A stretch of 64,000 nt of DNA, taken from Pannonibacter sp. SL95 (GTDB lineage: Bacteria; Pseudomonadota; Alphaproteobacteria; Rhizobiales; Stappiaceae). This document shows positions 1 to 64,000 of the stretch, one piece after another; the first letter of the stretch is position 1, and every line of letters starts with the position of its first letter. The notes beneath the pieces are model-generated. The model worked only from the letters and a program-made list of their open reading frames with translations, had not been told where the DNA came from and searched no databases. Location: positions 310,001 through 374,000 of the forward strand of contig NZ_JAPPRC010000005.1 in the NCBI RefSeq assembly GCF_026672425.1, given 5' to 3'. The position numbers and the translations under genes were made by a program.

Positions 1-1034
1 GTCAGAACCTGGTTGCGGGTACCCGGGATCAGCGAGACAAGGCCCTCGACGGCCAGGGCACCCGAGGGAGCCGGCAGATCGGTCTTGTCGGAGTCATCGG
101 GGAATTGTTCGAACAGACGGGTCAGGCGCGCATAGGCGGTGCGGGCTCCGACGACCTGCTTCCAGTGGCCGACAGCCATTTCAACCGGCTGCAGCGCGCG
201 GCCCATCATGATCGAAGCCGCGATCATGATGCCCGGCGATACCTGGCCTTCCAGAACCAGATAGGCACCGGCACCAAGGATGAAGACCTGCAGCACCATG
301 CGGACGAACTTGGAAGCGGTCATCACGACGCCGGCGCGGTCGCTGGCCTTGGCCTGCAGCACCAGCATGTCGCGGTGGCGGTCGTTCCAGCGGTCGCGAA
401 GCGCGCCTTCCATGCCCAGCGCACGGATGACTTCGGCGTTCTGCAGCGAGCTGGTGGCGAAGTGATTGGCGGTCTGCGAGGCAATGCCGGCATCGCGCAG
501 CGCGTTGTGGGTCAGGATCTCGTTGGCGAGGGCCAGAACGAAGATCGCCACCGCGCCGCCAAGCGACACATATCCAAGCAGCGGATCGAAGACGAAGCAG
601 ACGACCAGGAAGATCGGCACCCAGGGCGCGTCAAGCAGCGCAAGAAGGCCGTTGCCAGTGAGAAACTCACGCAGCTTGTCGATGTCGCCCAGCGCGTACT
701 GGGTGTTCTGGCCCGGGTTGGCAAGCGTGCCCTTCAGCACCCGGTTGAACAGCGGGCTCGCCAGCAGTTCATCGAACTGCATGCCGGCGCGCACCAACAT
801 GCGCGAGCGTACATATTCAAGCACGCCATAGACCACCAGCATGCCGCAGGCGATCAGCGTCAGCATCAGCAGCGTCGTCTCGTTCCGGCTCTGCAGCACG
901 CGGTCATAGACCTGCAGCATGTAGAGCGGGCCGATGAACATCAGCAGGTTGATGAAGAAACTGAATACGACGGTGGTTCCGATGATGGTCCGGAACTTCG
1001 CCAATGCGATCCCGAGGGGCGTCCGCTTCTTCAT
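1..1034 (-). CDS. Type I secretion system permease/ATPase (PrtD/AprD-like), 3' part missing
   Basis: The minus-strand frame is open from an ATG at 1034 to the window edge, giving 344 residues; an in-frame TAG lies directly before the ATG, and GAGGAA stands 12-17 bases upstream as a ribosome site. The protein begins MKKRTPLGIALAKFRTII and has the PrtD/HlyB transmembrane-region phrase LMFIGPLYMLQVYDRVLQS near residue 40. Later come DAPWVPIFL and an EGQVSPGIMIAASIMMGRAL helix, as in the ABC membrane part of type I secretion inner-membrane proteins. The nucleotide-binding domain is only starting (ALAVEGLV) when the window ends. The family pumps RTX-type proteins across both membranes together with an adaptor and TolC; the adaptor gene would be expected just outside the window, as it is not seen here. 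Confidence 0.9.
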   Translation of the reverse strand, partial: MKKRTPLGIALAKFRTIIGTTVVFSFFINLLMFIGPLYMLQVYDRVLQSRNETTLLMLTLIACGMLVVYGVLEYVRSRMLVRAGMQFDELLASPLFNRVLKGTLANPGQNTQYALGDIDKLREFLTGNGLLALLDAPWVPIFLVVCFVFDPLLGYVSLGGAVAIFVLALANEILTHNALRDAGIASQTANHFATSSLQNAEVIRALGMEGALRDRWNDRHRDMLVLQAKASDRAGVVMTASKFVRMVLQVFILGAGAYLVLEGQVSPGIMIAASIMMGRALQPVEMAVGHWKQVVGARTAYARLTRLFEQFPDDSDKTDLPAPSGALAVEGLVSLIPGTRNQVL

Positions 1035-1328
1035 CTAACCTGTTCTTCCTCTCAATGCAGTCCGGGCGCAACACCGCGCCCGGTCATGTCCCAGACACGA
1101 CGCCAATCGGACATCCGCATGTCAAACGGATGGGGCCTGCGAACCGACAGTCAGTCGCGGCACATAGCGACGAGTTGAGACAGTTTTGTGTCCGGCAAAT
1201 GGCAATTCACCGGCTCATCACAATCCCAAGCCCTCCGTATACACCCGCAATAGCCAAAGCGCAAAATTACAAGCTCGCCCTGACCGGCAATTCCCGGGTG
1301 GATTTCGGCGCAGTGTTGCCGTTTCGTT

Positions 1329-1934
1329 TCATTTTACCGGTTGAAGATGGAGAACCAAGGCCAGGCTCGTGCCGGTTCCGGAGGCGCGGCAGGTTACCGG
1401 CGCACTCGGTCCGGATGCTGATGTGTCGTCCAGCAGCACGTCCCTCGCCCCCAGCACAAAAGAACCTGCCGCTGCTGTGACATGAACATGGCCGGTATGG
1501 CCGATGATTGCCGCCGGTGCGGACAGGAGCGTGTCCTGTCCGGGAGCCAGTTCCAAAACCGTCAGCCGGTGCGTCATCCGGTCGCGCCGGGTCATGATGT
1601 TCAGGTCAAGGATGGGCCTATCGATCAACCGGCCGAAACAGCCCACCGCGCCATCAAAACTGCACGGGGCCTGGAGCGGATCAACCCGCGCCGTGTGACC
1701 ATCGGCAAATTCGAGCTCAATCCCGGCTCCGGACATCAGCGCCAGCGTACGGTCAATTCCGGCAAAGCTGGAGAAAGGACCATCCGCCGCCACCTCGGCC
1801 ATCGAAAGCCGCCAAACGAAGTCTTCCAGCGAAGCATCCGGCGGGGAAACCGCGATTTCATGGGTCACGCCGCCGCCGTTCTTCCACGGCATCGCGCGTG
1901 CTTCACCCCAACGTACGATCCGGCAGCTTTGCAT
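1329..1934 (-). CDS. HutD/Ves family cupin protein
   Basis: The 201-aa product has the HutD signature MPWKNGGGVTHEIAV near its N-terminus, followed by FVWRLSMAEVAADGPFS and FAGIDRTLALMSG, the core of the HutD double beta-barrel. HutD proteins are small cytosolic cupins first linked to histidine utilisation; their biochemical role is not settled, and a control of formimino-glutamate level has been suggested. I chose ATG 1934 (GAGGGG four bases upstream) over an in-frame TTG at 1949. It lies 28 bases after the LysR gene and probably shares its transcript. No hut genes are in view, so the context does not support a histidine role here. Confidence 0.87.
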   Translation of the reverse strand: MQSCRIVRWGEARAMPWKNGGGVTHEIAVSPPDASLEDFVWRLSMAEVAADGPFSSFAGIDRTLALMSGAGIELEFADGHTARVDPLQAPCSFDGAVGCFGRLIDRPILDLNIMTRRDRMTHRLTVLELAPGQDTLLSAPAAIIGHTGHVHVTAAAGSFVLGARDVLLDDTSASGPSAPVTCRASGTGTSLALVLHLQPVK

Positions 1935-1962
1935 CAGTCCCCTCGTCAAACTTGCGCTGTGC

Positions 1963-2883
1963 TCACGCCCCCTGCCCCGGCCGCAATTCGCCGGCGCACT
2001 GGCCCGTCAGCCAGGCGCAGAAGGCGGCCAGCATGCGGGGAGGCTTCTTCTCCTGACGGGTCACAAGCCAATAGGATTCGTGACCATCCACTTCGACATC
2101 CAGTATCTGCACCAGACGCCCATCGGCAAGCTCGCGGGCAACCATGTGCCGGTCGGCAACCGTGATGCCAAGGCCGCAGACCGCCGCCTCGATGGCGGTA
2201 TCGAGCAGGTCAAACTCGAGACCACCGCTGGTGTCGACTTCCTCAAGTCCTGCCGCATTGAGCCAGTGGCGCCAGGTCAGATAGCGCTGGTCGGAACTGG
2301 CCAGCACATGCAGGAACGTGAAACGTGTCAGGTCCATCGTTTCGTCCTTGCTGAGGCCGGCGATCAGCGACGGCGCGCAGACCGCGACGTGGCGTTCGGT
2401 CATCAGATGCACCGAATTGAACGCCGGCCACTCGCCGTCACCGAACCGGATGGCACAATCCAGCAGACTGCTTTCGGCAAGAGAATCGGACAGGTCCGTC
2501 GTCAGGCTGATGTCGATGTCCGGACAGGCGCGGCGCAGATCATTGAGCCGCGGCACCAGCCAGCGCTTGGAGAGGGTTGGCGGGGCATTGACCCTGAGAC
2601 GATGGGCGTTGCTCTCCTCCTCGATGCCGCGCAGCGCCAGCTCGACCTCGTGAAACGCCCGGCCCAGCGCATTGAGCAGCATGTGGCCGGCGGGCGTCAG
2701 TTCCAGCCGGTGGTGATGGCGGATCAGCAACGGCTCGCCGAGCTGGTCTTCGAGGATCTTCACCTGCCGGCTGACGGCGCTCTGCGTCAGGTTGAGCCGC
2801 TCGGCCGCGCGGGTGAAGCTGCCTGTCAGGCCAACAGTCTCGAACACGCGCATGGCGGCCAGGCTTGGCATTCGGCGCATCAT
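1963..2883 (-). CDS. LysR family transcriptional regulator (GcvA-like)
   Basis: A protein of about 306 aa with an N-terminal winged helix-turn-helix (LAAMRVFETVGLTGSFTRAA, then LTQSAVSRQVKILEDQLG) and a C-terminal periplasmic-binding-like effector domain from about residue 95. The motif FTRAAERLNLTQSAVSRQVK and the overall length match the GcvA branch of LysR regulators. The start is uncertain among ATG 2883, ATG 2880 and ATG 2871; a GGGGG stretch lies just upstream of the first two. It is transcribed away from the aldo/keto reductase at 3067, the usual layout when a LysR protein controls its divergent neighbour, so the AKR-Fae-ALDH operon is its probable target. The inducer cannot be read from the sequence. 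Confidence 0.92.
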   Translation of the reverse strand: MMRRMPSLAAMRVFETVGLTGSFTRAAERLNLTQSAVSRQVKILEDQLGEPLLIRHHHRLELTPAGHMLLNALGRAFHEVELALRGIEEESNAHRLRVNAPPTLSKRWLVPRLNDLRRACPDIDISLTTDLSDSLAESSLLDCAIRFGDGEWPAFNSVHLMTERHVAVCAPSLIAGLSKDETMDLTRFTFLHVLASSDQRYLTWRHWLNAAGLEEVDTSGGLEFDLLDTAIEAAVCGLGITVADRHMVARELADGRLVQILDVEVDGHESYWLVTRQEKKPPRMLAAFCAWLTGQCAGELRPGQGA

Positions 2884-3066
2884 ATCCCCCAGAAGCACAG
2901 GTTTGCGGCCCTGAGGGCCGGGCGCATCATGCCAGCAGTCAAATGCGTTGCAGCATGCGTTTTCCTGATGCTTGCATCTAAAATCACCATTTGTCAGTGC
3001 GCCTCCCGTTTTTCCATGATGCCATCAACAGCCCGGCAGAGCTGGCGCCGGGACGGGAGGAACGAC
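2884..3066. promoter_or_regulatory. Divergent promoter region between LysR gene and AKR operon
   Basis: This 183-bp gap carries both promoters of the divergent pair. It is locally AT-richer and has clustered short palindromes: GATGC-TT-GCATC near 2968-2979, and ATGCGTTGCAGCATGCGTTTT just before it. LysR proteins bind partly symmetric T-N11-A sites in such gaps, so this is the likely operator, but I cannot fix a single site. A strong GGGAGG ribosome site lies at 3055-3060 before the GTG start of the AKR. Confidence 0.45.
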
Positions 3067-4095
3067 GTGGATTACATCAGGTTTGGCGCCACGGGGCTGA
3101 AGACCTCGCGGCTGTGCATGGGCACCATGGGTATCGGTTCATCAGCCTGGAAGGGCTGGGTTCTGGACGCGGACAAGTCGGTGCCGATCCTGAAGGCAGC
3201 CCTTGATGCCGGTATCACCTTCTATGACATGGCTGACTGGTACTCGACCGGCGTCAACGAGGAGGTCGTCGCCGGCACGCTGACCAAACTCACCCATCGC
3301 GACAATCTGGTGTTGGCCACCAAGGCCTTCTATCCGATGAGCGCGGATGCCAATGATCAGGGCCTGTCGCGCAAGCACCTGTTCCGCTCCATCGACCGCT
3401 CGCTGCAGCGCATGGGCACCGACTACGTCGACCTCTACATCGTCCATGCCTTCGATCCGGACACGCCGATCGAGGAGACCATGTGCGCGCTGAACGACAT
3501 CGTGCGCTCCGGCAAGGCCCGCTACATCGGCGCCTCGACCATGTACGCTTGGCAGTTTGCCAAGATGAACGCGGTTGCCGAGAAGAACGGCTGGACGCGC
3601 TTCGTCAACATGCAGTGCCAGTATTCCCTGCTCTACCGCGAGGAAGAGCGCGAAATGATGCCCTACTGCCAGTCCGAGGGCATCGCGGTCACCACCTTCT
3701 CGCCGCTGGCCCGCGGCTATCTCGTCGGCGGCGGCTCGGCGGCCCGCAAGGAATTCGATCCGTTCCTTGATTTCTTTGGTGATGAAATCGACCGGGAGAT
3801 CGCTGCGCGCGTGGTCAATCTGGCGAAGCAGCGCGGCCTGTCGCCGTCGCAGGTCGCCCAGGCCTGGGTGCTGTCGACCGGCAATTCGACCGTGCCGATC
3901 TTCGGCGCCGACCATCCCGACCAGGTACGCGACGCCATCGCAGCGCTGTCGATCAGCTTCTCGGCAGAGGAGCGCGCCTACCTGGAAGAGCCCTACCGGC
4001 CGCGTGACATGATCAACGACTACAATCCGGTCCGCCGCCCCCGCGCCTTGAGCGTGGCGAGCGCAGCTGCCGCCCCCGCCGCGCCGAAGGCGTGA
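3067..4095 (+). CDS. Aldo/keto reductase
   Basis: A 342-aa TIM-barrel oxidoreductase of the aldo/keto reductase superfamily (YajO/tas-like) that would use NADPH to reduce an aldehyde or ketone. The catalytic tetrad is visible as D54 and Y59 (FYDMADWYS), K86 (LATKAFY) and H127 (DLYIVHAF). The C-terminal cofactor region contains WVLSTGNSTVPIFGADHPDQ. I chose the GTG at 3067 because GGGAGG is 6-7 bases upstream and the protein then starts at the family position (DYIRFGATGLKTSRLCMGTM); a longer open frame from 2080 runs antisense through the LysR gene and is not credible. An unusual Ala/Pro-rich tail ends the protein. The next gene starts 29 bases downstream. The substrate is unknown, but its neighbours suggest aldehyde metabolism. 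Confidence 0.92.
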   Translation: MDYIRFGATGLKTSRLCMGTMGIGSSAWKGWVLDADKSVPILKAALDAGITFYDMADWYSTGVNEEVVAGTLTKLTHRDNLVLATKAFYPMSADANDQGLSRKHLFRSIDRSLQRMGTDYVDLYIVHAFDPDTPIEETMCALNDIVRSGKARYIGASTMYAWQFAKMNAVAEKNGWTRFVNMQCQYSLLYREEEREMMPYCQSEGIAVTTFSPLARGYLVGGGSAARKEFDPFLDFFGDEIDREIAARVVNLAKQRGLSPSQVAQAWVLSTGNSTVPIFGADHPDQVRDAIAALSISFSAEERAYLEEPYRPRDMINDYNPVRRPRALSVASAAAAPAAPKA

Positions 4096-4124
4096 TCCGC
4101 ATACTCTCAGGACAGGTTCAGACC

Positions 4125-4631
4125 ATGCTCTACATCGGTGAAGGCTTCGAGGGCGCCGGCCCCAACGCCGCCCATATCAACCTCTACATCGGGCCGAAGG
4201 CCGGTCCCATCGCCGGTGCGCTGGCAACCGCCGCAGCCAGCCCCGGTCCTGGCCACCTGCCGTTCCAGACCATCCTCAAGCCGAACCTGCCGGTGAAGCC
4301 GGTGACCCTGTTCATCGCCAAGGCGGTGCTGGTGCCCGGCACCCATGAGACCATGACCTGGGGCCCGGCCCAGGCCGGCGTTGCCGCCGGCATGACGCGG
4401 GCGCTTCTGGACGGCGTGCTGCCGGCCGAAGCAGAGGACGACTGGCTGGCGATTGCGGCCGTGTGGGTCAATCCCTCGGCTGACGATGCAGACGCTGTCT
4501 TTGCCAACAACAATGAGGCACTCTACATGGCCGCGAAACGGGCGCTTACGCCTGGCTGGCCGAGCCGAGAGGCTCTGGCCGAGGGTCTGAGAACCGTTTC
4601 CAATCCGTTCTACACGCCTGGAGCCCGTTGA
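4125..4631 (+). CDS. Formaldehyde-activating enzyme (Fae) family protein
   Basis: A 168-aa protein closely resembling Fae, which speeds condensation of formaldehyde with tetrahydromethanopterin in methylotrophs. Family landmarks: YIGEGFEGAGPNAAHINLYI at the N-terminus with the conserved active-site histidine (H17 from this start), LKPNLPVKPVTLF, WGPAQAGVAAGMTRALLDGV, and a C-terminal ANNNEALYMAAKRAL where classical Fae has YNYEATKLA. Those changes suggest a divergent paralogue. ATG 4125 gives the usual Fae N-terminus; a GTG at 4092 overlapping the AKR stop would add 11 residues. The stop overlaps the ALDH start by one base (TGATG), so the two are translationally coupled. No H4MPT pathway gene is in view, so another aldehyde or cofactor is possible. 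Confidence 0.83.
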   Translation: MLYIGEGFEGAGPNAAHINLYIGPKAGPIAGALATAAASPGPGHLPFQTILKPNLPVKPVTLFIAKAVLVPGTHETMTWGPAQAGVAAGMTRALLDGVLPAEAEDDWLAIAAVWVNPSADDADAVFANNNEALYMAAKRALTPGWPSREALAEGLRTVSNPFYTPGAR

Positions 4632-6097
4632 TGGACAGCCTCGCCCGCGATCTTCCCCTTCTCACTGACCTCGCCTTCATCGGTGGCCAGTTCCGCCCGG
4701 CGGCGGACGGTGCCCGCTTCGACGTGCGCAATCCCGCCACGGGCGCTGTGATTGCGCAAGTGGCCGACTGCGGGGCGAGCGATGCGGAGGCGGCCATCGT
4801 CGCGGCCGAGGCAGCGTTCCAGTCCTGGCGCAAGGTGACGGCGGCAGAGCGCGGCAAGGTGCTGCGCCGCTGGGGCGAGCTGATGCTCGCGCATCAGGAC
4901 GACCTTGCCCTGCTGCTCACCCGCGAACAGGGCAAGCCGCTCAGCGAGGCCCGCGGCGAGGTCGTTTATGCGGCCAGCTTCCTCACCTGGTTTGCCGAGG
5001 AGGCCCGCCGCGCCTATGGCGAGGTGGTGCCCTCGCACCGGGCGGACGCGGAGATCGTCGTGCTGAAGGAGCCGGTCGGGGTGGTGGCAGCCATCACGCC
5101 CTGGAACTTCCCCTATGCCATGATCACCCGCAAGGTTGGACCGGCGCTCGCCGCCGGCTGCTCGATCATCATCAAGCCGGCCGAGGACACGCCGCTCTGC
5201 GCCCTCGCGCTGGCCAAGCTCGGCATTGAGGCTGGCGTGCCGGCCGGTGTCGTCAACGTGCTGCCGACGCTGAAGGCGCCGCAGGCCGTCGGCCCGCTGA
5301 TGGCCAGCCCCGTGGTGCGCAAACTCTCCTTCACCGGCTCCACCGCCACCGGCAAGCTGCTGATGCGCCAGAGCGCCGACACCGTGAAACGCATCAGCCT
5401 GGAGCTCGGCGGCAATGCCCCGCTGATCGTCTTTGCCGATGCCGACATTAACGTCGCCGTGCGCGGCACCATCGCCTCGAAGTTCCGCAACACCGGCCAG
5501 ACCTGCGTCTGTGCCAACCGCATCCTGGTCGAGGATGCCATCTACGACCGCTATGCCGAGGCGCTGGCCAAGGCGGTTGCGGCCATGAAGGTGGGCAACG
5601 GCGAGGAAGACGGCGTCGCCCAGGGTCCGCTCATCAACGCCGGCGGCTATGCCAAGGTGGCCCGCCATGTGGAAGACGCTCTTGCCAAGGGCGGCACGGC
5701 GATCACCGGCGGCAAGCCGCATGGCAAGGGCGGCCTGTTCTTCGAGCCGACCGTGCTGACGGGGGCGACGACGGACTGGGCACTGGCCAGCGAGGAGACC
5801 TTCGGCCCGGTCGCCGGCCTGTTCCGCTTCCACAGCGAGGACGAGGCCATCAGCCTGGCAAACGCCAGTGAAACAGGCCTTTCCGCCTATTTCTTTACAA
5901 ATGATCTGAAGCGCGCCTGGCGCGTGGCGCGGGCACTTGAGGCCGGCATGGTCGGCATCAACGAAGGCGTGATCTCGACCGAGGTCGCCCCCTTCGGCGG
6001 CGTCAAGCAGTCGGGCCTCGGCCGCGAAGGCTCACGCCATGGCCTCGAGGAATATCTGGAGACCAAGTACGTGCTTTTTGGCGGCCTGACTGGCTGA
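4631..6097 (+). CDS. NAD(P)-dependent aldehyde dehydrogenase, succinate-semialdehyde dehydrogenase type
   Basis: A 488-aa enzyme of the ALDH superfamily, closest in motif to GabD/SSADH, which oxidises an aldehyde to the acid. Visible: TPWNFPYAMITRKVGPALAA with the oxyanion asparagine N159, the cofactor site FTGSTATGK (about 234-242), general base E258 in SLELGGNAP, nucleophile C292 in NTGQTCVCANR (a second Cys two residues on, as in many SSADHs), and the C-terminal FGGVKQSGLGREG. ATG 4631 overlaps the Fae stop; a TTG at 4628 is not needed. With the AKR and Fae homologue it forms a three-gene operon that could reduce, capture or oxidise one aldehyde. Substrate specificity is inferred only from motifs. 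Confidence 0.93.
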   Translation: MDSLARDLPLLTDLAFIGGQFRPAADGARFDVRNPATGAVIAQVADCGASDAEAAIVAAEAAFQSWRKVTAAERGKVLRRWGELMLAHQDDLALLLTREQGKPLSEARGEVVYAASFLTWFAEEARRAYGEVVPSHRADAEIVVLKEPVGVVAAITPWNFPYAMITRKVGPALAAGCSIIIKPAEDTPLCALALAKLGIEAGVPAGVVNVLPTLKAPQAVGPLMASPVVRKLSFTGSTATGKLLMRQSADTVKRISLELGGNAPLIVFADADINVAVRGTIASKFRNTGQTCVCANRILVEDAIYDRYAEALAKAVAAMKVGNGEEDGVAQGPLINAGGYAKVARHVEDALAKGGTAITGGKPHGKGGLFFEPTVLTGATTDWALASEETFGPVAGLFRFHSEDEAISLANASETGLSAYFFTNDLKRAWRVARALEAGMVGINEGVISTEVAPFGGVKQSGLGREGSRHGLEEYLETKYVLFGGLTG

Positions 6098-6119
6098 AGC
6101 ACGGACAGCGCAGAGACAA

Positions 6120-6149
6120 CGCTGCGCCCGCAGGGAAACGGGCGCAGCG
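6120..6149 (+). terminator. GC-rich hairpin after the ALDH gene
   Basis: An 11-bp perfect stem (CGCTGCGCCCG at 6120-6130 and CGGGCGCAGCG at 6139-6149) with an 8-nt loop, 22 bases after the ALDH stop. There is no T run, so it may be a leaky terminator or a 3'-end protector separating the AKR-Fae-ALDH operon from the ABC importer. Confidence 0.5.
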
Positions 6150-6314
6150 GTTCCGGCGACAAACGCCGGGACATCCGGATGGAGGATCCGGAAACGCGTG
6201 GGAGCGCGGGTGCAGTTGACATAATTCTCGGCTAAGGAATTGCCGAGGCAACTGATGCCCCGTGACCGCCGACGCATCGCGCCATGTGGACGATGCCGAC
6301 TGGGAGGAAAACGA

Positions 6315-7949
6315 ATGACGGAAAAGAGCAAGATCGAAACCACGTCCGGCAAGCCGGCCCACCCGCAGGTCGAAAGCCTGTGCGACCAGCTGACCGCTGG
6401 CCGGATCGACCGCCGCAGCTTCCTGCGCTCCATGACCTGGCTCGGCGTCACGGCCGCCTCGGCCTCGGCCTTCGCCGGCTTCATTCCGGCCCCGGCCCGT
6501 GCCGAGACCCCGGTTGCCGGTGGCAAGCTGCGCTTCGGCTGCGCCATCCAGGAAATCACCGACCCGGCGCTGACCAGCTGGATCGAAGCTTCCAACCTCT
6601 ACCGCAACAGCCTCGAGTACCTGACCTACGTCGATGCCGACAACATCGTGCATCCGTACCTGGCCAAGAGCTGGACCCCGTCGGCCGATCTCACCGTCTG
6701 GGATTTCGAGCTGGACGAGCGCGCAAAGTGGTCGAACGGCGATGCCTTCGCGCCGGAAGACGTGATCGCCAACATCCAGCGCTGGACGTCGCCGGACAGC
6801 AAGTCCTCCAACAAGACCGCCTTCGAGGCGATCAAGCTGGTTGAAAAGACCGGCCCGCATTCGGTCCGCTTCACCCTGTCGCGTCCGGTCGCATCGCTGC
6901 CCGAGCAGCTCTATTCCTACACCTGCGCCATCGTGCATCGCGACTTCGACAAGTCCGGCGCAAACTGGCCGGCCAACCCGATCGGCACCGGTCCGTTCAA
7001 GCTCGTCTCCTTCGAGGTCGGCCGTCAGGCGACCTTTGCCAAGCGCGCCGACTACTGGGGCACGCCGGCGCATCTGGACGAGATCCAGTACATCGACCTC
7101 GGCACCGACATCGCCACCCATCTGGCGGCGCTGGCCAGCAACCAGGTTGACCTCATCTACCGTGCGACCATCGCCGAATACGACCTGATGAAGTCGCTGC
7201 CGAACATCCAGATCCTGACCGGCAGCGCTGCCCATACGCTGGTCATGCGCATGCAGGTCGACGCCAAGCCCTTCGACGACATCCGCGTCCGCAAGGCCGT
7301 GCAGCTCGCCGCCGACAACAAGCAGATGCTTGACGTTGTCTACCGCGGTGAGGGCCAGATCGGTGGCAACTACCACGTCTCGCCGATCCAGCCGGACCAC
7401 TTCGCGCTCGAGCCCGTCGCCCGGGACGTCGCCAAGGCCAAGGCCCTTCTGGCAGAAGCCGGCTATCCGAATGGCATCGACATCGAGCTGACCCTTGGCA
7501 ACACGCAAGGCCGCTGGGAACAGGACACCGCCCAGGTGCTGCAGCAGAACCTTGCTGAGGCCGGCATCCGCCTGAAGCTCAACGTACTGCCCGCCGCCCA
7601 GTACTGGCCGGTGTGGGACAAGGTGCCCTTTGGTGCCACCTACTGGGCGCACCGTCCGCTCGGCTCCATGACCCTTGATCTCGCTTACCGCTCGGGCGCG
7701 GCCTGGAACGAGAGCCACTTTGCCGATCCGGCCTTCGACGCCGCTCTCGACAAGGCCATGGGCACCGTCGATCCGGAGGCCCGCAAGGCCGCCATGCAGA
7801 CCGCCCAGACCATCCTGCGCGATCAGGCCGTGATGGTTCAGGCCTACTGGCCGGCCCGCTTCAGCGCCGCCGGCAAGAACGTGCGCGGCTTCGTGCTGCA
7901 TCCGGCGGACTACTTCCGTATGGACGGCGTCTGGCTCGCCAAGGCCTGA
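6315..7949 (+). CDS. ABC transporter substrate-binding protein, family 5 (peptide/nickel type), Tat-exported
   Basis: A 544-aa periplasmic solute-binding protein of the extracellular family 5 (DppA/OppA/NikA). The N-terminus carries a twin-arginine signal, RRSFLR at 33-38, a hydrophobic stretch and a cleavage-like ARAETP near residue 65, so export is probably folded via Tat. Family phrases follow: YLAKSWTPSADLTVWDFEL, NPIGTGPFKLVSFEVGR, KAKALLAEAGYPNGI. ATG 6315 has GGGAGGA ahead of it; longer in-frame starts lack one. It is the first gene of a full importer (permeases 8121 and 9089, ATPase 9931). The ligand is unknown; many members of this family bind di- or oligopeptides, opines or sugars. 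Confidence 0.93.
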   Translation: MTEKSKIETTSGKPAHPQVESLCDQLTAGRIDRRSFLRSMTWLGVTAASASAFAGFIPAPARAETPVAGGKLRFGCAIQEITDPALTSWIEASNLYRNSLEYLTYVDADNIVHPYLAKSWTPSADLTVWDFELDERAKWSNGDAFAPEDVIANIQRWTSPDSKSSNKTAFEAIKLVEKTGPHSVRFTLSRPVASLPEQLYSYTCAIVHRDFDKSGANWPANPIGTGPFKLVSFEVGRQATFAKRADYWGTPAHLDEIQYIDLGTDIATHLAALASNQVDLIYRATIAEYDLMKSLPNIQILTGSAAHTLVMRMQVDAKPFDDIRVRKAVQLAADNKQMLDVVYRGEGQIGGNYHVSPIQPDHFALEPVARDVAKAKALLAEAGYPNGIDIELTLGNTQGRWEQDTAQVLQQNLAEAGIRLKLNVLPAAQYWPVWDKVPFGATYWAHRPLGSMTLDLAYRSGAAWNESHFADPAFDAALDKAMGTVDPEARKAAMQTAQTILRDQAVMVQAYWPARFSAAGKNVRGFVLHPADYFRMDGVWLAKA

Positions 7950-7964
7950 TTGGCCGCATCGGTT

Positions 7965-7991
7965 CCCCTCCCCCCAAACTGTGGGGAGGGG
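7965..7991 (+). other. mRNA stem-loop between binding protein and permease genes
   Basis: A 9-bp perfect C/G stem (7965-7973 with 7983-7991) and a 9-nt loop lie in the 171-bp gap between the binding-protein gene and the first permease. Such elements commonly protect the 3' end of the binding-protein message so that it is made in excess over the membrane parts. There is no T tract. Confidence 0.5.
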
Positions 7992-8120
7992 CTGAGCCTG
8001 GTCGCCCCTGCACGCACCTGTGCGGCGACAGAACTTGCGGCCCCGCAAGGCTGCCAATAGCCTGACACACTGACTGACAGTTCACCGCACGCGGCTTGCC
8101 CCGCGCGCAACGGAGATCCC

Positions 8121-9092
8121 ATGCCCCTCATCCTGTTCATCCTGCGCAAGGCCGGCCAGGCGCTGGCGACCATGCTGGCGGTCTCCCTGCTCGTCTTCCT
8201 CGCCCTCGAGGTGAATGTGGACGACGTTGCGGTGAAGGTGCTGGGGCAATTCTCCACCGCCGAGCAGCGGGCGGCCTGGCTCGAGGCCAACGGCTACAAT
8301 GCCCCGTTCCTCTGGCGCTATTTCGACTGGCTGGTGAGCTTCGTCAGCGGTGACTGGGGCATGTCGACCTATTACCGCGCGCCGATCACTGACCTGATCC
8401 CCGACCGGCTTGCCGCAACCGCCTGGCTGGCGCTCGGTGCGTTGTCGCTGATCGTGCCCTTCGGCCTTGGCCTCGGCGTCCTCGCCGGCATGCGGCCCGG
8501 CTCGCTCACGGACCGCGTGGTCTCGGTCCTCTCGGTGGTCACCACCTCGATCCCGGACTTCGCGAGCGCGGTGTTCCTGTCGATCGTCTTCGTCTTCTGG
8601 CTGGGGCTCCTGCCCGGTGCCAGCACCATGATCGGCGGCTTCTCGCTGAAGGAACTGGTGCTGCCGGTGCTGGTGCTGGCGCTCTATTCCACCGGCTATC
8701 TCGCCCGCATCACCCGCGCCTCGATGGCCGAGGTGATGGCGACGCCCTACATCCGCACGGCGCGGCTGAAGGGCGCGAGCCTGCCGCGCATCGTCTTCCG
8801 TCACGCCCTGCGCAACGCGCTGATCACGCCGATCACCGTCATCCTGCTGCAGGTGCCGTGGCTCCTGTCCGGCGTCATCGTGGTCGAAGTGTTCTATGCC
8901 TACAAGGGTTTCGGCACCCTGCTCTACGAGGCCGCGATCAACTCCGACATCTACCTGATCGAGGCCTGCGCCATGGTCTCCGTGCTAGTGGTGGTCACCA
9001 CCCAGATCCTGTCCGACCTCGCCTACGGCCTCCTCAATCCGCGCGTCAACCTGCTCGGAGCGCCCAAGCCTGCCAAGGGAGACGCCGCATGA
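8121..9092 (+). CDS. ABC transporter permease (DppB/OppB family)
   Basis: A 323-aa inner-membrane permease with about six membrane helices. It opens with the short FILRKAGQALATMLAVSLLV helix and ends with the DppB-type segment (LLNPRVNLLG). The EAA loop that docks on the ATPase is visible around residues 200-230 (YIRTARLKGASLPRIVFRHA). GGAG precedes the ATG. The stop overlaps the next start by four bases (ATGA), so DppB-like and DppC-like subunits are coupled and should form a heterodimer. Confidence 0.93.
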   Translation: MPLILFILRKAGQALATMLAVSLLVFLALEVNVDDVAVKVLGQFSTAEQRAAWLEANGYNAPFLWRYFDWLVSFVSGDWGMSTYYRAPITDLIPDRLAATAWLALGALSLIVPFGLGLGVLAGMRPGSLTDRVVSVLSVVTTSIPDFASAVFLSIVFVFWLGLLPGASTMIGGFSLKELVLPVLVLALYSTGYLARITRASMAEVMATPYIRTARLKGASLPRIVFRHALRNALITPITVILLQVPWLLSGVIVVEVFYAYKGFGTLLYEAAINSDIYLIEACAMVSVLVVVTTQILSDLAYGLLNPRVNLLGAPKPAKGDAA

Positions 9093-9934
9093 TCCGTCTC
9101 GTCCGTCCCTATCTCACCCATCCGCTGGTGGCGGTCGGCGGTGCCGTCACGCTCCTGTGGCTGGTGCTGGCGCTGTTTGCGCCGTTGCTTGCCCCCTTCG
9201 ATCCGCTGAAGACGATCCTGCCGCTCGCCCGGCCGTTGACGCCGGCGCCCGGCGGCGGAACACTCTGGCTCGGCACCGACATGCTTGGCCGCGACATCCT
9301 CTCCCGCCTCATCTACGGCGCGCGCACCGTTGTGCTCTATTCGACGCTTGCGACGCTCTCCGCCTATGCGGTCGGCATCGCGCTCGGGCTCTCGGCCGGC
9401 TACCTGCGCGGCCGCGTCGATGCCGCCCTGTCGTTCCTCGCCAACGTGGTGCTCTCCTTCCCCGTGCTGGTGCTCTACATCGTCATCATCGTGGTGATCG
9501 GCGCCTCGCCGCTGAACATCATCCTGGCGGTGGTGTTCTCCAGCGCCCCGGCCATTTTCCGCATCGTGCGCGCACTCACCATCGACATCGCCACCCGCGA
9601 TTTCGTCCAGGTCGCCCGCACGCAAGGGGAAGGGTCGCTGCGCATCATGCTGGTCGACATCCTGCCCAATGCCACCGGGCCACTTGCCGTCGATTTCTGC
9701 CTGCGTCTTGGCTACACCGCCATCACCATCGGCACCCTCGGGTTCCTCGGCCTTGGCCTGCCGCCCCCGACGCCGGACTGGGGCACCATGGTCAACGAGG
9801 GCAAGGCCATGGCCATCGCCTTCCCCCATCTCGTGATCTTCCCCTGCATTGCCATTTCCTCGCTGATGCTGGGCCTCAGCCTGCTGGCCGACGGTCTCAA
9901 GGAACTCTCCGAAGCCAAGGGGCGCGGCGCATGA
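9089..9934 (+). CDS. ABC transporter permease (DppC/OppC family)
   Basis: A 281-aa second permease subunit. It has the DppC N-terminal region (LFAPLLAPFDPLKTILPLA), the conserved WLGTDMLGRDILSRLIYGAR, and an EAA loop at about residues 170-195 (DFVQVARTQGEGSLRIMLVD), followed by LPPPTPDWGTMVNEG. ATG 9089 overlaps the upstream stop; the ATPase gene again starts inside its stop codon. It acts in the inner membrane as partner of the 8121 permease. Confidence 0.93.
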   Translation: MIRLVRPYLTHPLVAVGGAVTLLWLVLALFAPLLAPFDPLKTILPLARPLTPAPGGGTLWLGTDMLGRDILSRLIYGARTVVLYSTLATLSAYAVGIALGLSAGYLRGRVDAALSFLANVVLSFPVLVLYIVIIVVIGASPLNIILAVVFSSAPAIFRIVRALTIDIATRDFVQVARTQGEGSLRIMLVDILPNATGPLAVDFCLRLGYTAITIGTLGFLGLGLPPPTPDWGTMVNEGKAMAIAFPHLVIFPCIAISSLMLGLSLLADGLKELSEAKGRGA

Positions 9935-11526
9935 CGACACAGACCCCCTCCTCCGACACGGCGATCCTGACCATTGACGGGCTGACCGTGGCCCTGCCGC
10001 GCGGCGCTGACCGCCGCCATGCGGTGAAGGGCGCAAGCCTGGACCTGTTCCCGCGCGAGATCCTCTGCGTCGTCGGCGAGAGCGGCTCGGGCAAGTCGGT
10101 CCTGTCGGCGGCCCTGATGGGCGCCGTGCCGAAGGGGCTCGCCATCGAAAGCGGCCGGATCCTGTTGCAGGGCAAGGATCTCGCCCTTGCCAGTGAGCGC
10201 GAACTGACGCGCATCCGCGGCCGCGACATCGCCATGATCTTCCAGGAACCCATGTCGGCGCTCAACCCGGCGCTGACGGTGGGCGAGCAGATCGAGGAAA
10301 TGTTCGTCCTGCATACGGATCTGGCCGCCGAGGCCCGCCGCGCCCGCACTCGCGCGCTGGTCGAGGCCATGCATCTGCCCGACCCGGACCGGATCCTCGC
10401 CTCCTATCCGCATGAACTCTCCGGCGGCCAGTGCCAGCGCGTCGTCATTGCCATGGCGCTGGCGCTGGATCCCAAGGTGCTCATCGCCGACGAGCCGACC
10501 ACGGCGCTTGATGTCACCACCCAGGCGCAGGTGCTGAAGCTCATCCGCGAGCTGAAGGACAGCCACGGCCACGGCATCCTGTTCATCACCCATGACTTCG
10601 GCGTCGTCGCCGACATTGCCGACCGCATCGCGGTCATGCGCGGCGGCGAGATCGTCGAGATCGGCACCGCCCAGCAGGTGCTGACGCAGCCGGCGCATGA
10701 CTACACCCGGGCCCTGATCGCCGCCGTTCCGAGCCTGACGCCGCGGGCCCCGCGCGCCGCGCGCACGGCCGAGCCGGTGCTGGAGATCAGCAACCTCGAG
10801 CACCACTACGGCCGCACGAAGGCGCTGAACGACATCTCCCTCACCTTGCGCCGGGGCGAGGTCGTCTCCATCGTCGGCGAGAGCGGCTCGGGCAAGTCGA
10901 CGCTCGCCAAGGCCGCGATCCGTCTCATTGACCCGACCGGCGGCGCGATCTCCGTGTCCGGCACGCCCTTCCTCGCGCTGAAAGGCGGGGCACTGCGCCA
11001 GAAGCGGCGGCTGATCCAGATGGTGTTCCAGGACCCGGTCGGTTCGCTCAATCCGCGGCGGACCGTTGGCGAGATGATTGCCCGCGCGGCGATCCTGTCC
11101 GGTGCCAGCCGGGCCGAAGCCATACGGCGGGCGGAAGACCTGCTTGACCTCGTCGGCCTGCAGAAGTCCGCCTACCACCGCCGCCCGGCAGCCTTTTCCG
11201 GTGGTCAGCGGCAGAGGGTTGGCATTGCCCGGGCACTGGCAATGCACCCGGAGGTGCTGATTGCCGACGAGAGCGTCTCGGCGCTCGATGTCTCGGTGCA
11301 GGCCCAGGTGCTGGAGCTCCTCAAGTCGCTACAGGAGAAGCTGAACCTCGGCATCCTGTTCATCACCCACGACCTGCGCGTCGCCGCCCAGATCAGCGAC
11401 GAGATCGTGGTCATGCACAAGGGGCGAATCGTCGAGAAGGGTCCGGCCGAGGCGGTGCTGCTGGCACCGAAAGATGCCTATACGCGCAGTCTCATCGATG
11501 CAGCGCCAGGCCGGGGAAGCATCTGA
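9931..11526 (+). CDS. Dipeptide/oligopeptide-type ABC transporter ATP-binding protein, two fused ATPase domains
   Basis: A 531-aa protein holding DppD- and DppF-like ATPases in one chain. Domain 1 (about 1-265) has Walker A GESGSGKSV, signature LSGGQCQRVVIAMALALDP (Cys where Arg or Gln is more usual), Walker B and the ADEPTTALDVT segment. Domain 2 (about 275-531) has Walker A GESGSGKST, signature FSGGQRQRVGIARALAMHP and ADESVSALDVS. Each domain has the oligopeptide-transporter C-terminal extension. It overlaps the DppC gene by four bases and closes the importer operon. It would energise uptake of the ligand bound by the protein at 6315. Confidence 0.94.
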   Translation: MTTQTPSSDTAILTIDGLTVALPRGADRRHAVKGASLDLFPREILCVVGESGSGKSVLSAALMGAVPKGLAIESGRILLQGKDLALASERELTRIRGRDIAMIFQEPMSALNPALTVGEQIEEMFVLHTDLAAEARRARTRALVEAMHLPDPDRILASYPHELSGGQCQRVVIAMALALDPKVLIADEPTTALDVTTQAQVLKLIRELKDSHGHGILFITHDFGVVADIADRIAVMRGGEIVEIGTAQQVLTQPAHDYTRALIAAVPSLTPRAPRAARTAEPVLEISNLEHHYGRTKALNDISLTLRRGEVVSIVGESGSGKSTLAKAAIRLIDPTGGAISVSGTPFLALKGGALRQKRRLIQMVFQDPVGSLNPRRTVGEMIARAAILSGASRAEAIRRAEDLLDLVGLQKSAYHRRPAAFSGGQRQRVGIARALAMHPEVLIADESVSALDVSVQAQVLELLKSLQEKLNLGILFITHDLRVAAQISDEIVVMHKGRIVEKGPAEAVLLAPKDAYTRSLIDAAPGRGSI

Positions 11527-11553
11527 CGGTCGTCAGACGACGCCGGCTTCCCC
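11513..11553 (+). terminator. Nested inverted repeat over the stop codon of the ABC ATPase gene
   Basis: Two concentric repeats: GGGGAAGC (11513-11520) with GCTTCCCC (11546-11553), and inside them TCTGACG (11522-11528) with CGTCAGA (11531-11537). The inner arm contains the TGA stop. There is no T run, so it is a possible factor-assisted terminator or 3'-end stabiliser rather than a classical intrinsic terminator. Confidence 0.4.
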
Positions 11554-11776
11554 ACAAAACCTGGAGCAACTGCACTGTTACTATTATCAGGGCAAATAAA
11601 TATCATCTGATTTTTACCTCACGGAAACAACGCCCTACCCGTTACCCGTCGTATCCCTTTGATAGTCCAGCAATATTCGCACAATCAAAGCACCAATTAA
11701 ATCTTGAGTAAGCACAATGGCTTACCTTGCACTCAAGACCTTCGGTACAAGGTCCTTGTTTTCAAAAGGTAGTGTC

Positions 11777-13459
11777 ATGGGGCTGAAACATATTCCTATC
11801 GTCCAGAAAATGCTCGCGGTGCTGATCCTCATGGGACTTTGCGCGACTGGACTTGCCGTTGTTGCCTGGTCGGAGATCACCGGCCTGACCCAGAGCTTTA
11901 CGGTCGTCGGAAAGTCCGAAGAGGCTGCTCGCGAAGCGATGGATCTGCGCGTCGACATCATCGCCATCAGCCGCATGACCTACCAGCTGGCGCTTGCCCC
12001 GGAAAAGGCGGGCGACTTCCGCACGGAAGCTGATCGCCGCGCCAAGGAAATGCTGGCACGCCTGCCGATCCTTGAAAGGGTTGCAGACGGCGAGCAGCGC
12101 AAGCAACTGGCCGCGGTCAAGACCGCGCTGGACAGCTACTTCCGCTCCATCGGCGCCATGGTCGACGTAGCCGCCAAGAATGCCGGCAATGCCGAGGCGA
12201 TCAAGGCCTCGCTCGGCACAGCCCTCACCGCGCAGAAGGCCGTGACCGATGCGGTCAAGGTCTACTCCACCTATTCGGCCGAGATGATGGCGGGTCAGCG
12301 GGACAGCGCGGCGAGCAACGCCCTGCATTCGGTCAGCACCATGCTGATAACGGCAGGCGTCGTGATCGTTCTTGGCCTTGCGCTGGGGTTCTATGTCAGC
12401 CAGGCCGGCGTCGCCGGTCCGATCCGCCGCATTGTCGGCACGCTCGAAGAACTGGCCCATGGCAACTACAATGCTGCCATTGAGGGCGGTGAACGCCGTG
12501 ATGAAGTGGGCGCTCTGGCCCGCGCCGCTGCCGTCTTCCGCGATGCCGGTCTCGAGAAGGACCGCCTGACGGCCGAGCGCGAAGCCCAGAAGGCCGAGAA
12601 TGAAGCCGTGCAGCGCCAGATGATGGCGCGGCTTGCGCAGGAGTTCGAGCAGGCCGTTGGCGGTATCATCCGCTCGGTATCGTCGGCAGCCACTCGCCTT
12701 GATGCGTCTGCCCGTGTCATGTCCGGCAGCGCCCAGGAAACCTCGCAGCAGTCCACAACCGTCGCCGCTGCCTCGGAACAGGCCTCGGCCAACGTCCAGA
12801 CCGTCGCTGCAGCGACCGAAGAACTTACCGCCTCGGTGCGCGAGATCGCAGGTCAGGTCGACCAGTCCAACCGCATGTCAGCCGTGGCCGTGAAAGATGC
12901 AGACGAGGCGGCCAGCAAGGTGCATGGCTTGTCCAACGCCGCCCAGAAGATCGGCGACATCGTCGAATTGATCAATGGCATTGCCAGCCAGACGAACCTT
13001 CTGGCCCTCAACGCGACCATCGAGGCCGCACGCGCCGGTGACGCAGGACGTGGCTTTGCAGTCGTTGCCTCCGAAGTGAAGCAGCTTGCAGAACAGACGG
13101 CCAGCGCGACAACGGAAATCGCAGCTCAGATCTCCTCGATCCAGGCTTCTACAACCGACAGCGCCTCGGCCATCAACGCCATTGCGGAATCGATCCGCAA
13201 GATGAACCAGATCAGCGCTGCGGTGGCAGCAGCGGTTGAGGAACAGGCCGCCGCCACCCAGGAAATCGCCCGCAACGTACAGCAGGCCTCAACGGGCACC
13301 GCCGAGGTCTCGCAAGCCATCACCACGGTCACCCGCGCCGCTGGCGAGGCCAGCTCCGTGGCCAACGAAGTTCTGGGCTTCTCCGGCGAACTCGCCAGCC
13401 AGTCGGAGCGCCTGAACCAGGAGCTGAACCGCTTCCTGTCGACGATCCGCGCCGCCTGA
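11777..13459 (+). CDS. Methyl-accepting chemotaxis protein
   Basis: A 560-aa chemoreceptor. TM1 lies at about residues 10-33 ([20 protein letters not shown]), a helical periplasmic sensor of about 150 residues follows, then TM2 near 190-210 and a HAMP domain ([20 protein letters not shown]). The signalling hairpin ends in the MCP tip [20 protein letters not shown] and [19 protein letters not shown] 11777 gives a normal N-terminus with AAAGG before it; an upstream in-frame ATG at 11717 has no ribosome site and lies inside a hairpin (CTTGAG at 11703-11708 pairs with CTCAAG at 11732-11737, GTAAGC with GCTTAC), which may be part of the leader. It follows the peptide-type importer but has its own upstream region. 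The ligand is unknown. Confidence 0.95.
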
Positions 13460-13483
13460 CACAACGCGCAATCAAAACAAGAC

Positions 13484-13510
13484 GGGCGCCCTTCGGCGCC
13501 CGTTTTCGTT
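13484..13510 (+). terminator. Intrinsic terminator of the chemoreceptor gene
   Basis: A 7-bp stem GGGCGCC/GGCGCCC with a CTTC tetraloop (13484-13501) followed by GTTTTCGTTTC, 24 bases after the MCP stop. Confidence 0.85.
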
Positions 13511-13577
13511 TCGGTATCCTCCGCCTCAGCCGCCCCCGCGCCCTTTTGATCGCAGGGAACACGCCCAATACCCGGCC

Positions 13578-13680
13578 GTCATCCCCGCCTTGTGCGGGGA
13601 TCCAGCCATCGGCTCGTTCGGACAAGAGACCTTGATCGCATCCCGAGGCAGCATGGATCCCCGCACAAGGCGGGGATGAC
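13578..13680. repeat. Inverted pair of 27-bp palindromic REP-like units
   Basis: The 27-bp unit at 13578-13604 (GTCATCCCCGCCTTGTGCGG + GGATCCA) recurs exactly as its reverse complement at 13654-13680, with a 49-bp spacer. Each unit is itself an imperfect palindrome (ATCCCCGC...GCGGGGAT), so the pair can fold as two small hairpins or one large one. This is the arrangement of REP/BIME-type intergenic repeats. It lies between two convergent genes (MCP and AbrB), a usual site for such elements. Confidence 0.7.
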
Positions 13681-13689
13681 CTCAGCAGT

Positions 13690-13713
13690 GCATGGCTTTC
13701 AAGAAAGCCATGC
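13690..13713. repeat. Perfect 11-bp hairpin
   Basis: GCATGGCTTTC (13690-13700) and GAAAGCCATGC (13703-13713) with a two-base AA centre, ten bases after the REP-like pair and 38 bases before the stop of the AbrB gene. It may belong to the repeat element or act as a terminator for the minus-strand operon, though no clear T run follows on that strand. Confidence 0.55.
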
Positions 13714-13750
13714 ATGTGCACTGGCTTGCCCTCTCATGTGGAACACGGCC

Positions 13751-14791
13751 TCAGCCGCCCCCGTGCCGCCTGAACAGGCGATCGACCACGGGCGCGAGCA
13801 GGATGACGAGGACGATGCGCAACAAGTGGTGGCAGATCACATAGGTGAGATTTCCGCCAGCCATGATGGCGATGACGACCATTTCCGCCTGCCCGCCGGG
13901 CAGGAAAGCCAGAAACGCATCAATCGCCGGCGCCGTTCCGGTCAGATAGATCAGTTCGATGAAGACGAGACTGATGCCCGCCAGCAGCAGGGCATAGACA
14001 AAGCCTGCCAGCACGTCGACCTTCAGCTCATGCAGCGTGATGCCGGTGTATTTCGCACCCACCGCAATGCCGATGAAGAACTGAACCGCCCAGATGATCT
14101 CTGCCGGGGGGCGCTCGGTGATGAGGCCGGACAGCGAGAAGATCGCTGTCAGGATCATGGGTCCGAGGATCGACGCGCCGAACAAGCCGACACGTTCGGC
14201 GATCTTCCAGCCACCAACGCCGCAGACCAGCATCAGGACGAGCTGCAGCGGATCGGCATCCAGCATGGGCCGGCCGGGAGGCGCGGTGAGATCGGCATTC
14301 CAGACGAGCGTCATCAGGATGGGTGCGGCGGTCACCACCACCAGGACGCGGGTGGCGTGGATCAGCGACAGGGCCCGGACATCGCCCCCTGCCTCCTCGC
14401 CGAACACCAGCATGTCCTGCAGCCCACCGGGCATGGCGGCGTACCACGCCGTCGGGTGGTTCATCTTGAAGCCGAAGCGGAACAGCGGGTAACCGATGAT
14501 CGCAATGACGGCGATGAACAGCGGCACGAAGACCAGCGAGCCAGCCATGGCCGGCAGATCGCCGACGATGGCCGGGGTGATCGAGGCGCCGACGGCGACA
14601 CCCAGGAACGTGCGCATGAAGGCGCCAAAGCCACCGGCATTCGCCATTTTCGCGCCGCAGAGCGCCGCCACCAGACAGGCCATCAATGGCCCGAGCAGCA
14701 AGGGCAGCGGCAGGCCGGCGAGGACAAAGGCAAGTGCACCGAGCGCGGCGACCGCAAATGTCGTCACCCTCGCCTTGACGAGATCAGACAC
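13751..14791 (-). CDS. AbrB-family (duplicated TIGR03082-type) membrane transporter
   Basis: A 346-aa polytopic membrane protein of the AbrB/AidA-like transporter family. It is made of two similar halves of about five helices, each containing the family pattern: LPLPLLLGPLMACLVAALCG early, and GLFGASILGPMILTAIFSL in the second half. YAAMPGGLQDMLVFGEEAGG and FLPGGQAEMVVIAIMAGG are the repeated PGG loops. I chose GTG 14791 (AGAGGCGG eight bases upstream); it overlaps the DUF4387 stop by eight bases. It ends the operon tctCBA-AtuA-DUF4387-AbrB. The transported substrate is unknown; its place suggests movement of the same or a derived organic acid. Confidence 0.82.
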   Translation of the reverse strand: MSDLVKARVTTFAVAALGALAFVLAGLPLPLLLGPLMACLVAALCGAKMANAGGFGAFMRTFLGVAVGASITPAIVGDLPAMAGSLVFVPLFIAVIAIIGYPLFRFGFKMNHPTAWYAAMPGGLQDMLVFGEEAGGDVRALSLIHATRVLVVVTAAPILMTLVWNADLTAPPGRPMLDADPLQLVLMLVCGVGGWKIAERVGLFGASILGPMILTAIFSLSGLITERPPAEIIWAVQFFIGIAVGAKYTGITLHELKVDVLAGFVYALLLAGISLVFIELIYLTGTAPAIDAFLAFLPGGQAEMVVIAIMAGGNLTYVICHHLLRIVLVILLAPVVDRLFRRHGGG

Positions 14792-15089
14792 GGACGTCCG
14801 CCTCTTCCAGCAGCACAGCCCATTGGGCGCCGTGCATGTCGCGGTCATCGCGGCTGCCCTGCACCACGGGTCGTGGCAGCGAGAACTTGATGACCGAAAG
14901 GTCCTCGATGTCGAACCGCTTCAGATGCTGCGGCTCGACGCGGTAGAGGGCGGCAACCTCGCCCGTCACCAGCGCCGGCACAACCTTGGCATAGACCTCG
15001 GGCGATCCGCAGAACACGTCAACGGTGACCCAGAAGGGGCCAGCGTTCTTCGAGCGGACCTTCAGCACCACATCACCGAGCCGGGCCAT
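14784..15089 (-). CDS. DUF4387 domain protein (AtuA-associated small subunit)
   Basis: A 101-aa cytosolic protein matching DUF4387: LGDVVLKVRSKNAGPFWVTV at the start and YRVEPQHLKRFDIEDLSVIK in the middle. DUF4387 genes are found next to AtuA/DUF1446 genes, and a similar small fold is fused to the C-terminus in some AtuA proteins, so it is probably the second subunit of one enzyme. ATG 15089 has GGAGG six bases upstream; the in-frame TTG at 15095 is less likely. It overlaps the end of the AtuA gene by 17 bases and the AbrB start by eight, so all three are translationally coupled. The reaction is not known. Confidence 0.85.
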   Translation of the reverse strand: MARLGDVVLKVRSKNAGPFWVTVDVFCGSPEVYAKVVPALVTGEVAALYRVEPQHLKRFDIEDLSVIKFSLPRPVVQGSRDDRDMHGAQWAVLLEEADVRV

Positions 15090-16446
15090 GGGCAACCTCC
15101 GTTACGACAATGCGGAAGGCCGACATCGGGTCGTCCAGTTCCATCACATGATTGAGGGCGAATTCGTAGAGCGCGCCCCGGTCGGACTGGGCCGGCGAAT
15201 AGGGGAACGCGAAGGTCGGCAGTTCCTCATGATCGGTCAGCGGATAATGCAGCACGAAGGGATTGATCAGCTTGCCGATCTCGGCCGCTTCCGCCTGGCT
15301 TTGCGCCGTGACGATGCCGAGCACGCCGACTTCGACCGGATCGCCGACGCGGTTTTCCTGGCCGCCCAGCGCGCCGTCAACGCCGATCAGGCGAAATTCG
15401 AGCGTGTAGGCCTCACCCGGCTCGAGCCCCATCCGGCTGCGGATCTCGTCTTCGAGGAACGCGGACAACCGCTCGACCCAGGCGCGCGCGCCCTTCACAT
15501 AACGCTCGTTGCGCAGGATCGCGAGGATCGTGGTCTGGTAACCGGCTACGCGTGCGCCTTCGAGCTTCACAGTATAGGTGCCCTTGACCCAGCGCGACCC
15601 TTCAACCCGCACGCGCCGTTCGTCGAGCGCCGTGTAGCGTGCTCCGCGGACATCAAGATAGCCGCCCGGCTCGTAGAGCTGATAGGGGTCCGAATTCTCG
15701 TAGAGCATGTGGGCGGACACCGAATGCGGCGTGCAGGCCGCCGTCTCGGCCAGAGGCTCGACGGTGAAGCCATCGGCATCGAAGTCGACCTGGATCACGC
15801 CGGAGGTCGGGTGGGTGGAGCAGAGTGCGCCGCATTCGGCGATCTTGGCCCCGTGCCAGGCCCCGCCCGCATGATCCCCGCGCAGAAGCGGCAAGGCCGA
15901 AATGGTGGCGGTGTCTGTGGTGCGGCCCGCGATGACGATATCTGCGCCGGTTGCAAGGGCGGCCTGCACCTGCTCGGCACCGGCCAGGGCAACGATGTTG
16001 GACAGACTGTCGAGCAGTGCCGGCGAGATCGCAGGTGCAGGCTCCAGCGGCCTGATCCGGCCGGCCTCAAGGGCTGCGATGATGCGATCTGCCGGCTGAC
16101 TGGAGTAAAGCCGGGCGATCTTGAGGTTTTGCCCCAGTTCGACCGCAAGCTCGACCGTGATGTCATACATCCAGTCGACGGTGGCATCGGCGCCGCAGGT
16201 GCCGGCGGTGCCGATCACCAGTGGCACGCCCGCTTCGGCGCGGGCGCGCATCAGGTCGCGCCACTCCGACTTGGTCGCGGCGCGGGAGTATTTCGACACA
16301 CCGGCGCCAAGCGAAAACGGCCCGCTGTCCGTCGAGCCGCCGTCGATGCAGATGATATCCGGCTTGTTGTCGACGCCACGCTTCAGCGCCGCCCTGTCAA
16401 AGCCGAGACCGAGCACCCCAGAGGGCACCAGAACACGTGTGGGCAT
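15073..16446 (-). CDS. Acyclic terpene utilization AtuA family protein (DUF1446)
   Basis: A 457-aa protein of the AtuA/DUF1446 family. Landmarks: DIICIDGGSTDSGPFSLGAG near the N-terminus, PLVIGTAGTCGAD, ADIVIAGRTTDTATISALPL mid-chain and GGYLDVRGARYTALDERRV. AtuA was named for citronellol/geraniol breakdown in Pseudomonas, but most family members lie in other clusters and no reaction is firmly assigned. ATG 16446 is chosen because the protein then starts MPTRVLVPSGVLG, the family position; the longer frame to 16512 runs into a GC-rich hairpin. It follows tctA on the same strand, pointing to catabolism of the tricarboxylate or dicarboxylate taken up by TctABC. Confidence 0.85.
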   Translation of the reverse strand: MPTRVLVPSGVLGLGFDRAALKRGVDNKPDIICIDGGSTDSGPFSLGAGVSKYSRAATKSEWRDLMRARAEAGVPLVIGTAGTCGADATVDWMYDITVELAVELGQNLKIARLYSSQPADRIIAALEAGRIRPLEPAPAISPALLDSLSNIVALAGAEQVQAALATGADIVIAGRTTDTATISALPLLRGDHAGGAWHGAKIAECGALCSTHPTSGVIQVDFDADGFTVEPLAETAACTPHSVSAHMLYENSDPYQLYEPGGYLDVRGARYTALDERRVRVEGSRWVKGTYTVKLEGARVAGYQTTILAILRNERYVKGARAWVERLSAFLEDEIRSRMGLEPGEAYTLEFRLIGVDGALGGQENRVGDPVEVGVLGIVTAQSQAEAAEIGKLINPFVLHYPLTDHEELPTFAFPYSPAQSDRGALYEFALNHVMELDDPMSAFRIVVTEVAHGPAR

Positions 16447-16515
16447 GAAAGCTTGTCCCCGAGGGTACGGCTGGCCTCGCCAGCAAAGGGTGAGGCAACC
16501 GGTTTGACACAAGGA

Positions 16516-16541
16516 CGGATCCGGGGCCAGCCCCGGATCCG
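16516..16541 (-). terminator. 11-bp hairpin between tctA and the AtuA gene
   Basis: CGGATCCGGGG (16516-16526) and CCCCGGATCCG (16531-16541) with a CCAG loop. It sits 20 bases after the tctA stop on the minus strand, without a T run, and could lower expression of the downstream AtuA-DUF4387-AbrB part. Its GGATCC core resembles the repeat units at 13578-13680. Confidence 0.5.
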
Positions 16542-16560
16542 CAGACCAGTCATGCTGGTG

Positions 16561-18105
16561 TCAATCCTTGTCCGCGATGTGGTCCGCCATGTGCTCTGCG
16601 GTATAGGCCGGTACGTCCGGCTTCTTGAGGAAATGCCGCAGGAACATCGGGGCAAGGAAACCGAGGACAGCTGCCGTCCAGAGGCCGATGGAGATGCCGG
16701 AGTTGAACAGGTAGGTCCAGTCACCGTCCGACAGGACCATCGCGCGGCGCAGGCTGTCTTCCATGTGATTGCCGAGGAGGATGCCGAGGATCACCGGCAC
16801 GGTCGGGATGTCGAGCTTGCGAAGCACGTAGCCGAGCACGCCGAAACCGACCATCATCAGCATGTCAAACGACGAACCGGTCAGCGAGAAGATGCCTACA
16901 AAGGCGATCATCGTGATGCCCGGCAGCAGGATGTAGCCCGGCACAGACAGGATGTAGACGAAGATCCGGACCATCGGGATGTTCATGATCAGCAGCACAA
17001 TGTTGCCGATGAACAGCGAGGCGATCAGACCCCAGACAATCTCCGGACGCTCCGTGAAAAGAAGCGGACCCGGGGTGATGTTCAGGGTCAGGAGCAGCGC
17101 CAGCAACACGGCTGTCGTACCGGATCCCGGGACACCGAGGGTCAGCATCGGCACTAGCGCACCACCGGCGGCCGCGTTGTTGCCCGCCTCCGGTGCGGCC
17201 ACGCCGCGGGGATTGCCCTTGCCGAAGGTGTCCTTGTCCTTGGCAATCGACTTTTCACCGACATAGGCAAGGAACGACCCGAGCGAAGCCCCTGCCCCCG
17301 GCAACACACCGGCGATGAAGCCGATGATCGTGCCACGGATCATGGTCCAGCGCGTGGCCATCAGATCCTTCCAGGGAATGGTGAGCTTGCCGAGCTTGAC
17401 GCCGATGGCGCTGTCCTTGCCGTGGCTTTCGATGAAGAAGAACACTTCCGACACGGCGAACAGACCGACGATGGCGACCAGGAAGTCGATGCCGTCGAGC
17501 AGGTGCATGTTGCCGAAGGTGAAGCGCGGCATGCCGGTCGTCTGGTCAAGGCCGACCATCGACAGCGCGAGCCCAAGGGCCGCGGCCATGGCTGCCTTGG
17601 CCTGGTTGTTCGACCCGATGCCACCGAGCGTGCAGAAGGCAAGCATGTACAGGGCAAAATACTCGGACGGCCCAAACTTGTAGGCAACGCCTGCAAGCAG
17701 GGGCGCCATCAGGGCCAGACCTGCAGTGGCGAGAAATGCGCCGACGAAGGATGCAACCGCCGAGATCACCAGCGCATCACCCGCCCGGCCCTGCTTGGCC
17801 ATCGGATAGCCGTCGAGCGTCGTCATCATCGCCGGCTCGTCACCGGGAATGTTGAGCAGGATCGACGAGATGCGGCCACCATACATGCAGCCGTAGTAAA
17901 CCGACGTCAGCAGCACCAGCGCCGACATGGCGTCAAGGCCGAGTGAGAAGCTGATCGGAATGAGCAAGGCCACGCCGTTCGACGGCCCGAGGCCAGGAAG
18001 GGCACCAATGATGGTGCCAAGGAAGCAACCGACGATCGCCAGGAACAACGTGGTCGGCGTCAGCGCCACGGAAAACCCGAGCGCCAGATTGGACAGGATA
18101 TCCAT
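16561..18105 (-). CDS. tctA: Tripartite tricarboxylate transporter, large membrane subunit TctA
   Basis: A 514-aa inner-membrane protein with about 11-12 helices, the ion-coupled transport subunit of the TTT family. Typical phrases: LPGLGPSNGVALLIPISFSL near residue 40, YGCMYGGRISSILLNIPGDE at about 70-90, the second-half repeat GVLPGAGASLGSFLAYVGEK and ALVPMLTLGVPGSGTTAVLL. AAGGAGACCCCC precedes ATG 18105, ten bases after the tctB stop. With TctB and the binding protein TctC it imports tricarboxylates or related acids using the sodium or proton gradient. The exact substrate is unknown. Confidence 0.96.
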   Translation of the reverse strand: MDILSNLALGFSVALTPTTLFLAIVGCFLGTIIGALPGLGPSNGVALLIPISFSLGLDAMSALVLLTSVYYGCMYGGRISSILLNIPGDEPAMMTTLDGYPMAKQGRAGDALVISAVASFVGAFLATAGLALMAPLLAGVAYKFGPSEYFALYMLAFCTLGGIGSNNQAKAAMAAALGLALSMVGLDQTTGMPRFTFGNMHLLDGIDFLVAIVGLFAVSEVFFFIESHGKDSAIGVKLGKLTIPWKDLMATRWTMIRGTIIGFIAGVLPGAGASLGSFLAYVGEKSIAKDKDTFGKGNPRGVAAPEAGNNAAAGGALVPMLTLGVPGSGTTAVLLALLLTLNITPGPLLFTERPEIVWGLIASLFIGNIVLLIMNIPMVRIFVYILSVPGYILLPGITMIAFVGIFSLTGSSFDMLMMVGFGVLGYVLRKLDIPTVPVILGILLGNHMEDSLRRAMVLSDGDWTYLFNSGISIGLWTAAVLGFLAPMFLRHFLKKPDVPAYTAEHMADHIADKD

Positions 18106-18115
18106 GGGGGTCTCC

Positions 18116-18556
18116 TTAGCCGAACAACGCGCGCGGCAGCGCGATCAGGCCGAGGCCGAGGGCATATTTGAACACGAAGAACAGACCGACGCCGAGACCA
18201 ACGCCCGTCATCACGGCCGGGACTGGCCGGGGCGAAATCTGGAAGCTCAGGACACCGGCCGCAACAATCGTCGGCAGGATGAAGCCGAGCGGGCGAACCG
18301 ACATCGCATAGAGTATGAGCACGGCGAGTGTCAGCGCCAGCTTTGCCAGCATGACCGTCCCGGGCCATTCGGCATCCGGATCCGGCTGCAGGAGCATGGC
18401 AATGGCCGAAACGAGAACCACGCCGCCAATGATGTAAGGGAACACCCTCGGACCGATGGGGTCGGAGAGGAAGCTGGTCTCGATGCCCGCAGCGCTGAGG
18501 ATGTACCCCAGCGCTGCAAAGATCATGACCAGACCAAAGATCCGGTCGCCGCGCAT
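18116..18556 (-). CDS. tctB: Tripartite tricarboxylate transporter, small membrane subunit TctB
   Basis: A 146-aa membrane protein with four predicted helices (FGLVMIFAALGYILSAAG, FPYIIGGVVLVSAIAMLL, ALTLAVLILYAMS and a C-terminal pair). It begins with the RIFGLVMIFAALGYI pattern of TctB and contains SDPIGPRVFPYIIGG. Its start codon overlaps the tctC stop by one base (TAATG), and tctA follows ten bases later, so the three are one coupled operon. TctB is poorly conserved, and the call rests on context as much as on motif. Confidence 0.92.
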   Translation of the reverse strand: MRGDRIFGLVMIFAALGYILSAAGIETSFLSDPIGPRVFPYIIGGVVLVSAIAMLLQPDPDAEWPGTVMLAKLALTLAVLILYAMSVRPLGFILPTIVAAGVLSFQISPRPVPAVMTGVGLGVGLFFVFKYALGLGLIALPRALFG

Positions 18557-19521
18557 TACTTGATGATCCCGATCTCACGAGAAATGGTCTGGATTTCAGC
18601 GATGTTGTCGCCAACCCACTTTTCAAAGTCGCCGCCGATCAGGGTGTAGGGAGCCAGACCGTTGTCGGTCATGACCTTCTGCCACTGTGCGGATTCGGAA
18701 ACCTTCTTCAGGCCGTCGGACCACTTGGCAAAGTCCGCGTCAGAAATGTCCTTCGGGACATAGAAGCCGCGCCAGTTGACCGCGACCATGTCGATGCCCT
18801 GCTCCTTCGCCGTCGGAATGTCCGGGAAGGCCGCAATGCGCTCATCCGCCAGCACGGCCACAGCCCGCACGTCGCCGGACCGGATAAAGCCGCTGATCTC
18901 GGAGATGTCGCCGGTCATTGCGGCCGTAAAGCCACCGACGGTCTGGGTGATCGCATCCGCACCGCCGTCAACGCCGATGTACTTGATCGCACGGGCGTCC
19001 TTGAAGCCGGCCCGGCTCATCAGCATCAGAACCTTCAGGTGGTCGAAACCGCCCACGGCCGAACCGCCGGCAAAGGCGACCTTGCCCGGATTGGCCTTCA
19101 CGGCCTCAACCAGCTCCGGCAGCGTCTTGTAAGGGCTGTCCTTGGCGACAACGATGACACCCGGATCACCACCGATGGTGCCGAGCCAGCGCACCTGGTC
19201 AGCGGTCATGCCGGAAAAGGCGTTCTGCGCCAGACGGGTTGTGGTGGCGGACGATGCCGCAATGAGCAGATCCGCATCGGAACCGCGCTCTGCAACCACG
19301 TGGCCATAGGCAACGCCGCCACCGGCACCAGCCATGTTGGTGACCTGCACAGGGTTCGGCACGACGCCGATCTCATGCATGATCTGGCCGACCTGGCGGC
19401 AAGTGAAGTCCCAGCCGCCGCCCGGGTTTGCCGGGGCGATGCATTCGGTGGCGGAAGCGGTGACGGACATGCCGGCGACAAGCGCCGCGCCAAGCGCGAG
19501 CGCCTTGAAAGTCGTTCTCAT
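18556..19521 (-). CDS. tctC: Tripartite tricarboxylate transporter substrate-binding protein TctC
   Basis: A 321-aa periplasmic binding protein of the Bug/TctC family. A Sec signal (FKALALGAALVAGMSVTASA, about 5-24) is followed by CIAPANPGGGWDFTCRQVG, the family ligand loop, and later by VAFAGGSAVGGFDHLKVLML and FPDIPTAKEQGIDMVAVNWR. ATG 19521 has GGAGGAG about eight bases upstream; the longer frame to 19608 would bury the signal peptide. It is the first gene of the operon and faces the tctDE regulators across a 121-bp gap. Confidence 0.95.
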   Translation of the reverse strand: MRTTFKALALGAALVAGMSVTASATECIAPANPGGGWDFTCRQVGQIMHEIGVVPNPVQVTNMAGAGGGVAYGHVVAERGSDADLLIAASSATTTRLAQNAFSGMTADQVRWLGTIGGDPGVIVVAKDSPYKTLPELVEAVKANPGKVAFAGGSAVGGFDHLKVLMLMSRAGFKDARAIKYIGVDGGADAITQTVGGFTAAMTGDISEISGFIRSGDVRAVAVLADERIAAFPDIPTAKEQGIDMVAVNWRGFYVPKDISDADFAKWSDGLKKVSESAQWQKVMTDNGLAPYTLIGGDFEKWVGDNIAEIQTISREIGIIK

Positions 19522-19599
19522 CCCTGGTTCTCCTCCCTGGGGAATGGATATGGCGCAGGGGCTCCTCAGCCCCTTGCGTCCGACGATCATTTGCGGGCA

Positions 19600-19619
19600 A
19601 CCTGACACAAACCTGTCAC
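19600..19619. promoter_or_regulatory. Candidate TctD operator: tandem ACCTGACAC / ACCTGTCAC
   Basis: Two near-identical 9-mers, at 19600-19608 and 19611-19619, start 11 bp apart, about one helical turn. That is the direct-repeat layout bound by OmpR-family response regulators. They lie in the tctC/tctD divergent gap, 24 bases before the tctD start. The same bases also read as an inverted repeat, TGACA-N6-TGTCA (19603-19618). Confidence 0.5.
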
Positions 19620-19642
19620 GGACGTTAACGGCGGATAATAAC

Positions 19643-20308
19643 TTGCGCTTTCTTCTCGTAGAGGATCACGAGGACCTTGGCCGGTCGGTGCAGGAGCGTC
19701 TGCGCCTGGAGGGGCATGCCGTCGATCTGGCACCAACGCTCGCCGAAGCGCAGGAGTTCCAGGCGGCCGCAAGCTATGATCTGATCCTGCTCGACATCAT
19801 GCTGCCGGATGGCGACGGACGGCAGTTTCTTGCCAGCCAGCGCAGCGCGGGAAACCAGACGCCGGTCATCGTCATGACCGCCCGGGCGGCCGTGAGCGAC
19901 CGGGTCGGAACACTCGACATGGGCGCGGACGACTACATCACCAAGCCCTTCGACTACGCCGAACTTGAAGCGCGCTGCCGGGCGATCCTGCGCCGCCGGG
20001 GCGGTGTCGCCGACAGCAGGCACCGGCATGCGGATATCGTGTTTGACCCGCTCGGCGGCACGATTGACGTGAATGGCGAGGTGCGGGAGCTGCGCAGCCG
20101 TGAACTGCGGTTGCTCGAAGTCTTCCTCGGCGCGCCAGGCCGCATTCTTTCCAAGGAACACCTGTGTGACAGGCTGTTTTCCTTCTCCGAGCCGGTCACG
20201 GACAACGCCATCGAGGTCTATGTCGGACGCCTGCGCAAGAAGCTGACGGGCAGCCGGCTGCGAATCGATACCATGCGCGGCCTCGGCTACCGGCTGACTG
20301 AAACATGA
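19643..20308 (+). CDS. tctD: OmpR-family response regulator TctD
   Basis: A 221-aa two-component response regulator. Receiver domain at about 1-118 with the acidic pair E7/D8, phospho-acceptor D51 (YDLILLDIMLPDGDG) and the conserved ITKPFDYAELEAR lysine. The winged-helix DNA-binding domain (about 125-221) has REVRELRSRELRLLEVFLG-like helices and ends VGRLRKKLTG...GLGYRLTE. The only start that fits the family (RFLLVEDHEDLG) is a TTG at 19643, with a weak GGCGGA site; a TTG start suggests low expression. It overlaps tctE by four bases. TctD activates tricarboxylate uptake genes in other proteobacteria, and tctCBA opposite is the obvious target. Confidence 0.93.
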   Translation: MRFLLVEDHEDLGRSVQERLRLEGHAVDLAPTLAEAQEFQAAASYDLILLDIMLPDGDGRQFLASQRSAGNQTPVIVMTARAAVSDRVGTLDMGADDYITKPFDYAELEARCRAILRRRGGVADSRHRHADIVFDPLGGTIDVNGEVRELRSRELRLLEVFLGAPGRILSKEHLCDRLFSFSEPVTDNAIEVYVGRLRKKLTGSRLRIDTMRGLGYRLTET

Positions 20309-21696
20309 GCGAGGCCCGCGTTGCGCCGTCGCTGCGCCGGCGTCTGGTTGTCCGGCTGCTCGGGCTTGCTGCGGTTCTCGCCATCATCCTGTTCATTGCG
20401 GTCCGGTTCAGCGCCGAGACGGCATCCGAGGCCACCCTGGACGCGGTGCTGGGGGTGGCGACGGCGTCGATCGCGGATGATCTGCGCAGCGGCGAGGATG
20501 GAGCCCAGGTCACCCTGCCCGCCGAGACATTTTCGATGCTGGCCGCCATGGGCGAGGAGCGCATCTTCTACCGCATCCTGATCGGCGGTACGACCATGAC
20601 CGGCTATGACGACCTGCCGCTACCGCGCGATACACCGACAGCCGTCGCACCGGTTTTCTATTCCCGCAGCTACCGGGAGGCCGATCTGCGGCTTGCCGCA
20701 GTCTCGCGCAATCTCATCATCGACAGCCGCCCCGCAACGGCTCTGGTCATCGTCGGCCAGACCCGGGAGGGCCAGCGGGTGATTGCGCAGCAGCTGGCCA
20801 ACCGGGCCGCCATGCTGGGATTGTTCGTCTTTCTGCTTGCCATCCCCGCCAGTCTGGTCGCCGCGACCAGCCTGCTGCGGCCGCTTGACCGCCTGGCCGA
20901 GGCCATGGCACGGCGCGGGCCACGGGACCTCAGGCCCGTGCGGCATCCGGTTCCCGAGGAGCTGGCGCCGCTGATTGGCGCGCTCAACAGTTTCATCGCC
21001 CGGCTGAAGTCGACACTGGCACAGACCGAGACCTTCATCGCCGAGGCAGCGCATCACATCCGCACACCGCTTGCCACCTTGCGCAGCGAAGTCGAGCTGG
21101 CCTTGCGCCTTGCCAAGGATGAGCCGATGCGTCAGCGCCTTCGCCGGCTACTGCGCACCGTTGACGAGGGCTCGCGCTCGGCTGGGCAGCTGCTCGATCA
21201 CGCCACCGTCCTTTACCGCGCCGAGCAACAGGTCTTTGCTGACGTGGATCTGGGAGCGATTGCCCGAGGCCTCGTTGACCGGTACCGGACCACCGCAGAC
21301 CTCAAGGACATCCGCCTGACGCTCGACAAGCCGGCAGGCGCGGTACCTGTCACTGGCGATGCGGTGCTGCTTGAGGCGGCCCTGCGCAACCTGATCGACA
21401 ATGCCATCAAGTATTCTGCCGAAGAGGCGGAGATCCATGTCAGCCTGGCGATCAGCGAGCAGACCGCGATCTTCCGGTGCGAGGACGAAGGGCGCGGCCT
21501 CGATGGCGCGGTCGACAGCAAATTGCGCGGGCGGTTCCAGCGCGGGCGCAATGTCGAGGATGTGGTGGGATCCGGTCTGGGGCTGACGATTGTCGCCGAG
21601 GCCGTTGAAGCAATGGGCGGCAGCTTCTCGCTGGCCGCCCGTCCGGAAGGGGGAACATGCGCCACACTGACCATGCCACTGGCCGCCAAGTCATGA
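20305..21696 (+). CDS. tctE: Sensor histidine kinase TctE
   Basis: A 463-aa membrane kinase. TM1 at about 15-35 and TM2 at about 170-190 flank a periplasmic 2CSK_N-type sensor of about 135 residues. A short HAMP-like linker (LLRPLDRLAEAMARRGPRDL) leads to the dimerisation helix with phospho-acceptor H250 in EAAHHIRTPLATL. The ATPase domain has the N box LRNLIDNAIKYS, DEGRGLDG and GSGLGLTIVAEA. It overlaps tctD upstream and the binding-protein gene downstream by four bases each, so all three are made from one message. It should phosphorylate TctD when substrate is present. Confidence 0.93.
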   Translation: MSEARVAPSLRRRLVVRLLGLAAVLAIILFIAVRFSAETASEATLDAVLGVATASIADDLRSGEDGAQVTLPAETFSMLAAMGEERIFYRILIGGTTMTGYDDLPLPRDTPTAVAPVFYSRSYREADLRLAAVSRNLIIDSRPATALVIVGQTREGQRVIAQQLANRAAMLGLFVFLLAIPASLVAATSLLRPLDRLAEAMARRGPRDLRPVRHPVPEELAPLIGALNSFIARLKSTLAQTETFIAEAAHHIRTPLATLRSEVELALRLAKDEPMRQRLRRLLRTVDEGSRSAGQLLDHATVLYRAEQQVFADVDLGAIARGLVDRYRTTADLKDIRLTLDKPAGAVPVTGDAVLLEAALRNLIDNAIKYSAEEAEIHVSLAISEQTAIFRCEDEGRGLDGAVDSKLRGRFQRGRNVEDVVGSGLGLTIVAEAVEAMGGSFSLAARPEGGTCATLTMPLAAKS

Positions 21697-22796
21697 GCAA
21701 TCTGCACAAGGCCCAGCTCGGTACAGTCCGGCTGTCTGCCAATGCGTGCCAGCGACTGCTGCGTCTGGCAGCGCTCACCAGTGCAATGCTTCTGGGCATC
21801 GTCAGCCAGACCGCGAGTGCCTTTGACATCGAAGCCGAGCGCCGCTTTGGCGATCCCAATGCGACCCGCAGCATCGACGTCCTGTCGACCACGGACATCA
21901 ATGTCTTCAGCCCGGTCATCGAGGGGTTCATTGCCGCCAGGCCCGACATCGCCGTGAACTATATCGTTGCCTCGAGCCAGGAAGTTTTCAATGCCATTGA
22001 AACGGATCGCGCGGCCGTCGATGTCGTGATTTCCTCCGCCATGGACCTGCAGATGAAACTGGCGAATGACGGCCGGGCCCGCGCCCTGCCCGCCGGCATT
22101 CTGGAGGGAAGACCAGCCTGGGCGCGGTGGCGCGACACGCTGGTCGCTGTCGCGCAGGAACCGGCAGTCTTGCTGGTCGCGCGCAAGGCCCTCGACGGCG
22201 GATTGCCTATGCCGCGCAGCCGGCGCGATGTGATCGCTCTGCTGCGCGATCACCCAGACCGGTTCAAGGGCCGTATCGGGACCTATGATCCCAAGGTGTC
22301 GGGAGCCGGATACCTGTTTGCCACGCAGGATGCGCAGCTTGGAGAAACTTTCTGGCGGCTGGCCGAGGTGATGGGTCGCCTCGACACACGGCTTTATTGC
22401 TGCTCGTCGGACATGATCGAGGCGCTGCTGAGCGGGGAATTGCTGCTCGCCTACAATGTGCTCGGCAGCTACAGCCGCAAGGACGATCTGTACCGGGAAA
22501 AGGTCATCCTGGTGGAGCCGGAGGACTTTACCGTCACGCTGCTGCGTACGGCCCTGATCCCTCAGGAAGCAAAGAACCCCGGCGATGGCGGCGTGTTCCT
22601 CGCCTATCTCCTGTCACCAGCCGGGCAGTCCCTGGTGCGCGAGGCGGCCGGATTGCCCCTGATCGACCCGCGTGTCTATGCCGAAAAGCCGCATCTGCGG
22701 CCCATCCGGCTTGATCCGGGCCTGCTCGCGCAGCTCGACACCATGACCCGGAAGCGCTTCCTGGAGGAATGGCAGGCCGCAATGGAACAGCCCTAG
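21693..22796 (+). CDS. Periplasmic solute-binding protein co-transcribed with tctDE
   Basis: A 367-aa extracellular binding protein of the iron(III)/phosphoglycerate type (FbpA/PgtC-like). A Sec signal (LRLAALTSAMLLGIVSQTASA, to about residue 45) is followed by DVLSTTDINVFSPVIEGFIA, VDVVISSAMDLQMKLANDGR and VFLAYLLSPAGQSLVREAAG. ATG 21693 overlaps the tctE stop by four bases. No permease or ATPase follows: the next gene is on the other strand 17 bases away. It is therefore probably not a transporter part but a sensory accessory that presents ligand to TctE, as proposed for PgtC-type proteins in three-component systems. That role is inferred from context. Confidence 0.87.
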   Translation: MSNLHKAQLGTVRLSANACQRLLRLAALTSAMLLGIVSQTASAFDIEAERRFGDPNATRSIDVLSTTDINVFSPVIEGFIAARPDIAVNYIVASSQEVFNAIETDRAAVDVVISSAMDLQMKLANDGRARALPAGILEGRPAWARWRDTLVAVAQEPAVLLVARKALDGGLPMPRSRRDVIALLRDHPDRFKGRIGTYDPKVSGAGYLFATQDAQLGETFWRLAEVMGRLDTRLYCCSSDMIEALLSGELLLAYNVLGSYSRKDDLYREKVILVEPEDFTVTLLRTALIPQEAKNPGDGGVFLAYLLSPAGQSLVREAAGLPLIDPRVYAEKPHLRPIRLDPGLLAQLDTMTRKRFLEEWQAAMEQP

Positions 22797-22813
22797 ACCA
22801 CCCGCCAGCGGCG

Positions 22814-23215
22814 TCAGGCCATCAGCATCAGGTAGAGGACGATGAACAGCGGCGGAACCTCGAGGAAGGCATCGCCGAACAGGAACAGCTTCAGGAAAAA
22901 GAACAGGAAGGCCGCATAGAGCGCCACGGCGAAGGGCATCAGGAAGCCCGGGGTGACCGGCGCAACCAGTGCGATCAGCGGATTGGTCAGCTTGCGCAGG
23001 ACGACGAAGAAGGTGATCTGCCGGTCTGAACCGAAGACAAATTCCAGCAGGCCGCGCGAGAACAGGAAGGCGGCAATCGCGGTCAGCGCATAGGTGCCTC
23101 CGAGCAGGACGGCCACATTGGCCGGCACATTCCCGACATACAGGAACGTGGCGACGGCGAGGAGGTAAGTCCCGGCCAGAATGAGAATGCCGGTGAAGGC
23201 CGAGCCCTGCTGCAT
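22814..23215 (-). CDS. Hypothetical membrane protein, four helices
   Basis: A 133-aa protein I do not recognise. It is almost entirely hydrophobic with about four membrane segments (near 10-27, 38-58, 78-108 and 118-132) and a short charged loop FGSDRQITFFVVLRKLTN. ATG 23215 has AAAGGACG about eight bases upstream; seven extra residues are possible from 23236. It lies just after the symporter terminator on the same strand and ends 17 bases from the convergent binding-protein gene. Read-through from the symporter operon would make it a late member of that transcript. No function can be given. Confidence 0.7.
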   Translation of the reverse strand: MQQGSAFTGILILAGTYLLAVATFLYVGNVPANVAVLLGGTYALTAIAAFLFSRGLLEFVFGSDRQITFFVVLRKLTNPLIALVAPVTPGFLMPFAVALYAAFLFFFLKLFLFGDAFLEVPPLFIVLYLMLMA

Positions 23216-23235
23216 GAAAACGTCCTTTGAACACA

Positions 23236-23270
23236 AAAGGAAAGGCGCAGGGTCATGACAACCCTGCGCC
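23236..23270 (-). terminator. Intrinsic terminator of the symporter operon
   Basis: A 10-bp perfect stem GGCGCAGGGT (23244-23253) / ACCCTGCGCC (23261-23270) with a 7-nt loop. On the minus strand it is followed by TTTCCTTTTGTG, 18 bases after the symporter stop. Confidence 0.8.
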
Positions 23271-23288
23271 CGATCTATAGCGGCAAAC

Positions 23289-25139
23289 TCAGTGCCCGGC
23301 GACCATCATCGTGCCGCCCTTGGGCAGACGCAGACGATCGACGAAGTCCTGCATTTCCTGGCTTGGAGCCGGGGTGACCAGCGACACCACATAAGTGACG
23401 ATGAACCCGGCCGGTACGCCGAAGATGCCGGCAGCAATCGCCTTCACGCCGAACCAGGAGATCTCGTCGCCTGTTCCCTTGACGAAGTCGAAGCCGTACA
23501 CGTTGCCGATCAGGTAGTACATGGTGATGCCGAAGCCGGCGATCATGCCCATGATGCCACCTAGGTTGGTCGCACGCTTCCACCAGACGCCCATCACCAG
23601 CGGGGCGAAGAGACCCGCAGCGGCGATCGAGAAGGCCCAGGCCACCATCGACAGGATGTCGGACGGCTTGGTACGGGCCAGGAAGGCAGCCGCAAGCGCA
23701 ACCACGATCAGCAGGATCTTCGAGATCAGCAGGCGGCGCTTGGCGTCGGCCTTCGGATCGATCATGCGATAGTAGATGTCATGCGACAGTGCGTTGGCGA
23801 TCGCGAGCAGGAGACCGTCGGCAGTCGAGAGCGCAGCAGCGAAGCCACCTGCACCGACAAGACCGACAACCCAGATCGGCATGCCGGCAATCGACGGGGT
23901 CGACAGCACGATCATGTCGTTGTTGAGCTTCAGCTCGGCGAAGGGGAAGCCTGCAGCGAAGCCCTTGGCCTGGCAGGCCGCGGTGATCGCTTCGATGGTT
24001 TCGGCCTTCACGCCGCAGATCGTCACCAGCTGGTGACCGGCGATCGAGCCCCACTGCAGCATCCACTGCGGGATGGAGCTGAAGGGCAGGAGATTGCCTT
24101 CTGCGCCCACGAAGAGGCTCATCAGGTTCATCTTCGAGAAGGCTGCATAGGCGGGAGCCGTGAAATACAGCAGGAAGATGAAGAACAGCGACCAGCCCAC
24201 CGACTTGCGGGCTTCACGAACCGTCGGGGTCGTGAAGAAGCGCATGAGGATGTGCGGAAGCGATGCGGTGCCGACCATCAGGCAGAAGATCAGCGAGAAA
24301 TAGTCGAACGCGCTCATGTTCTGGAACGGAGCGACATAGGACTTGGCGATACCCAGAACCTGCTCGTATTCACCGATCTTGGTGAGGGCGCCGCCATAGG
24401 TGAGCTGCGGCAGCGGAATGCCGAAGGTCACGGTCGACATCCAGATCGCCGGCAGCAGGTAGGCAACGATCAGCACGATGTACTGCGCCACCTGCGTCCA
24501 GGTCACGGCCTTCATGCCACCCAGCATCGAGCAGACGAGAATGCCTGCAAGGCCTGCGAAGATGGCAAGGCCGAAGTCGATCCCGAGGAACATCGAGGCA
24601 ATGATGCCGGATGCGTAAAGCTGCGCCGTGATGTAGGTGAAGGAGCAGCAGAACAGCACGACGATACCGACGAGGCGAGCGGCGTTGCCGCCGTAGCGCG
24701 TGCCAAGGAAATCCGGAACCGTGTAGGCACCGAACTTGCGCAGGTAAGGCGCAAGCAGCACCGCGACGAGCACGTAACCGCCCGTCCAGCCCAGCACATA
24801 GGCAAGGCCGTCATAGCCCAGAACGAAGAGCGTGCCGGCCATGCCGACGAAGCTGGCACCGGACATCCAGTCGGCGCCTGTTGCCATGCCGTTGTAAATC
24901 GCCGGAACCGAGCGGCCGGCGACGTAATATTCAGACACGACTGCCGTGCGCGACATGATGCCAATGAAGGCATAGATGCCGATGGTCGCAGCCATGTAGG
25001 ACCACATGATGATACGCTCCGGGACGCCCAGCATCTCGAAGATCGCCATCAGGACGACGAAACCCGCAAAGCCGCCGACGTAGACCGAATAGATCTTGCC
25101 GAGGTTGTCGGTGAAGTCCCCTTTCATGCTCATTGCCAT
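23289..25139 (-). CDS. Sodium:solute symporter (SSS) family protein, ActP-like/VC2705 subfamily
   Basis: A 616-aa inner-membrane symporter with about 13 helices. SSS landmarks: STVFGIPLPQ-type loops, YVAGRSVPAIYNGMATGADW with MSGASFVGMAGTLF (about 70-100), VPDFLGTRYGG near 140, and LSTADGLLLAIANALSHDIY (about 430-450), the sodium-site helix. The subfamily that pairs with a DUF4212 small subunit carries acetate, lactate or similar monocarboxylates. AAGGAG stands seven bases before ATG 25139; the DUF4212 gene ends 11 bases upstream, so the pair is one operon. A terminator follows. Substrate is inferred from the subfamily only. Confidence 0.93.
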   Translation of the reverse strand: MAMSMKGDFTDNLGKIYSVYVGGFAGFVVLMAIFEMLGVPERIIMWSYMAATIGIYAFIGIMSRTAVVSEYYVAGRSVPAIYNGMATGADWMSGASFVGMAGTLFVLGYDGLAYVLGWTGGYVLVAVLLAPYLRKFGAYTVPDFLGTRYGGNAARLVGIVVLFCCSFTYITAQLYASGIIASMFLGIDFGLAIFAGLAGILVCSMLGGMKAVTWTQVAQYIVLIVAYLLPAIWMSTVTFGIPLPQLTYGGALTKIGEYEQVLGIAKSYVAPFQNMSAFDYFSLIFCLMVGTASLPHILMRFFTTPTVREARKSVGWSLFFIFLLYFTAPAYAAFSKMNLMSLFVGAEGNLLPFSSIPQWMLQWGSIAGHQLVTICGVKAETIEAITAACQAKGFAAGFPFAELKLNNDMIVLSTPSIAGMPIWVVGLVGAGGFAAALSTADGLLLAIANALSHDIYYRMIDPKADAKRRLLISKILLIVVALAAAFLARTKPSDILSMVAWAFSIAAAGLFAPLVMGVWWKRATNLGGIMGMIAGFGITMYYLIGNVYGFDFVKGTGDEISWFGVKAIAAGIFGVPAGFIVTYVVSLVTPAPSQEMQDFVDRLRLPKGGTMMVAGH

Positions 25140-25150
25140 TTGGGGTCTCC

Positions 25151-25423
25151 TTAGTCTTCGGCTACGCCGAATTCTTCATCAATGGAGTTCTGCCGGCTCG
25201 AGAACCAGAAGATCAACACCACGAAGACAATGAGCGAGCCTTGCGCAGCCATGTAATAGCCGAGCGGAAAGCCCAGGATCACGACGCCATTCAGCGACGA
25301 TACGAACATGTGAATGAAGAAGCTGAACACCGCCCAGATCGCAAGCGTGGTCCACATGAGACCACGGGTCTTGCTCCAGTGCGCCGCCGCAACTTCCGGT
25401 GGCAGTTTGTCGGTCAAGGTCAT
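25151..25423 (-). CDS. DUF4212 protein, symporter small subunit
   Basis: A 90-aa protein with two membrane helices (MWTTLAIWAVFSFFIHMF and YYMAAQGSLIVFVVLIFWF) and the motif FPLGYYMAAQGS typical of DUF4212 (putative solute:sodium symporter small subunit). It ends SRQNSIDEEFGV, also conserved. ATG 25423 fits the family start (MTLTDKLPPEVAAAHW); GGGAGG lies unusually close, one base before the ATG. It is first in the operon with the large symporter, and both are needed in related systems. Divergent from it is the 25669-28463 operon. Confidence 0.92.
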   Translation of the reverse strand: MTLTDKLPPEVAAAHWSKTRGLMWTTLAIWAVFSFFIHMFVSSLNGVVILGFPLGYYMAAQGSLIVFVVLIFWFSSRQNSIDEEFGVAED

Positions 25424-25495
25424 TCCTCCCGTTGGAGCATCCGGGCCTGTGGTCCGCGCCGCGCCCCCTTTCCTGACACGGCACGCCCCTCCCAA

Positions 25496-25561
25496 CGCAA
25501 TATTTCTGAACCGGCAAAACGGCTTTATTTCCGCTTCGCACAGCAACATAAAAATATTGCG
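25496..25561. promoter_or_regulatory. Inverted repeat CGCAATATTT...AAATATTGCG in the divergent symporter promoter region
   Basis: Exact 10-bp arms at 25496-25505 and 25552-25561, 56 bp apart start to start, in the 245-bp gap between the symporter operon and the divergent 210-aa/fusion operon. The region is strikingly AT-rich (TAAAAATATTG) for this genome and must hold both promoters. The repeat may bind a regulator at two sites, or be a promoter pair. No known consensus was recognised. Confidence 0.4.
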
Positions 25562-25668
25562 ATGCCGAGATGCTTGCAGGATCAGATTATTCCCTTCAAA
25601 CTGGGTAAGGGAAGTTATCCTAAAGACTAATCGGGACGTCACATCGAGGACATGCCCAAGGGGAGCAG

Positions 25669-26301
25669 ATGCAAGTGCTTGATTTTTTTGGATCCTTGAT
25701 GCCGAGACGTCGCCGCTCCGACTGGGCTTCCGCAGTGGAAACCATCCGCGGCGGCGCCGCCTTTCTCGCGCAAGGTGCCAGCTACTCCTACTTGCGTGCC
25801 CGCACACTGCTCGCCGGGCCAAAGCTGTTCCAGGATGAGGGGTTTGGATTCGCGCTGCAGATCTGCAAATGGGAGGGCTTTGCTGTTGCAGCGCAAGATC
25901 TGATCCTGATGATGGAAGCTGAAATGCGCGAACACCTCCCCCAGGATCCAGTCGTTCGCGCCGCTGGATTGATGCAGCTCTACCGGGATGTCCTGGCGGC
26001 CGAGGAAGTTCCGGACCATCGCAAGGACCGCGGCTGGGATGACGCCATCGCCGAGTTTGAGGCGCGGCTGCCGGTCTTCATGGAAAAGCCGCCGCTGAAG
26101 ACTGACGCAATCTGTACCGCGACCGCGCTTCGCCTGCTGAACCACGCCCCCATCACCGATGACGTGCGCGCAGCAGACAAGATGATGGTCGTCAACAATG
26201 TCGCATTCCGCTTCATCGACTACCAGGCCACCATGCGGAAGCGACTTGATCTGGTCGCCTTCGCCCGTGAACTCTCCGGCAAGATGGACGTCGCCGCTTG
26301 A
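25669..26301 (+). CDS. Hypothetical protein linked to the exonuclease-CBS-DUF294 fusion
   Basis: A 210-aa soluble, mostly helical protein that I do not recognise. There is no signal peptide, membrane helix or DNA-binding motif. Notable segments: ASAVETIRGGAAFLAQGASY (about 20-40), LLAGPKLFQDEGFGFALQIC, and a C-terminal MMVVNNVAFRFIDYQATMRK. AGGGGAG precedes ATG 25669. Its stop overlaps the TTG start of the fusion gene by four bases, so the two are coupled and their products probably work together. It is divergent from the DUF4212/symporter operon. A role in controlling the symporter is suggested only by position. Confidence 0.8.
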   Translation: MQVLDFFGSLMPRRRRSDWASAVETIRGGAAFLAQGASYSYLRARTLLAGPKLFQDEGFGFALQICKWEGFAVAAQDLILMMEAEMREHLPQDPVVRAAGLMQLYRDVLAAEEVPDHRKDRGWDDAIAEFEARLPVFMEKPPLKTDAICTATALRLLNHAPITDDVRAADKMMVVNNVAFRFIDYQATMRKRLDLVAFARELSGKMDVAA

Positions 26302-28463
26302 AACGAACCCCTCCCGCCGCCCCGGCGCTTGGCGCCCTGACGCCGCTGATCGCGCTCGACGTGGTCGTGCTCGACACAGAAACCACCGGCCTGGACATCC
26401 GCAAGGACCGCATCGTCCAGATCGGTGCCGTGCGCATGGTGGGGCGGGAGATCCTTGCCAATGAAACGTTCGACGTCATCGTCGATCCCCAGATGCCGAT
26501 ACCCGAGGTGGCGCAGCGCATCCATGGGCTGAAAGACGCCGATGTCGCTGGAAGCCGCACCATCGCCGACGTGCTACCGGAGCTTGCTGCCTTTATTGGC
26601 GGAGCGGTTGTGGTGGGGCACTCGATCCATTTTGACCTTGCCATCCTGCGCCATGAGGCGGAGCGGACCGGGGTTGCCTGGACGGAGCCCAAAGCGCTCG
26701 ACGTCGCGCTGATGGTGGCCGGACTCGATCCGGCACTGGTCGACACGTCGCTCGACAATCTCGCTCTCAACCTCGGTGTCGACATCAAGGGGCGACACAC
26801 CGCTCTTGGTGATGCGCGGGCCACGGCTGACGTCTATGTCGGCCTGCAACCGCGGCTGATTGCGAAGGGCATCCGCACGCTTGCCGAGGCTGAGCACCTC
26901 TGCCGCAAGCCGGCGGGCCTGATCGCCCGTCAAGAGGAGGCCGGCTGGTTCGAAAGGCCGAAGGACAAGCGCGACTTCGCGCATGCCGTGCTGCGCAGTG
27001 GATCGCGCAAGGCCATCGACAGCTATCTTTATCGCAACCGGCTTGGCGATGTGATGAGCAGCCCGCCGATCAGCCTGCCGCAGACCGCCCCCCTGTCCGA
27101 GGCCGCCAGGCTGATGACAGACCGCGGCATCGGCTGCCTGATCATCGAGCGGGACGGTCTTGATCCGGGGATCCTGACGGAGCGCGACGTGCTCCATGCC
27201 TTGGCGGCGTCCGGGTCCGATGCTCCGGAACTCAGCGTCAGTACCCTGATGACTGCGCCGGTGATCAGCGCGCCCGCCGATACGTTTCTGTACCGGGCGC
27301 TTGGGCTGATGGCCCGGCGCAACCTGCGCTATCTGGGTGTGACGGACGGAGGTGGCCGCGTCACCGGTGTCTTCACCCTGCGCACGCTGCTGCGCGAACG
27401 GGCGCTTGCCACCCTGACCGTGGGCGACGAGATTGCCGCAGCAACGCGTCCGCGCGACCTGGCAAAGGTCCAGTCCGCCCTGCCCGCGCTGGCAAGCGGT
27501 CTTCTCGATGACGGTCAGGACGCCCGCAATGTCTGCGCCATCATCGCGGCCGAAGGCAAGGCAATGACCGCGCGGGCAGCCGAACTGGCGGAAGCGGAAC
27601 TGGTGGCCGCTGGCGCCGGCCCCGCACCGGCGGACTACGCGCTGCTGGTGCTTGGATCTGGCGGGCGCGGCGAAAGCATGCTGGCGGCGGACCAGGACAA
27701 CGCGCTGGTGATCGACGACAGCTATACCGGCGATCTCGACAGCCTGGATGACTGGTTCACGCGCTTTGCCGCAAGGGTCAACGAGATCCTCGACCGGGCC
27801 GGCATCCCTCTGTGCTCGGGCGGCGTGATGGCGCGCAACCGCCACTGGCGCCGACGCCTTGGCGAGTGGGAAGACCAGCTGGCCGAGTGGGCTGCCCATC
27901 CATCGCCGCAGGCCCTGCTCAATGTCGACATCTTCTACGACTTCACTCCGGCCCATGTGTCCGGCAGCGCCGGTGCACGGCTCGCAGAGGCTCTGCGGAT
28001 CCATGCGATGGAGACGGCCCGTGCGTCCTTGACCATGCTGCGGGCGCTGGGTGAGACTGCTGCCAGCCACGGCCCTCCCCTTGGCCTGTTCGGGCGCATT
28101 CGCAAGGATGATCAGGGGCGCGTTGACCTGAAGGCCGGCGGACTGCTGCCGATCGTGGCCGGTGCCCGGACCATCGCCTTGCGCCAGGGCATCACCGACC
28201 TCACCACGCCCGGCCGCTTGCTGGCAGCTGCCAAGGCAGCGCACCGGTCAGAGGCCGATGCAGAGATCCTGGCCAATATCCATGGCTTCCTGATTCGCTT
28301 GATCCTGACCCAGCAGATTGCCGACCTTCAGGCCGGGATTCCGCCCAGCAACCGGATCGAGATCAACCGCCTCGCCCACCGCGACCACGACGAATTGCGC
28401 GAGGCCCTCGGCCGGATCGAGCTGATGGTCCACATGCTGCGCGATATCCTGCAAGGCATCTGA
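26298..28463 (+). CDS. Fusion of DEDDh 3'-5' exonuclease, CBS domain pair and DUF294 nucleotidyltransferase-like domains
   Basis: A 721-aa cytosolic protein with three parts. Residues 20-180 form a DnaQ-like exonuclease with all five DEDDh residues: D26 and E28 (VLDTETTGLD), D113 (GHSIHFDLAIL), H167 and D172 (RHTALGDARATADVY). Residues about 250-370 hold two CBS motifs (MSSPPISLPQTAPLSEAARL; LMTAPVISAPADTFLYRALG), which usually sense adenine nucleotides. Residues about 450-480 carry the GlnD-type nucleotidyltransferase motif LGSGGRGESMLAADQDNALV, followed by the DUF294 substrate-binding C-terminal domain to 715. The start is a TTG overlapping the upstream stop; no later start keeps D26. Separate DUF294 and exonuclease genes often neighbour DUF4212 symporters; here they are fused. 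Nucleotide-based control of the symporter is an inference. Confidence 0.9.
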   Translation: MKRTPPAAPALGALTPLIALDVVVLDTETTGLDIRKDRIVQIGAVRMVGREILANETFDVIVDPQMPIPEVAQRIHGLKDADVAGSRTIADVLPELAAFIGGAVVVGHSIHFDLAILRHEAERTGVAWTEPKALDVALMVAGLDPALVDTSLDNLALNLGVDIKGRHTALGDARATADVYVGLQPRLIAKGIRTLAEAEHLCRKPAGLIARQEEAGWFERPKDKRDFAHAVLRSGSRKAIDSYLYRNRLGDVMSSPPISLPQTAPLSEAARLMTDRGIGCLIIERDGLDPGILTERDVLHALAASGSDAPELSVSTLMTAPVISAPADTFLYRALGLMARRNLRYLGVTDGGGRVTGVFTLRTLLRERALATLTVGDEIAAATRPRDLAKVQSALPALASGLLDDGQDARNVCAIIAAEGKAMTARAAELAEAELVAAGAGPAPADYALLVLGSGGRGESMLAADQDNALVIDDSYTGDLDSLDDWFTRFAARVNEILDRAGIPLCSGGVMARNRHWRRRLGEWEDQLAEWAAHPSPQALLNVDIFYDFTPAHVSGSAGARLAEALRIHAMETARASLTMLRALGETAASHGPPLGLFGRIRKDDQGRVDLKAGGLLPIVAGARTIALRQGITDLTTPGRLLAAAKAAHRSEADAEILANIHGFLIRLILTQQIADLQAGIPPSNRIEINRLAHRDHDELREALGRIELMVHMLRDILQGI

Positions 28464-28476
28464 CTAGGCGCGAAAA

Positions 28477-29688
28477 TCAGCTGCGCTTGATCAGATCGAG
28501 AACCAGCCGCGCGGCCGTGGCACTCTGGCTATGCCCGTCCGGCAGGCGCATGGTGGCGTCGAGTTCGGTGAAGGCATTGACCTGGGTCTGACGCTCGGTG
28601 CTCTCGGTCAGCAACAGGTCCACCACAGCGGCCAACCGGTCCGGCGCGGCGTCCTCGTCGAGAAACTCCGGCACAACATTGCGGCCGAGGATGATGTTCG
28701 GCAGCACCATTGAACTGACAGAGGCAATGGGAAACACACGATGGATCTGTTTCAGCCGCCGGTAGAACCAGTCCAGGCGGTAGCAGATCGCCATGGGAAC
28801 GCCGGAGGCCGCCAGCTCCAGCGACACGGTGCCAGAGGCCGCCAGCGCGGCATGCGCCCGGCGGAAGGCGGCAAACTTCGCGGCTTCCCCCTCAACCACT
28901 GTGACCTGTTCCGGCCAGCCGGCAACACGCGCACGGATGCGGTCGGCCAGATGCGGCACGGCCGGCAGCAGGATTTCGAGATCCGGCCGGTGCGCCCGCA
29001 GGATTGACGCGGCCTTGCCGAAATCATCCAGCAGCATGTCGACTTCGCTGCGGCGGCTGCCAGGTAGCAGCAGGAGAACGTCGGAGCCACTGCCAACGGG
29101 CGTGCGCTCGCAGGGCGCCGGACGCAACTCGGCGGCGCGCTCGATCAGCGGGTGTCCGACGTAAAAAGTCTCAGGGCCCCCAAGGCGTTGGTGCGCCGCA
29201 GGCTCAAAAGGCAGCAGTGCCAGCAACCGGTCGACATAGACGCTCATCCGCTTGGCGCGGCCAGGGCGCCAGGCCCAGACGGATGGCGAGACATAATCAA
29301 CGATGGGAATATGCGGTGCCCGCTTGCGCACGCGCTTGGCAACGTTATGGGTGAAGTCCGGGCTGTCGATGATCACCAGCACGTCCGGATTGGCGGCCAC
29401 GGCGGCATCGACAGCCTGATAGACGCGCTTGACGATCGTAGGCAGCCGCTGCAGGACGGCGGTGAGCCCCATCACCGCAATATCGGACAGGGGAAACAGG
29501 CTCGCCAGCCCCTCACGGGCCATGCGCTCGCCGCCGACGCCGGCAAAGCGGATCTCGCCAGCATGTTGCTGCTTCAGCGCCTGCATCAGCTTGGCGCCGA
29601 GGGCATCACCAGATTCCTCACCGGACACCAGAAACACCTTCAGCGGAGCCTGGCTCTCAGCCGGGATCTGGGCAGCGGAAGCCGTCAT
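28477..29688 (-). CDS. lpxB: Lipid-A-disaccharide synthase
   Basis: A 403-aa peripheral membrane glycosyltransferase (GT19) that joins UDP-2,3-diacylglucosamine and lipid X into the lipid A disaccharide. Landmarks: FLVSGEESGDALGAKLMQAL (residues 19-38), VLVIIDSPDFTHNVAKRVRK, VDYVSPSVWAWRPGRAKRM, FYVGHPLIE, LLLPGSRRSEV and ASGTVSLELAASGVPMAICY. It ends 13 bases from the convergent DUF294 fusion gene and starts two bases after lpxI, so it closes the lpxD-fabZ-lpxA-lpxI-lpxB operon. Confidence 0.96.
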   Translation of the reverse strand: MTASAAQIPAESQAPLKVFLVSGEESGDALGAKLMQALKQQHAGEIRFAGVGGERMAREGLASLFPLSDIAVMGLTAVLQRLPTIVKRVYQAVDAAVAANPDVLVIIDSPDFTHNVAKRVRKRAPHIPIVDYVSPSVWAWRPGRAKRMSVYVDRLLALLPFEPAAHQRLGGPETFYVGHPLIERAAELRPAPCERTPVGSGSDVLLLLPGSRRSEVDMLLDDFGKAASILRAHRPDLEILLPAVPHLADRIRARVAGWPEQVTVVEGEAAKFAAFRRAHAALAASGTVSLELAASGVPMAICYRLDWFYRRLKQIHRVFPIASVSSMVLPNIILGRNVVPEFLDEDAAPDRLAAVVDLLLTESTERQTQVNAFTELDATMRLPDGHSQSATAARLVLDLIKRS

Positions 29689-29690
29689 CT

Positions 29691-30569
29691 TCAGATCTCC
29701 TGATCGTCCGGCCGCGTCAGGCCATAGAGAAACAATCCGTTGGCCGACACCGCGTCCAGAGTGGCCTGACGGTCGGCGATCAGCGAGCGGCCAACTTCCA
29801 CTGCAATGCCTGTCAGGCCGGCCTCACGGGCCAGAGCAATGGTGCGCGGGCCGATGGTGGGCAGATCGACGCGCAGGTCCTGACCGGGCTTGGCGGCCTT
29901 GACGAGCACACCGGCCATGCCCTTGGCGCGCACGCGGCGGTTCGCCCGCAGCCCGGCGCAGCGCTCCAGCATCGCATCGGTGCCTTCAGCCCCTTCCAGC
30001 GCGATCACCCGCCCCCCGACCGACACCGCAGCCTGGCCAATGTCGAGTTCTCCAAGCCGGCGCACGGCCTGCCAGGCGAGACGCATGTCTGTTTCCATGT
30101 CGCCATCCAGCGGCCGGCCGGCCATGAGACCGGGCGTTGCCAACAGGGAGGCCGCGACATCGGCGACACCGACCACACGCAGATTTTCTGCTTCGAAAAT
30201 GCGGATGACACGGGTCAGCAGGCTGTCGTCACCGCCCACCATCGCCTTGAGGATGGCAGGCAGACGGCGCATGGTGCCAAGGTCACCGAGAATTGAGGTA
30301 AAGTCCGGCCTCTGGGTCACGCTGCCGATGAGGATCACACGGTCGCAGCCCGCGCTGTGCAGCACCTTGAACAGGTGTCCGATCTGGCCCCAGCCAAGCT
30401 CGTGGTCGGCCTGACGGACGAAGGCGGGATCCGCCTCGCCCTTGATGGCAATGGTGACGACTGGCTCCGACCGGGCCTTAAGGTCATCCAGAATTTCAAG
30501 CGGAAGCTGGCCACCACCCGCAATCAGCCCAAGCGGTGCCCGGCCTTGCGCAGGGGCGCGCTCGCTCAT
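29691..30569 (-). CDS. lpxI: UDP-2,3-diacylglucosamine pyrophosphatase LpxI
   Basis: A 292-aa enzyme (DUF1009 family) that hydrolyses UDP-2,3-diacylglucosamine to lipid X and UMP, taking the place of LpxH in alphaproteobacteria. Visible: LGLIAGGGQLPLEILDDLKA at the N-terminus, LFKVLHSAGCDRVILIGSV and RPDF, then GVLVKAAKPGQDLRVDLPTI and GPRTIALAREAGLTGIAVEV toward the C-terminus. It lies between lpxA and lpxB with gaps of two to three bases, exactly where this step is needed. Confidence 0.94.
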   Translation of the reverse strand: MSERAPAQGRAPLGLIAGGGQLPLEILDDLKARSEPVVTIAIKGEADPAFVRQADHELGWGQIGHLFKVLHSAGCDRVILIGSVTQRPDFTSILGDLGTMRRLPAILKAMVGGDDSLLTRVIRIFEAENLRVVGVADVAASLLATPGLMAGRPLDGDMETDMRLAWQAVRRLGELDIGQAAVSVGGRVIALEGAEGTDAMLERCAGLRANRRVRAKGMAGVLVKAAKPGQDLRVDLPTIGPRTIALAREAGLTGIAVEVGRSLIADRQATLDAVSANGLFLYGLTRPDDQEI

Positions 30570-30572
30570 GGC

Positions 30573-31370
30573 TCAGTCGCCCTGCGGGCCGCGCGGCGTG
30601 CAGAAACGACGATCGCCCTCGACCAGGATGAAGTCCAGCACCTGCTGCACCAGCGGCTCCTCGCCAACGGTTGCGGCCAGTTTCTGCGCCCGGTCACGCA
30701 AGGTGCCCTCGTCGCTTTCGAACAGGTCACGATAGGCAGAACGCAAGGCGTGGATCTGTTCACGCGGGAAATTGCGGCGCTTCAGACCGACCAGGTTGAG
30801 ACCGCCCAGACGGGCGCGGTTGCCCGTGACCATGCCGAAGGGGATGAGATCGTTCTCAAGACCAGCCAGGCCGCCGACAAAGGCATGATCGCCGATGCGG
30901 GTGAACTGGATCACTGCCGAACCGCCGCCAAAGATCACGTGATCACCGACGGTGACGTGGCCAGCGATCATGACGTTGTTCGACATCACCACATTGTTGC
31001 CGATGTGGCTGTCGTGGCCGACATGCGAATTGGCAAGGAACGCGCAGCGATCCCCGACGGTTGTCGTGCCGCCGCCGCCTTCGGTGCCAGGGTTCATGGT
31101 GACGCCCTCGCGAATGAGGCAGTCAGACCCGATCGTCAGTGACGCGGGCTCGCCGCGATACTTCAGATCCTGCGGCTGATGCCCGAGAGACGCGAAGGGG
31201 AAGATCACCGTGCGCGCGCCAATCGTCGTGTCGCCGGCAACCACCACATGGGACTTCATCTCGACGCCATCGCCGATCTTCGCGTCCTTGCCGATGTGAC
31301 AGAACGGGCCGATGCGGACACCTTCGCCGAGGCTCGCGCCGTCCTCGATCACTGCGCTTGGATGGATCAC
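30573..31370 (-). CDS. lpxA: UDP-N-acetylglucosamine O-acyltransferase
   Basis: A 265-aa left-handed beta-helix acyltransferase, the first step of lipid A synthesis: transfer of a 3-hydroxyacyl chain from ACP to UDP-GlcNAc. Hexapeptide repeats run from residue 1 to about 190 (IHPSAVIEDGASLGEGVRIG; VMSNNVMIAGHVTVGDHVIF). The catalytic histidine region is GDRCAFLANSHVGHDSHIGN. The C-terminal helices hold LKRRNFPREQIHALRSAYRD. The start is GTG (31370) with GGGGAG eight bases upstream. It follows fabZ by 70 bases. Confidence 0.96.
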   Translation of the reverse strand: MIHPSAVIEDGASLGEGVRIGPFCHIGKDAKIGDGVEMKSHVVVAGDTTIGARTVIFPFASLGHQPQDLKYRGEPASLTIGSDCLIREGVTMNPGTEGGGGTTTVGDRCAFLANSHVGHDSHIGNNVVMSNNVMIAGHVTVGDHVIFGGGSAVIQFTRIGDHAFVGGLAGLENDLIPFGMVTGNRARLGGLNLVGLKRRNFPREQIHALRSAYRDLFESDEGTLRDRAQKLAATVGEEPLVQQVLDFILVEGDRRFCTPRGPQGD

Positions 31371-31440
31371 AGTCTGAACTCCCCGGCACTTACGCGGTAC
31401 TGTTGATGCATTGCTTCAGAAGGGCGCAAACCCGTCCCGG

Positions 31441-31905
31441 TCAGGCATCCACCAGCATGGCACTGATCTCGGCTTCCGCAACCTTGACGCCGTCGACCTT
31501 GGCGACCGCTTCGAAGCGCCAGATGTTCGAGCGGTTGCGGATCTTCTTCACATGGAAGTGGACCTGGTCGCCCGGGCCTACCGGCTTGCGGAACTTCGCC
31601 TTGTCGATGGTCATGAAATACACCAGCTGGGGCGTATGGTCACCGCCAAGCGAGTGAACGCACAGGGCACCCGCCGTCTGCGCCATCGCCTCGATCAGCA
31701 GAACGCCCGGCATCACCGGACGGGTCGGAAAGTGACCCTGGAAATGCGGTTCGTTGATCGTGACATTCTTGATGCCGATGCAGGACTCGTCGCCGTTCAT
31801 CTCGATGATCTTGTCGATCATCAGGAACGGATAGCGGTGCGGCAACAGCTCCATCACCTTCATGATGTCGGCAGCTGCCAGTGTGGTCGTGACTTGTTCT
31901 TCCAT
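31441..31905 (-). CDS. fabZ: 3-hydroxyacyl-ACP dehydratase FabZ
   Basis: A 154-aa hot-dog-fold enzyme that dehydrates 3-hydroxyacyl-ACP in fatty acid synthesis. Its substrate pool is shared with LpxA and LpxD. Active-site features: [16 protein letters not shown] with the catalytic His, and [20 protein letters not shown] with the catalytic Glu downstream, then [19 protein letters not shown] 31905 follows AGAGGAT closely. It lies 64 bases after the lpxD stop. The shifted lpxD frame reads 46 bases into this gene before stopping at 31860. Confidence 0.96.
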
Positions 31906-31969
31906 ATCCTCTGCCCCCGTGAAGGGAAAATGTGCCTTTCCTGCTCTTTAGCCGAGCAGAAGCGTCCTG

Positions 31970-33014
31970 TCAGGTGTCTGAGCCGCGTTGCGCCAGTTTT
32001 TTCAGGGCTGTCAGTTCGCGGAACCACTGCTTGACCGGCTTGGCCGGCGTGCCGCCATAACGACCACCGGCCGGAACGCTGTCGTTGACGACGCTGACGG
32101 CGGCAATCTGCGCGCCCATGCCGACCTCGACATGTCCGGCAACGCCGGACTGGCCGCCGATTGCGACATAGTCGGCAAGCGTCGAGGATCCAGACAGACC
32201 AACCTGCGAAACGATCACACAATGGCGGCCGATGTTGACATTGTGGCCAACCTGGACCTGATTGTCGATCTTCGTGCCCTCCCCCCACAACCGTGTCGCG
32301 GTTGGCGCCGCGGTCAATGGTGGTGTTGGCGCCGATCTCGACGTCGTCCTGAATGATGACACGGCCGATCTGCGGCACCTTGAGATGACCGCCGAGGCCC
32401 ATGGCATAGCCAAAGCCATCCTGCCCTATGGCAACGCCGGGATGCACGATGACACGGTTGCCGATGAGCGTATGCTGCAGGACCGCGTTTGCGCCGATCC
32501 GGCAATCGCGGCCGATGCGGACATTCTGGCCAATGACGGCGTTGGGGCCGATATGGCTGCCACTGCCGATCTCGGCACCTGCACCGATCACAGCGCCTGG
32601 CTCTACAGTGACATTGTCCTCAAGCTGTGCCTGTGGATGCACGACCGCCCGCGGCGAGACACCCGGCGTATCCTCGAAAGCCGGCAGCGGCGCCATGGCC
32701 TGCGGGTAGAGCCGGGCCAGAACCTTGGCCCAGGCGCGATAAGGATCCTTGGCAACCAGCAACGCGACGCTGTCCGGCACCTTGGCCGCGTGTTTCGGCG
32801 CAACAATGCAGGCCGTCGCACGCGTGGTCGCCAGGTGATCGAGATACCGCGTGTTGTCGAAGAAAACGAGCGCGCCCTGCCGGGCGTCCTCCAGCGGCGT
32901 CACGCAGGAGATGGTGAGGTCAGCGTCGCCCCGCTGCAAGTCAGCTCCGGCCACTTCAGCAAGTTCAGCCAGACGCAGCGCCTGCATCGGCGCGTAGAAC
33001 ATCGGATCTGCCAT
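31970..33014 (-). pseudogene. lpxD: UDP-3-O-acylglucosamine N-acyltransferase LpxD, frameshifted in this sequence
   Basis: Two frames together give a complete LpxD (about 347 aa) that adds the second acyl chain in lipid A synthesis. From ATG 33014 (GAGGAG eight bases upstream) the frame encodes the N-terminal uridine-binding domain and beta-helix repeats up to ANRDTVVG. It then shifts at 32281-32286, a run of six C on the plus strand. The other frame continues [20 protein letters not shown] with the catalytic His, and ends [20 protein letters not shown]...RGSDT at 31970. Removing one C restores the frame. Both sides look intact with no further stops, so this is a fresh lesion, a slippage site or a sequencing error. 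Confidence 0.9.
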
Positions 33015-33044
33015 TCGAAGGCTCCTCGCCCCGCCCGAACGGGG

Positions 33045-33084
33045 CCTTAAAAAGCAAACGGCCGCCGATGCGTGCGGCGGCCGT
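33045..33084 (-). terminator. Terminator-like hairpin after bamA
   Basis: ACGGCCGCCG (33058-33067) and CGGCGGCCGT (33075-33084), loop of seven, followed on the minus strand by TTTGCTTTTTAAGG. It lies 22 bases after the bamA stop and before lpxD, so it should partly separate bamA from the lipid A genes. Confidence 0.75.
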
Positions 33085-33105
33085 AGCTCAATCTCTTGTC
33101 CGGCC

Positions 33106-35478
33106 TTAGAACCGGGTACCACCCGACAGGCGGAACACCTGGGTCTGGTCCTGCTTCTGCTTCATGAGCGGCCATGCGAAGTCCATGCGCAGCGGACCGA
33201 ACGGCGACACCCAGCGAACGCCGAAGCCGGCAGAAGCACGCAGGTCGAAGCTGTTCGACGACACGCCGTTGGCACCCACGGCCTTGATCAGCTTGGAATC
33301 TGCATCCCACAGCGAACCGGCATCGGCGAACACGGCACCGCTCAGACCGAACTCTTCCGGAATGACCGGGAACGGGAACGTCGCTTCCAGCGTACCGGCG
33401 ACATAGAAACGACCACCGATCGCATCACCTGTCTTACGGTCGCGCGGTCCGATACCGCCGTTCTCGAAGCCGCGAACCATGTCGCCGCCCATCATGAACT
33501 GGTCGGAAATGCGCAGACGCTTGCTGCCCAGAGCCTGGATGTGACCGCCGCGCAGGGTGATGTTCCCCACGATGCCCGCATCCGGGTAGATCTCCTTGTA
33601 CAGGCGACCTTCTGCCGTGGTGCGGATGAACTGAGCGTCACCACCGATGCCAGCAAACTCCTGCTGGAACTTGCCATAGAGGCCGTCCGACGGGTTCTGG
33701 TTGCTGTCGAGGGTGTTGTAGATCAGCGCGTAGCCAGCCAACGACGTCAGGTAGGACCCGAGCGAGTCGCAGATGGCCGGGGACAGATCCTTGTTCTTCG
33801 AGCAGTTCGACAGACCAGTCGCCAGCTTCTTCGGATCGGAGATCTTGGTCTCATAGATGTTGTAGAACAGCTTGAGAGCCAGCTCGTCTTCGCGCAGCGG
33901 CAGGGTGAAGCCGAAACCGCCACCGGTCACGTCTTCCTTGTAGCTGCGGTAGTCGTTCTTGTCCGACACGCGGCGATAGGCGTCGAGGTCGAGTGCAATG
34001 CGGCGACCGAGGAAGAACGGCTCACGGAACTGGAACTCGTAGTTCTGCGAGGACTTGCCACCGCCGACACCGACGCGAACAAACTGGCCACGGCCAAGGA
34101 AGTTCTTTTCAGAGATCGACACGTCACCGATGACGCCGTCAGACGTCGAGTAACCGATACCGAAGGAAACTTCACCGGTTGCCTGCTCTTCGACATCCAC
34201 GTTGATGATGACGCGGTCGGGAGAGCTGCCACGCTCAGAGGTGATGCGGACTTCCTTGAAGAAGCCGGTGTTGCGCAGACGACGCTCGGCCTTGTCGAGA
34301 AGGACGCGGTTGAACGCATCACCTTCGGCCAGATCGAACTCGCGGCGAATCACATACTCACGCGTCCGGTCGTTGCCGCGGATGTTGATCCGCTCGACAT
34401 AGGCACGCGGACCTTCCTCGATGTTGTACACGAGGTCGATCGTCTTGGTCTCATAGTTGCGCAGGGCACGCGGGCGCACCTCAGCGAAGGCATAGCCGTC
34501 TTCGGACACCTTGAGCGTGATGTCTTCCAGCGTCTGCTCGACACGGCGCGAATTGTACGTGTCACCGGACTTGGTGCGCACGTCGCTCTTCAGCGCTTCA
34601 GGGTCGATCGAAGACAGCGAGCTCTGGATCTCGACGTTGCCGATCTCGTACTTCTCGCCCTCTTCCACCGTGAAGGTGACGAAGAAGACGTTCTGTTCAC
34701 GGTCAAGATCGGCGCTGGTGGCAACGATGCGGAAGTCAGCGTAGCCGTTCTGATAGTAGAACTGGCGCAGGAGCTCCTGGTCGGCGGCAAGACGGTCCGG
34801 ATCATAGGTGTCCGTGCTGCGCAGCCAGCTCAGCAGCCCGCTCTCACGGGTCCGGATAACCTCGCGCAGACGACGGTCACTGAAGTTGCCGTTGCCGATG
34901 AAGGTGATGCGCTCGACGCCGGTCTTCTCGCCTTCGGAGATCTCGAACACCAGATCGACGCGGTTGTTGCCACGGTCAATGATCTTCGGCTCGACCGAGG
35001 CGCGATAGCGGCCGGTGCGGCGATAGGCTTCGAGAATGTTCTGAACATCCGACTGGACCTTCGAGCGCGTCAGCATGGAGCGCTCGGTGGTACGGACGGC
35101 CGTCTTCAGCTGGTCATCAGTCACCCGGCGATTGCCTTCGAAGGAGACGCGGCCGATGACCGGGTTTTCCTTGACGGTGACCACGAGCGTGCCGCCCTCG
35201 GAGCTGATGCGGACATCCTCGAACAGACCCGTTGCAAACAGGGCCTTCAGGGATTCATCCACATCCGCCGCGCTGTACGACTTGCCGCGCTGGATCGTGA
35301 GGTAACTGACGACGGTTTCGCCTTCGATGCGCGTGTTGCCACGCACAACGATATTGCCGGCGACCGCGGCCTCAGCGCTCGTGACAGACAGACCGAACGG
35401 ATCAGGAAGGATCCCACCGGCCACAAAGAGCGGTGCCGACAAAATAACGGCACGAGAAATTTTCCGCAGTCGCTGCAT
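33106..35478 (-). CDS. bamA: Outer membrane protein assembly factor BamA
   Basis: A 790-aa Omp85 protein that folds and inserts beta-barrel proteins. A Sec signal ends near residue 38 ([11 protein letters not shown]). Five POTRA domains follow to about residue 410 ([80 protein letters not shown]). The barrel to the C-terminus includes the conserved [18 protein letters not shown] loop and ends FRLSGGTRF with the C-terminal Phe. It lies between rseP and lpxD, the usual order in proteobacteria. Confidence 0.97.
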
Positions 35479-35634
35479 ATCCGAGCTATGCCTTTTTCAA
35501 TTGAGACCGGTTAGGGCCTTCGTCAGATTCTCAGCATCCGGCATGGTTTTACATCCTTTTGCCGAATACGCAACCGCAAGCCTCACCAGAAACGGATTTC
35601 ATTTGAAGGCGTTGCGGCCATGTCACGCCCGCCT

Positions 35635-36771
35635 TCAACCGCCGGCGAGGCGTGACACATCATTCCAGGTGGCAAACACCATGAGCATCAGCACAATCGC
35701 AAGGCCGATCCGGAAGCCGGCATCCTGCACGCGCTCGCTCAGGGGTTTCCCTCGCACGGCTTCCGCCGCGTAGTAGACAAGATGCCCGCCATCCAGCATC
35801 GGGATCGGCATCAGATTGAGCAATCCAATGGAGACGGACAGGACAGCAGCCAGCTGCAGCAAGGGGATGATCCCAAGCTCTGCCACCTGCCCCGACACCT
35901 GCGCCACGCGGATCGGACCACCAAGCTGCTCCGCTGATTCCCGGCCTGTGATGACCTTCGACAGGTAGTCGAGGGTCCGGGCCGCGATGAACCACGTTTC
36001 CTTGGCCCCCTCAGCCACTGCTTCGACCGGGCCGTAGCGGATGACCTTGAGGTCGTCCTGATTTGGTGAGCGCGCAACGCCAAGCAGGCCCACACGCTGG
36101 GTGCCACCGAACCCGTCGGAGACTTCCGTGTACTGCGGCGTCACCACGATCCGCACGACTTCACCCTTGCGGTCGACATCAAGGGTCAACGGAATGTCGG
36201 CGCTCGCCGAAACGATGCGCTGCAGATCGGTGAAAGTGGCGATTTCCTTGCCATCAACGGTCAGGACCAGATCGCCCGGCAACAAACCCGCCTGCTCGGC
36301 CGCACTGCCCGGACGGATTTCCTGCAACAGCGGCGTCGTGACGACCTTGCCGTAGACACTGAAGACCAGCGCAAAAATGGCAATGGACAGAAGGAAGTTG
36401 GCGATCGGCCCGGCAGCAACAACGGCGGCGCGCTGCCACACCGGCTTGGCCGGGAAGGTCCCCGCGCGCTCGGCCTCGCTCATCGCCGCAAGCCCGTCGC
36501 GGTCCGGCACGCTGGCGGCGTTGTCGTCGCCGGCAAACTTCACGTAACCACCCAGCGGGATCAGGCTGAGTTTCCACCGTGTGCCGTGCCTGTCATTGAA
36601 GCCGAACAGTTCACGGCCGAACCCGACTGAAAAGGCATCCACGCGGACACCGCACCAGCGGGCGACGAGGAAATGACCAAGCTCGTGGAAGAAGACCACT
36701 ATCGTCAGGACAAACAGGAACGCAGCGAGCATCGTCGCTGACTGGGTCAGGTAGCCTGAAATAAGGTCCAT
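35635..36771 (-). CDS. rseP: RIP zinc metalloprotease RseP
   Basis: A 378-aa site-2 intramembrane protease. The zinc-binding HExxH is in VVFFHELGHFLVARWCGVRV (about 25-45). One recognisable PDZ domain lies at about 130-210 (LQEIRPGSAAEQAGLLPGDL), and the third zinc ligand is in LNLMPIPMLDGGHLVYY near the C-terminus. In other bacteria RseP cleaves anti-sigma factors in envelope stress and removes signal-peptide remnants. It lies between dxr and bamA, in the conserved envelope cluster, with a 170-bp gap upstream. Confidence 0.96.
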   Translation of the reverse strand: MDLISGYLTQSATMLAAFLFVLTIVVFFHELGHFLVARWCGVRVDAFSVGFGRELFGFNDRHGTRWKLSLIPLGGYVKFAGDDNAASVPDRDGLAAMSEAERAGTFPAKPVWQRAAVVAAGPIANFLLSIAIFALVFSVYGKVVTTPLLQEIRPGSAAEQAGLLPGDLVLTVDGKEIATFTDLQRIVSASADIPLTLDVDRKGEVVRIVVTPQYTEVSDGFGGTQRVGLLGVARSPNQDDLKVIRYGPVEAVAEGAKETWFIAARTLDYLSKVITGRESAEQLGGPIRVAQVSGQVAELGIIPLLQLAAVLSVSIGLLNLMPIPMLDGGHLVYYAAEAVRGKPLSERVQDAGFRIGLAIVLMLMVFATWNDVSRLAGG

Positions 36772-36941
36772 ACGCTTATCCTACGCCAAGGGAGGCGGAC
36801 CAACGCGGCCTCCCCGTTACCGGAACCCTAAGGTCCAAATCGTAATTGTAGTTTAACATAGCCGCCTGCCGCGAGCGTTGCCAGCCCAGAACATCACCAC
36901 CGGGTCATGCAAGCGGGATAACCTCGGCTGGCGATTTCTGT

Positions 36942-38183
36942 TCAAACGGCGCGCCGGGCAATCGCGACAGCCGCCTGGCGGCGCGCTTCGCCGTCCAGGT
37001 TGAGAACGGCAGCGACCGATTCCGGTGCAGCAAGGGCTCCCGATCCCGTGAGCGTCTCAAGCACATCGGCGACAACCGATGCGATATCGAGAAACCCGAT
37101 CCGCCCCGCCAGAAAAGCTGCAACGGCCTCTTCGTCAGCGGCATTGAGCGCAGCCGGTGCCCCGCCCCCGGCCCGCATCGCCGAAAGCGCCAGACCCAGA
37201 GCAGGAAACCGGACAAGATCGGGTGCCTCAAACGTCAAGGTTGCAAGACGGGCAAGATCAAGCCGCGCCACCGGCAGATCCAGTCTGCGCGGCCAGGCGA
37301 GACAATGCGCGATGGGCGTGCGCATGTCCGGGCTGCCAAGCTGGGCCAGCAGGGACCCGTCCTTGTACTGCACCATGCCGTGGATCACAGACTGGGGATG
37401 GACCAGCACATCCAGCTGATCATGCGCCAGTGGGAAGAGGTGCGAGGCCTCGATGACCTCAAGCCCCTTGTTCATCAAGGTGGCGCTGTCGATCGTGATA
37501 CGGCTGCCCATGTCCCAGTTCGGGTGGCGCAATGCCTGTGCGGGCGTCACATGACGCATCTCGTCCAGGGTCTTGGTCCGGAACGGGCCGCCCGACGCGG
37601 TGAGAACGATCTTTTCCACCTCGGCAATATTTCGGCTTTCCAGCACCTGGAAGATCGCATTGTGCTCGCTGTCCATCGGCAGCACGGCCACCTGCCGGCG
37701 CCGGGCTTCCGCCATGAACAGATCACCGGCACACACAAGGCATTCCTTGTTGGCAAGCGCGATGGTCCGGCCCGCCTGAAGGGCGGCAAAGGTCGGGGCA
37801 AGGCCTGCTGCACCGACGATCCCGGCAACGACGATGTCGGCTGGATAGAGCGCGGCGTCATGCAGGGCTGATTGTCCTGCGCCATTGGCAATCCCGCTGC
37901 CAGCCAGTGCCGCATCAAGAGCCTCTCCAGCCGACGCATCGGCAAGGGCGGCAAAACGGACGTTGAATTCGCGGGCAAGCTCGGCCAGTTCGGCAGCCCT
38001 GCGTCCGGCGGCCAGCGCCACAACTTCATAGCGATCGGGATGATGCCGGACGATATCCAGCGTGCTCTTGCCGATCGAGCCGGTCGCACCGAGAACCACG
38101 AGGCGAACACGGGGAGCATCCATCGTGGCGATGTCTGCGCTCATGCCGGGCGCTGCGGAAACGAAACTGTTGCTCGGGGTCAC
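36942..38183 (-). CDS. dxr: 1-deoxy-D-xylulose-5-phosphate reductoisomerase
   Basis: A 413-aa enzyme (IspC) that makes MEP from DXP with NADPH, the committed step of non-mevalonate isoprenoid synthesis. The Rossmann motif LVVLGATGSIGKSTLDIVRH is at about 28-47. Metal and substrate residues are in ALANKECLVCAG and LPMDSEHNAIFQ, with VLTASGGPFR downstream. The start is uncertain: GTG 38183 has AAGG eight bases upstream; ATG 38144 or 38123 would give shorter and more typical N-termini. It lies 18 bases downstream of cdsA. Confidence 0.95.
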   Translation of the reverse strand: MTPSNSFVSAAPGMSADIATMDAPRVRLVVLGATGSIGKSTLDIVRHHPDRYEVVALAAGRRAAELAELAREFNVRFAALADASAGEALDAALAGSGIANGAGQSALHDAALYPADIVVAGIVGAAGLAPTFAALQAGRTIALANKECLVCAGDLFMAEARRRQVAVLPMDSEHNAIFQVLESRNIAEVEKIVLTASGGPFRTKTLDEMRHVTPAQALRHPNWDMGSRITIDSATLMNKGLEVIEASHLFPLAHDQLDVLVHPQSVIHGMVQYKDGSLLAQLGSPDMRTPIAHCLAWPRRLDLPVARLDLARLATLTFEAPDLVRFPALGLALSAMRAGGGAPAALNAADEEAVAAFLAGRIGFLDIASVVADVLETLTGSGALAAPESVAAVLNLDGEARRQAAVAIARRAV

Positions 38184-38201
38184 GACAGTACCTTGTTTGG
38201 G

Positions 38202-39061
38202 TCAGCCAAGGCCAAGCCCAGAGACCGGTTCATGCAGAGATCCGCCCAGAAGGAGGCCCAAAAGCGCCGCCGCAACGGCCGCAGCAACCAAGCCGTCGAC
38301 ACGGTCCATCAAACCGCCGTGGCCCGGGATCAGCGCTCCGGAATCCTTGACGCCGAACCGCCGCTTGACGGCTGATTCCGCCAGATCTCCCGCCTGCGAG
38401 ACGATCGACAGGACCACCGCCAGCGCAAACCAGATCAACAGGTCGGCACGGCCGTAGAAGGCTGCCGCGCCAACGCCTGCCAGTGAACCTGCCAGAAGCC
38501 CGCCGAGGGCACCGGACCAGGTTTTCTTTGGTGAAATGCGCGACCAGAGTTTCGGTCCGCCAAGTCGCCGCCCGACGAAATAGGCAGCGATGTCGGTCAC
38601 CCAGACGGTCGCGATCAGAAAGAAACTGAAAGCCTCGCCAATTGCCCCGCGACGCACGACAAGCAGCGCCCCGACGGACAGGGCGGCGTAGATGAGGCCT
38701 TCGGCCGTCCAGCGTCCGGTTTTCCCGCCACCTGCGGCGAAGTACAAGGCGAGTGTGGCAGCAACCAGAAGGCCGAGTGCCGCAAGTTCAAATGACAGAT
38801 GCACCAGGAAGGTGAAGGCAAGCACCGCCAGATAACCGATGACCGGCACCGGTCCGGAGCCAGGTGCGCTGACGATGACGAACCATTCGCGCAGGATGAC
38901 GAGGCCGCCAACCGCGATCAGGGCCGTGTAGGGCTCCTCGCCCCACCAGACGATAGCCAGGACCAGCGGCCCCAGCACCAGCGCCGACAGCACTCTGGCC
39001 CTGAGGTCAGAAGCCGGCCGGCCGCGCGCTCCCTCGCCTGCCGATGATCCCCCCTCGCCCA

Positions 39062-39062
<1 letters not shown>
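38202..39062 (-). CDS. cdsA: Phosphatidate cytidylyltransferase
   Basis: A 286-aa inner-membrane enzyme with about eight helices that converts phosphatidic acid and CTP to CDP-diacylglycerol. The CDP-DAG synthase signature is near the C-terminus: SAVKRRFGVKDSGALIPGHG followed by GLMDRVDGLVAAA. The N-terminal 25 residues are Gly/Ala/Arg-rich and soluble. ATG 39062 overlaps the uppS stop by one base (TGATG), so the two are coupled. Confidence 0.96.
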
Positions 39063-39841
<779 letters not shown>

Positions 39842-39872
39842 TCACATCCTCGGCGTCGCGCGGAACCCGGTC

Positions 39873-40436
39873 TCAGACCTGAGAGATTTCCTGCTGCTTC
39901 TTCTCGAGCATGCTGTCGACTTCCGCAATGCGGTTGTCGGTGAGCTTCTGGACGTCATCCGAGGCGACGCGCGCGTCGTCCTGGCTGATCTTGCCGTCCT
40001 TTTCGAGCTTCTTGATCAGGTCCATGCCATCGCGGCGGACATGGCGGATCGAAACCTTCGCCGCTTCCGCGTATTTGTGCGCGACCTTGATCAGCTCTTG
40101 ACGCCGTTCAGCGTTCAGCTCCGGAATTGGCAGACGCAGCAGCTGGCCATCGATGACCGGGTTGAGGCCGAGGCTCGATTCGCGGATCGCCTTCTCGACA
40201 GCGCTCACCATGCCCTTGTCCCAGACCTGGATCGCGACCATGCGCGGTTCCGGAACGGACACGGTGCCGACCTGGTTGATCGGCATGGTCTGGCCATAGG
40301 CGGTCACGACAATCGCATCAAGCATGCTGGAAGATGCGCGACCGGTGCGCAGACCCGACAGTTCGGTTTTCAGTACGCCGAGCGCGCCCTGCATCCGACG
40401 CTCAAGATCTCCAAGATCGACACCTTCTACCGGCAT
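39873..40436 (-). CDS. frr: Ribosome recycling factor
   Basis: A 187-aa protein that, with EF-G, splits the ribosome after termination. It has the RRF core [39 protein letters not shown] and [20 protein letters not shown], ending in a three-helix bundle ([13 protein letters not shown]). ATG 40436 gives the standard length; a longer frame to 40550 covers the intergenic region. It is separated from pyrH by a 186-bp gap without a gene. Confidence 0.97.
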
Positions 40437-40622
40437 TTTGATCCTCGCATTTTTTGTTTGTAGAGGCCCGTTCGGGCTGGGGCGCAACCATCGCACAATC
40501 TTGCCCAAAGACAAGAACGACCGTGCCGTTGCAACAATATTCGCACGCATTCCCGCCGCCCTCCAGCGCCGAGGGGCGCCTGGGCGGAGAAGCGGTGGAA
40601 AAGCGTCCAGTTCGACCTGGGG

Positions 40623-41348
40623 TCAGGCCGCTGCGCTGACGACGGTGTAGCGCCCGCGCTGGAGCAGCACGTCGACAAGCGAACCCGGCGTATGAATGGA
40701 GAAGACGACGACCGGAATCCGGTTGTCGCGGGCCAGCGCAATGGCCGTCGTATCCATGACCTTCAGGTTGCGCGTGATGACGTCCTCGTAGGTCAGTTCC
40801 GTGTAACGTTCGGCATTCGGATTGATCTTGGGGTCTTCCGAATAAATGCCGTCGACCTGGGTGCCCTTCAGGAAAGCGTCGCACTTCATTTCAGCCGCAC
40901 GCAGGGCAGCGCCCGAATCGGTGGTGAAGAACGGGTTGCCCGTGCCACCGGCGAAGACGATCACGTCACCGTCTTCCATGTAGCGTTCAGCACCGCGCTG
41001 GGTGAAGGTTTCGCAGATCGAGGGCACCGGCACAGCCGACAACACGCGCGCCTGAACTTCCTGGCGACGCAGCGCATCGGCGAGCGTCAAGCTGTTCATC
41101 ACCGTGGCCAGCATGCCCATGTGGTCGCCGGTCACGCGATTGCCGCCCTTGGCCGCGACAGCAACGCCGCGGAAGATGTTGCCGCCGCCGACAACCAGAC
41201 CGACCTGTGCGCCGAGCTTCACCGCATTGGCCACTTCCACTGCGATGCGCTCCACCACTGCCGGATCGATCCCGAAAGCTTGCGTCCCCATGAGGGCTTC
41301 ACCGGAAAGCTTCAGCAGAACTCTGCGCCAACGCAATGTGGTGGTCAT
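40623..41348 (-). CDS. pyrH: UMP kinase
   Basis: A 241-aa amino-acid-kinase-fold enzyme that phosphorylates UMP to UDP. Visible: RVLLKLSGEALMGTQAFGID, the glycine loop VGLVVGGGNIFRGVAVAAKG, FTQRGAERYMEDGDVIVFAG and GTQVDGIYSEDPK. I chose ATG 41348, with AAAGG eight bases upstream, over GTG 41354. The tsf terminator at 41400-41429 lies just upstream, so pyrH may have its own promoter in the AT-rich stretch 41350-41400. Confidence 0.97.
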   Translation of the reverse strand: MTTTLRWRRVLLKLSGEALMGTQAFGIDPAVVERIAVEVANAVKLGAQVGLVVGGGNIFRGVAVAAKGGNRVTGDHMGMLATVMNSLTLADALRRQEVQARVLSAVPVPSICETFTQRGAERYMEDGDVIVFAGGTGNPFFTTDSGAALRAAEMKCDAFLKGTQVDGIYSEDPKINPNAERYTELTYEDVITRNLKVMDTTAIALARDNRIPVVVFSIHTPGSLVDVLLQRGRYTVVSAAA

Positions 41349-41399
41349 GGGCACACCTTTTTCTATTTATGGAGTGATGGGAAATTAGATGGCAGTCAG

Positions 41400-41429
41400 A
41401 AAAAAGGCGCCGGGGTCGCCGGCGCCTTT
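41400..41429 (-). terminator. Intrinsic terminator of tsf
   Basis: An 11-bp perfect stem (41403-41413 with 41419-41429, CCGGCGCCTTT/AAAGGCGCCGG) and a 5-nt loop. On the minus strand it ends in six T (41400-41405), five bases after the tsf stop. Confidence 0.9.
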
Positions 41430-41434
41430 GGCAT

Positions 41435-42358
41435 TCAGTGGCCGGCGGCCGCGGCCACTTCGGCCGCGAAGTCCGTTTCTTCCTTCTCGATGCCTTCACC
41501 GAGAGCGAAGCGAACGAAGCCGGTGAGCTTGACCGGAGTGCCAAGGTCCTTGGCCAGTGCCTCGACGGCCTGTTCCACGGTCTTGTCCGGGTCGATCACG
41601 AAAGCCTGCTTCACGAGGGTCACTTCCTCGTAGAACTTGCGGATACGGCCTTCCACCATCTTTTCGATGATGTTGTCCGGCTTGCCGGACTCGCGGGCCT
41701 GCTCGATGAACACGTTGCGCTCACGCTCGACAACAGCCGGATCGAGTTCGTCAACATTCAGCGACAGCGGGCTGGTGGCCGCAATGTGCATGGCGATCTG
41801 GCGGCCGAGGGCGTTCAGCTTGTCCTTGTCACCAGCGGACTCGAGCGCGACGAGCACGCCGATCTTGCCCAGACCATCGGTCACGGCGCTGTGGACGTAG
41901 GACGCAACGATGCCTTCGGAGACGGACAGCACAGCGGCGCGGCGCAGGGTCATGTTCTCGCCGATGGTGGCGATGGCATCCTTGATCGCAGCGTCGACAG
42001 TCTTGTCAGTGCCCGGGTAGGTCGCAGCCGAGATTGCCTCGACGTCGGAACCAGTGGCAACGGCGACCTTGACGACGTCGCGGACGAGCGTCTGGAAGCC
42101 TTCGTTGCGGGCAACGAAGTCGGTTTCGGAGTTCAGCTCGATGACGGCAGCCTTGGTGCCCTGGGAGGCAACGCCAACCAGACCTTCAGCAGCGACGCGG
42201 CCGGCCTTCTTGGCAGCCTTTGCGAGGCCCTTGGTGCGCAGCCAGTCAATGGCAGCTTCCATGTCGCCGCCCGTCTCGTTCAGGGCGGTCTTGCAGTCCA
42301 TCATGCCCGCGCCGGTCTTCTCGCGGAGCTCTTTTACCATCGCAGCGGAAATGCTCAT
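41435..42358 (-). CDS. tsf: Elongation factor Ts
   Basis: A 307-aa nucleotide-exchange factor for EF-Tu. The N-terminal module has [20 protein letters not shown] and the TDFVAR contact motif in [20 protein letters not shown]. The core and C-terminal modules follow ([40 protein letters not shown]). GAGGCG precedes ATG 42358. The gene is 291 bp after rpsB, with a hairpin between them. Confidence 0.97.
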
Positions 42359-42607
42359 CGAACGCCTCGTGGTGGGAGTTTCTAAGATTTGCCCGGTTTA
42401 GCGCATGCGCCACCGCGGCATTATGACGATATGCGTTATTCACACATATCGCGGCCCTGACGAAGCTTGCCTGAACTTCAGGCGCCTGAGGGCCGGGCGA
42501 AAGTCTTGTGCGGAACCCTGTCTGGCTGTCTTTCGACATCGCAGACGAACCATTCCGTCGTGCGAGATGCTGTTGCCAATGTTCTGGCTGTCACCTCGTC
42601 AAGGCGA

Positions 42608-42638
42608 AGGCGCGCGATGCGTCAAGCACCGCGCGCCT
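42608..42638 (-). terminator. Attenuator-like hairpin between rpsB and tsf
   Basis: AGGCGCGCG (42608-42616) and CGCGCGCCT (42630-42638) with a 13-nt loop, 12 bases after the rpsB stop and without a T run. It may reduce read-through from rpsB into tsf. The rest of the 291-bp gap (42359-42649) shows no gene; GATATG...CATATC near 42430-42452 may mark a tsf promoter region. Confidence 0.5.
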
Positions 42639-42649
42639 GCCTCAGATAA

Positions 42650-43423
42650 TCAGGCGTCAGCCTGCTCGTCGGCATCCAGAGCCGGCTCAACCGGAGCAGC
42701 TTCCGAAGCGCCGATGTCCATGCCCATGTTGCCCTGGGCGCGGGAGATGCCGTCGATGGCAGCACGTGCGATCAGGTCGCAGTAGAGCTGCAGCGCGCGG
42801 CCGGCGTCGTCGTTGCCCGGGACCGGATAGGTGATGCCTTCCGGCGAGCAGTTCGAATCAAGGATTGCAGCAACCGGGATACCCAGACGACGGGCTTCCT
42901 GGATGGCGATCGCTTCGCGGTTGGTGTCGATCACGAAGATCAGGTCCGGCAGGCCACCCATGTCCTTGATGCCGCCCAGGTTCCGCTCGAGCTTCTCGCG
43001 CTCGCGGTCCATGAACAGCTTTTCCTTCTTGGTCAGGCCGGAAGTGTCGGTCGACAGGACTTCCTCGAGCTTGCGCAGGCGCTGGATCGAACCGGAAATG
43101 GTCTTCCAGTTGGTCAGCATGCCGCCGAGCCAGCGGGCGTTGACGAAATACTGCGCGGAGTTACGCGCGGATTCGGCAACAGCTTCCTGGGCCTGACGCT
43201 TGGTGCCGACGAGCAGCACGCGGCCACCGTTGGCGACGGTGTCGCTCACGGCCTTAAGAGCCTGGTGCAGCAGCGGAACGGTCTGTGCCAGATCGATGAT
43301 GTGGATGTCGTTGCGAACGCCGAAGATGTACGGCGCCATGCGCGGGTTCCAGCGGTGCTTCTGGTGACCGAAGTGAACGCCTGCTTCCAGCAGCTGACGC
43401 ATGGTGAAATCGGGCAAAGCCAT
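42650..43423 (-). CDS. rpsB: 30S ribosomal protein S2
   Basis: A 257-aa small-subunit protein. It has [20 protein letters not shown] at the start, [33 protein letters not shown] and [20 protein letters not shown]. The C-terminal tail is acidic and Ala-rich ([20 protein letters not shown]), as is common in alphaproteobacteria. AGGAG lies nine bases before ATG 43423. A promoter is visible at 43548-43576, giving a leader of about 120 nt. Confidence 0.97.
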
Positions 43424-43547
43424 GGCCCTAAACTCCTGATTTTTCCGGTTATGACCTCCACGGGGAGTGCAGCGGCGGCATCAAGCCGCAACGGACACCG
43501 GACGGAACCGGACATGCCGGATCCTTCCCCGTGTGTGGAATGGGCGC

Positions 43548-43576
43548 CTTATAGGCGTCGAAGTTTCGAAATACAA
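43548..43576 (-). promoter_or_regulatory. Probable sigma-70 promoter of rpsB
   Basis: On the minus strand, TTGTAT (43571-43576), 17 bases, then TATAAG (43548-43553). Transcription would start near 43541 and leave a leader of about 118 nt containing several GC-rich complementary segments. S2 leaders in many bacteria bind S2 itself to repress translation; that is possible here but not shown. Confidence 0.55.
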
Positions 43577-43637
43577 GTGCCAATGCGGACCTTGGGCCGG
43601 TTCTCCCTGCTCCCGGCTCCACGGACAGAAGCGCCAC

Positions 43638-46600
43638 TCAGGCGAGCTGGACGTCGGTTACACCCGGGACGGCCTTCAGTGCCCCGGCGATTTCCGGCGA
43701 GAGGCGGAACTTGCCGGGCAGACGGACCTCGACTTCGCGCTTGCCCTCATCCAGCAGCACGACGACGTTGACCTCGCCCTCCCCCTTGGTCGACAGATGA
43801 CGGACAAGGCTCTTCATCGGCCTTTCGTCGCGCAGGAACACGCGCAGGCTCTTCTGCACCCTCGCGGCCATGGCCTCGATCGGGTCGACCTGTTCGATGC
43901 GCAAGGATGGCTCATCGTCACGCATATCTGCGCTGACGAGCACGACCATCGACTTGCCGACCTCCAGCACATCGCGGAACTGGGCCAGCTTCTCTGAGAA
44001 CAGCAGAGCTTCGAACTGGCCGGACGAATCGGAGAAACGAACGATACCCATGCGGTTGCCGGACTTCGTCTTGCGTTCCTGCTTGGAGATCACCGTCCCG
44101 GCGAGGCGTCCAGCCGAAGCACCGCGCTTCACCGCCTCTGAGAACTGCGCCCAGAGCTGCACGCGCATGCGCTCCAGCAGCGGCTGGTACTCGTCGAGCG
44201 GATGGGCAGACAGATAGAAGCCGATGGCCTGATGTTCGCGCTGCAACCGCTCGGCCGGCAGCCAGCCGGACACTTCGGCGAGCTGCAGGTCATCGCCTGC
44301 GCCACTGCCACTGCCGAACATGTCGTTCTGACCCATGCTGGCGTTGGATTCGGTGCGCTGTGCCTGCCCGATGATGCGGTCGAGCCCTTCGAACACCCGG
44401 GCGCGGTTGCTCTCCAGACAATCGAAAGCGCCGGCGTTGACGAGGCTTTCCAGCACCCGCTTGTTCAGGAACTTCGGCGAGATGCGCGAGGCAAAGTCGC
44501 CAATGCTTTTGAACGGCCGGTCGCCGCGGACATCAACAATGTGCTGGATCGCCTGTTCGCCGGCCCCCTTGATCGCGCCCATGGCATAGACAATCCGGCC
44601 GTCATCGACGTCGAAGGGAACCATGGACCGGTTGATGGACGGCGGCAGAACGGCAACGCCCATCCGCCGTGCCTCCTGACGGAAGTCGCCCAGCTTGTCG
44701 GTGTTGCCAAGGTCGAGCGTCATGGACGCGGCCAGGAACTCGACCGGATGGTTCGCCTTGAGCCAGGCCGTATGGTAGGAGACCAGCGCATAGGCGGCCG
44801 CGTGCGACTTGTTGAAGCCGTAGTTGGCGAACTTGGCCACGAGGTCGAAGATCGTGCCGGCCTGATCCTTGTCAACGCCCCGCTCGACGGCGCCATCAAC
44901 GAAGCGGGCGCGCTGGACTTCCATCTCGGCGGCGATCTTCTTGCCCATGGCGCGGCGCAAAAGGTCTGCTTCGCCGAGCGAATAGCCCGACAGGACCTGG
45001 GCGATCTGCATCACCTGTTCCTGGTAGACGATGATGCCGTTCGTCTCCGTCAGGATCGGCTCCAGCAGCGGATGCAGGTAATCGGGCTCCTGCTCGCCGT
45101 GCTTGACGGCGTTGTAGACCGGAATGTTCTCCATCGGCCCCGGACGATAGAGCGCCACCAGGGCGACGATATCCTCGAACCGGTCGGGCTTCATGCCGGC
45201 AATAGCGCGGCGCATGCCCTGGCTTTCCAGCTGGAACACGCCGACCGTCTCGCCGGCGGCCAAGAGCTTGTAGGTTTTCGGGTCATCAAGCGGCACCGCC
45301 GCCATGTCGACGGTGATGCCCTTGCGGGCGATCAGCTTCACCGCGGTATCAATGACGGTGAGGGTTTTCAGGCCGAGGAAGTCGAACTTCACCAGGCCCG
45401 CTTCTTCCACCATCTTCATGTTGAACTGCGCCACCGGCATGTCGGAGCGTGGATCGCGGTAGAGGGGGACGAGCTGTTCGAGCGGCCGGTCGCCGATCAC
45501 CACACCGGCGGCGTGGGTCGAGGCGTGGCGGTAGAGGCCCTCCAGCTTCTGGGCCATGGCGAGCAAGCGTTCGACGCTCTCTTCCTCGCGCGCGGCCTCA
45601 CGCAGGCGCGGCTCCTCGGCGATGGCCTGGGCCAGCGTGACCGGATTGGCCGGGTTTGCCGGCACCAGCTTGCAGAGACGGTCGACCTGGCCATAAGGCA
45701 TCTGCAACACGCGGCCAACGTCACGCAGCACGGCGCGGGCCTGCAGAGATCCGAAGGTGATGATCTGGGCCACCTGGCTGCGGCCGTACTTCTCCTGGAC
45801 GTAGCGAATGACCTCTTCGCGCCGGTTCTGGCAGAAGTCGATGTCGAAGTCCGGCATCGAAACGCGTTCCGGGTTGAGGAAGCGCTCGAACAGCAGCGAG
45901 AACCGCATGGGATCGAGGTCGGTGATGGTCAGTGACCAGGCGACCACCGAACCTGCACCCGATCCGCGGCCCGGACCGACCGGAATGTCATGCGACTTCG
46001 CCCACTTGATGAAGTCCGCCACGATGAGAAAGTAGCCGGGGAATTTCATCCGTTCGATGACCGAGAGCTCGAACTCCAGCCGCTCCCAGTAGTCCTGCTC
46101 GCTGAGGCCAGGTGCGAGGCCGTGGGCGGCCAGGCGCATGGCCAGACCATCGCGGGCCTGCCGCTTCAGCTCGTCCGCCTCGGCCTTTTCGGCCTCCTCC
46201 GGGTCGGCGTCCGCGCCGGCAAAGCGGGGCAGGATCGGGTTGCGCTTCAGCGGCCGGTAGTGGCAGCGCCGCGCAATCTCGACCGTCGCGGCGGTCGCCT
46301 CCGGCAGGTCGGCAAACAGCGCCAGCATTTCCGCGCGTGACTTGAAGTAATGCTCGGGCGTCAGCTTGCGGCGATCATCGTCGATCAGCACGCGGCCTTC
46401 GGAGATCGCGATCAGCGCGTCATGGGCCTCGTAATCGTCGCGCTTGGGGAAGAAGGCCTCGTTGGTCGCAACGATCGGCAGGCCCTTTTCATACGCAAGA
46501 TCGAGGAACCCCGGCTCTGCCTTTCGTTCAGCGGCCATGCCATGGCGCTGCAGCTCGACGTAGCACCTGCCGTCGAAAGCGGCCGCGAGCCGGTCGAGGC

Positions 46601-47081
46601 GGGTGGCGGCGAGCGCGCGATGGCCGCCGAGCAGGGCCTTGCCGATGGGACCGTGCACGCCGCCGGTCAGCAGAATCATGCCGGCGCTGCGCGATTCGAG
46701 CAGGCTGAGCGGAACATGGGCACGCTGGCCCGTTGGCGTATCGAGAAAGGCGCGGCTGGTGAGCTCCATGAGGTTCATGTAGCCCTGCTCACTCATGGCG
46801 AGCAGCACGACATCGCTCAGCGACGGCTCTCCGCGCCGCTCATCAGCCGCGTCATCACCAAACGCGACAGCCAGCTGGCAGCCGATGATCGGCTGGATGC
46901 CGGATCCCCAGGCCTTGCCGGCAAATTCCTGCGCCCCGAACAGATTGCCCGTGTCGGTGATGGCCAGGGCCGGCTGGTCGTCGGCCTTGGCAAGGTCCAG
47001 CAGCTTCTTGATCGGCAATGCCCCTTCGAGAAGGGACAAAGCGGAATGAACCCGAAGGTGAACGAAGCCGATCTCGGACAT
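43638..47081 (-). CDS. dnaE: DNA polymerase III subunit alpha
   Basis: A 1147-aa replicative polymerase (DnaE1 type). The PHP domain comes first (FVHLRVHSALSLLEGALPIK). The polymerase active site has PVGPGRGSGAGSVVAWSLTI and the aspartates of RVSMPDFDIDFCQNRREEVI. The fingers include ARKGITVDMAAVPLDDPKTY and AYALVSYHTAWLKANHPVEF, and the OB fold near 1000-1080 has AGTVISKQERKTKSGNRMG. It is full length. A LexA-boxed micropeptide gene lies 201 bp upstream on the same strand, so dnaE could receive some of its transcription in the SOS response. Confidence 0.97.
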   Translation of the reverse strand: MSEIGFVHLRVHSALSLLEGALPIKKLLDLAKADDQPALAITDTGNLFGAQEFAGKAWGSGIQPIIGCQLAVAFGDDAADERRGEPSLSDVVLLAMSEQGYMNLMELTSRAFLDTPTGQRAHVPLSLLESRSAGMILLTGGVHGPIGKALLGGHRALAATRLDRLAAAFDGRCYVELQRHGMAAERKAEPGFLDLAYEKGLPIVATNEAFFPKRDDYEAHDALIAISEGRVLIDDDRRKLTPEHYFKSRAEMLALFADLPEATAATVEIARRCHYRPLKRNPILPRFAGADADPEEAEKAEADELKRQARDGLAMRLAAHGLAPGLSEQDYWERLEFELSVIERMKFPGYFLIVADFIKWAKSHDIPVGPGRGSGAGSVVAWSLTITDLDPMRFSLLFERFLNPERVSMPDFDIDFCQNRREEVIRYVQEKYGRSQVAQIITFGSLQARAVLRDVGRVLQMPYGQVDRLCKLVPANPANPVTLAQAIAEEPRLREAAREEESVERLLAMAQKLEGLYRHASTHAAGVVIGDRPLEQLVPLYRDPRSDMPVAQFNMKMVEEAGLVKFDFLGLKTLTVIDTAVKLIARKGITVDMAAVPLDDPKTYKLLAAGETVGVFQLESQGMRRAIAGMKPDRFEDIVALVALYRPGPMENIPVYNAVKHGEQEPDYLHPLLEPILTETNGIIVYQEQVMQIAQVLSGYSLGEADLLRRAMGKKIAAEMEVQRARFVDGAVERGVDKDQAGTIFDLVAKFANYGFNKSHAAAYALVSYHTAWLKANHPVEFLAASMTLDLGNTDKLGDFRQEARRMGVAVLPPSINRSMVPFDVDDGRIVYAMGAIKGAGEQAIQHIVDVRGDRPFKSIGDFASRISPKFLNKRVLESLVNAGAFDCLESNRARVFEGLDRIIGQAQRTESNASMGQNDMFGSGSGAGDDLQLAEVSGWLPAERLQREHQAIGFYLSAHPLDEYQPLLERMRVQLWAQFSEAVKRGASAGRLAGTVISKQERKTKSGNRMGIVRFSDSSGQFEALLFSEKLAQFRDVLEVGKSMVVLVSADMRDDEPSLRIEQVDPIEAMAARVQKSLRVFLRDERPMKSLVRHLSTKGEGEVNVVVLLDEGKREVEVRLPGKFRLSPEIAGALKAVPGVTDVQLA

Positions 47082-47282
47082 GGACGGTGCGCCCCGGTGG
47101 TAAGATACCCCCTGCCCCGCTGCGGGACTGGAATGGAGCCGCTCACATTCCGAACGGGATGGCGCGAGTCCAGCTTGTCCCGTGATGCCCCGAAGCAGCG
47201 GCCCCTGTCGAGACCTTATAGGGTGCGCGGGAAACCGATCCAGAGATTCCTGCGGGGCGACATAGCTGACGCCGGCACGGGG

Positions 47283-47381
47283 TCAGTTCAGCGCGAGGAG
47301 AACCTCGCCCCAGACAGCGACAGTTGCAGCGAAGACAACGAGCGAACCGAAAGCGGCGATATCACGGGCCAGGAAGGTCAT
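47283..47381 (-). CDS. 32-aa single-span membrane peptide, candidate SOS-induced division inhibitor
   Basis: A minus-strand frame of 32 codons plus TGA that encodes MTFLARDIAAFGSLVVFAAT followed by VAVWGEVLLALN. It has a short charged N-terminus (R6, D7) and one hydrophobic span of about 20 residues. GAGGAG lies six bases before ATG 47381, an ideal spacing; a second ATG five bases earlier leads to a stop after two codons. A perfect alphaproteobacterial LexA box lies 81 bases upstream. Caulobacter SidA is a 29-aa SOS-induced inner-membrane division inhibitor with the same general design; homology to it is not shown, only the parallel in size, topology and control. It sits between lolD and dnaE. 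Confidence 0.72.
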   Translation of the reverse strand: MTFLARDIAAFGSLVVFAATVAVWGEVLLALN

Positions 47382-47462
47382 GTCATGCTCCTCTCGTCAA
47401 ACCGGCGTCACAGTCCGCGCCAGCTCTTGGTCCGGGCCGTTCCGGCCCCTTGAGAAGACATT

Positions 47463-47477
47463 GTTCTCTTTTTGTTC
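47463..47477 (-). promoter_or_regulatory. LexA box GTTC-N7-GTTC
   Basis: GTTC (47463-47466), seven bases (TCTTTTT), GTTC (47474-47477). This is a perfect match to the alphaproteobacterial LexA consensus. It lies 81 bases upstream of the 32-aa membrane peptide gene. On the minus strand a TTGCGA (47481-47486) next to it may be a -35 element, so LexA would cover the promoter. Confidence 0.75.
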
Positions 47478-47566
47478 TGTTCGCAAGCCACAAAATCACG
47501 CAGGGCCAGAGAAGCCTCGTTCTTCGCACAAGAGGGTGAACGAAGCGTGAACTTTGCCGTCCGGCC

Positions 47567-47623
47567 GTTTACTGAACTGCGCAGGTGCGCCTGACCGGAT
47601 CACCTGCGCAGTTCAGTAAACGC
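47567..47623. repeat. 22-bp perfect inverted repeat with 13-nt loop
   Basis: Arms at 47567-47588 (CGTTTACTGAACTGCGCAGG + TG) and 47602-47623 match exactly as reverse complements. The structure lies 52 bases beyond the lolD stop and 90 bases upstream of the LexA box. It has no T run on either side, so it is more like a repeat element or mRNA-end protector than a classical terminator. Confidence 0.7.
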
Positions 47624-47675
47624 CGGGGCCTGGCGGACACTGCCGCCTCGGAGTGACGGCACAGTCCCTGCCTTC

Positions 47676-48356
47676 TCAATAGTCGAGGATCAGCCCGTCG
47701 CGCAGGGTGATGACCCGGTCCATCCGGCCGGCCAGTTCCATGTTGTGTGTGGCAAAGAGTGCCGCAACGCCGGTGGCACGCACAAGGGCGTGCAGGGCAT
47801 CAAACACGTAATGCGCGGTCTGCGGGTCGAGGTTGCCGGTCGGCTCGTCGAGCAGCAGCAACTGTGGCGCATTGGCGACCGCACGGGCGATGGCAACTCG
47901 CTGCTGTTCTCCGCCCGACAGTTCCGACGGCCGGTGCGTGCCGCGCGCGCCGAGGCGCATATAGGCCAGCAGCTGGCCAGCCCGCTCGGCCGCCGTCTTT
48001 TTCGGCAGGCCCTGGATCATCTGCGGCATCATCACGTTCTCCAGCGCGGTGAACTCCGGCAGGAGATGATGGAACTGATAGACGAAACCGATGTCATTGC
48101 GGCGGATGGTGGTGCGCGCATCATCGCTCAAGGCGCCGCAGGGCTTACCGCCGACATAGACTTCACCGGCATCCGGCTTTTCCAGCAGGCCGGCAATATG
48201 CAGCAAGGTCGACTTGCCGGTGCCCGATGGGGCAACAAGCGCGACCATCTGTCCGGCCTCGAGCGTGAGGTCGGCACCGCGCAGGATTTCCAGCTTGCCG
48301 GAGGCTTCGCTGAAGCCACGGGTGATGCCACTGAGGCGCAGAACGGGCGCGGACAT
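47676..48356 (-). CDS. lolD: Lipoprotein-releasing ABC transporter ATP-binding protein LolD
   Basis: A 226-aa ATPase that powers release of lipoproteins from the inner membrane to LolA. Walker A is [20 protein letters not shown] (the Ala-Pro-Ser form typical of LolD), the Q-loop region [19 protein letters not shown] with [10 protein letters not shown], the signature [20 protein letters not shown], and [13 protein letters not shown] chose ATG 48356 because CAGGAGAG lies upstream; an ATG at 48392 would add 12 residues and start three bases after the lolC stop. It follows lolC directly, as in most proteobacteria. Confidence 0.95.
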
Positions 48357-48395
48357 GGACGAGGTCTCTCCTGAGGATCCGGCTACGGCCATGAT

Positions 48396-49742
48396 TTACT
48401 CGTACCGAAGCGCTTCGACCGGGTCGAGGCGCGCGGCGCGCCAGGCCGGGTAGAGCGTCGCCAGCAGCGACAGGACCAGGGCCATGACGAGCACCATGAT
48501 CGTCTCCCCCTGATCCATTTCCGCCGGCATGCGCGACAGGAAATAGAGCGTGGGATCGAACAGCTGCGTGCTGGTCAGCCACGAGATGAACTGGCGGATG
48601 CTCTCGATGTTGAGGCACACGAGCAGCCCGAGCAGGAAGCCGGCGAGCGTCCCCACCACGCCGATGCTGGCACCGGTGATGACGAAGACGCGCATGACCG
48701 AGCCACGTGTCGCGCCCATGGTGCGCAGGATCGCGATGTCGCGCCCCTTGTCCTTCACCAGCATGGTCAGGCCGGAAATGATGTTGAGCGCGGCAACAAG
48801 CACGATCAGCGTCAGGATCAGGAACATGACGTTGCGCTCCACCTCCAGGGCGGAGAAGAAGGTCATGTTGCGCTGACGCCAGTCGCTGACGAAGGCAGGA
48901 CGCCCTGCCCCTTCCTCGACCGCCGTGCGATAGTCGCCCACCTTGTCCGGGTCGTCGGTGTAGACCTCGACGCCGGTCGCCTTGCCATCCATGCGGAAGA
49001 AGCCCTGGGACTCAGGCAGCGGCATGAACGCAATCGTGCCGTCGTATTCCGACATGCCGATCTCGAAGATCGCACTGACCGGATAGGACTTGGTGCGCGG
49101 CGTCACGCCCATCGGGGTGACCGCCCCGCGCGGCGAAATGATCGTGATGTTGTCGCCGACCTGCAGCCCGAGCTGCTGGGCCATCCGGGTGCCGATGGCA
49201 ATGCCGCCCGCGGTGTCGAAGCCATCGAGCGTGCCCTGGCGCAGGTTGCCCGCCACCAGAGGCAGACGCTTCAGGTCCGCTTCATACATGCCGCGCACAA
49301 GGGCGCCGAGATTTCCGGCCGGACCGGAGACGAGCGCCTGCCCTTCGACAAAGGGAATGGCCGACACGACGCCCTGAACACCCTGCAGGCGCGAGGCAAC
49401 GGCGTCATAGTCTGTCAGCGGCTGGTCAATCGGCTGCACCAGCATGTGGCCGTTGATGCCGAGGATCTTGCTCAGCAGTTCGGTGCGGAAGCCGTTCATC
49501 ACCGCCATCACGATGACCAGCGTCGCCACGCCCAGCATGATGCCGACAAAGGAAAACCCGGCGATCACGGAGATGAAGCTGTCCCGCCGGCGCGAGCGCA
49601 GATAACGGCCGGCAATCATCCACTCGAACGCGGCAAACGGACGGACGGACGGGCGGCTGCCAGCGCCCTTGGAGCTGTCGGCGCCTTGCGACTGATCCGA
49701 CTTTGCTTCCTGCGACTGCGACGATGTGCTGCGTGCGCTCAT
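48396..49742 (-). CDS. lolC: Lipoprotein-releasing ABC transporter permease LolC/LolE
   Basis: A 448-aa inner-membrane protein with a LolC/E fold: TM1 near residues 60-85 (SVIAGFSFVGIMLGVATLVI), a large periplasmic domain to about 300, and three C-terminal helices with the FtsX-like LNIISGLTMLVKDKGRDIAI and ILRTMGATRGSVMRVF. It ends LDPVEALRYE. The first 38 residues are Ser/Gln-rich and cytosolic, and longer than usual. Only one such permease gene precedes lolD, so it probably acts as a homodimer (LolF type), as in other alphaproteobacteria. Confidence 0.94.
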   Translation of the reverse strand: MSARSTSSQSQEAKSDQSQGADSSKGAGSRPSVRPFAAFEWMIAGRYLRSRRRDSFISVIAGFSFVGIMLGVATLVIVMAVMNGFRTELLSKILGINGHMLVQPIDQPLTDYDAVASRLQGVQGVVSAIPFVEGQALVSGPAGNLGALVRGMYEADLKRLPLVAGNLRQGTLDGFDTAGGIAIGTRMAQQLGLQVGDNITIISPRGAVTPMGVTPRTKSYPVSAIFEIGMSEYDGTIAFMPLPESQGFFRMDGKATGVEVYTDDPDKVGDYRTAVEEGAGRPAFVSDWRQRNMTFFSALEVERNVMFLILTLIVLVAALNIISGLTMLVKDKGRDIAILRTMGATRGSVMRVFVITGASIGVVGTLAGFLLGLLVCLNIESIRQFISWLTSTQLFDPTLYFLSRMPAEMDQGETIMVLVMALVLSLLATLYPAWRAARLDPVEALRYE

Positions 49743-49907
49743 GATCTGCCTTGAGGGTTGAGCAAGGGCTCTGGCTCGGCATCGGACGTCCCGCGTCTCC
49801 GCCCGTCCGTCGCATTCGCCTGTTCAGTTGCTCGGGCCTGCCGATTCGATCTCGAGCGCCAGCCTGAGGTTTTGCGCTCTAGTGCCGAAAGCGGGCAAGA
49901 TTTTGGT

Positions 49908-49933
49908 GGCATGGCCCGAAAGCGGGCCATGCC
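49908..49933. repeat. 11-bp hairpin between proS and lolC
   Basis: GGCATGGCCCG (49908-49918) and CGGGCCATGCC (49923-49933) with an AAAG loop, in the 225-bp gap after the proS stop. No T run. Part of the arm (CCGAAAGCGGGC) is repeated nearby at 49885-49896. It is perhaps a REP-like unit or 3'-end protector. Confidence 0.5.
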
Positions 49934-49967
49934 TGACGAATCCCGTGACAAGGATCCGCGAGTGGGA

Positions 49968-51296
49968 TCAGGAGGTCAATGCGTCGCGGATCTTGTTGAA
50001 GGCGGCTTCAACGGTCAGCGTCTCACGGGCACCGGTGGCGCGTTCCTTCACCTCGACCACCCCGTCCTTGAGGCCGCGCGGACCAGCGATCAGCTGGAAC
50101 GGCAGACCGATGAGGTCCATCGTGGCGAACTTGGCACCAGCGCGGGTGTCGGCATCGTCGTAGAGCACCTCGATCCCGGCATTCTCGAACCGCTGGTACA
50201 GCGCCTCGCAAGCCTGATCCGTCTCGGCGTCGCCGGGCTTCAGGTTGATCAGGCCGACATGGAACGGGGCCACCGAGGCCGGCCAGATGATGCCTTCCTC
50301 GTCATGGCTCGCCTCGATCAAGGCCCCCATCAGGCGCGACACGCCGACGCCATAGGAACCCATGTGGACCGGCACTTCGGTGCCTTCCGAGGTCATGACC
50401 TTGGCACCCATCGGCTCGGAGTACTTGGTGCCGAAATAGAAGATGTGGCCAACCTCGATGCCGCGGGCCGAGACGCGGGCGTCTTCCGGGATTGCGTTGA
50501 AGGCTGCCTCGTCGTGCATTTCCTCGGTCGCCGCGTAAGGCGTCGTCCAGCTGTCGACGATCGGCGTCAGGTCGGAGGAGAAGTCGGTGTCGAGGCCCGG
50601 CGTTGCCATGTCCAGGAGGCTCTTGTCGCAGAACACGGCGCTTTCGCCGGTTGCGGCCAGGATGATGAATTCGTGGCTCATGTCGCCGCCGATCGGGCCG
50701 GTGTCGGCGCGCATCGGGATCGCCTTCAGGCCCATGCGGGCAAAGGTCCGCAGGTAAGCGACGAACATGCGGTTGTAGGCGTGGCGGGCGGCTTCCTTGT
50801 CGATGTCGAAGGAATAGGCGTCCTTCATCAGGAACTCGCGGCCGCGCATGATGCCGAAGCGCGGACGGACCTCGTCACGGAACTTCCACTGGATGTGGTA
50901 GAGGTTCAGCGGCAGGTCCTTGTAGGAGCGCACGTAGGAGCGGAAGATCTCGGTGATCATCTCCTCGTTGGTCGGCCCGAACAGCATCTCGCGCTCGTGG
51001 CGATCGGTGATGCGCAGCATCTCCTTGCCATAGGCGTCATAGCGCCCGCTTTCGCGCCACAGGTCCGCCGACTGGATCGTCGGCATCAAGAGCTGCACGG
51101 CGCCGGCGCGGTTCTGCTCTTCCTCGACGATCTTCTCGATCTTGCGCAGCACACGGAAGCCCAGCGGCAGCCAGGAGTAGATGCCAGCCGACTGCTGACG
51201 GATCATGCCGGCGCGCAACATCAGGCGGTGCGAGACGATCTCGGCTTCCTTGGGCGTTTCCTTCAGGATGGGCAGAAAAAAGCGGGACAGACGCAT
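49968..51296 (-). CDS. proS: Prolyl-tRNA synthetase
   Basis: A 442-aa class II aminoacyl-tRNA synthetase. Motif 1 region: [20 protein letters not shown]; motif 2: [20 protein letters not shown] with DAYSFD; motif 3: [18 protein letters not shown]. It lacks the insertion (editing) domain between motifs 2 and 3, the short form normal in alphaproteobacteria. The C-terminal anticodon-binding domain follows ([20 protein letters not shown]). ATG 51296 has AGGAA upstream and the standard N-terminus [13 protein letters not shown]; the frame to 51482 is not needed. Confidence 0.96.
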
Positions 51297-51518
51297 ATCG
51301 GGTTCCTGGATCTTGCGGGCACACTCCACCGGGCCGCGCCGCAGTGAAACCGCATGCACCCGGAAAACACAAGTCCCTTGCGGAAAAGCGGCGGCAAAAG
51401 CTTGGGATTCCGGGTCAACCGGCCCCTTCCCTGACGGCCATCCCGTTGAGGAAAAAGGCGTTCTGAACCGCCACCAGAACAAGCATGCAAAAAGTTTGGG
51501 CTTATGCGCTCAAAATAG

Positions 51519-51534
51519 TGACAAGTTTGTGTCA
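51519..51534 (-). promoter_or_regulatory. Palindrome TGACACAAACTTGTCA upstream of proS
   Basis: On the minus strand this 16-mer differs by one base from the 16-mer TGACACAAACCTGTCA at 19603-19618 (tctC/tctD gap). It includes TTGACA when read with the preceding T, so it could be a proS -35 element, an operator or both. Confidence 0.35.
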
Positions 51535-51725
51535 ATGCGCTAGGTTGCCACTCCATAAGAACAAAGGCAGTGAGCGGCAACGCTCAAAGCCTTTCATAAC
51601 AGGCATCGCGGTCTGAGTCTTGGGAGGAAGATCCCTCTGGCGCACCCACAAGGTTCGCAGCCGACACAGTGAAGTTTCTAAAAGAACGCACTGATGTATC
51701 GAGGGAGTTTTTGGACGCGGAACTT

Positions 51726-51757
51726 AAAAAAGCAGGGCAATTGCCCTGCTTTTTTTT
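51726..51757. terminator. Strong bidirectional intrinsic terminator
   Basis: A continuous palindrome AAAAAAGCAGGGCAA/TTGCCCTGCTTTTTT (51726-51755) extended to eight T on the plus strand (51750-51757) and six on the minus strand. It can stop transcription both ways. On the minus strand it lies 339 bases beyond the DUF1467 stop; on the plus strand no annotated gene precedes it. Confidence 0.85.
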
Positions 51758-52095
51758 CGCCTGAAGTTCGCAGTTGCAAGCGAGTTGCATCTAGATGCAT
51801 CCGTCCGGAAATTCGAGACCTATCGGAAGGATAGCTGTTGAAAAGCCGTGACTGGCCCTGCGTCTTGCACAGAAAAGCAAGGGCCGCCTCCACGTATTGC
51901 CAGTTCTTTCAAGGGGATAACCTGCAGGGCAGGCAGGCATTGGACGCTCGGCAAGAACGATCTCTGCCCTCTGTCTGCCGACGCGGCATGGCCGGGCGGA
52001 CTGTCGCGACCAAAAGGGATGCCCTCCCGGCTCAAATGACAGACGTCGCCCCGGACATGCGATGATGGCCGGAGCGGCGCAGCTTCATTTTCCGC

Positions 52096-52356
52096 TCAGC
52101 GCGGACCTGGCAGCGGGATGTCATCGAGGGTGATTCCGGACTGTCGCAGCCACACGAAGGCACCGAACAGCACGCTGGTGACGACGGTGGTCCAGAATGC
52201 GGTGCGCCACATCCTGAACTTTGCTGGCGCACTCTCGACGGTACCGGGCACCACTTCGCCCTCTTCGGCCTGGGTCCGGACACCGAACGGCAGGATCGCA
52301 AAGAGAACGATCCACCACATCATGAAATAGACGGCAAGCGCATAGGCGATGGACAT
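52096..52356 (-). CDS. DUF1467 family membrane protein
   Basis: An 86-aa protein with two membrane helices (ALAVYFMMWWIVLFAILPFG at about 6-25 and AFWTTVVTSVLFGAFVWLRQ at about 53-72). It matches the alphaproteobacterial DUF1467 pattern FFMMWWIVLFAILPFGVRTQ-EEG. The loop carries VVPGTVESAPAKFRMWR. The function is unknown; the conserved site after mce in this lineage is the best identifier. It lies 56 bases after mce on the same strand. Confidence 0.88.
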   Translation of the reverse strand: MSIAYALAVYFMMWWIVLFAILPFGVRTQAEEGEVVPGTVESAPAKFRMWRTAFWTTVVTSVLFGAFVWLRQSGITLDDIPLPGPR

Positions 52357-52412
52357 GGGTCACTGGCTCTTGTCTGTGCTGCTGGATGGCCTGCCGGCTC
52401 CGCCCGGAGGGC

Positions 52413-52823
52413 TCAGGCCTGTTCCAGCTCTGTCAGGGTTCCGAGGAAGTCTTTGGGGTGGAGAAACAACACCGGCTTGCCATGCGCGCCGATCTTCGGT
52501 TCGCCATCGCCCAGCACGCGGGCCCCACGGGCCACAAGCTGGTCGCGGGCCGCCAGGATGTCGTCCACCTCGTAGCAGACGTGATGAATGCCGCCGGACG
52601 GGTTCTTTTCGAGGAACTTGGCGATGGGAGATTGCTCGCCCAGGGGCTCCAGCAACTCGATCTTGGTGTTGGGCAGGTTGATGAACACGGTGGTCACGCC
52701 GTGCTCCGTCTGTTCGACCTTGCCCGACACCTCAGCCCCGAGCGTGTCGCGGTAGACCGCCGTTGCCGCATCGATGTCCGACACGGCAATGGCAACGTGG
52801 TTCAATCGTCCGATCATGCTCAC
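52413..52823 (-). CDS. mce: Methylmalonyl-CoA epimerase
   Basis: A 136-aa glyoxalase-fold enzyme that interconverts (S)- and (R)-methylmalonyl-CoA in propionate breakdown. It starts MIGRLNHVAIAVSDIDAATA with the first metal His, and has TTVFINLPNTKIELLEPLGE with a metal Glu. GGIHHVCYEVDDI gives another metal His, and GKPVLFLHPKDFLGTLTELE closes the fold. It is 58 bases after rnj, a conserved neighbour pair in Hyphomicrobiales. Confidence 0.95.
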   Translation of the reverse strand: MSMIGRLNHVAIAVSDIDAATAVYRDTLGAEVSGKVEQTEHGVTTVFINLPNTKIELLEPLGEQSPIAKFLEKNPSGGIHHVCYEVDDILAARDQLVARGARVLGDGEPKIGAHGKPVLFLHPKDFLGTLTELEQA

Positions 52824-52881
52824 TCCCCCAGGGGTTGCCGGGGGGCCGGCCTACGCGAGGAACCGAGCACCCACCGGGTTG

Positions 52882-54549
52882 TCATACACGGGTGACGAGC
52901 ACCTTGCAGAGCGTCTTTTTGCCCCACACGCTGGTCACCGAGGCGCGTGCTGCACGGCGCACGGCTTCGGACACGAGGTCACTGTCCTTGCGGCGGGCCT
53001 TGGGGATGCCGGAGATTGCCCCTGTGACCGCCTTACGAACGATCTCGTCCATCGGATCGCCTTCGGTATCCGTTTCCGGAATACCGAACAGGGCAACGCC
53101 GGGATCATCCATCAGGTCGCCGGTCCGGTTCATCACCACCGACACCACCAGCGCCCCGGCAAAGGCCAGCTTGCGCCGTTCCTTGACGCCCGTGACTTCC
53201 GGGTCCCCCATGACGTTGCCATCGACGACCGTCAGGCCGAAGGGAGCTTCGTCAATCACCTCCGCCTTGCCAGGGAACAGGCGAATGATGTCACCGTTGC
53301 CGGCGATCACCACGGACCGGATGCCCTGGCTTTGCGCGAACGCACCATGGGCGGCAAGATGGAACGGTTCGCCGTGGACGGGAACCACCACCTTTGGCTG
53401 AACCAGCTTGTAGAGCTCGGCCAGTTCGCCGCGGCGCGGATGGCCGGAGACATGCACCAGCGCATCACGATCGGTGACGATCTGGACGCCGGTCTGCGCC
53501 AGGCCATTGACCACGGCACCGACTTCCTTCTCGTTGCCCGGAATGGTCCGGGCCGAAAAGATGACCATGTCGCCCTTGGTCAGCGCGATGTTGCGATGCT
53601 CGCCGGCCGCGATCCGGGCCAGCGCGGCGCGCTCTTCCCCTTGCGAGCCAGTGCAGAGCAGAACCGTCTTTTCGCGCGGCAGGAAACCATAGCTGTCTTC
53701 GTCGAGGAACGGCGGCAGGTCGTCGAGATAGCCAAGCTCACCGGCAACCTCGATCACCCGGCGCATCGAGCGGCCGACGACGACGAGATTGCGATCAGCG
53801 GCAGCGGCCGCTTCAGCGACCGCGCGAATGCGTGCGACGTTGGACGAAAACGTAGTGACTGCAACGCGATGCTTGGCTTCCTTCAGAATTCGAGTCAGCT
53901 CGGCGGCCACATCCGACTCGCTCGGGCTGAAGCCTTCGCGGTAGGCATTGGTGCTGTCGCAGACGAGCGCGGTGACACCCTCCTGGCCGAGCTCCTCAAG
54001 ACGCTTCAGATCGATCGGCAGGCCGAGACCCGGCTTCAGGTCGATCTTCCAGTCGCCCGTATGCAGGACCATGCCTTCCTTGAACCGCAGCGCCAGCGCG
54101 CAAGGCTCCGGAATCGAGTGCGACATGGCGACAAACTCGACGTCGAAGGGGCCGATGTTCAGCCGCTGGCCCTGCTGGACCACGGTGACCGGGATTTCTT
54201 CCGCGCCGGGCTCGCCCTCGACCTTGGCCTCGATCAGGCCTGCGGTGAACGGCGTTGCATAGACCGGCGCACGCAACAGCGGCCACAGATGCACGAGACC
54301 GCCGTAATGGTCCTCATGCGCGTGCGTGATGACGATGCCGGCAATGCGGTTTTTCTCGGACTCCAGGAAGCTGATATCGGGCAGAACCAGATCGATGCCC
54401 GGCAGCTCGGGGCCAGCGAATGTCACGCCGACGTCCACCACCAGCCAGGTTCGATCATCCTCAGGCCCATAGCCATAGAGGCCCAGATTCATGCCGATTT
54501 CGCCAACGCCGCCGAGCGGCAGGAAGACGATTTCGTTGGCCTCAGCCAT
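52882..54549 (-). CDS. rnj: Ribonuclease J
   Basis: A 555-aa metallo-beta-lactamase/beta-CASP ribonuclease with 5'-3' exonuclease and endonuclease activity, involved in mRNA decay and rRNA maturation. It begins EIVFLPLGGVGEIGMNLGLY. The zinc-binding HxHxDH is in IVITHAHEDHYGGLVHLWPL, then YATPFTAGLI, VEFVAMSHSIPE and LHTGDWKID. beta-CASP motifs follow (VVVGRSMRRVIEVAGELGYL; LCTGSQGEERAALARIAAGE; HVSGHPRRGELAELYKLVQP). It lies 40 bases after birA in the nuo operon's tail. Confidence 0.96.
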   Translation of the reverse strand: MAEANEIVFLPLGGVGEIGMNLGLYGYGPEDDRTWLVVDVGVTFAGPELPGIDLVLPDISFLESEKNRIAGIVITHAHEDHYGGLVHLWPLLRAPVYATPFTAGLIEAKVEGEPGAEEIPVTVVQQGQRLNIGPFDVEFVAMSHSIPEPCALALRFKEGMVLHTGDWKIDLKPGLGLPIDLKRLEELGQEGVTALVCDSTNAYREGFSPSESDVAAELTRILKEAKHRVAVTTFSSNVARIRAVAEAAAAADRNLVVVGRSMRRVIEVAGELGYLDDLPPFLDEDSYGFLPREKTVLLCTGSQGEERAALARIAAGEHRNIALTKGDMVIFSARTIPGNEKEVGAVVNGLAQTGVQIVTDRDALVHVSGHPRRGELAELYKLVQPKVVVPVHGEPFHLAAHGAFAQSQGIRSVVIAGNGDIIRLFPGKAEVIDEAPFGLTVVDGNVMGDPEVTGVKERRKLAFAGALVVSVVMNRTGDLMDDPGVALFGIPETDTEGDPMDEIVRKAVTGAISGIPKARRKDSDLVSEAVRRAARASVTSVWGKKTLCKVLVTRV

Positions 54550-54589
54550 GCGTTCAAACTCCTTCTGTCGTCATGCGCGGCAGGCTGGA

Positions 54590-55369
54590 TCAGCCCTCGG
54601 ACCGCGCGCCGAAGAACACGTCTCCGGCCGAAATAACCCGTGTCGTCCCGCCAGCAAGCGCCAGAACCAGCTGCCCGCGCGGATCAATGTCGCGAAACCG
54701 GCCAACCAGGTCCTCGCCCGGCAGACGGACGATGATTTCCTCACCAAGCTTCAAGGCCCGGTCGAGCCAGGCCCGGCGTGCCGGCTCGAACCCGTCTCGG
54801 CGCCAGCCTTCCAGCCGCTCCGCCAGACAAGCCGCAAGGCACCGGAACATGGCCTCCGCGTCGACCCGGTATCCAAGCGCCGCAAGGTCCGTTGCCGCAT
54901 AATTCTCGGGGTCGGGATGACTGGCGCAATTGACGCCAAACCCGCAGACGACTGCCAGACGACCATCGCCAAGCGGTTCGGCCTCCAGCAGGATGCCCGA
55001 CAGTTTTGCCCCGCCAACCAGCAGGTCGTTGGGCCACTTGAGCCGCGCCAGTCCGAAGGCGCCGACCGCACGGTCAACCGCTTCTGCCAGGGCAACGGCA
55101 GCCACCAGCGGCAGTTCTCCAATCCGGTCGCGCGGGCCCGGATCGATCAGCAGCACACTGGCAAACAGGTTGCCGGCCGGCGACACCCAGTTGCGGCCCC
55201 GCCGCCCGCGGCCTTCGGTCTGCACGTCGGCAAGGACCCAAAGACCACTGCCCTGCCCGGCCCGCGCTGCAGCCATGGCGGCGCTGTTGGTCGACGGCAG
55301 ACTGGCATGCTTTTCAAAGCGGAAGCCCGGCGCCTGAGGCACCGGGCCGTAAGTCAAACCTGCTGACAT
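54590..55369 (-). CDS. birA: Biotin--[acetyl-CoA-carboxylase] ligase
   Basis: A 259-aa biotin protein ligase that attaches biotin to the carboxyl carrier protein. It has the adenylate loop ADVQTEGRGRRGRNWVSPAG, LKWPNDLLVGGAKLSGILLE and CGFGVNC. The C-terminal SH3-like domain follows (LPGEDLVGRFRDIDPRGQLV). It lacks the N-terminal DNA-binding domain, so it is a group I ligase and not a repressor. ATG 55369 is seven bases after the nuoN stop, as expected for coupled translation; a longer frame to 55411 overlaps nuoN. Confidence 0.94.
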   Translation of the reverse strand: MSAGLTYGPVPQAPGFRFEKHASLPSTNSAAMAAARAGQGSGLWVLADVQTEGRGRRGRNWVSPAGNLFASVLLIDPGPRDRIGELPLVAAVALAEAVDRAVGAFGLARLKWPNDLLVGGAKLSGILLEAEPLGDGRLAVVCGFGVNCASHPDPENYAATDLAALGYRVDAEAMFRCLAACLAERLEGWRRDGFEPARRAWLDRALKLGEEIIVRLPGEDLVGRFRDIDPRGQLVLALAGGTTRVISAGDVFFGARSEG

Positions 55370-55376
55370 CCGCGTC

Positions 55377-56819
55377 TCAGAACAGGCTCTTGGCCGCAAG
55401 CGCCGTCGCATCGGTAATCGGCTGAGGCAGCACGATGTAGAAGATCACGAACAGGCTGGACAGGCCAAGGACCACCTTCAGTTCAACGGGCATGGCCTCG
55501 AACTTCTCGGCCGGCTCATCGAACAGCATCACCTTGATGACGCGCAGGTAGTAATAGGCACCCACGACCGAGGCAACGACACCGATGATCGCCAGCGGAT
55601 AGAGCCCGGCCTGCACGGCGGCCGAGAACACGTACCACTTGCCCCAGAACCCGACGAAGGGCGGGATACCGGCCAGCGATACCAGGATCACCGACAGCAG
55701 CATGGCCATCGGCAGGTTGGTGCGCCACAGGCCGGACAGGTCAGCGATCTCTTCGACCATGCCGTCCTTGCGGCGCATGGACAGGATGCAGGCAAAAGCG
55801 CCGAGCGTCATGCCGAGATAGGCGGTCATGTAGAACAGCACGCCCTCGACACCATTCTCCGTGCCGGCCGCAAGACCGACAAGCGCATAGCCCATGTGAC
55901 CGATCGACGAATAGGCCATCAGACGCTTGATGTTGCTCTGGCCGATCGCCGCAAACGCACCCAGAACCATCGAGGCAATGGAGACGAAGACGATGATCTG
56001 CTGCCACTCATGCGTCACCGGCTGGAATACGTCGATCACCACGCGAACCAGAAGGCCCATGGCGGCAACCTTGGGAGCAGCAGCCAGGAAGGCGGTGACC
56101 GGCGTCGGAGCACCTTCATAGACGTCCGGCGTCCACATGTGGAACGGCACGGCCGAAATCTTGAAGGCAAGACCGGCCAGCATGAACACCAGACCGAAGA
56201 TCAGGCCAAGCGACGCACCATCACGGGCGAGTACCTCGGCGATCTGCGGGAAGCCGACATTGCCGGTGAAGCCATAGACCAGCGACATGCCGTAGAGCAG
56301 CATGCCGGAGGACAGCGCGCCAAGCACGAAGTACTTCAGGCCGGCTTCGGTGGAGCGGACGCTGTCGCGGTTGATGGCAGCCACCACGTAGAGCGCGAGG
56401 CTCTGCAGCTCGAGACCGAGATACAGCGCGATCATGTCATTGGCCGACAGCATCAGCATCATGCCGACGGTCGCCAGCAGGATCAGCACCGGATACTCGA
56501 ACTTGTCGAAGTTCTGGCTGCGGGCATAGGCCCAGGACATGGCGATGGCGAAGAACGAGCCGATCAGCACGAGCTGCTTCAGGTAGTAGGCGAAGCTGTC
56601 GAGCACGAAGGCGCCCTGGAACGTGGTTCCAAGCTGTGCGCCGTAGGGCATCACGAACAGGGCCGTGGCGGCGATGAGGCCCATCGCCATGCCATTGACC
56701 AGGAAGCTGATGCGCTGACCGCCGAAGACGCCGATCATCAGGAGGGCGAGAGCCCCCACGGCCAGAAAGATCTCCGGCAGCACGGGCAGAAGGTCGGGCA
56801 ACTGGGTGAGTTCAGTCAT
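55377..56819 (-). CDS. nuoN: NADH-quinone oxidoreductase subunit N
   Basis: A 480-aa antiporter-like membrane subunit of complex I with about 14 helices. Landmarks: [20 protein letters not shown] near 135-155 with a proton-channel Glu, [40 protein letters not shown] with the key Lys, and [20 protein letters not shown]. The last gene of the nuo series, followed at once by birA. Confidence 0.97.
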
Positions 56820-56846
56820 TGCACACGTCTTTCGTCCTGTCGGGGA

Positions 56847-58372
56847 TCAGTGGGCGGCCGCCGGTGCGGTCGCATGCACTGCATGGCCCGCCGCCTCGAT
56901 GGCTGCCTGATAGTTGGTGATGAGCGCGTCCACCGAGCCCTGGGTCACATCGAGGATCGGCGCCGGATAGAAGCCGAACAGGATGGTCAGGATGATCAGC
57001 GGAACCAGGATCACCTGCTCGCGCAGCGAGAGGTCGGTGATCGACTTCAGGCTTTCCTTGTCCAGCGCACCGAACACGACACGGCGGTAGAGGAACAGCG
57101 CATAGGCCGCAGAGAACACGACACCGGTGGCACCGAAGAACGCAACCCAGGTGTTGACCTCGAAGGCGCCAAGCAGCGTCAGGAATTCACCGACGAAGCC
57201 GCTGGTGCCCGGCAGACCGACGTTCGCCATAGTGAAGATGAGGAAGGCCACGGCATAGAACGGCATCCGGTTCACCAGGCCGCCATAGGCCGCGATGTCA
57301 CGGGTGTGCATGCGGTCGTAGATCACGCCGACGCAGAGGAACAGCGCACCGGAGACGATGCCGTGCGACAGCATCTGGAACAGCGCGCCCTGGATGCCCT
57401 GCTCCGTCATCGTGAAGATGCCCATGGTCACGTAGCCCATGTGAGCGACGGACGAGTAGGCGATGAGCTTCTTGATGTCTTCCTGAACCAGCGCCACCAG
57501 CGAGGTGTAGATGATGGCGATGATCGACAGGGTGAAGACCATCGGCGCGAACATCTCGCTCGCAATCGGGAACATCGGCAGCGAGAAGCGCAGGAAGCCG
57601 TAGCCACCCATCTTCAGCAGGATCGCAGCCAGAAGCACGGAACCGGCTGTCGGCGCTTCCACGTGCGCATCCGGAAGCCAAGTGTGGACCGGCCACATCG
57701 GCATCTTCACCGCGAAGCTGGCGAAGAAGGCAAGCCACAGCCACGTCTGGACGTCACTTGCGAAGGTGTACTTCGACAGTTCGGTGATGTCGGTGGTGCC
57801 GGCGCTCCAGTACATGGTCATGATGGCAATCAGCATCAGGACCGAACCGAGCAGCGTGTAGAGGAAGAACTTGTAGCTGGCGTAGACGCGGCGCTTGCCA
57901 CCCCACACACCGATGATGAGGAACATCGGCAGCAGGCTCGCTTCGAAGAAGACGTAGAACAGCACCAGATCCTGCGCGCAGAACACGCCGATCATCAGCG
58001 TTTCCAGCACGAGGAAGGCGATCATGTATTCCTTGACGCGCTTCTCGATGCTTTCCCACGAGGCCAGGATGCAGAAGGGCATCAGGAACGTCGTCAGGAT
58101 GACGAACAGCATCGAGATGCCGTCGACGCCCATCTTGTAGCCAATGTTGCCGCCGAGCCACTCCTGGGTTTCGACGAGCTGCAGGCCCGGGTTGGCGTAG
58201 TCGAACGCGCCCCAGATGAACAGGGACAGTACAAAGGTGAAAAGGGTCGTCACCAGCGCAACCATGCGGATATTGCGCTTGGCGCCCTCGTCTTCCCCCG
58301 GCACCAGGAGAATGGCCAGCACGCCTGCCAGCGGCAGGAAGGTGGTGGTCGTCAGGATCGGCCAGTCGATCA

Positions 58373-58373
<1 letters not shown>
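56847..58373 (-). CDS. nuoM: NADH-quinone oxidoreductase subunit M
   Basis: A 508-aa proton-pumping subunit with about 14 helices. [20 protein letters not shown] is followed by [20 protein letters not shown] with the channel Glu, [20 protein letters not shown], and [23 protein letters not shown] 58373 overlaps the nuoL stop by one base (TGATG). It has a His/Ala-rich C-terminus. Confidence 0.97.
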
Positions 58374-60397
<2,024 letters not shown>

Positions 60398-60403
60398 CTG
60401 TCC

Positions 60404-60712
60404 TCACCCCTTCATCATGTTGACGTCTTCCACGGCGATGGAGCCGCGGTTGCGGTGGAACACGACCAGGATTGCAAGACCGATGGCGGCTTCAGCCGCG
60501 GCCACGGTCAGGACAAGCATCGTGAAGATCTGGCCCATCAGGTCGCCGAGGAACGACGAGAAGGCAACGAAGTTGATGTTGACGGCGAGCAGGATCAGCT
60601 CGACCGACATCAGGATGACAATGACGTTCTTCCTGTTCAGGAAGATCCCGAAGATCCCGATCGTGAACAGGATGGCCGCGACCGACAGGTAGTGCGACAG
60701 ACCGATTTCCAT
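60404..60712 (-). CDS. nuoK: NADH-quinone oxidoreductase subunit K
   Basis: A 102-aa, three-helix subunit. It carries both conserved membrane glutamates ([40 protein letters not shown]) and ends [14 protein letters not shown], all typical of NuoK. It lies 90 bases after nuoJ. Confidence 0.97.
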
Positions 60713-60802
60713 GGGCGCCGCTCCGTGCTCCCTCGTTTAACCTGATCCGGCCGATGGCGGCTTAAAGGGCCGCCAGGCCGGGTTTCGTGCGCGTTGCCGC
60801 GC

Positions 60803-61417
60803 TTAGATGCCTTTGCCCGGCTCCACCTTGCGGATCTCGATCGCGCTCGCCTTGTTGCGGGCGACCTGAGCTGCAATGTCCTGACGCTTGACGCCTTCCT
60901 TGTGGCGCAGGGTCAGCACGATGGCTCCGATCATGGCGACCAGCAGGACAAGGCCGGCCGCCTGGAAGAAGAAGATGTACTTGGTGTACAGCACCTGGCC
61001 GATGGCCTCGATGTTGCTCACCTGATCGATCGGCGGTGTCGGCTGCGAGCCGTGACCCAGCATCTCGGGTGCGATCACCCAGGCGCCGATGCCCATCAGC
61101 AGTTCCACCAGCATGATGAGGCCGACAAGGCCACCGATCGGCATGTACTGCAGGAAGCCCTGACGCAGCTCCACGAAGTCCACGTCCAGCATCATGACGA
61201 CGAACAGGAACAGCACCGCCACCGCGCCGACGTAGACAACCACCAGCAGCATCGCCAGATATTCGGCACCGAGCAGGATGAACAGCCCGGAGGAGTTGAC
61301 GAAGGCCAGGATGAGGAACAGCACCGAGTGAACCGGATTGCGCGAGGCAATGACCATGAAGGCCGATGCCACCGTCACGCCGGCGAACAGATAGAAGAAG
61401 AGGGCTTTCAGGATCAT
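60803..61417 (-). CDS. nuoJ: NADH-quinone oxidoreductase subunit J
   Basis: A 204-aa, five-helix subunit. LFFYLFAGVTVASAFMVIAS opens the protein, followed by RNPVHSVLFLILAFVNSSGL and the TM3 signature YVGAVAVLFLFVVMMLDV, which changes conformation during turnover. ATG 61417 is preferred (weak AGG upstream); the frame to 61456 has no better site. The C-terminus is soluble and basic. Confidence 0.96.
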   Translation of the reverse strand: MILKALFFYLFAGVTVASAFMVIASRNPVHSVLFLILAFVNSSGLFILLGAEYLAMLLVVVYVGAVAVLFLFVVMMLDVDFVELRQGFLQYMPIGGLVGLIMLVELLMGIGAWVIAPEMLGHGSQPTPPIDQVSNIEAIGQVLYTKYIFFFQAAGLVLLVAMIGAIVLTLRHKEGVKRQDIAAQVARNKASAIEIRKVEPGKGI

Positions 61418-61540
61418 GTCAGGACCTGCCTGTCTCGGTCTCATGCCTCGGGGCATCTGCCCCTGTCGGTAGCTGGCATCTGGGTGCGGCCCCTGCCCGG
61501 CTCGGATCAGCCGGCCAAGGACCCTGGATCTGGGCGCGCC

Positions 61541-62029
61541 TCAGCGGTAGGGCGCGTCCATTGCGATGTTGCGTGCGATCTCGCGTTCCCAGCGGTCGCC
61601 ATTGGCCAGGAGCTTTTCCTTGGAATAGTAGAGCTCTTCGCGCGTCTCGGTGGCGAACTCGAAGTTCGGTCCCTCGACAATGGCATCCACCGGGCAGGCT
61701 TCCTGGCAGAAGCCGCAGTAAATGCACTTGACCATGTCAATGTCATAACGGGTCGTGCGGCGGGTGCCATCGTTGCGGCGCGGACCAGCCTCGATGGTGA
61801 TCGCCTGAGCCGGGCAGATCGCTTCGCATAGCTTGCAGGCGATGCAGCGCTCTTCCCCGTTAGGGTAGCGCCGCAGGGCATGCTCACCGCGGAAGCGCGG
61901 GCTCACCGGTCCCTTTTCGAAGGGATAGTTCACCGTCGGTTTCGGCTTGAAGAAGTACCGCATGGCGAGAAAGAACGCCGATACGAATTCCTTCAAGAAG
62001 AGCGACTTGGCGGCCTGATCAAGTCCCAT
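61541..62029 (-). CDS. nuoI: NADH-quinone oxidoreductase subunit I
   Basis: A 162-aa peripheral-arm protein that holds clusters N6a and N6b. The two ferredoxin motifs are [16 protein letters not shown] and [16 protein letters not shown], followed by the family tail [20 protein letters not shown]. An N-terminal amphipathic helix ([20 protein letters not shown]) docks it on the membrane arm. It is separated from nuoH by a 76-aa gene. Confidence 0.97.
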
Positions 62030-62052
62030 CGCTGTTGCCTTCCCTCACGCGC

Positions 62053-62283
62053 TCAGCCGACAAGCTGATGCGCGGCCAGATACCCGATCACCGGAAAACC
62101 GAAGACCGGGAGAATGAACACCAGTTTGCGCAGGGCGGGTTCGAACCGGACGGCGAAACCGCCGCCCTTGCGCTTTTGCTTTTCCACCATCGCCGACAGC
62201 AGCCCGTTGAGGATGCCGTAGTCGATCCAGCCGATGTAGAGGCCGATACCAGCCCCGATCAGCCCGGCGATGGAAAACTCCAT
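62053..62283 (-). CDS. Small membrane protein encoded between nuoH and nuoI
   Basis: A 76-aa protein with two hydrophobic segments (SIAGLIGAGIGLYIGWIDYG at the N-terminus and LVFILPVFGFPVIGYLAAHQ at the C-terminus) joined by a basic loop (EKQKRKGGG). The glycine-rich first helix is notable. It starts four bases after nuoH and ends 23 bases before nuoI, so it is made with complex I. It is not one of the 14 core subunits. It could be an accessory or assembly factor, or simply a hitch-hiker; I do not recognise the family. Confidence 0.82.
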   Translation of the reverse strand: MEFSIAGLIGAGIGLYIGWIDYGILNGLLSAMVEKQKRKGGGFAVRFEPALRKLVFILPVFGFPVIGYLAAHQLVG

Positions 62284-62287
62284 CGCC

Positions 62288-63337
62288 TTACGGAGCCCAG
62301 CCCATCAGCTGCAGCACGCCGGCCACCAGGACCACCATGAACAGCGACAGCGGCAGGAACACCTTCCAGCCCAGACGCATCAGCTGGTCGTAGCGATAGC
62401 GCGGGACCATTGCCTTCACCATGGCGAACATGAAGAAGACCAGCAGTGCCTTGAGCGAGAACCAGACAATCCCCGGCACCCAGGTGAAGGGCGCGATGTC
62501 GAGCGGCGGCAGCCAGCCACCCATGAACAGGATGGTCATCATCGCGCACATCAGCGCAATGGCGACATACTCGCCGAGCATGAACATCATGTACGGGGTC
62601 GAGCCGTATTCCACCATGAAGCCGGCGACCAGCTCGGACTCCGCTTCCGCGAGGTCAAACGGCGGACGGTTCGTCTCGGCGAGCGCCGAGATGAAGAACA
62701 CGACGAACATCGGGAACAGAGGCAGCCAGTACCAGTTCAGGATCGACAGCCACGGCAGACCGACATAGCTCGCCAGACCCGTCTTCTGGGCATGGACGAT
62801 CTCCGTCAGGTTCAGCGAACCGGCGCAGAGCAGGACGGTGACGATCACGAAGCCGATGGAGACTTCGTAGGACACCATCTGTGCCGCCGAGCGCAGGGCC
62901 GACAGGAACGGGTACTTCGAGTTCGACGCCCAGCCACCCATGATGATGCCGTAGACGCCGAGCGACGAGATCGCGAAGATGTAGAGAATGCCAACGTTGA
63001 TGTCAGCGATCACCCAGCCTTCGGCCACCGGCATCACGGCCCAGGAGCTGAGGGCCAGCAACACGCTGATCAGGGGAGCCAGCAGGAACAGGCCCTTGTT
63101 GGAGCCTGCCGGGATCACCGGCTCCTTCAGCACGAACTTCAGAAGATCGGCGAAGGACTGGAAAAGACCCCAGGGACCGACCACGTTAGGGCCACGGCGG
63201 ATCTGCACGGCCGCCCAGATCTTGCGGTCGGCGTAGAGGATGTAGGCGATGACCACCAGGAGCACCACGAGCATCACCACGCTCTGCAGCGCCATCCAGA
63301 GGAAAGGCCAGCCGTAGGTCGTCATAAACTCCGACAT
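62288..63337 (-). CDS. nuoH: NADH-quinone oxidoreductase subunit H
   Basis: A 349-aa, eight-helix subunit at the quinone-binding site. It has [40 protein letters not shown], the acidic loop [20 protein letters not shown], and [23 protein letters not shown] 63337 matches the family start ([20 protein letters not shown]); a longer frame to 63427 overlaps nuoG. It lies 16 bases after nuoG. Confidence 0.97.
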
Positions 63338-63353
63338 GTCTGTCCCCTGCCCC

Positions 63354-64000
63354 TTATTCCGCAGCCGCTGCCATGCGCGCCTTGGCCAGGGCGGAGCATT
63401 CCGCCATGACCTTCGACGCACGGGCAATCGGGTTGGTCAGATAGAAATCGCTGATGACGTTGTGGAACGCCGCCGAGTTGGCCTTGCCACCGGCAGCAGC
63501 CAGCTTCGCCACGTCCGCCGGGTCACCGGCGGCAATGCTGTCGATCGCGGCCATGTGCGGATGCGCCTCGAACAGCTTGGCGCGCAGCTGCGCCAGCGTG
63601 TCGAACGGCAGCGCCTTGCCCAGAACCGCCGAGAGCGCACGCAGGATGGCCCAGTCTTCACGGGCTTCGCCAAGCGGGAAGCCGGCACGCTCACCGAGCT
63701 GCACACGGCCTTCGGTGTTGACGTAGATCGCCGACTTTTCCGTGTAGGCCGCACCCGGCAGGATGACGTCGGCGCGGTGTGCGCCCTTGTCACCGTGGGT
63801 GCCCTGGTAGACGACAAAGGCGCCTGCGGGGATCTGGATCTCGTCCACGCCGAGCAGGAACAGCACGTCGAGGCTGTTCTCGGCGAGGATCTGACCGGTG
63901 GTCAGACCGCCCTCGCCCGGCACGAAGCCGATGTCGAGTGCACCAACCTGGGCAGCTTCCGTGTGCAGGACACTGAACCCGTTCCAGTCGGCACGGACAG
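63354..64000 (-). CDS. nuoG: NADH-quinone oxidoreductase subunit G, C-terminal part (5' end outside window)
   Basis: The last 215 codons of nuoG, open to the window edge. They encode the end of the molybdopterin-oxidoreductase-like domain ([60 protein letters not shown]) and a C-terminal segment [20 protein letters not shown]. The iron-sulfur N-terminal part would lie beyond 64000. It is the first nuo gene seen here and is followed 16 bases later by nuoH. Confidence 0.96.

Follow-up and report, generated by a model that had tools for sequence, protein, structure and literature searches.

The window analyzed here, a stretch of 64,000 nucleotides from Pannonibacter sp. SL95, contains directly upstream of dnaE a gene of 32 codons which we consider, with a rough probability of three in four, to be a divergent ortholog of sidA of Caulobacter. 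On this reading, the gene would be repressed by LexA and induced by DNA damage, and by analogy its peptide would stop the synthesis of the septum by acting on the late division proteins FtsW/FtsI/FtsN. The homology is supported at the sequence level by a coding frame under selection, by a promoter layout that includes a LexA box, and by a locus, a motif and a synteny that are those of SidA.

The gene (positions 47283-47381, minus strand, stop codon included) is housed in a gap of 594 nt between the gene of a LolD-like ABC ATPase and dnaE, and its frame, opened by ATG, encodes the peptide MTFLARDIAAFGSLVVFAATVAVWGEVLLALN. The first-pass annotation had proposed this frame, together with an ideally spaced GAGGAG site, a charged N-terminus and one membrane span, and all of these features were recovered. 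The GAGGAG ribosome-binding site (47388-47393, minus strand) lies six nt ahead of the ATG, the charges are provided by R6 and D7, the best 19-residue hydropathy is 2.1, and AlphaFold2 predicted a single helix over residues 2-30 with a mean pLDDT of 91. The product is predicted to be a short, SidA-like peptide with one membrane helix, which would insert into the membrane.

Comparison of related loci indicated that the frame is under purifying selection. The pN/pS ratio was 0.17 over five loci of the genus (pS 0.50, pN 0.083), 0.22 over 24 loci of g6, a large sister genus, and 0.26 over all 30 family loci, which is similar to the 0.16 that we measured for Caulobacter sidA (15 distinct sequences). 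An unconserved frame with a ratio near 1 had been named beforehand as the outcome that would speak against the gene; the frame proved to be conserved. A search with the single peptide sequence found a match in 72 of 87 family genomes (E≤0.01), and a profile from a wider alignment found one in all 87 (the copy in one genome, G025, has an internal TAG), although the latter count is no independent test, because the wider alignment includes members of the same family. With E-values up to 10 allowed, the window peptide matched no Pfam or NCBIfam model, and there was no match in PHROGs, in phages (tblastn of the 32-mer) or in plasmids (tblastn of a 27-mer relative).

The downstream neighbor had been taken for dnaE, and this assignment stands: the gene at 43638-47081 (minus strand) matches TIGR00594 over its cut-off, and the peptide gene, whose stop lies 201 nt upstream, is the next gene before it. 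The best NCBIfam hit of the LolD-like gene on the other side (47676-48392, minus strand) was TIGR02211 LolD with 247 bits, under the cut-off of 307.75. At all 30 family loci whose neighbors were read (the best-scoring of the 72 matching genomes), the LolD-like gene lies upstream and dnaE downstream of the peptide. Of 21 additional loci, six of them from the same family, 20 have dnaE next to the peptide. A simple scan of 47000-47760 found no terminator-like site. This is not evidence of read-through, but transcription from the peptide gene into dnaE is possible. A 27-nt inverted repeat (47561-47587 and 47601-47627; 93% complementary, 13-nt loop, inner 20 nt perfect) is located between the LolD-like gene and the more distant of two LexA boxes; it lacks a T run and is perhaps the terminator of the LolD-like gene.

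Upstream of the gene, the perfect GTTC-N7-GTTC box reported earlier at 81 nt from the ATG was found as described (GAACAAAAAGAGAAC, 47463-47477, minus strand), and a second perfect box, which had been overlooked, lies 75 nt farther away (GTTCACGCTTCGTTC, 47538-47552, minus strand). The proximal box occupies the spacer of a putative promoter with a -35 element TTGCGA (47481-47486, minus strand) and a weak -10 element CAATGT (47458-47463, minus strand), the latter overlapping the last base of the box. Both elements are predicted from an order-wide consensus, in which TTGaca stands at position -9 of the box. A simple promoter scan of the gap had found no promoter, and the conserved elements emerged only after 63 loci of the order had been aligned at the box. 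It should be noted that box counts do not separate signal from chance, either in the window (three perfect boxes; shuffles gave a mean of 1.66, and 23 of 100 reached three) or in the genome (166 versus 122 for the reversed pattern). What lifts these boxes above chance is their 75-nt spacing, which is kept in all six loci compared from the genus and a sister genus (g1 and g4), the selected frame behind them and the order-wide co-occurrence of box and peptide. Among the 30 family loci, a perfect box precedes the peptide by no more than 400 nt in 24. The motif also fits the Pannonibacter genome, since the single lexA gene found there carries such a box about 50 nt ahead of its own start. A pair of boxes would be less usual in Caulobacter, because approximately 97% of SOS promoters there are described as having a single LexA box (PMC12700426).

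To place the peptide in a wider context, we searched 170 genomes of the order Hyphomicrobiales for the DnaE N-terminus, obtained 153 matches and took the dnaE-upstream DNA at 130 loci (30 given and 100 in rank order), leaving out the 23 genomes with the least similar DnaE; because the loci were picked via DnaE, they were not chosen by the peptide. A profile built from the family alone gave 67 sense and 3 antisense matches in the 130 gaps (E<1). With an order profile (four rounds, inclusion E 0.01, matches counted at E<0.05), the peptide was identified in 73 of the 130 gaps, representing 26 of 43 families, compared with a single antisense match. The LexA box played no part in the selection of these matches, and yet a perfect box was present within 170 nt upstream of profile position 1 in 63 of the 73 loci, compared with 21 of 2190 shuffled windows. 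Thus, the co-occurrence of peptide and box in relatives, which had been put forward as a check, was found. If one mismatch is allowed, the figure rises to 71 of 73, which weighs less because 366 of the 2190 shuffles also contain such a box. Two boxes within 170 nt were seen in 16 of the 73 loci. The order profile found no match in the remaining 57 gaps; 13 of them contain a perfect box within 800 nt, followed by a short hydrophobic frame in nine cases, and therefore 73 of 130 may be a low estimate.

Alignment of the 63 loci at the proximal box revealed the consensus TTGaca, 3 nt, GAACAAAAa.aGAAC and then AT.aT, which we read as sigma-70-like -35 and -10 elements whose 17-nt spacer is filled by the LexA box. 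Only 33 of the 73 order matches have a start codon in the window register, three codons before profile position 1, so starts vary across the order; among these, the median distance from box to start codon was 50 nt (29 loci with a box). In one genus (g76), all six upstream regions compared (L043, L048, L050, L051, L053 and L055) contain a stretch GAACAAAA[CT]A[AT]ATAC that leads into a strong -10-like TACATAAT; this stretch is perhaps a degenerate LexA site.

The first-pass annotation had also drawn a parallel to SidA of Caulobacter, and the comparison with Caulobacterales substantiates it. SidA (CCNA_02004 in C. crescentus; PMC10769358) is described as a 29-aa inner-membrane division inhibitor that is induced in the SOS response and acts on FtsW (PMC4211646). 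A lexA mutant is reported to be filamentous, a phenotype absent from the lexA sidA double mutant (PMC12700426), and an AlphaFold 3 model, whose confidence was not high, is described as placing SidA on TM7 of FtsW (PMC13396833). Our Caulobacterales sample comprised the 29 genomes behind contigs supplied by a MipZ scan, and 21 of these genomes had a DnaE match. A perfect LexA box lies upstream of dnaE in 12 of these 21 gaps and is missing from the other nine, and the regions contain short peptides, including one of 29 aa in Caulobacter that is SidA by the NCBIfam model NF033228 (74 bits, cut-off 35). Through this model we identified SidA in Caulobacter genomes other than C. crescentus NA1000/CB15: 72 of the 75 genomes from this genus gave a match, the peptide was 29 aa long in all 15 loci read of the 30 fetched, and 13 of these 15 have a LexA box at -64 or -65.

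The Hyphomicrobiales profile, from which Caulobacterales were excluded, recognized the frame at the SidA position in 19 of the 21 gaps (E<0.05) in the same register, and it found nothing on the antisense strand of the same gaps. The two gaps below threshold were L192 (E 1.1) and L201, which offered 51 nt of upstream DNA. We then compared 17 distinct peptides from the SidA position (L201 was omitted, as were three loci with the same sequence as L196) with shuffled versions of themselves: 14 beat all 500 shuffles of their own residues, and when the hydrophobic pattern was kept, eight beat all 500 and 16 were matched by at most six. The family-only profile was less powerful, with four of the 17 beating all shuffles. 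Profile against profile, hhalign gave a probability of 85 and an E-value of 6e-6. Judged by these alignments, the peptide has a homologous N-terminal motif in the SidA register. SidA itself lies at the same place upstream of dnaE, usually behind a LexA box.

On the other hand, NF033228 itself does not reach the family. It did not match the window peptide even at E 10, gave no match over the 35-bit cut-off in any of the 87 family genomes and, in the Pannonibacter genome, none at E≤1; by the model's own threshold the window peptide is thus outside the SidA equivalog. Sub-threshold matches fell on the peptide in five genomes (G018, G031, G057, G064 and G070; model positions 1-17, E 0.06-0.95), while the others in family genomes lay mostly elsewhere. 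Against a peptide from Brevundimonas the model scored only 20.5 bits. Because the curated model misses the family and the likeness is confined to the first ~18 residues, we regard the window gene as a divergent ortholog rather than a member of NF033228. The peptide shares with SidA of C. crescentus its place before dnaE, the LexA box in the promoter, a length of about 30 residues and the N-terminal motif and register. It differs in being three residues longer, in having two LexA boxes 75 nt apart, in a W-x-[DE] motif of the order in its C-terminal half, which is missing from SidA, in lying below NF033228 detection and in having a function that is predicted. Among the matches listed in our literature search, there was no SidA homolog outside Caulobacter.

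Similar peptides may also occur elsewhere in the class. We examined 70 dnaE gaps from other alphaproteobacterial families (92 genomes with a DnaE match, two of them belonging to the order; the 40 loci fetched were hand-picked, larger genomes first). A perfect LexA box was present within 800 nt in 10 gaps, followed in nine of them by a short hydrophobic frame as judged by eye. A profile of both groups gave four matches at E<0.01, among them L401, which resembles a Caulobacterales sequence, and the order profile alone gave one (L408); the antisense strands had none at E<0.5. In a search of the class with the family alignment, 24 of 289 genomes matched at E≤0.1, and apart from the window itself these matches were short and chance-like. 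Second copies of the peptide, beginning MIIRD[IV]LALGS, were observed away from dnaE in four genomes of one genus (g76, family f44), at position 7092 of L378 (plus strand), 6903 of L379 (minus), 6729 of L380 (plus) and 7148 of L381 (minus). They look as if they sit in integrative elements. Phage integrase matches were over the cut-off in L378 and L379 and below it in L380, the check for an HTH repressor and Prim-Pol/D5 covered L379 alone, and L049 has an SSB gene at the same place as L378.

Several other explanations should be weighed. TisB of E. coli is a small LexA-controlled peptide with a single hydrophobic helix, and a TisB-type SOS toxin has an antisense RNA antitoxin beside its gene. 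The window gene could likewise encode another SOS-induced membrane peptide, such as a TisB-like depolarizing toxin that slows growth and does not target the divisome. Size, single hydrophobic helix and LexA control would fit this equally, but the locus, the register and the motif match SidA, and we consider such a toxin unlikely.

A further suggestion, which we also find unlikely, is that the frame is a uORF or leader that adjusts the expression of dnaE by being translated, while its product has little activity of its own. It is true that the peptide precedes dnaE in many families, that a Ribo-seq study of S. meliloti proposes uORF roles and names sORF25 in the dnaE1 5'-UTR (PMC10117765), and that dnaE is listed among genes reported as SOS-regulated in C. 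crescentus (PMC3323433). However, it is the amino acids that are conserved, beyond the mere frame (pN/pS 0.17-0.26), and the distance from the peptide stop to the start of the DnaE match ranges from 35 to 677 nt (median 156, n=73), which ill suits coupling or attenuation. The second copies away from dnaE also argue against it, as does SidA, which at the same place is described as a trans-acting inhibitor (PMC4211646). The one antisense match of the order profile (L217, genome G179) points in the same direction: there the peptide motif runs opposite to dnaE, two perfect LexA boxes precede it by about 240 nt, and it seems to be a genuinely inverted copy that has boxes of its own. Finally, the idea that the boxes serve dnaE as a damage-induced replicative polymerase and that the peptide is a passenger could draw on earlier regulon work that gave such LexA sites to dnaE (PMC3323433) and on the lack of a terminator-like site in the simple scan, but it is hardly credible, given that the box starts upstream of profile position 1 at a median distance of 60 nt (63 loci), that the distance from peptide to dnaE varies widely and that, as judged by eye, a short hydrophobic frame follows the box in nine of the 10 class gaps with a perfect box.

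We therefore return to the SidA-type division inhibitor as the preferred reading. In the undamaged cell, LexA would bind one or both boxes, one of which is flanked by the -35 and -10 elements, and hold the gene silent. After DNA damage, RecA would stimulate the self-cleavage of LexA, the promoter would open and the 32-residue peptide would build up as a single-span protein of the inner membrane. By analogy with SidA, it may then bind FtsW/FtsI/FtsN in the late divisome and hold them inactive, so that division would be blocked until repair is done.

Small membrane inhibitors of division are found in other systems as well. DidA of Caulobacter is also described as a small single-span inhibitor induced by damage, although it has 71 aa, is SOS-independent and acts on FtsN (PMC4211646). 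YneA, SosA, ChiZ and DivS are likewise presented as small membrane proteins that are induced in the SOS response or by damage and inhibit division, and YneA is said to act on FtsW as SidA does (PMC13396833). They differ in belonging to other phyla, and YneA has a LysM domain. With regard to sORF25 of S. meliloti, which is reported to be a translated small ORF (PMC10117765), its position before dnaE1 suggests that it is a member of the window peptide family.

On balance, we lean toward the broader view that, in much of Alphaproteobacteria, the ancestral SOS division brake is a SidA-type micro-inhibitor that is controlled by LexA and encoded just ahead of dnaE. This brake would have diverged too far for current models to detect, its LexA control would have been ascribed wrongly to dnaE, and integrative elements would have taken it up; that the arrangement before dnaE is the ancestral state is what we infer. 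A comparative study of 2012 included dnaE in the LexA regulon that it predicted for alphaproteobacteria (PMC3323433), and our results suggest that the LexA control once assigned to dnaE probably belongs to the sidA-like gene between. If this is true, the reason why dnaE was listed in that regulon would be clear, many Hyphomicrobiales, together with some alphaproteobacteria of other orders, would have a candidate SOS division brake, the translated and unexplained small ORF of S. meliloti would gain a possible function, and dozens of natural variants would become available for mapping the residues that contact the divisome.
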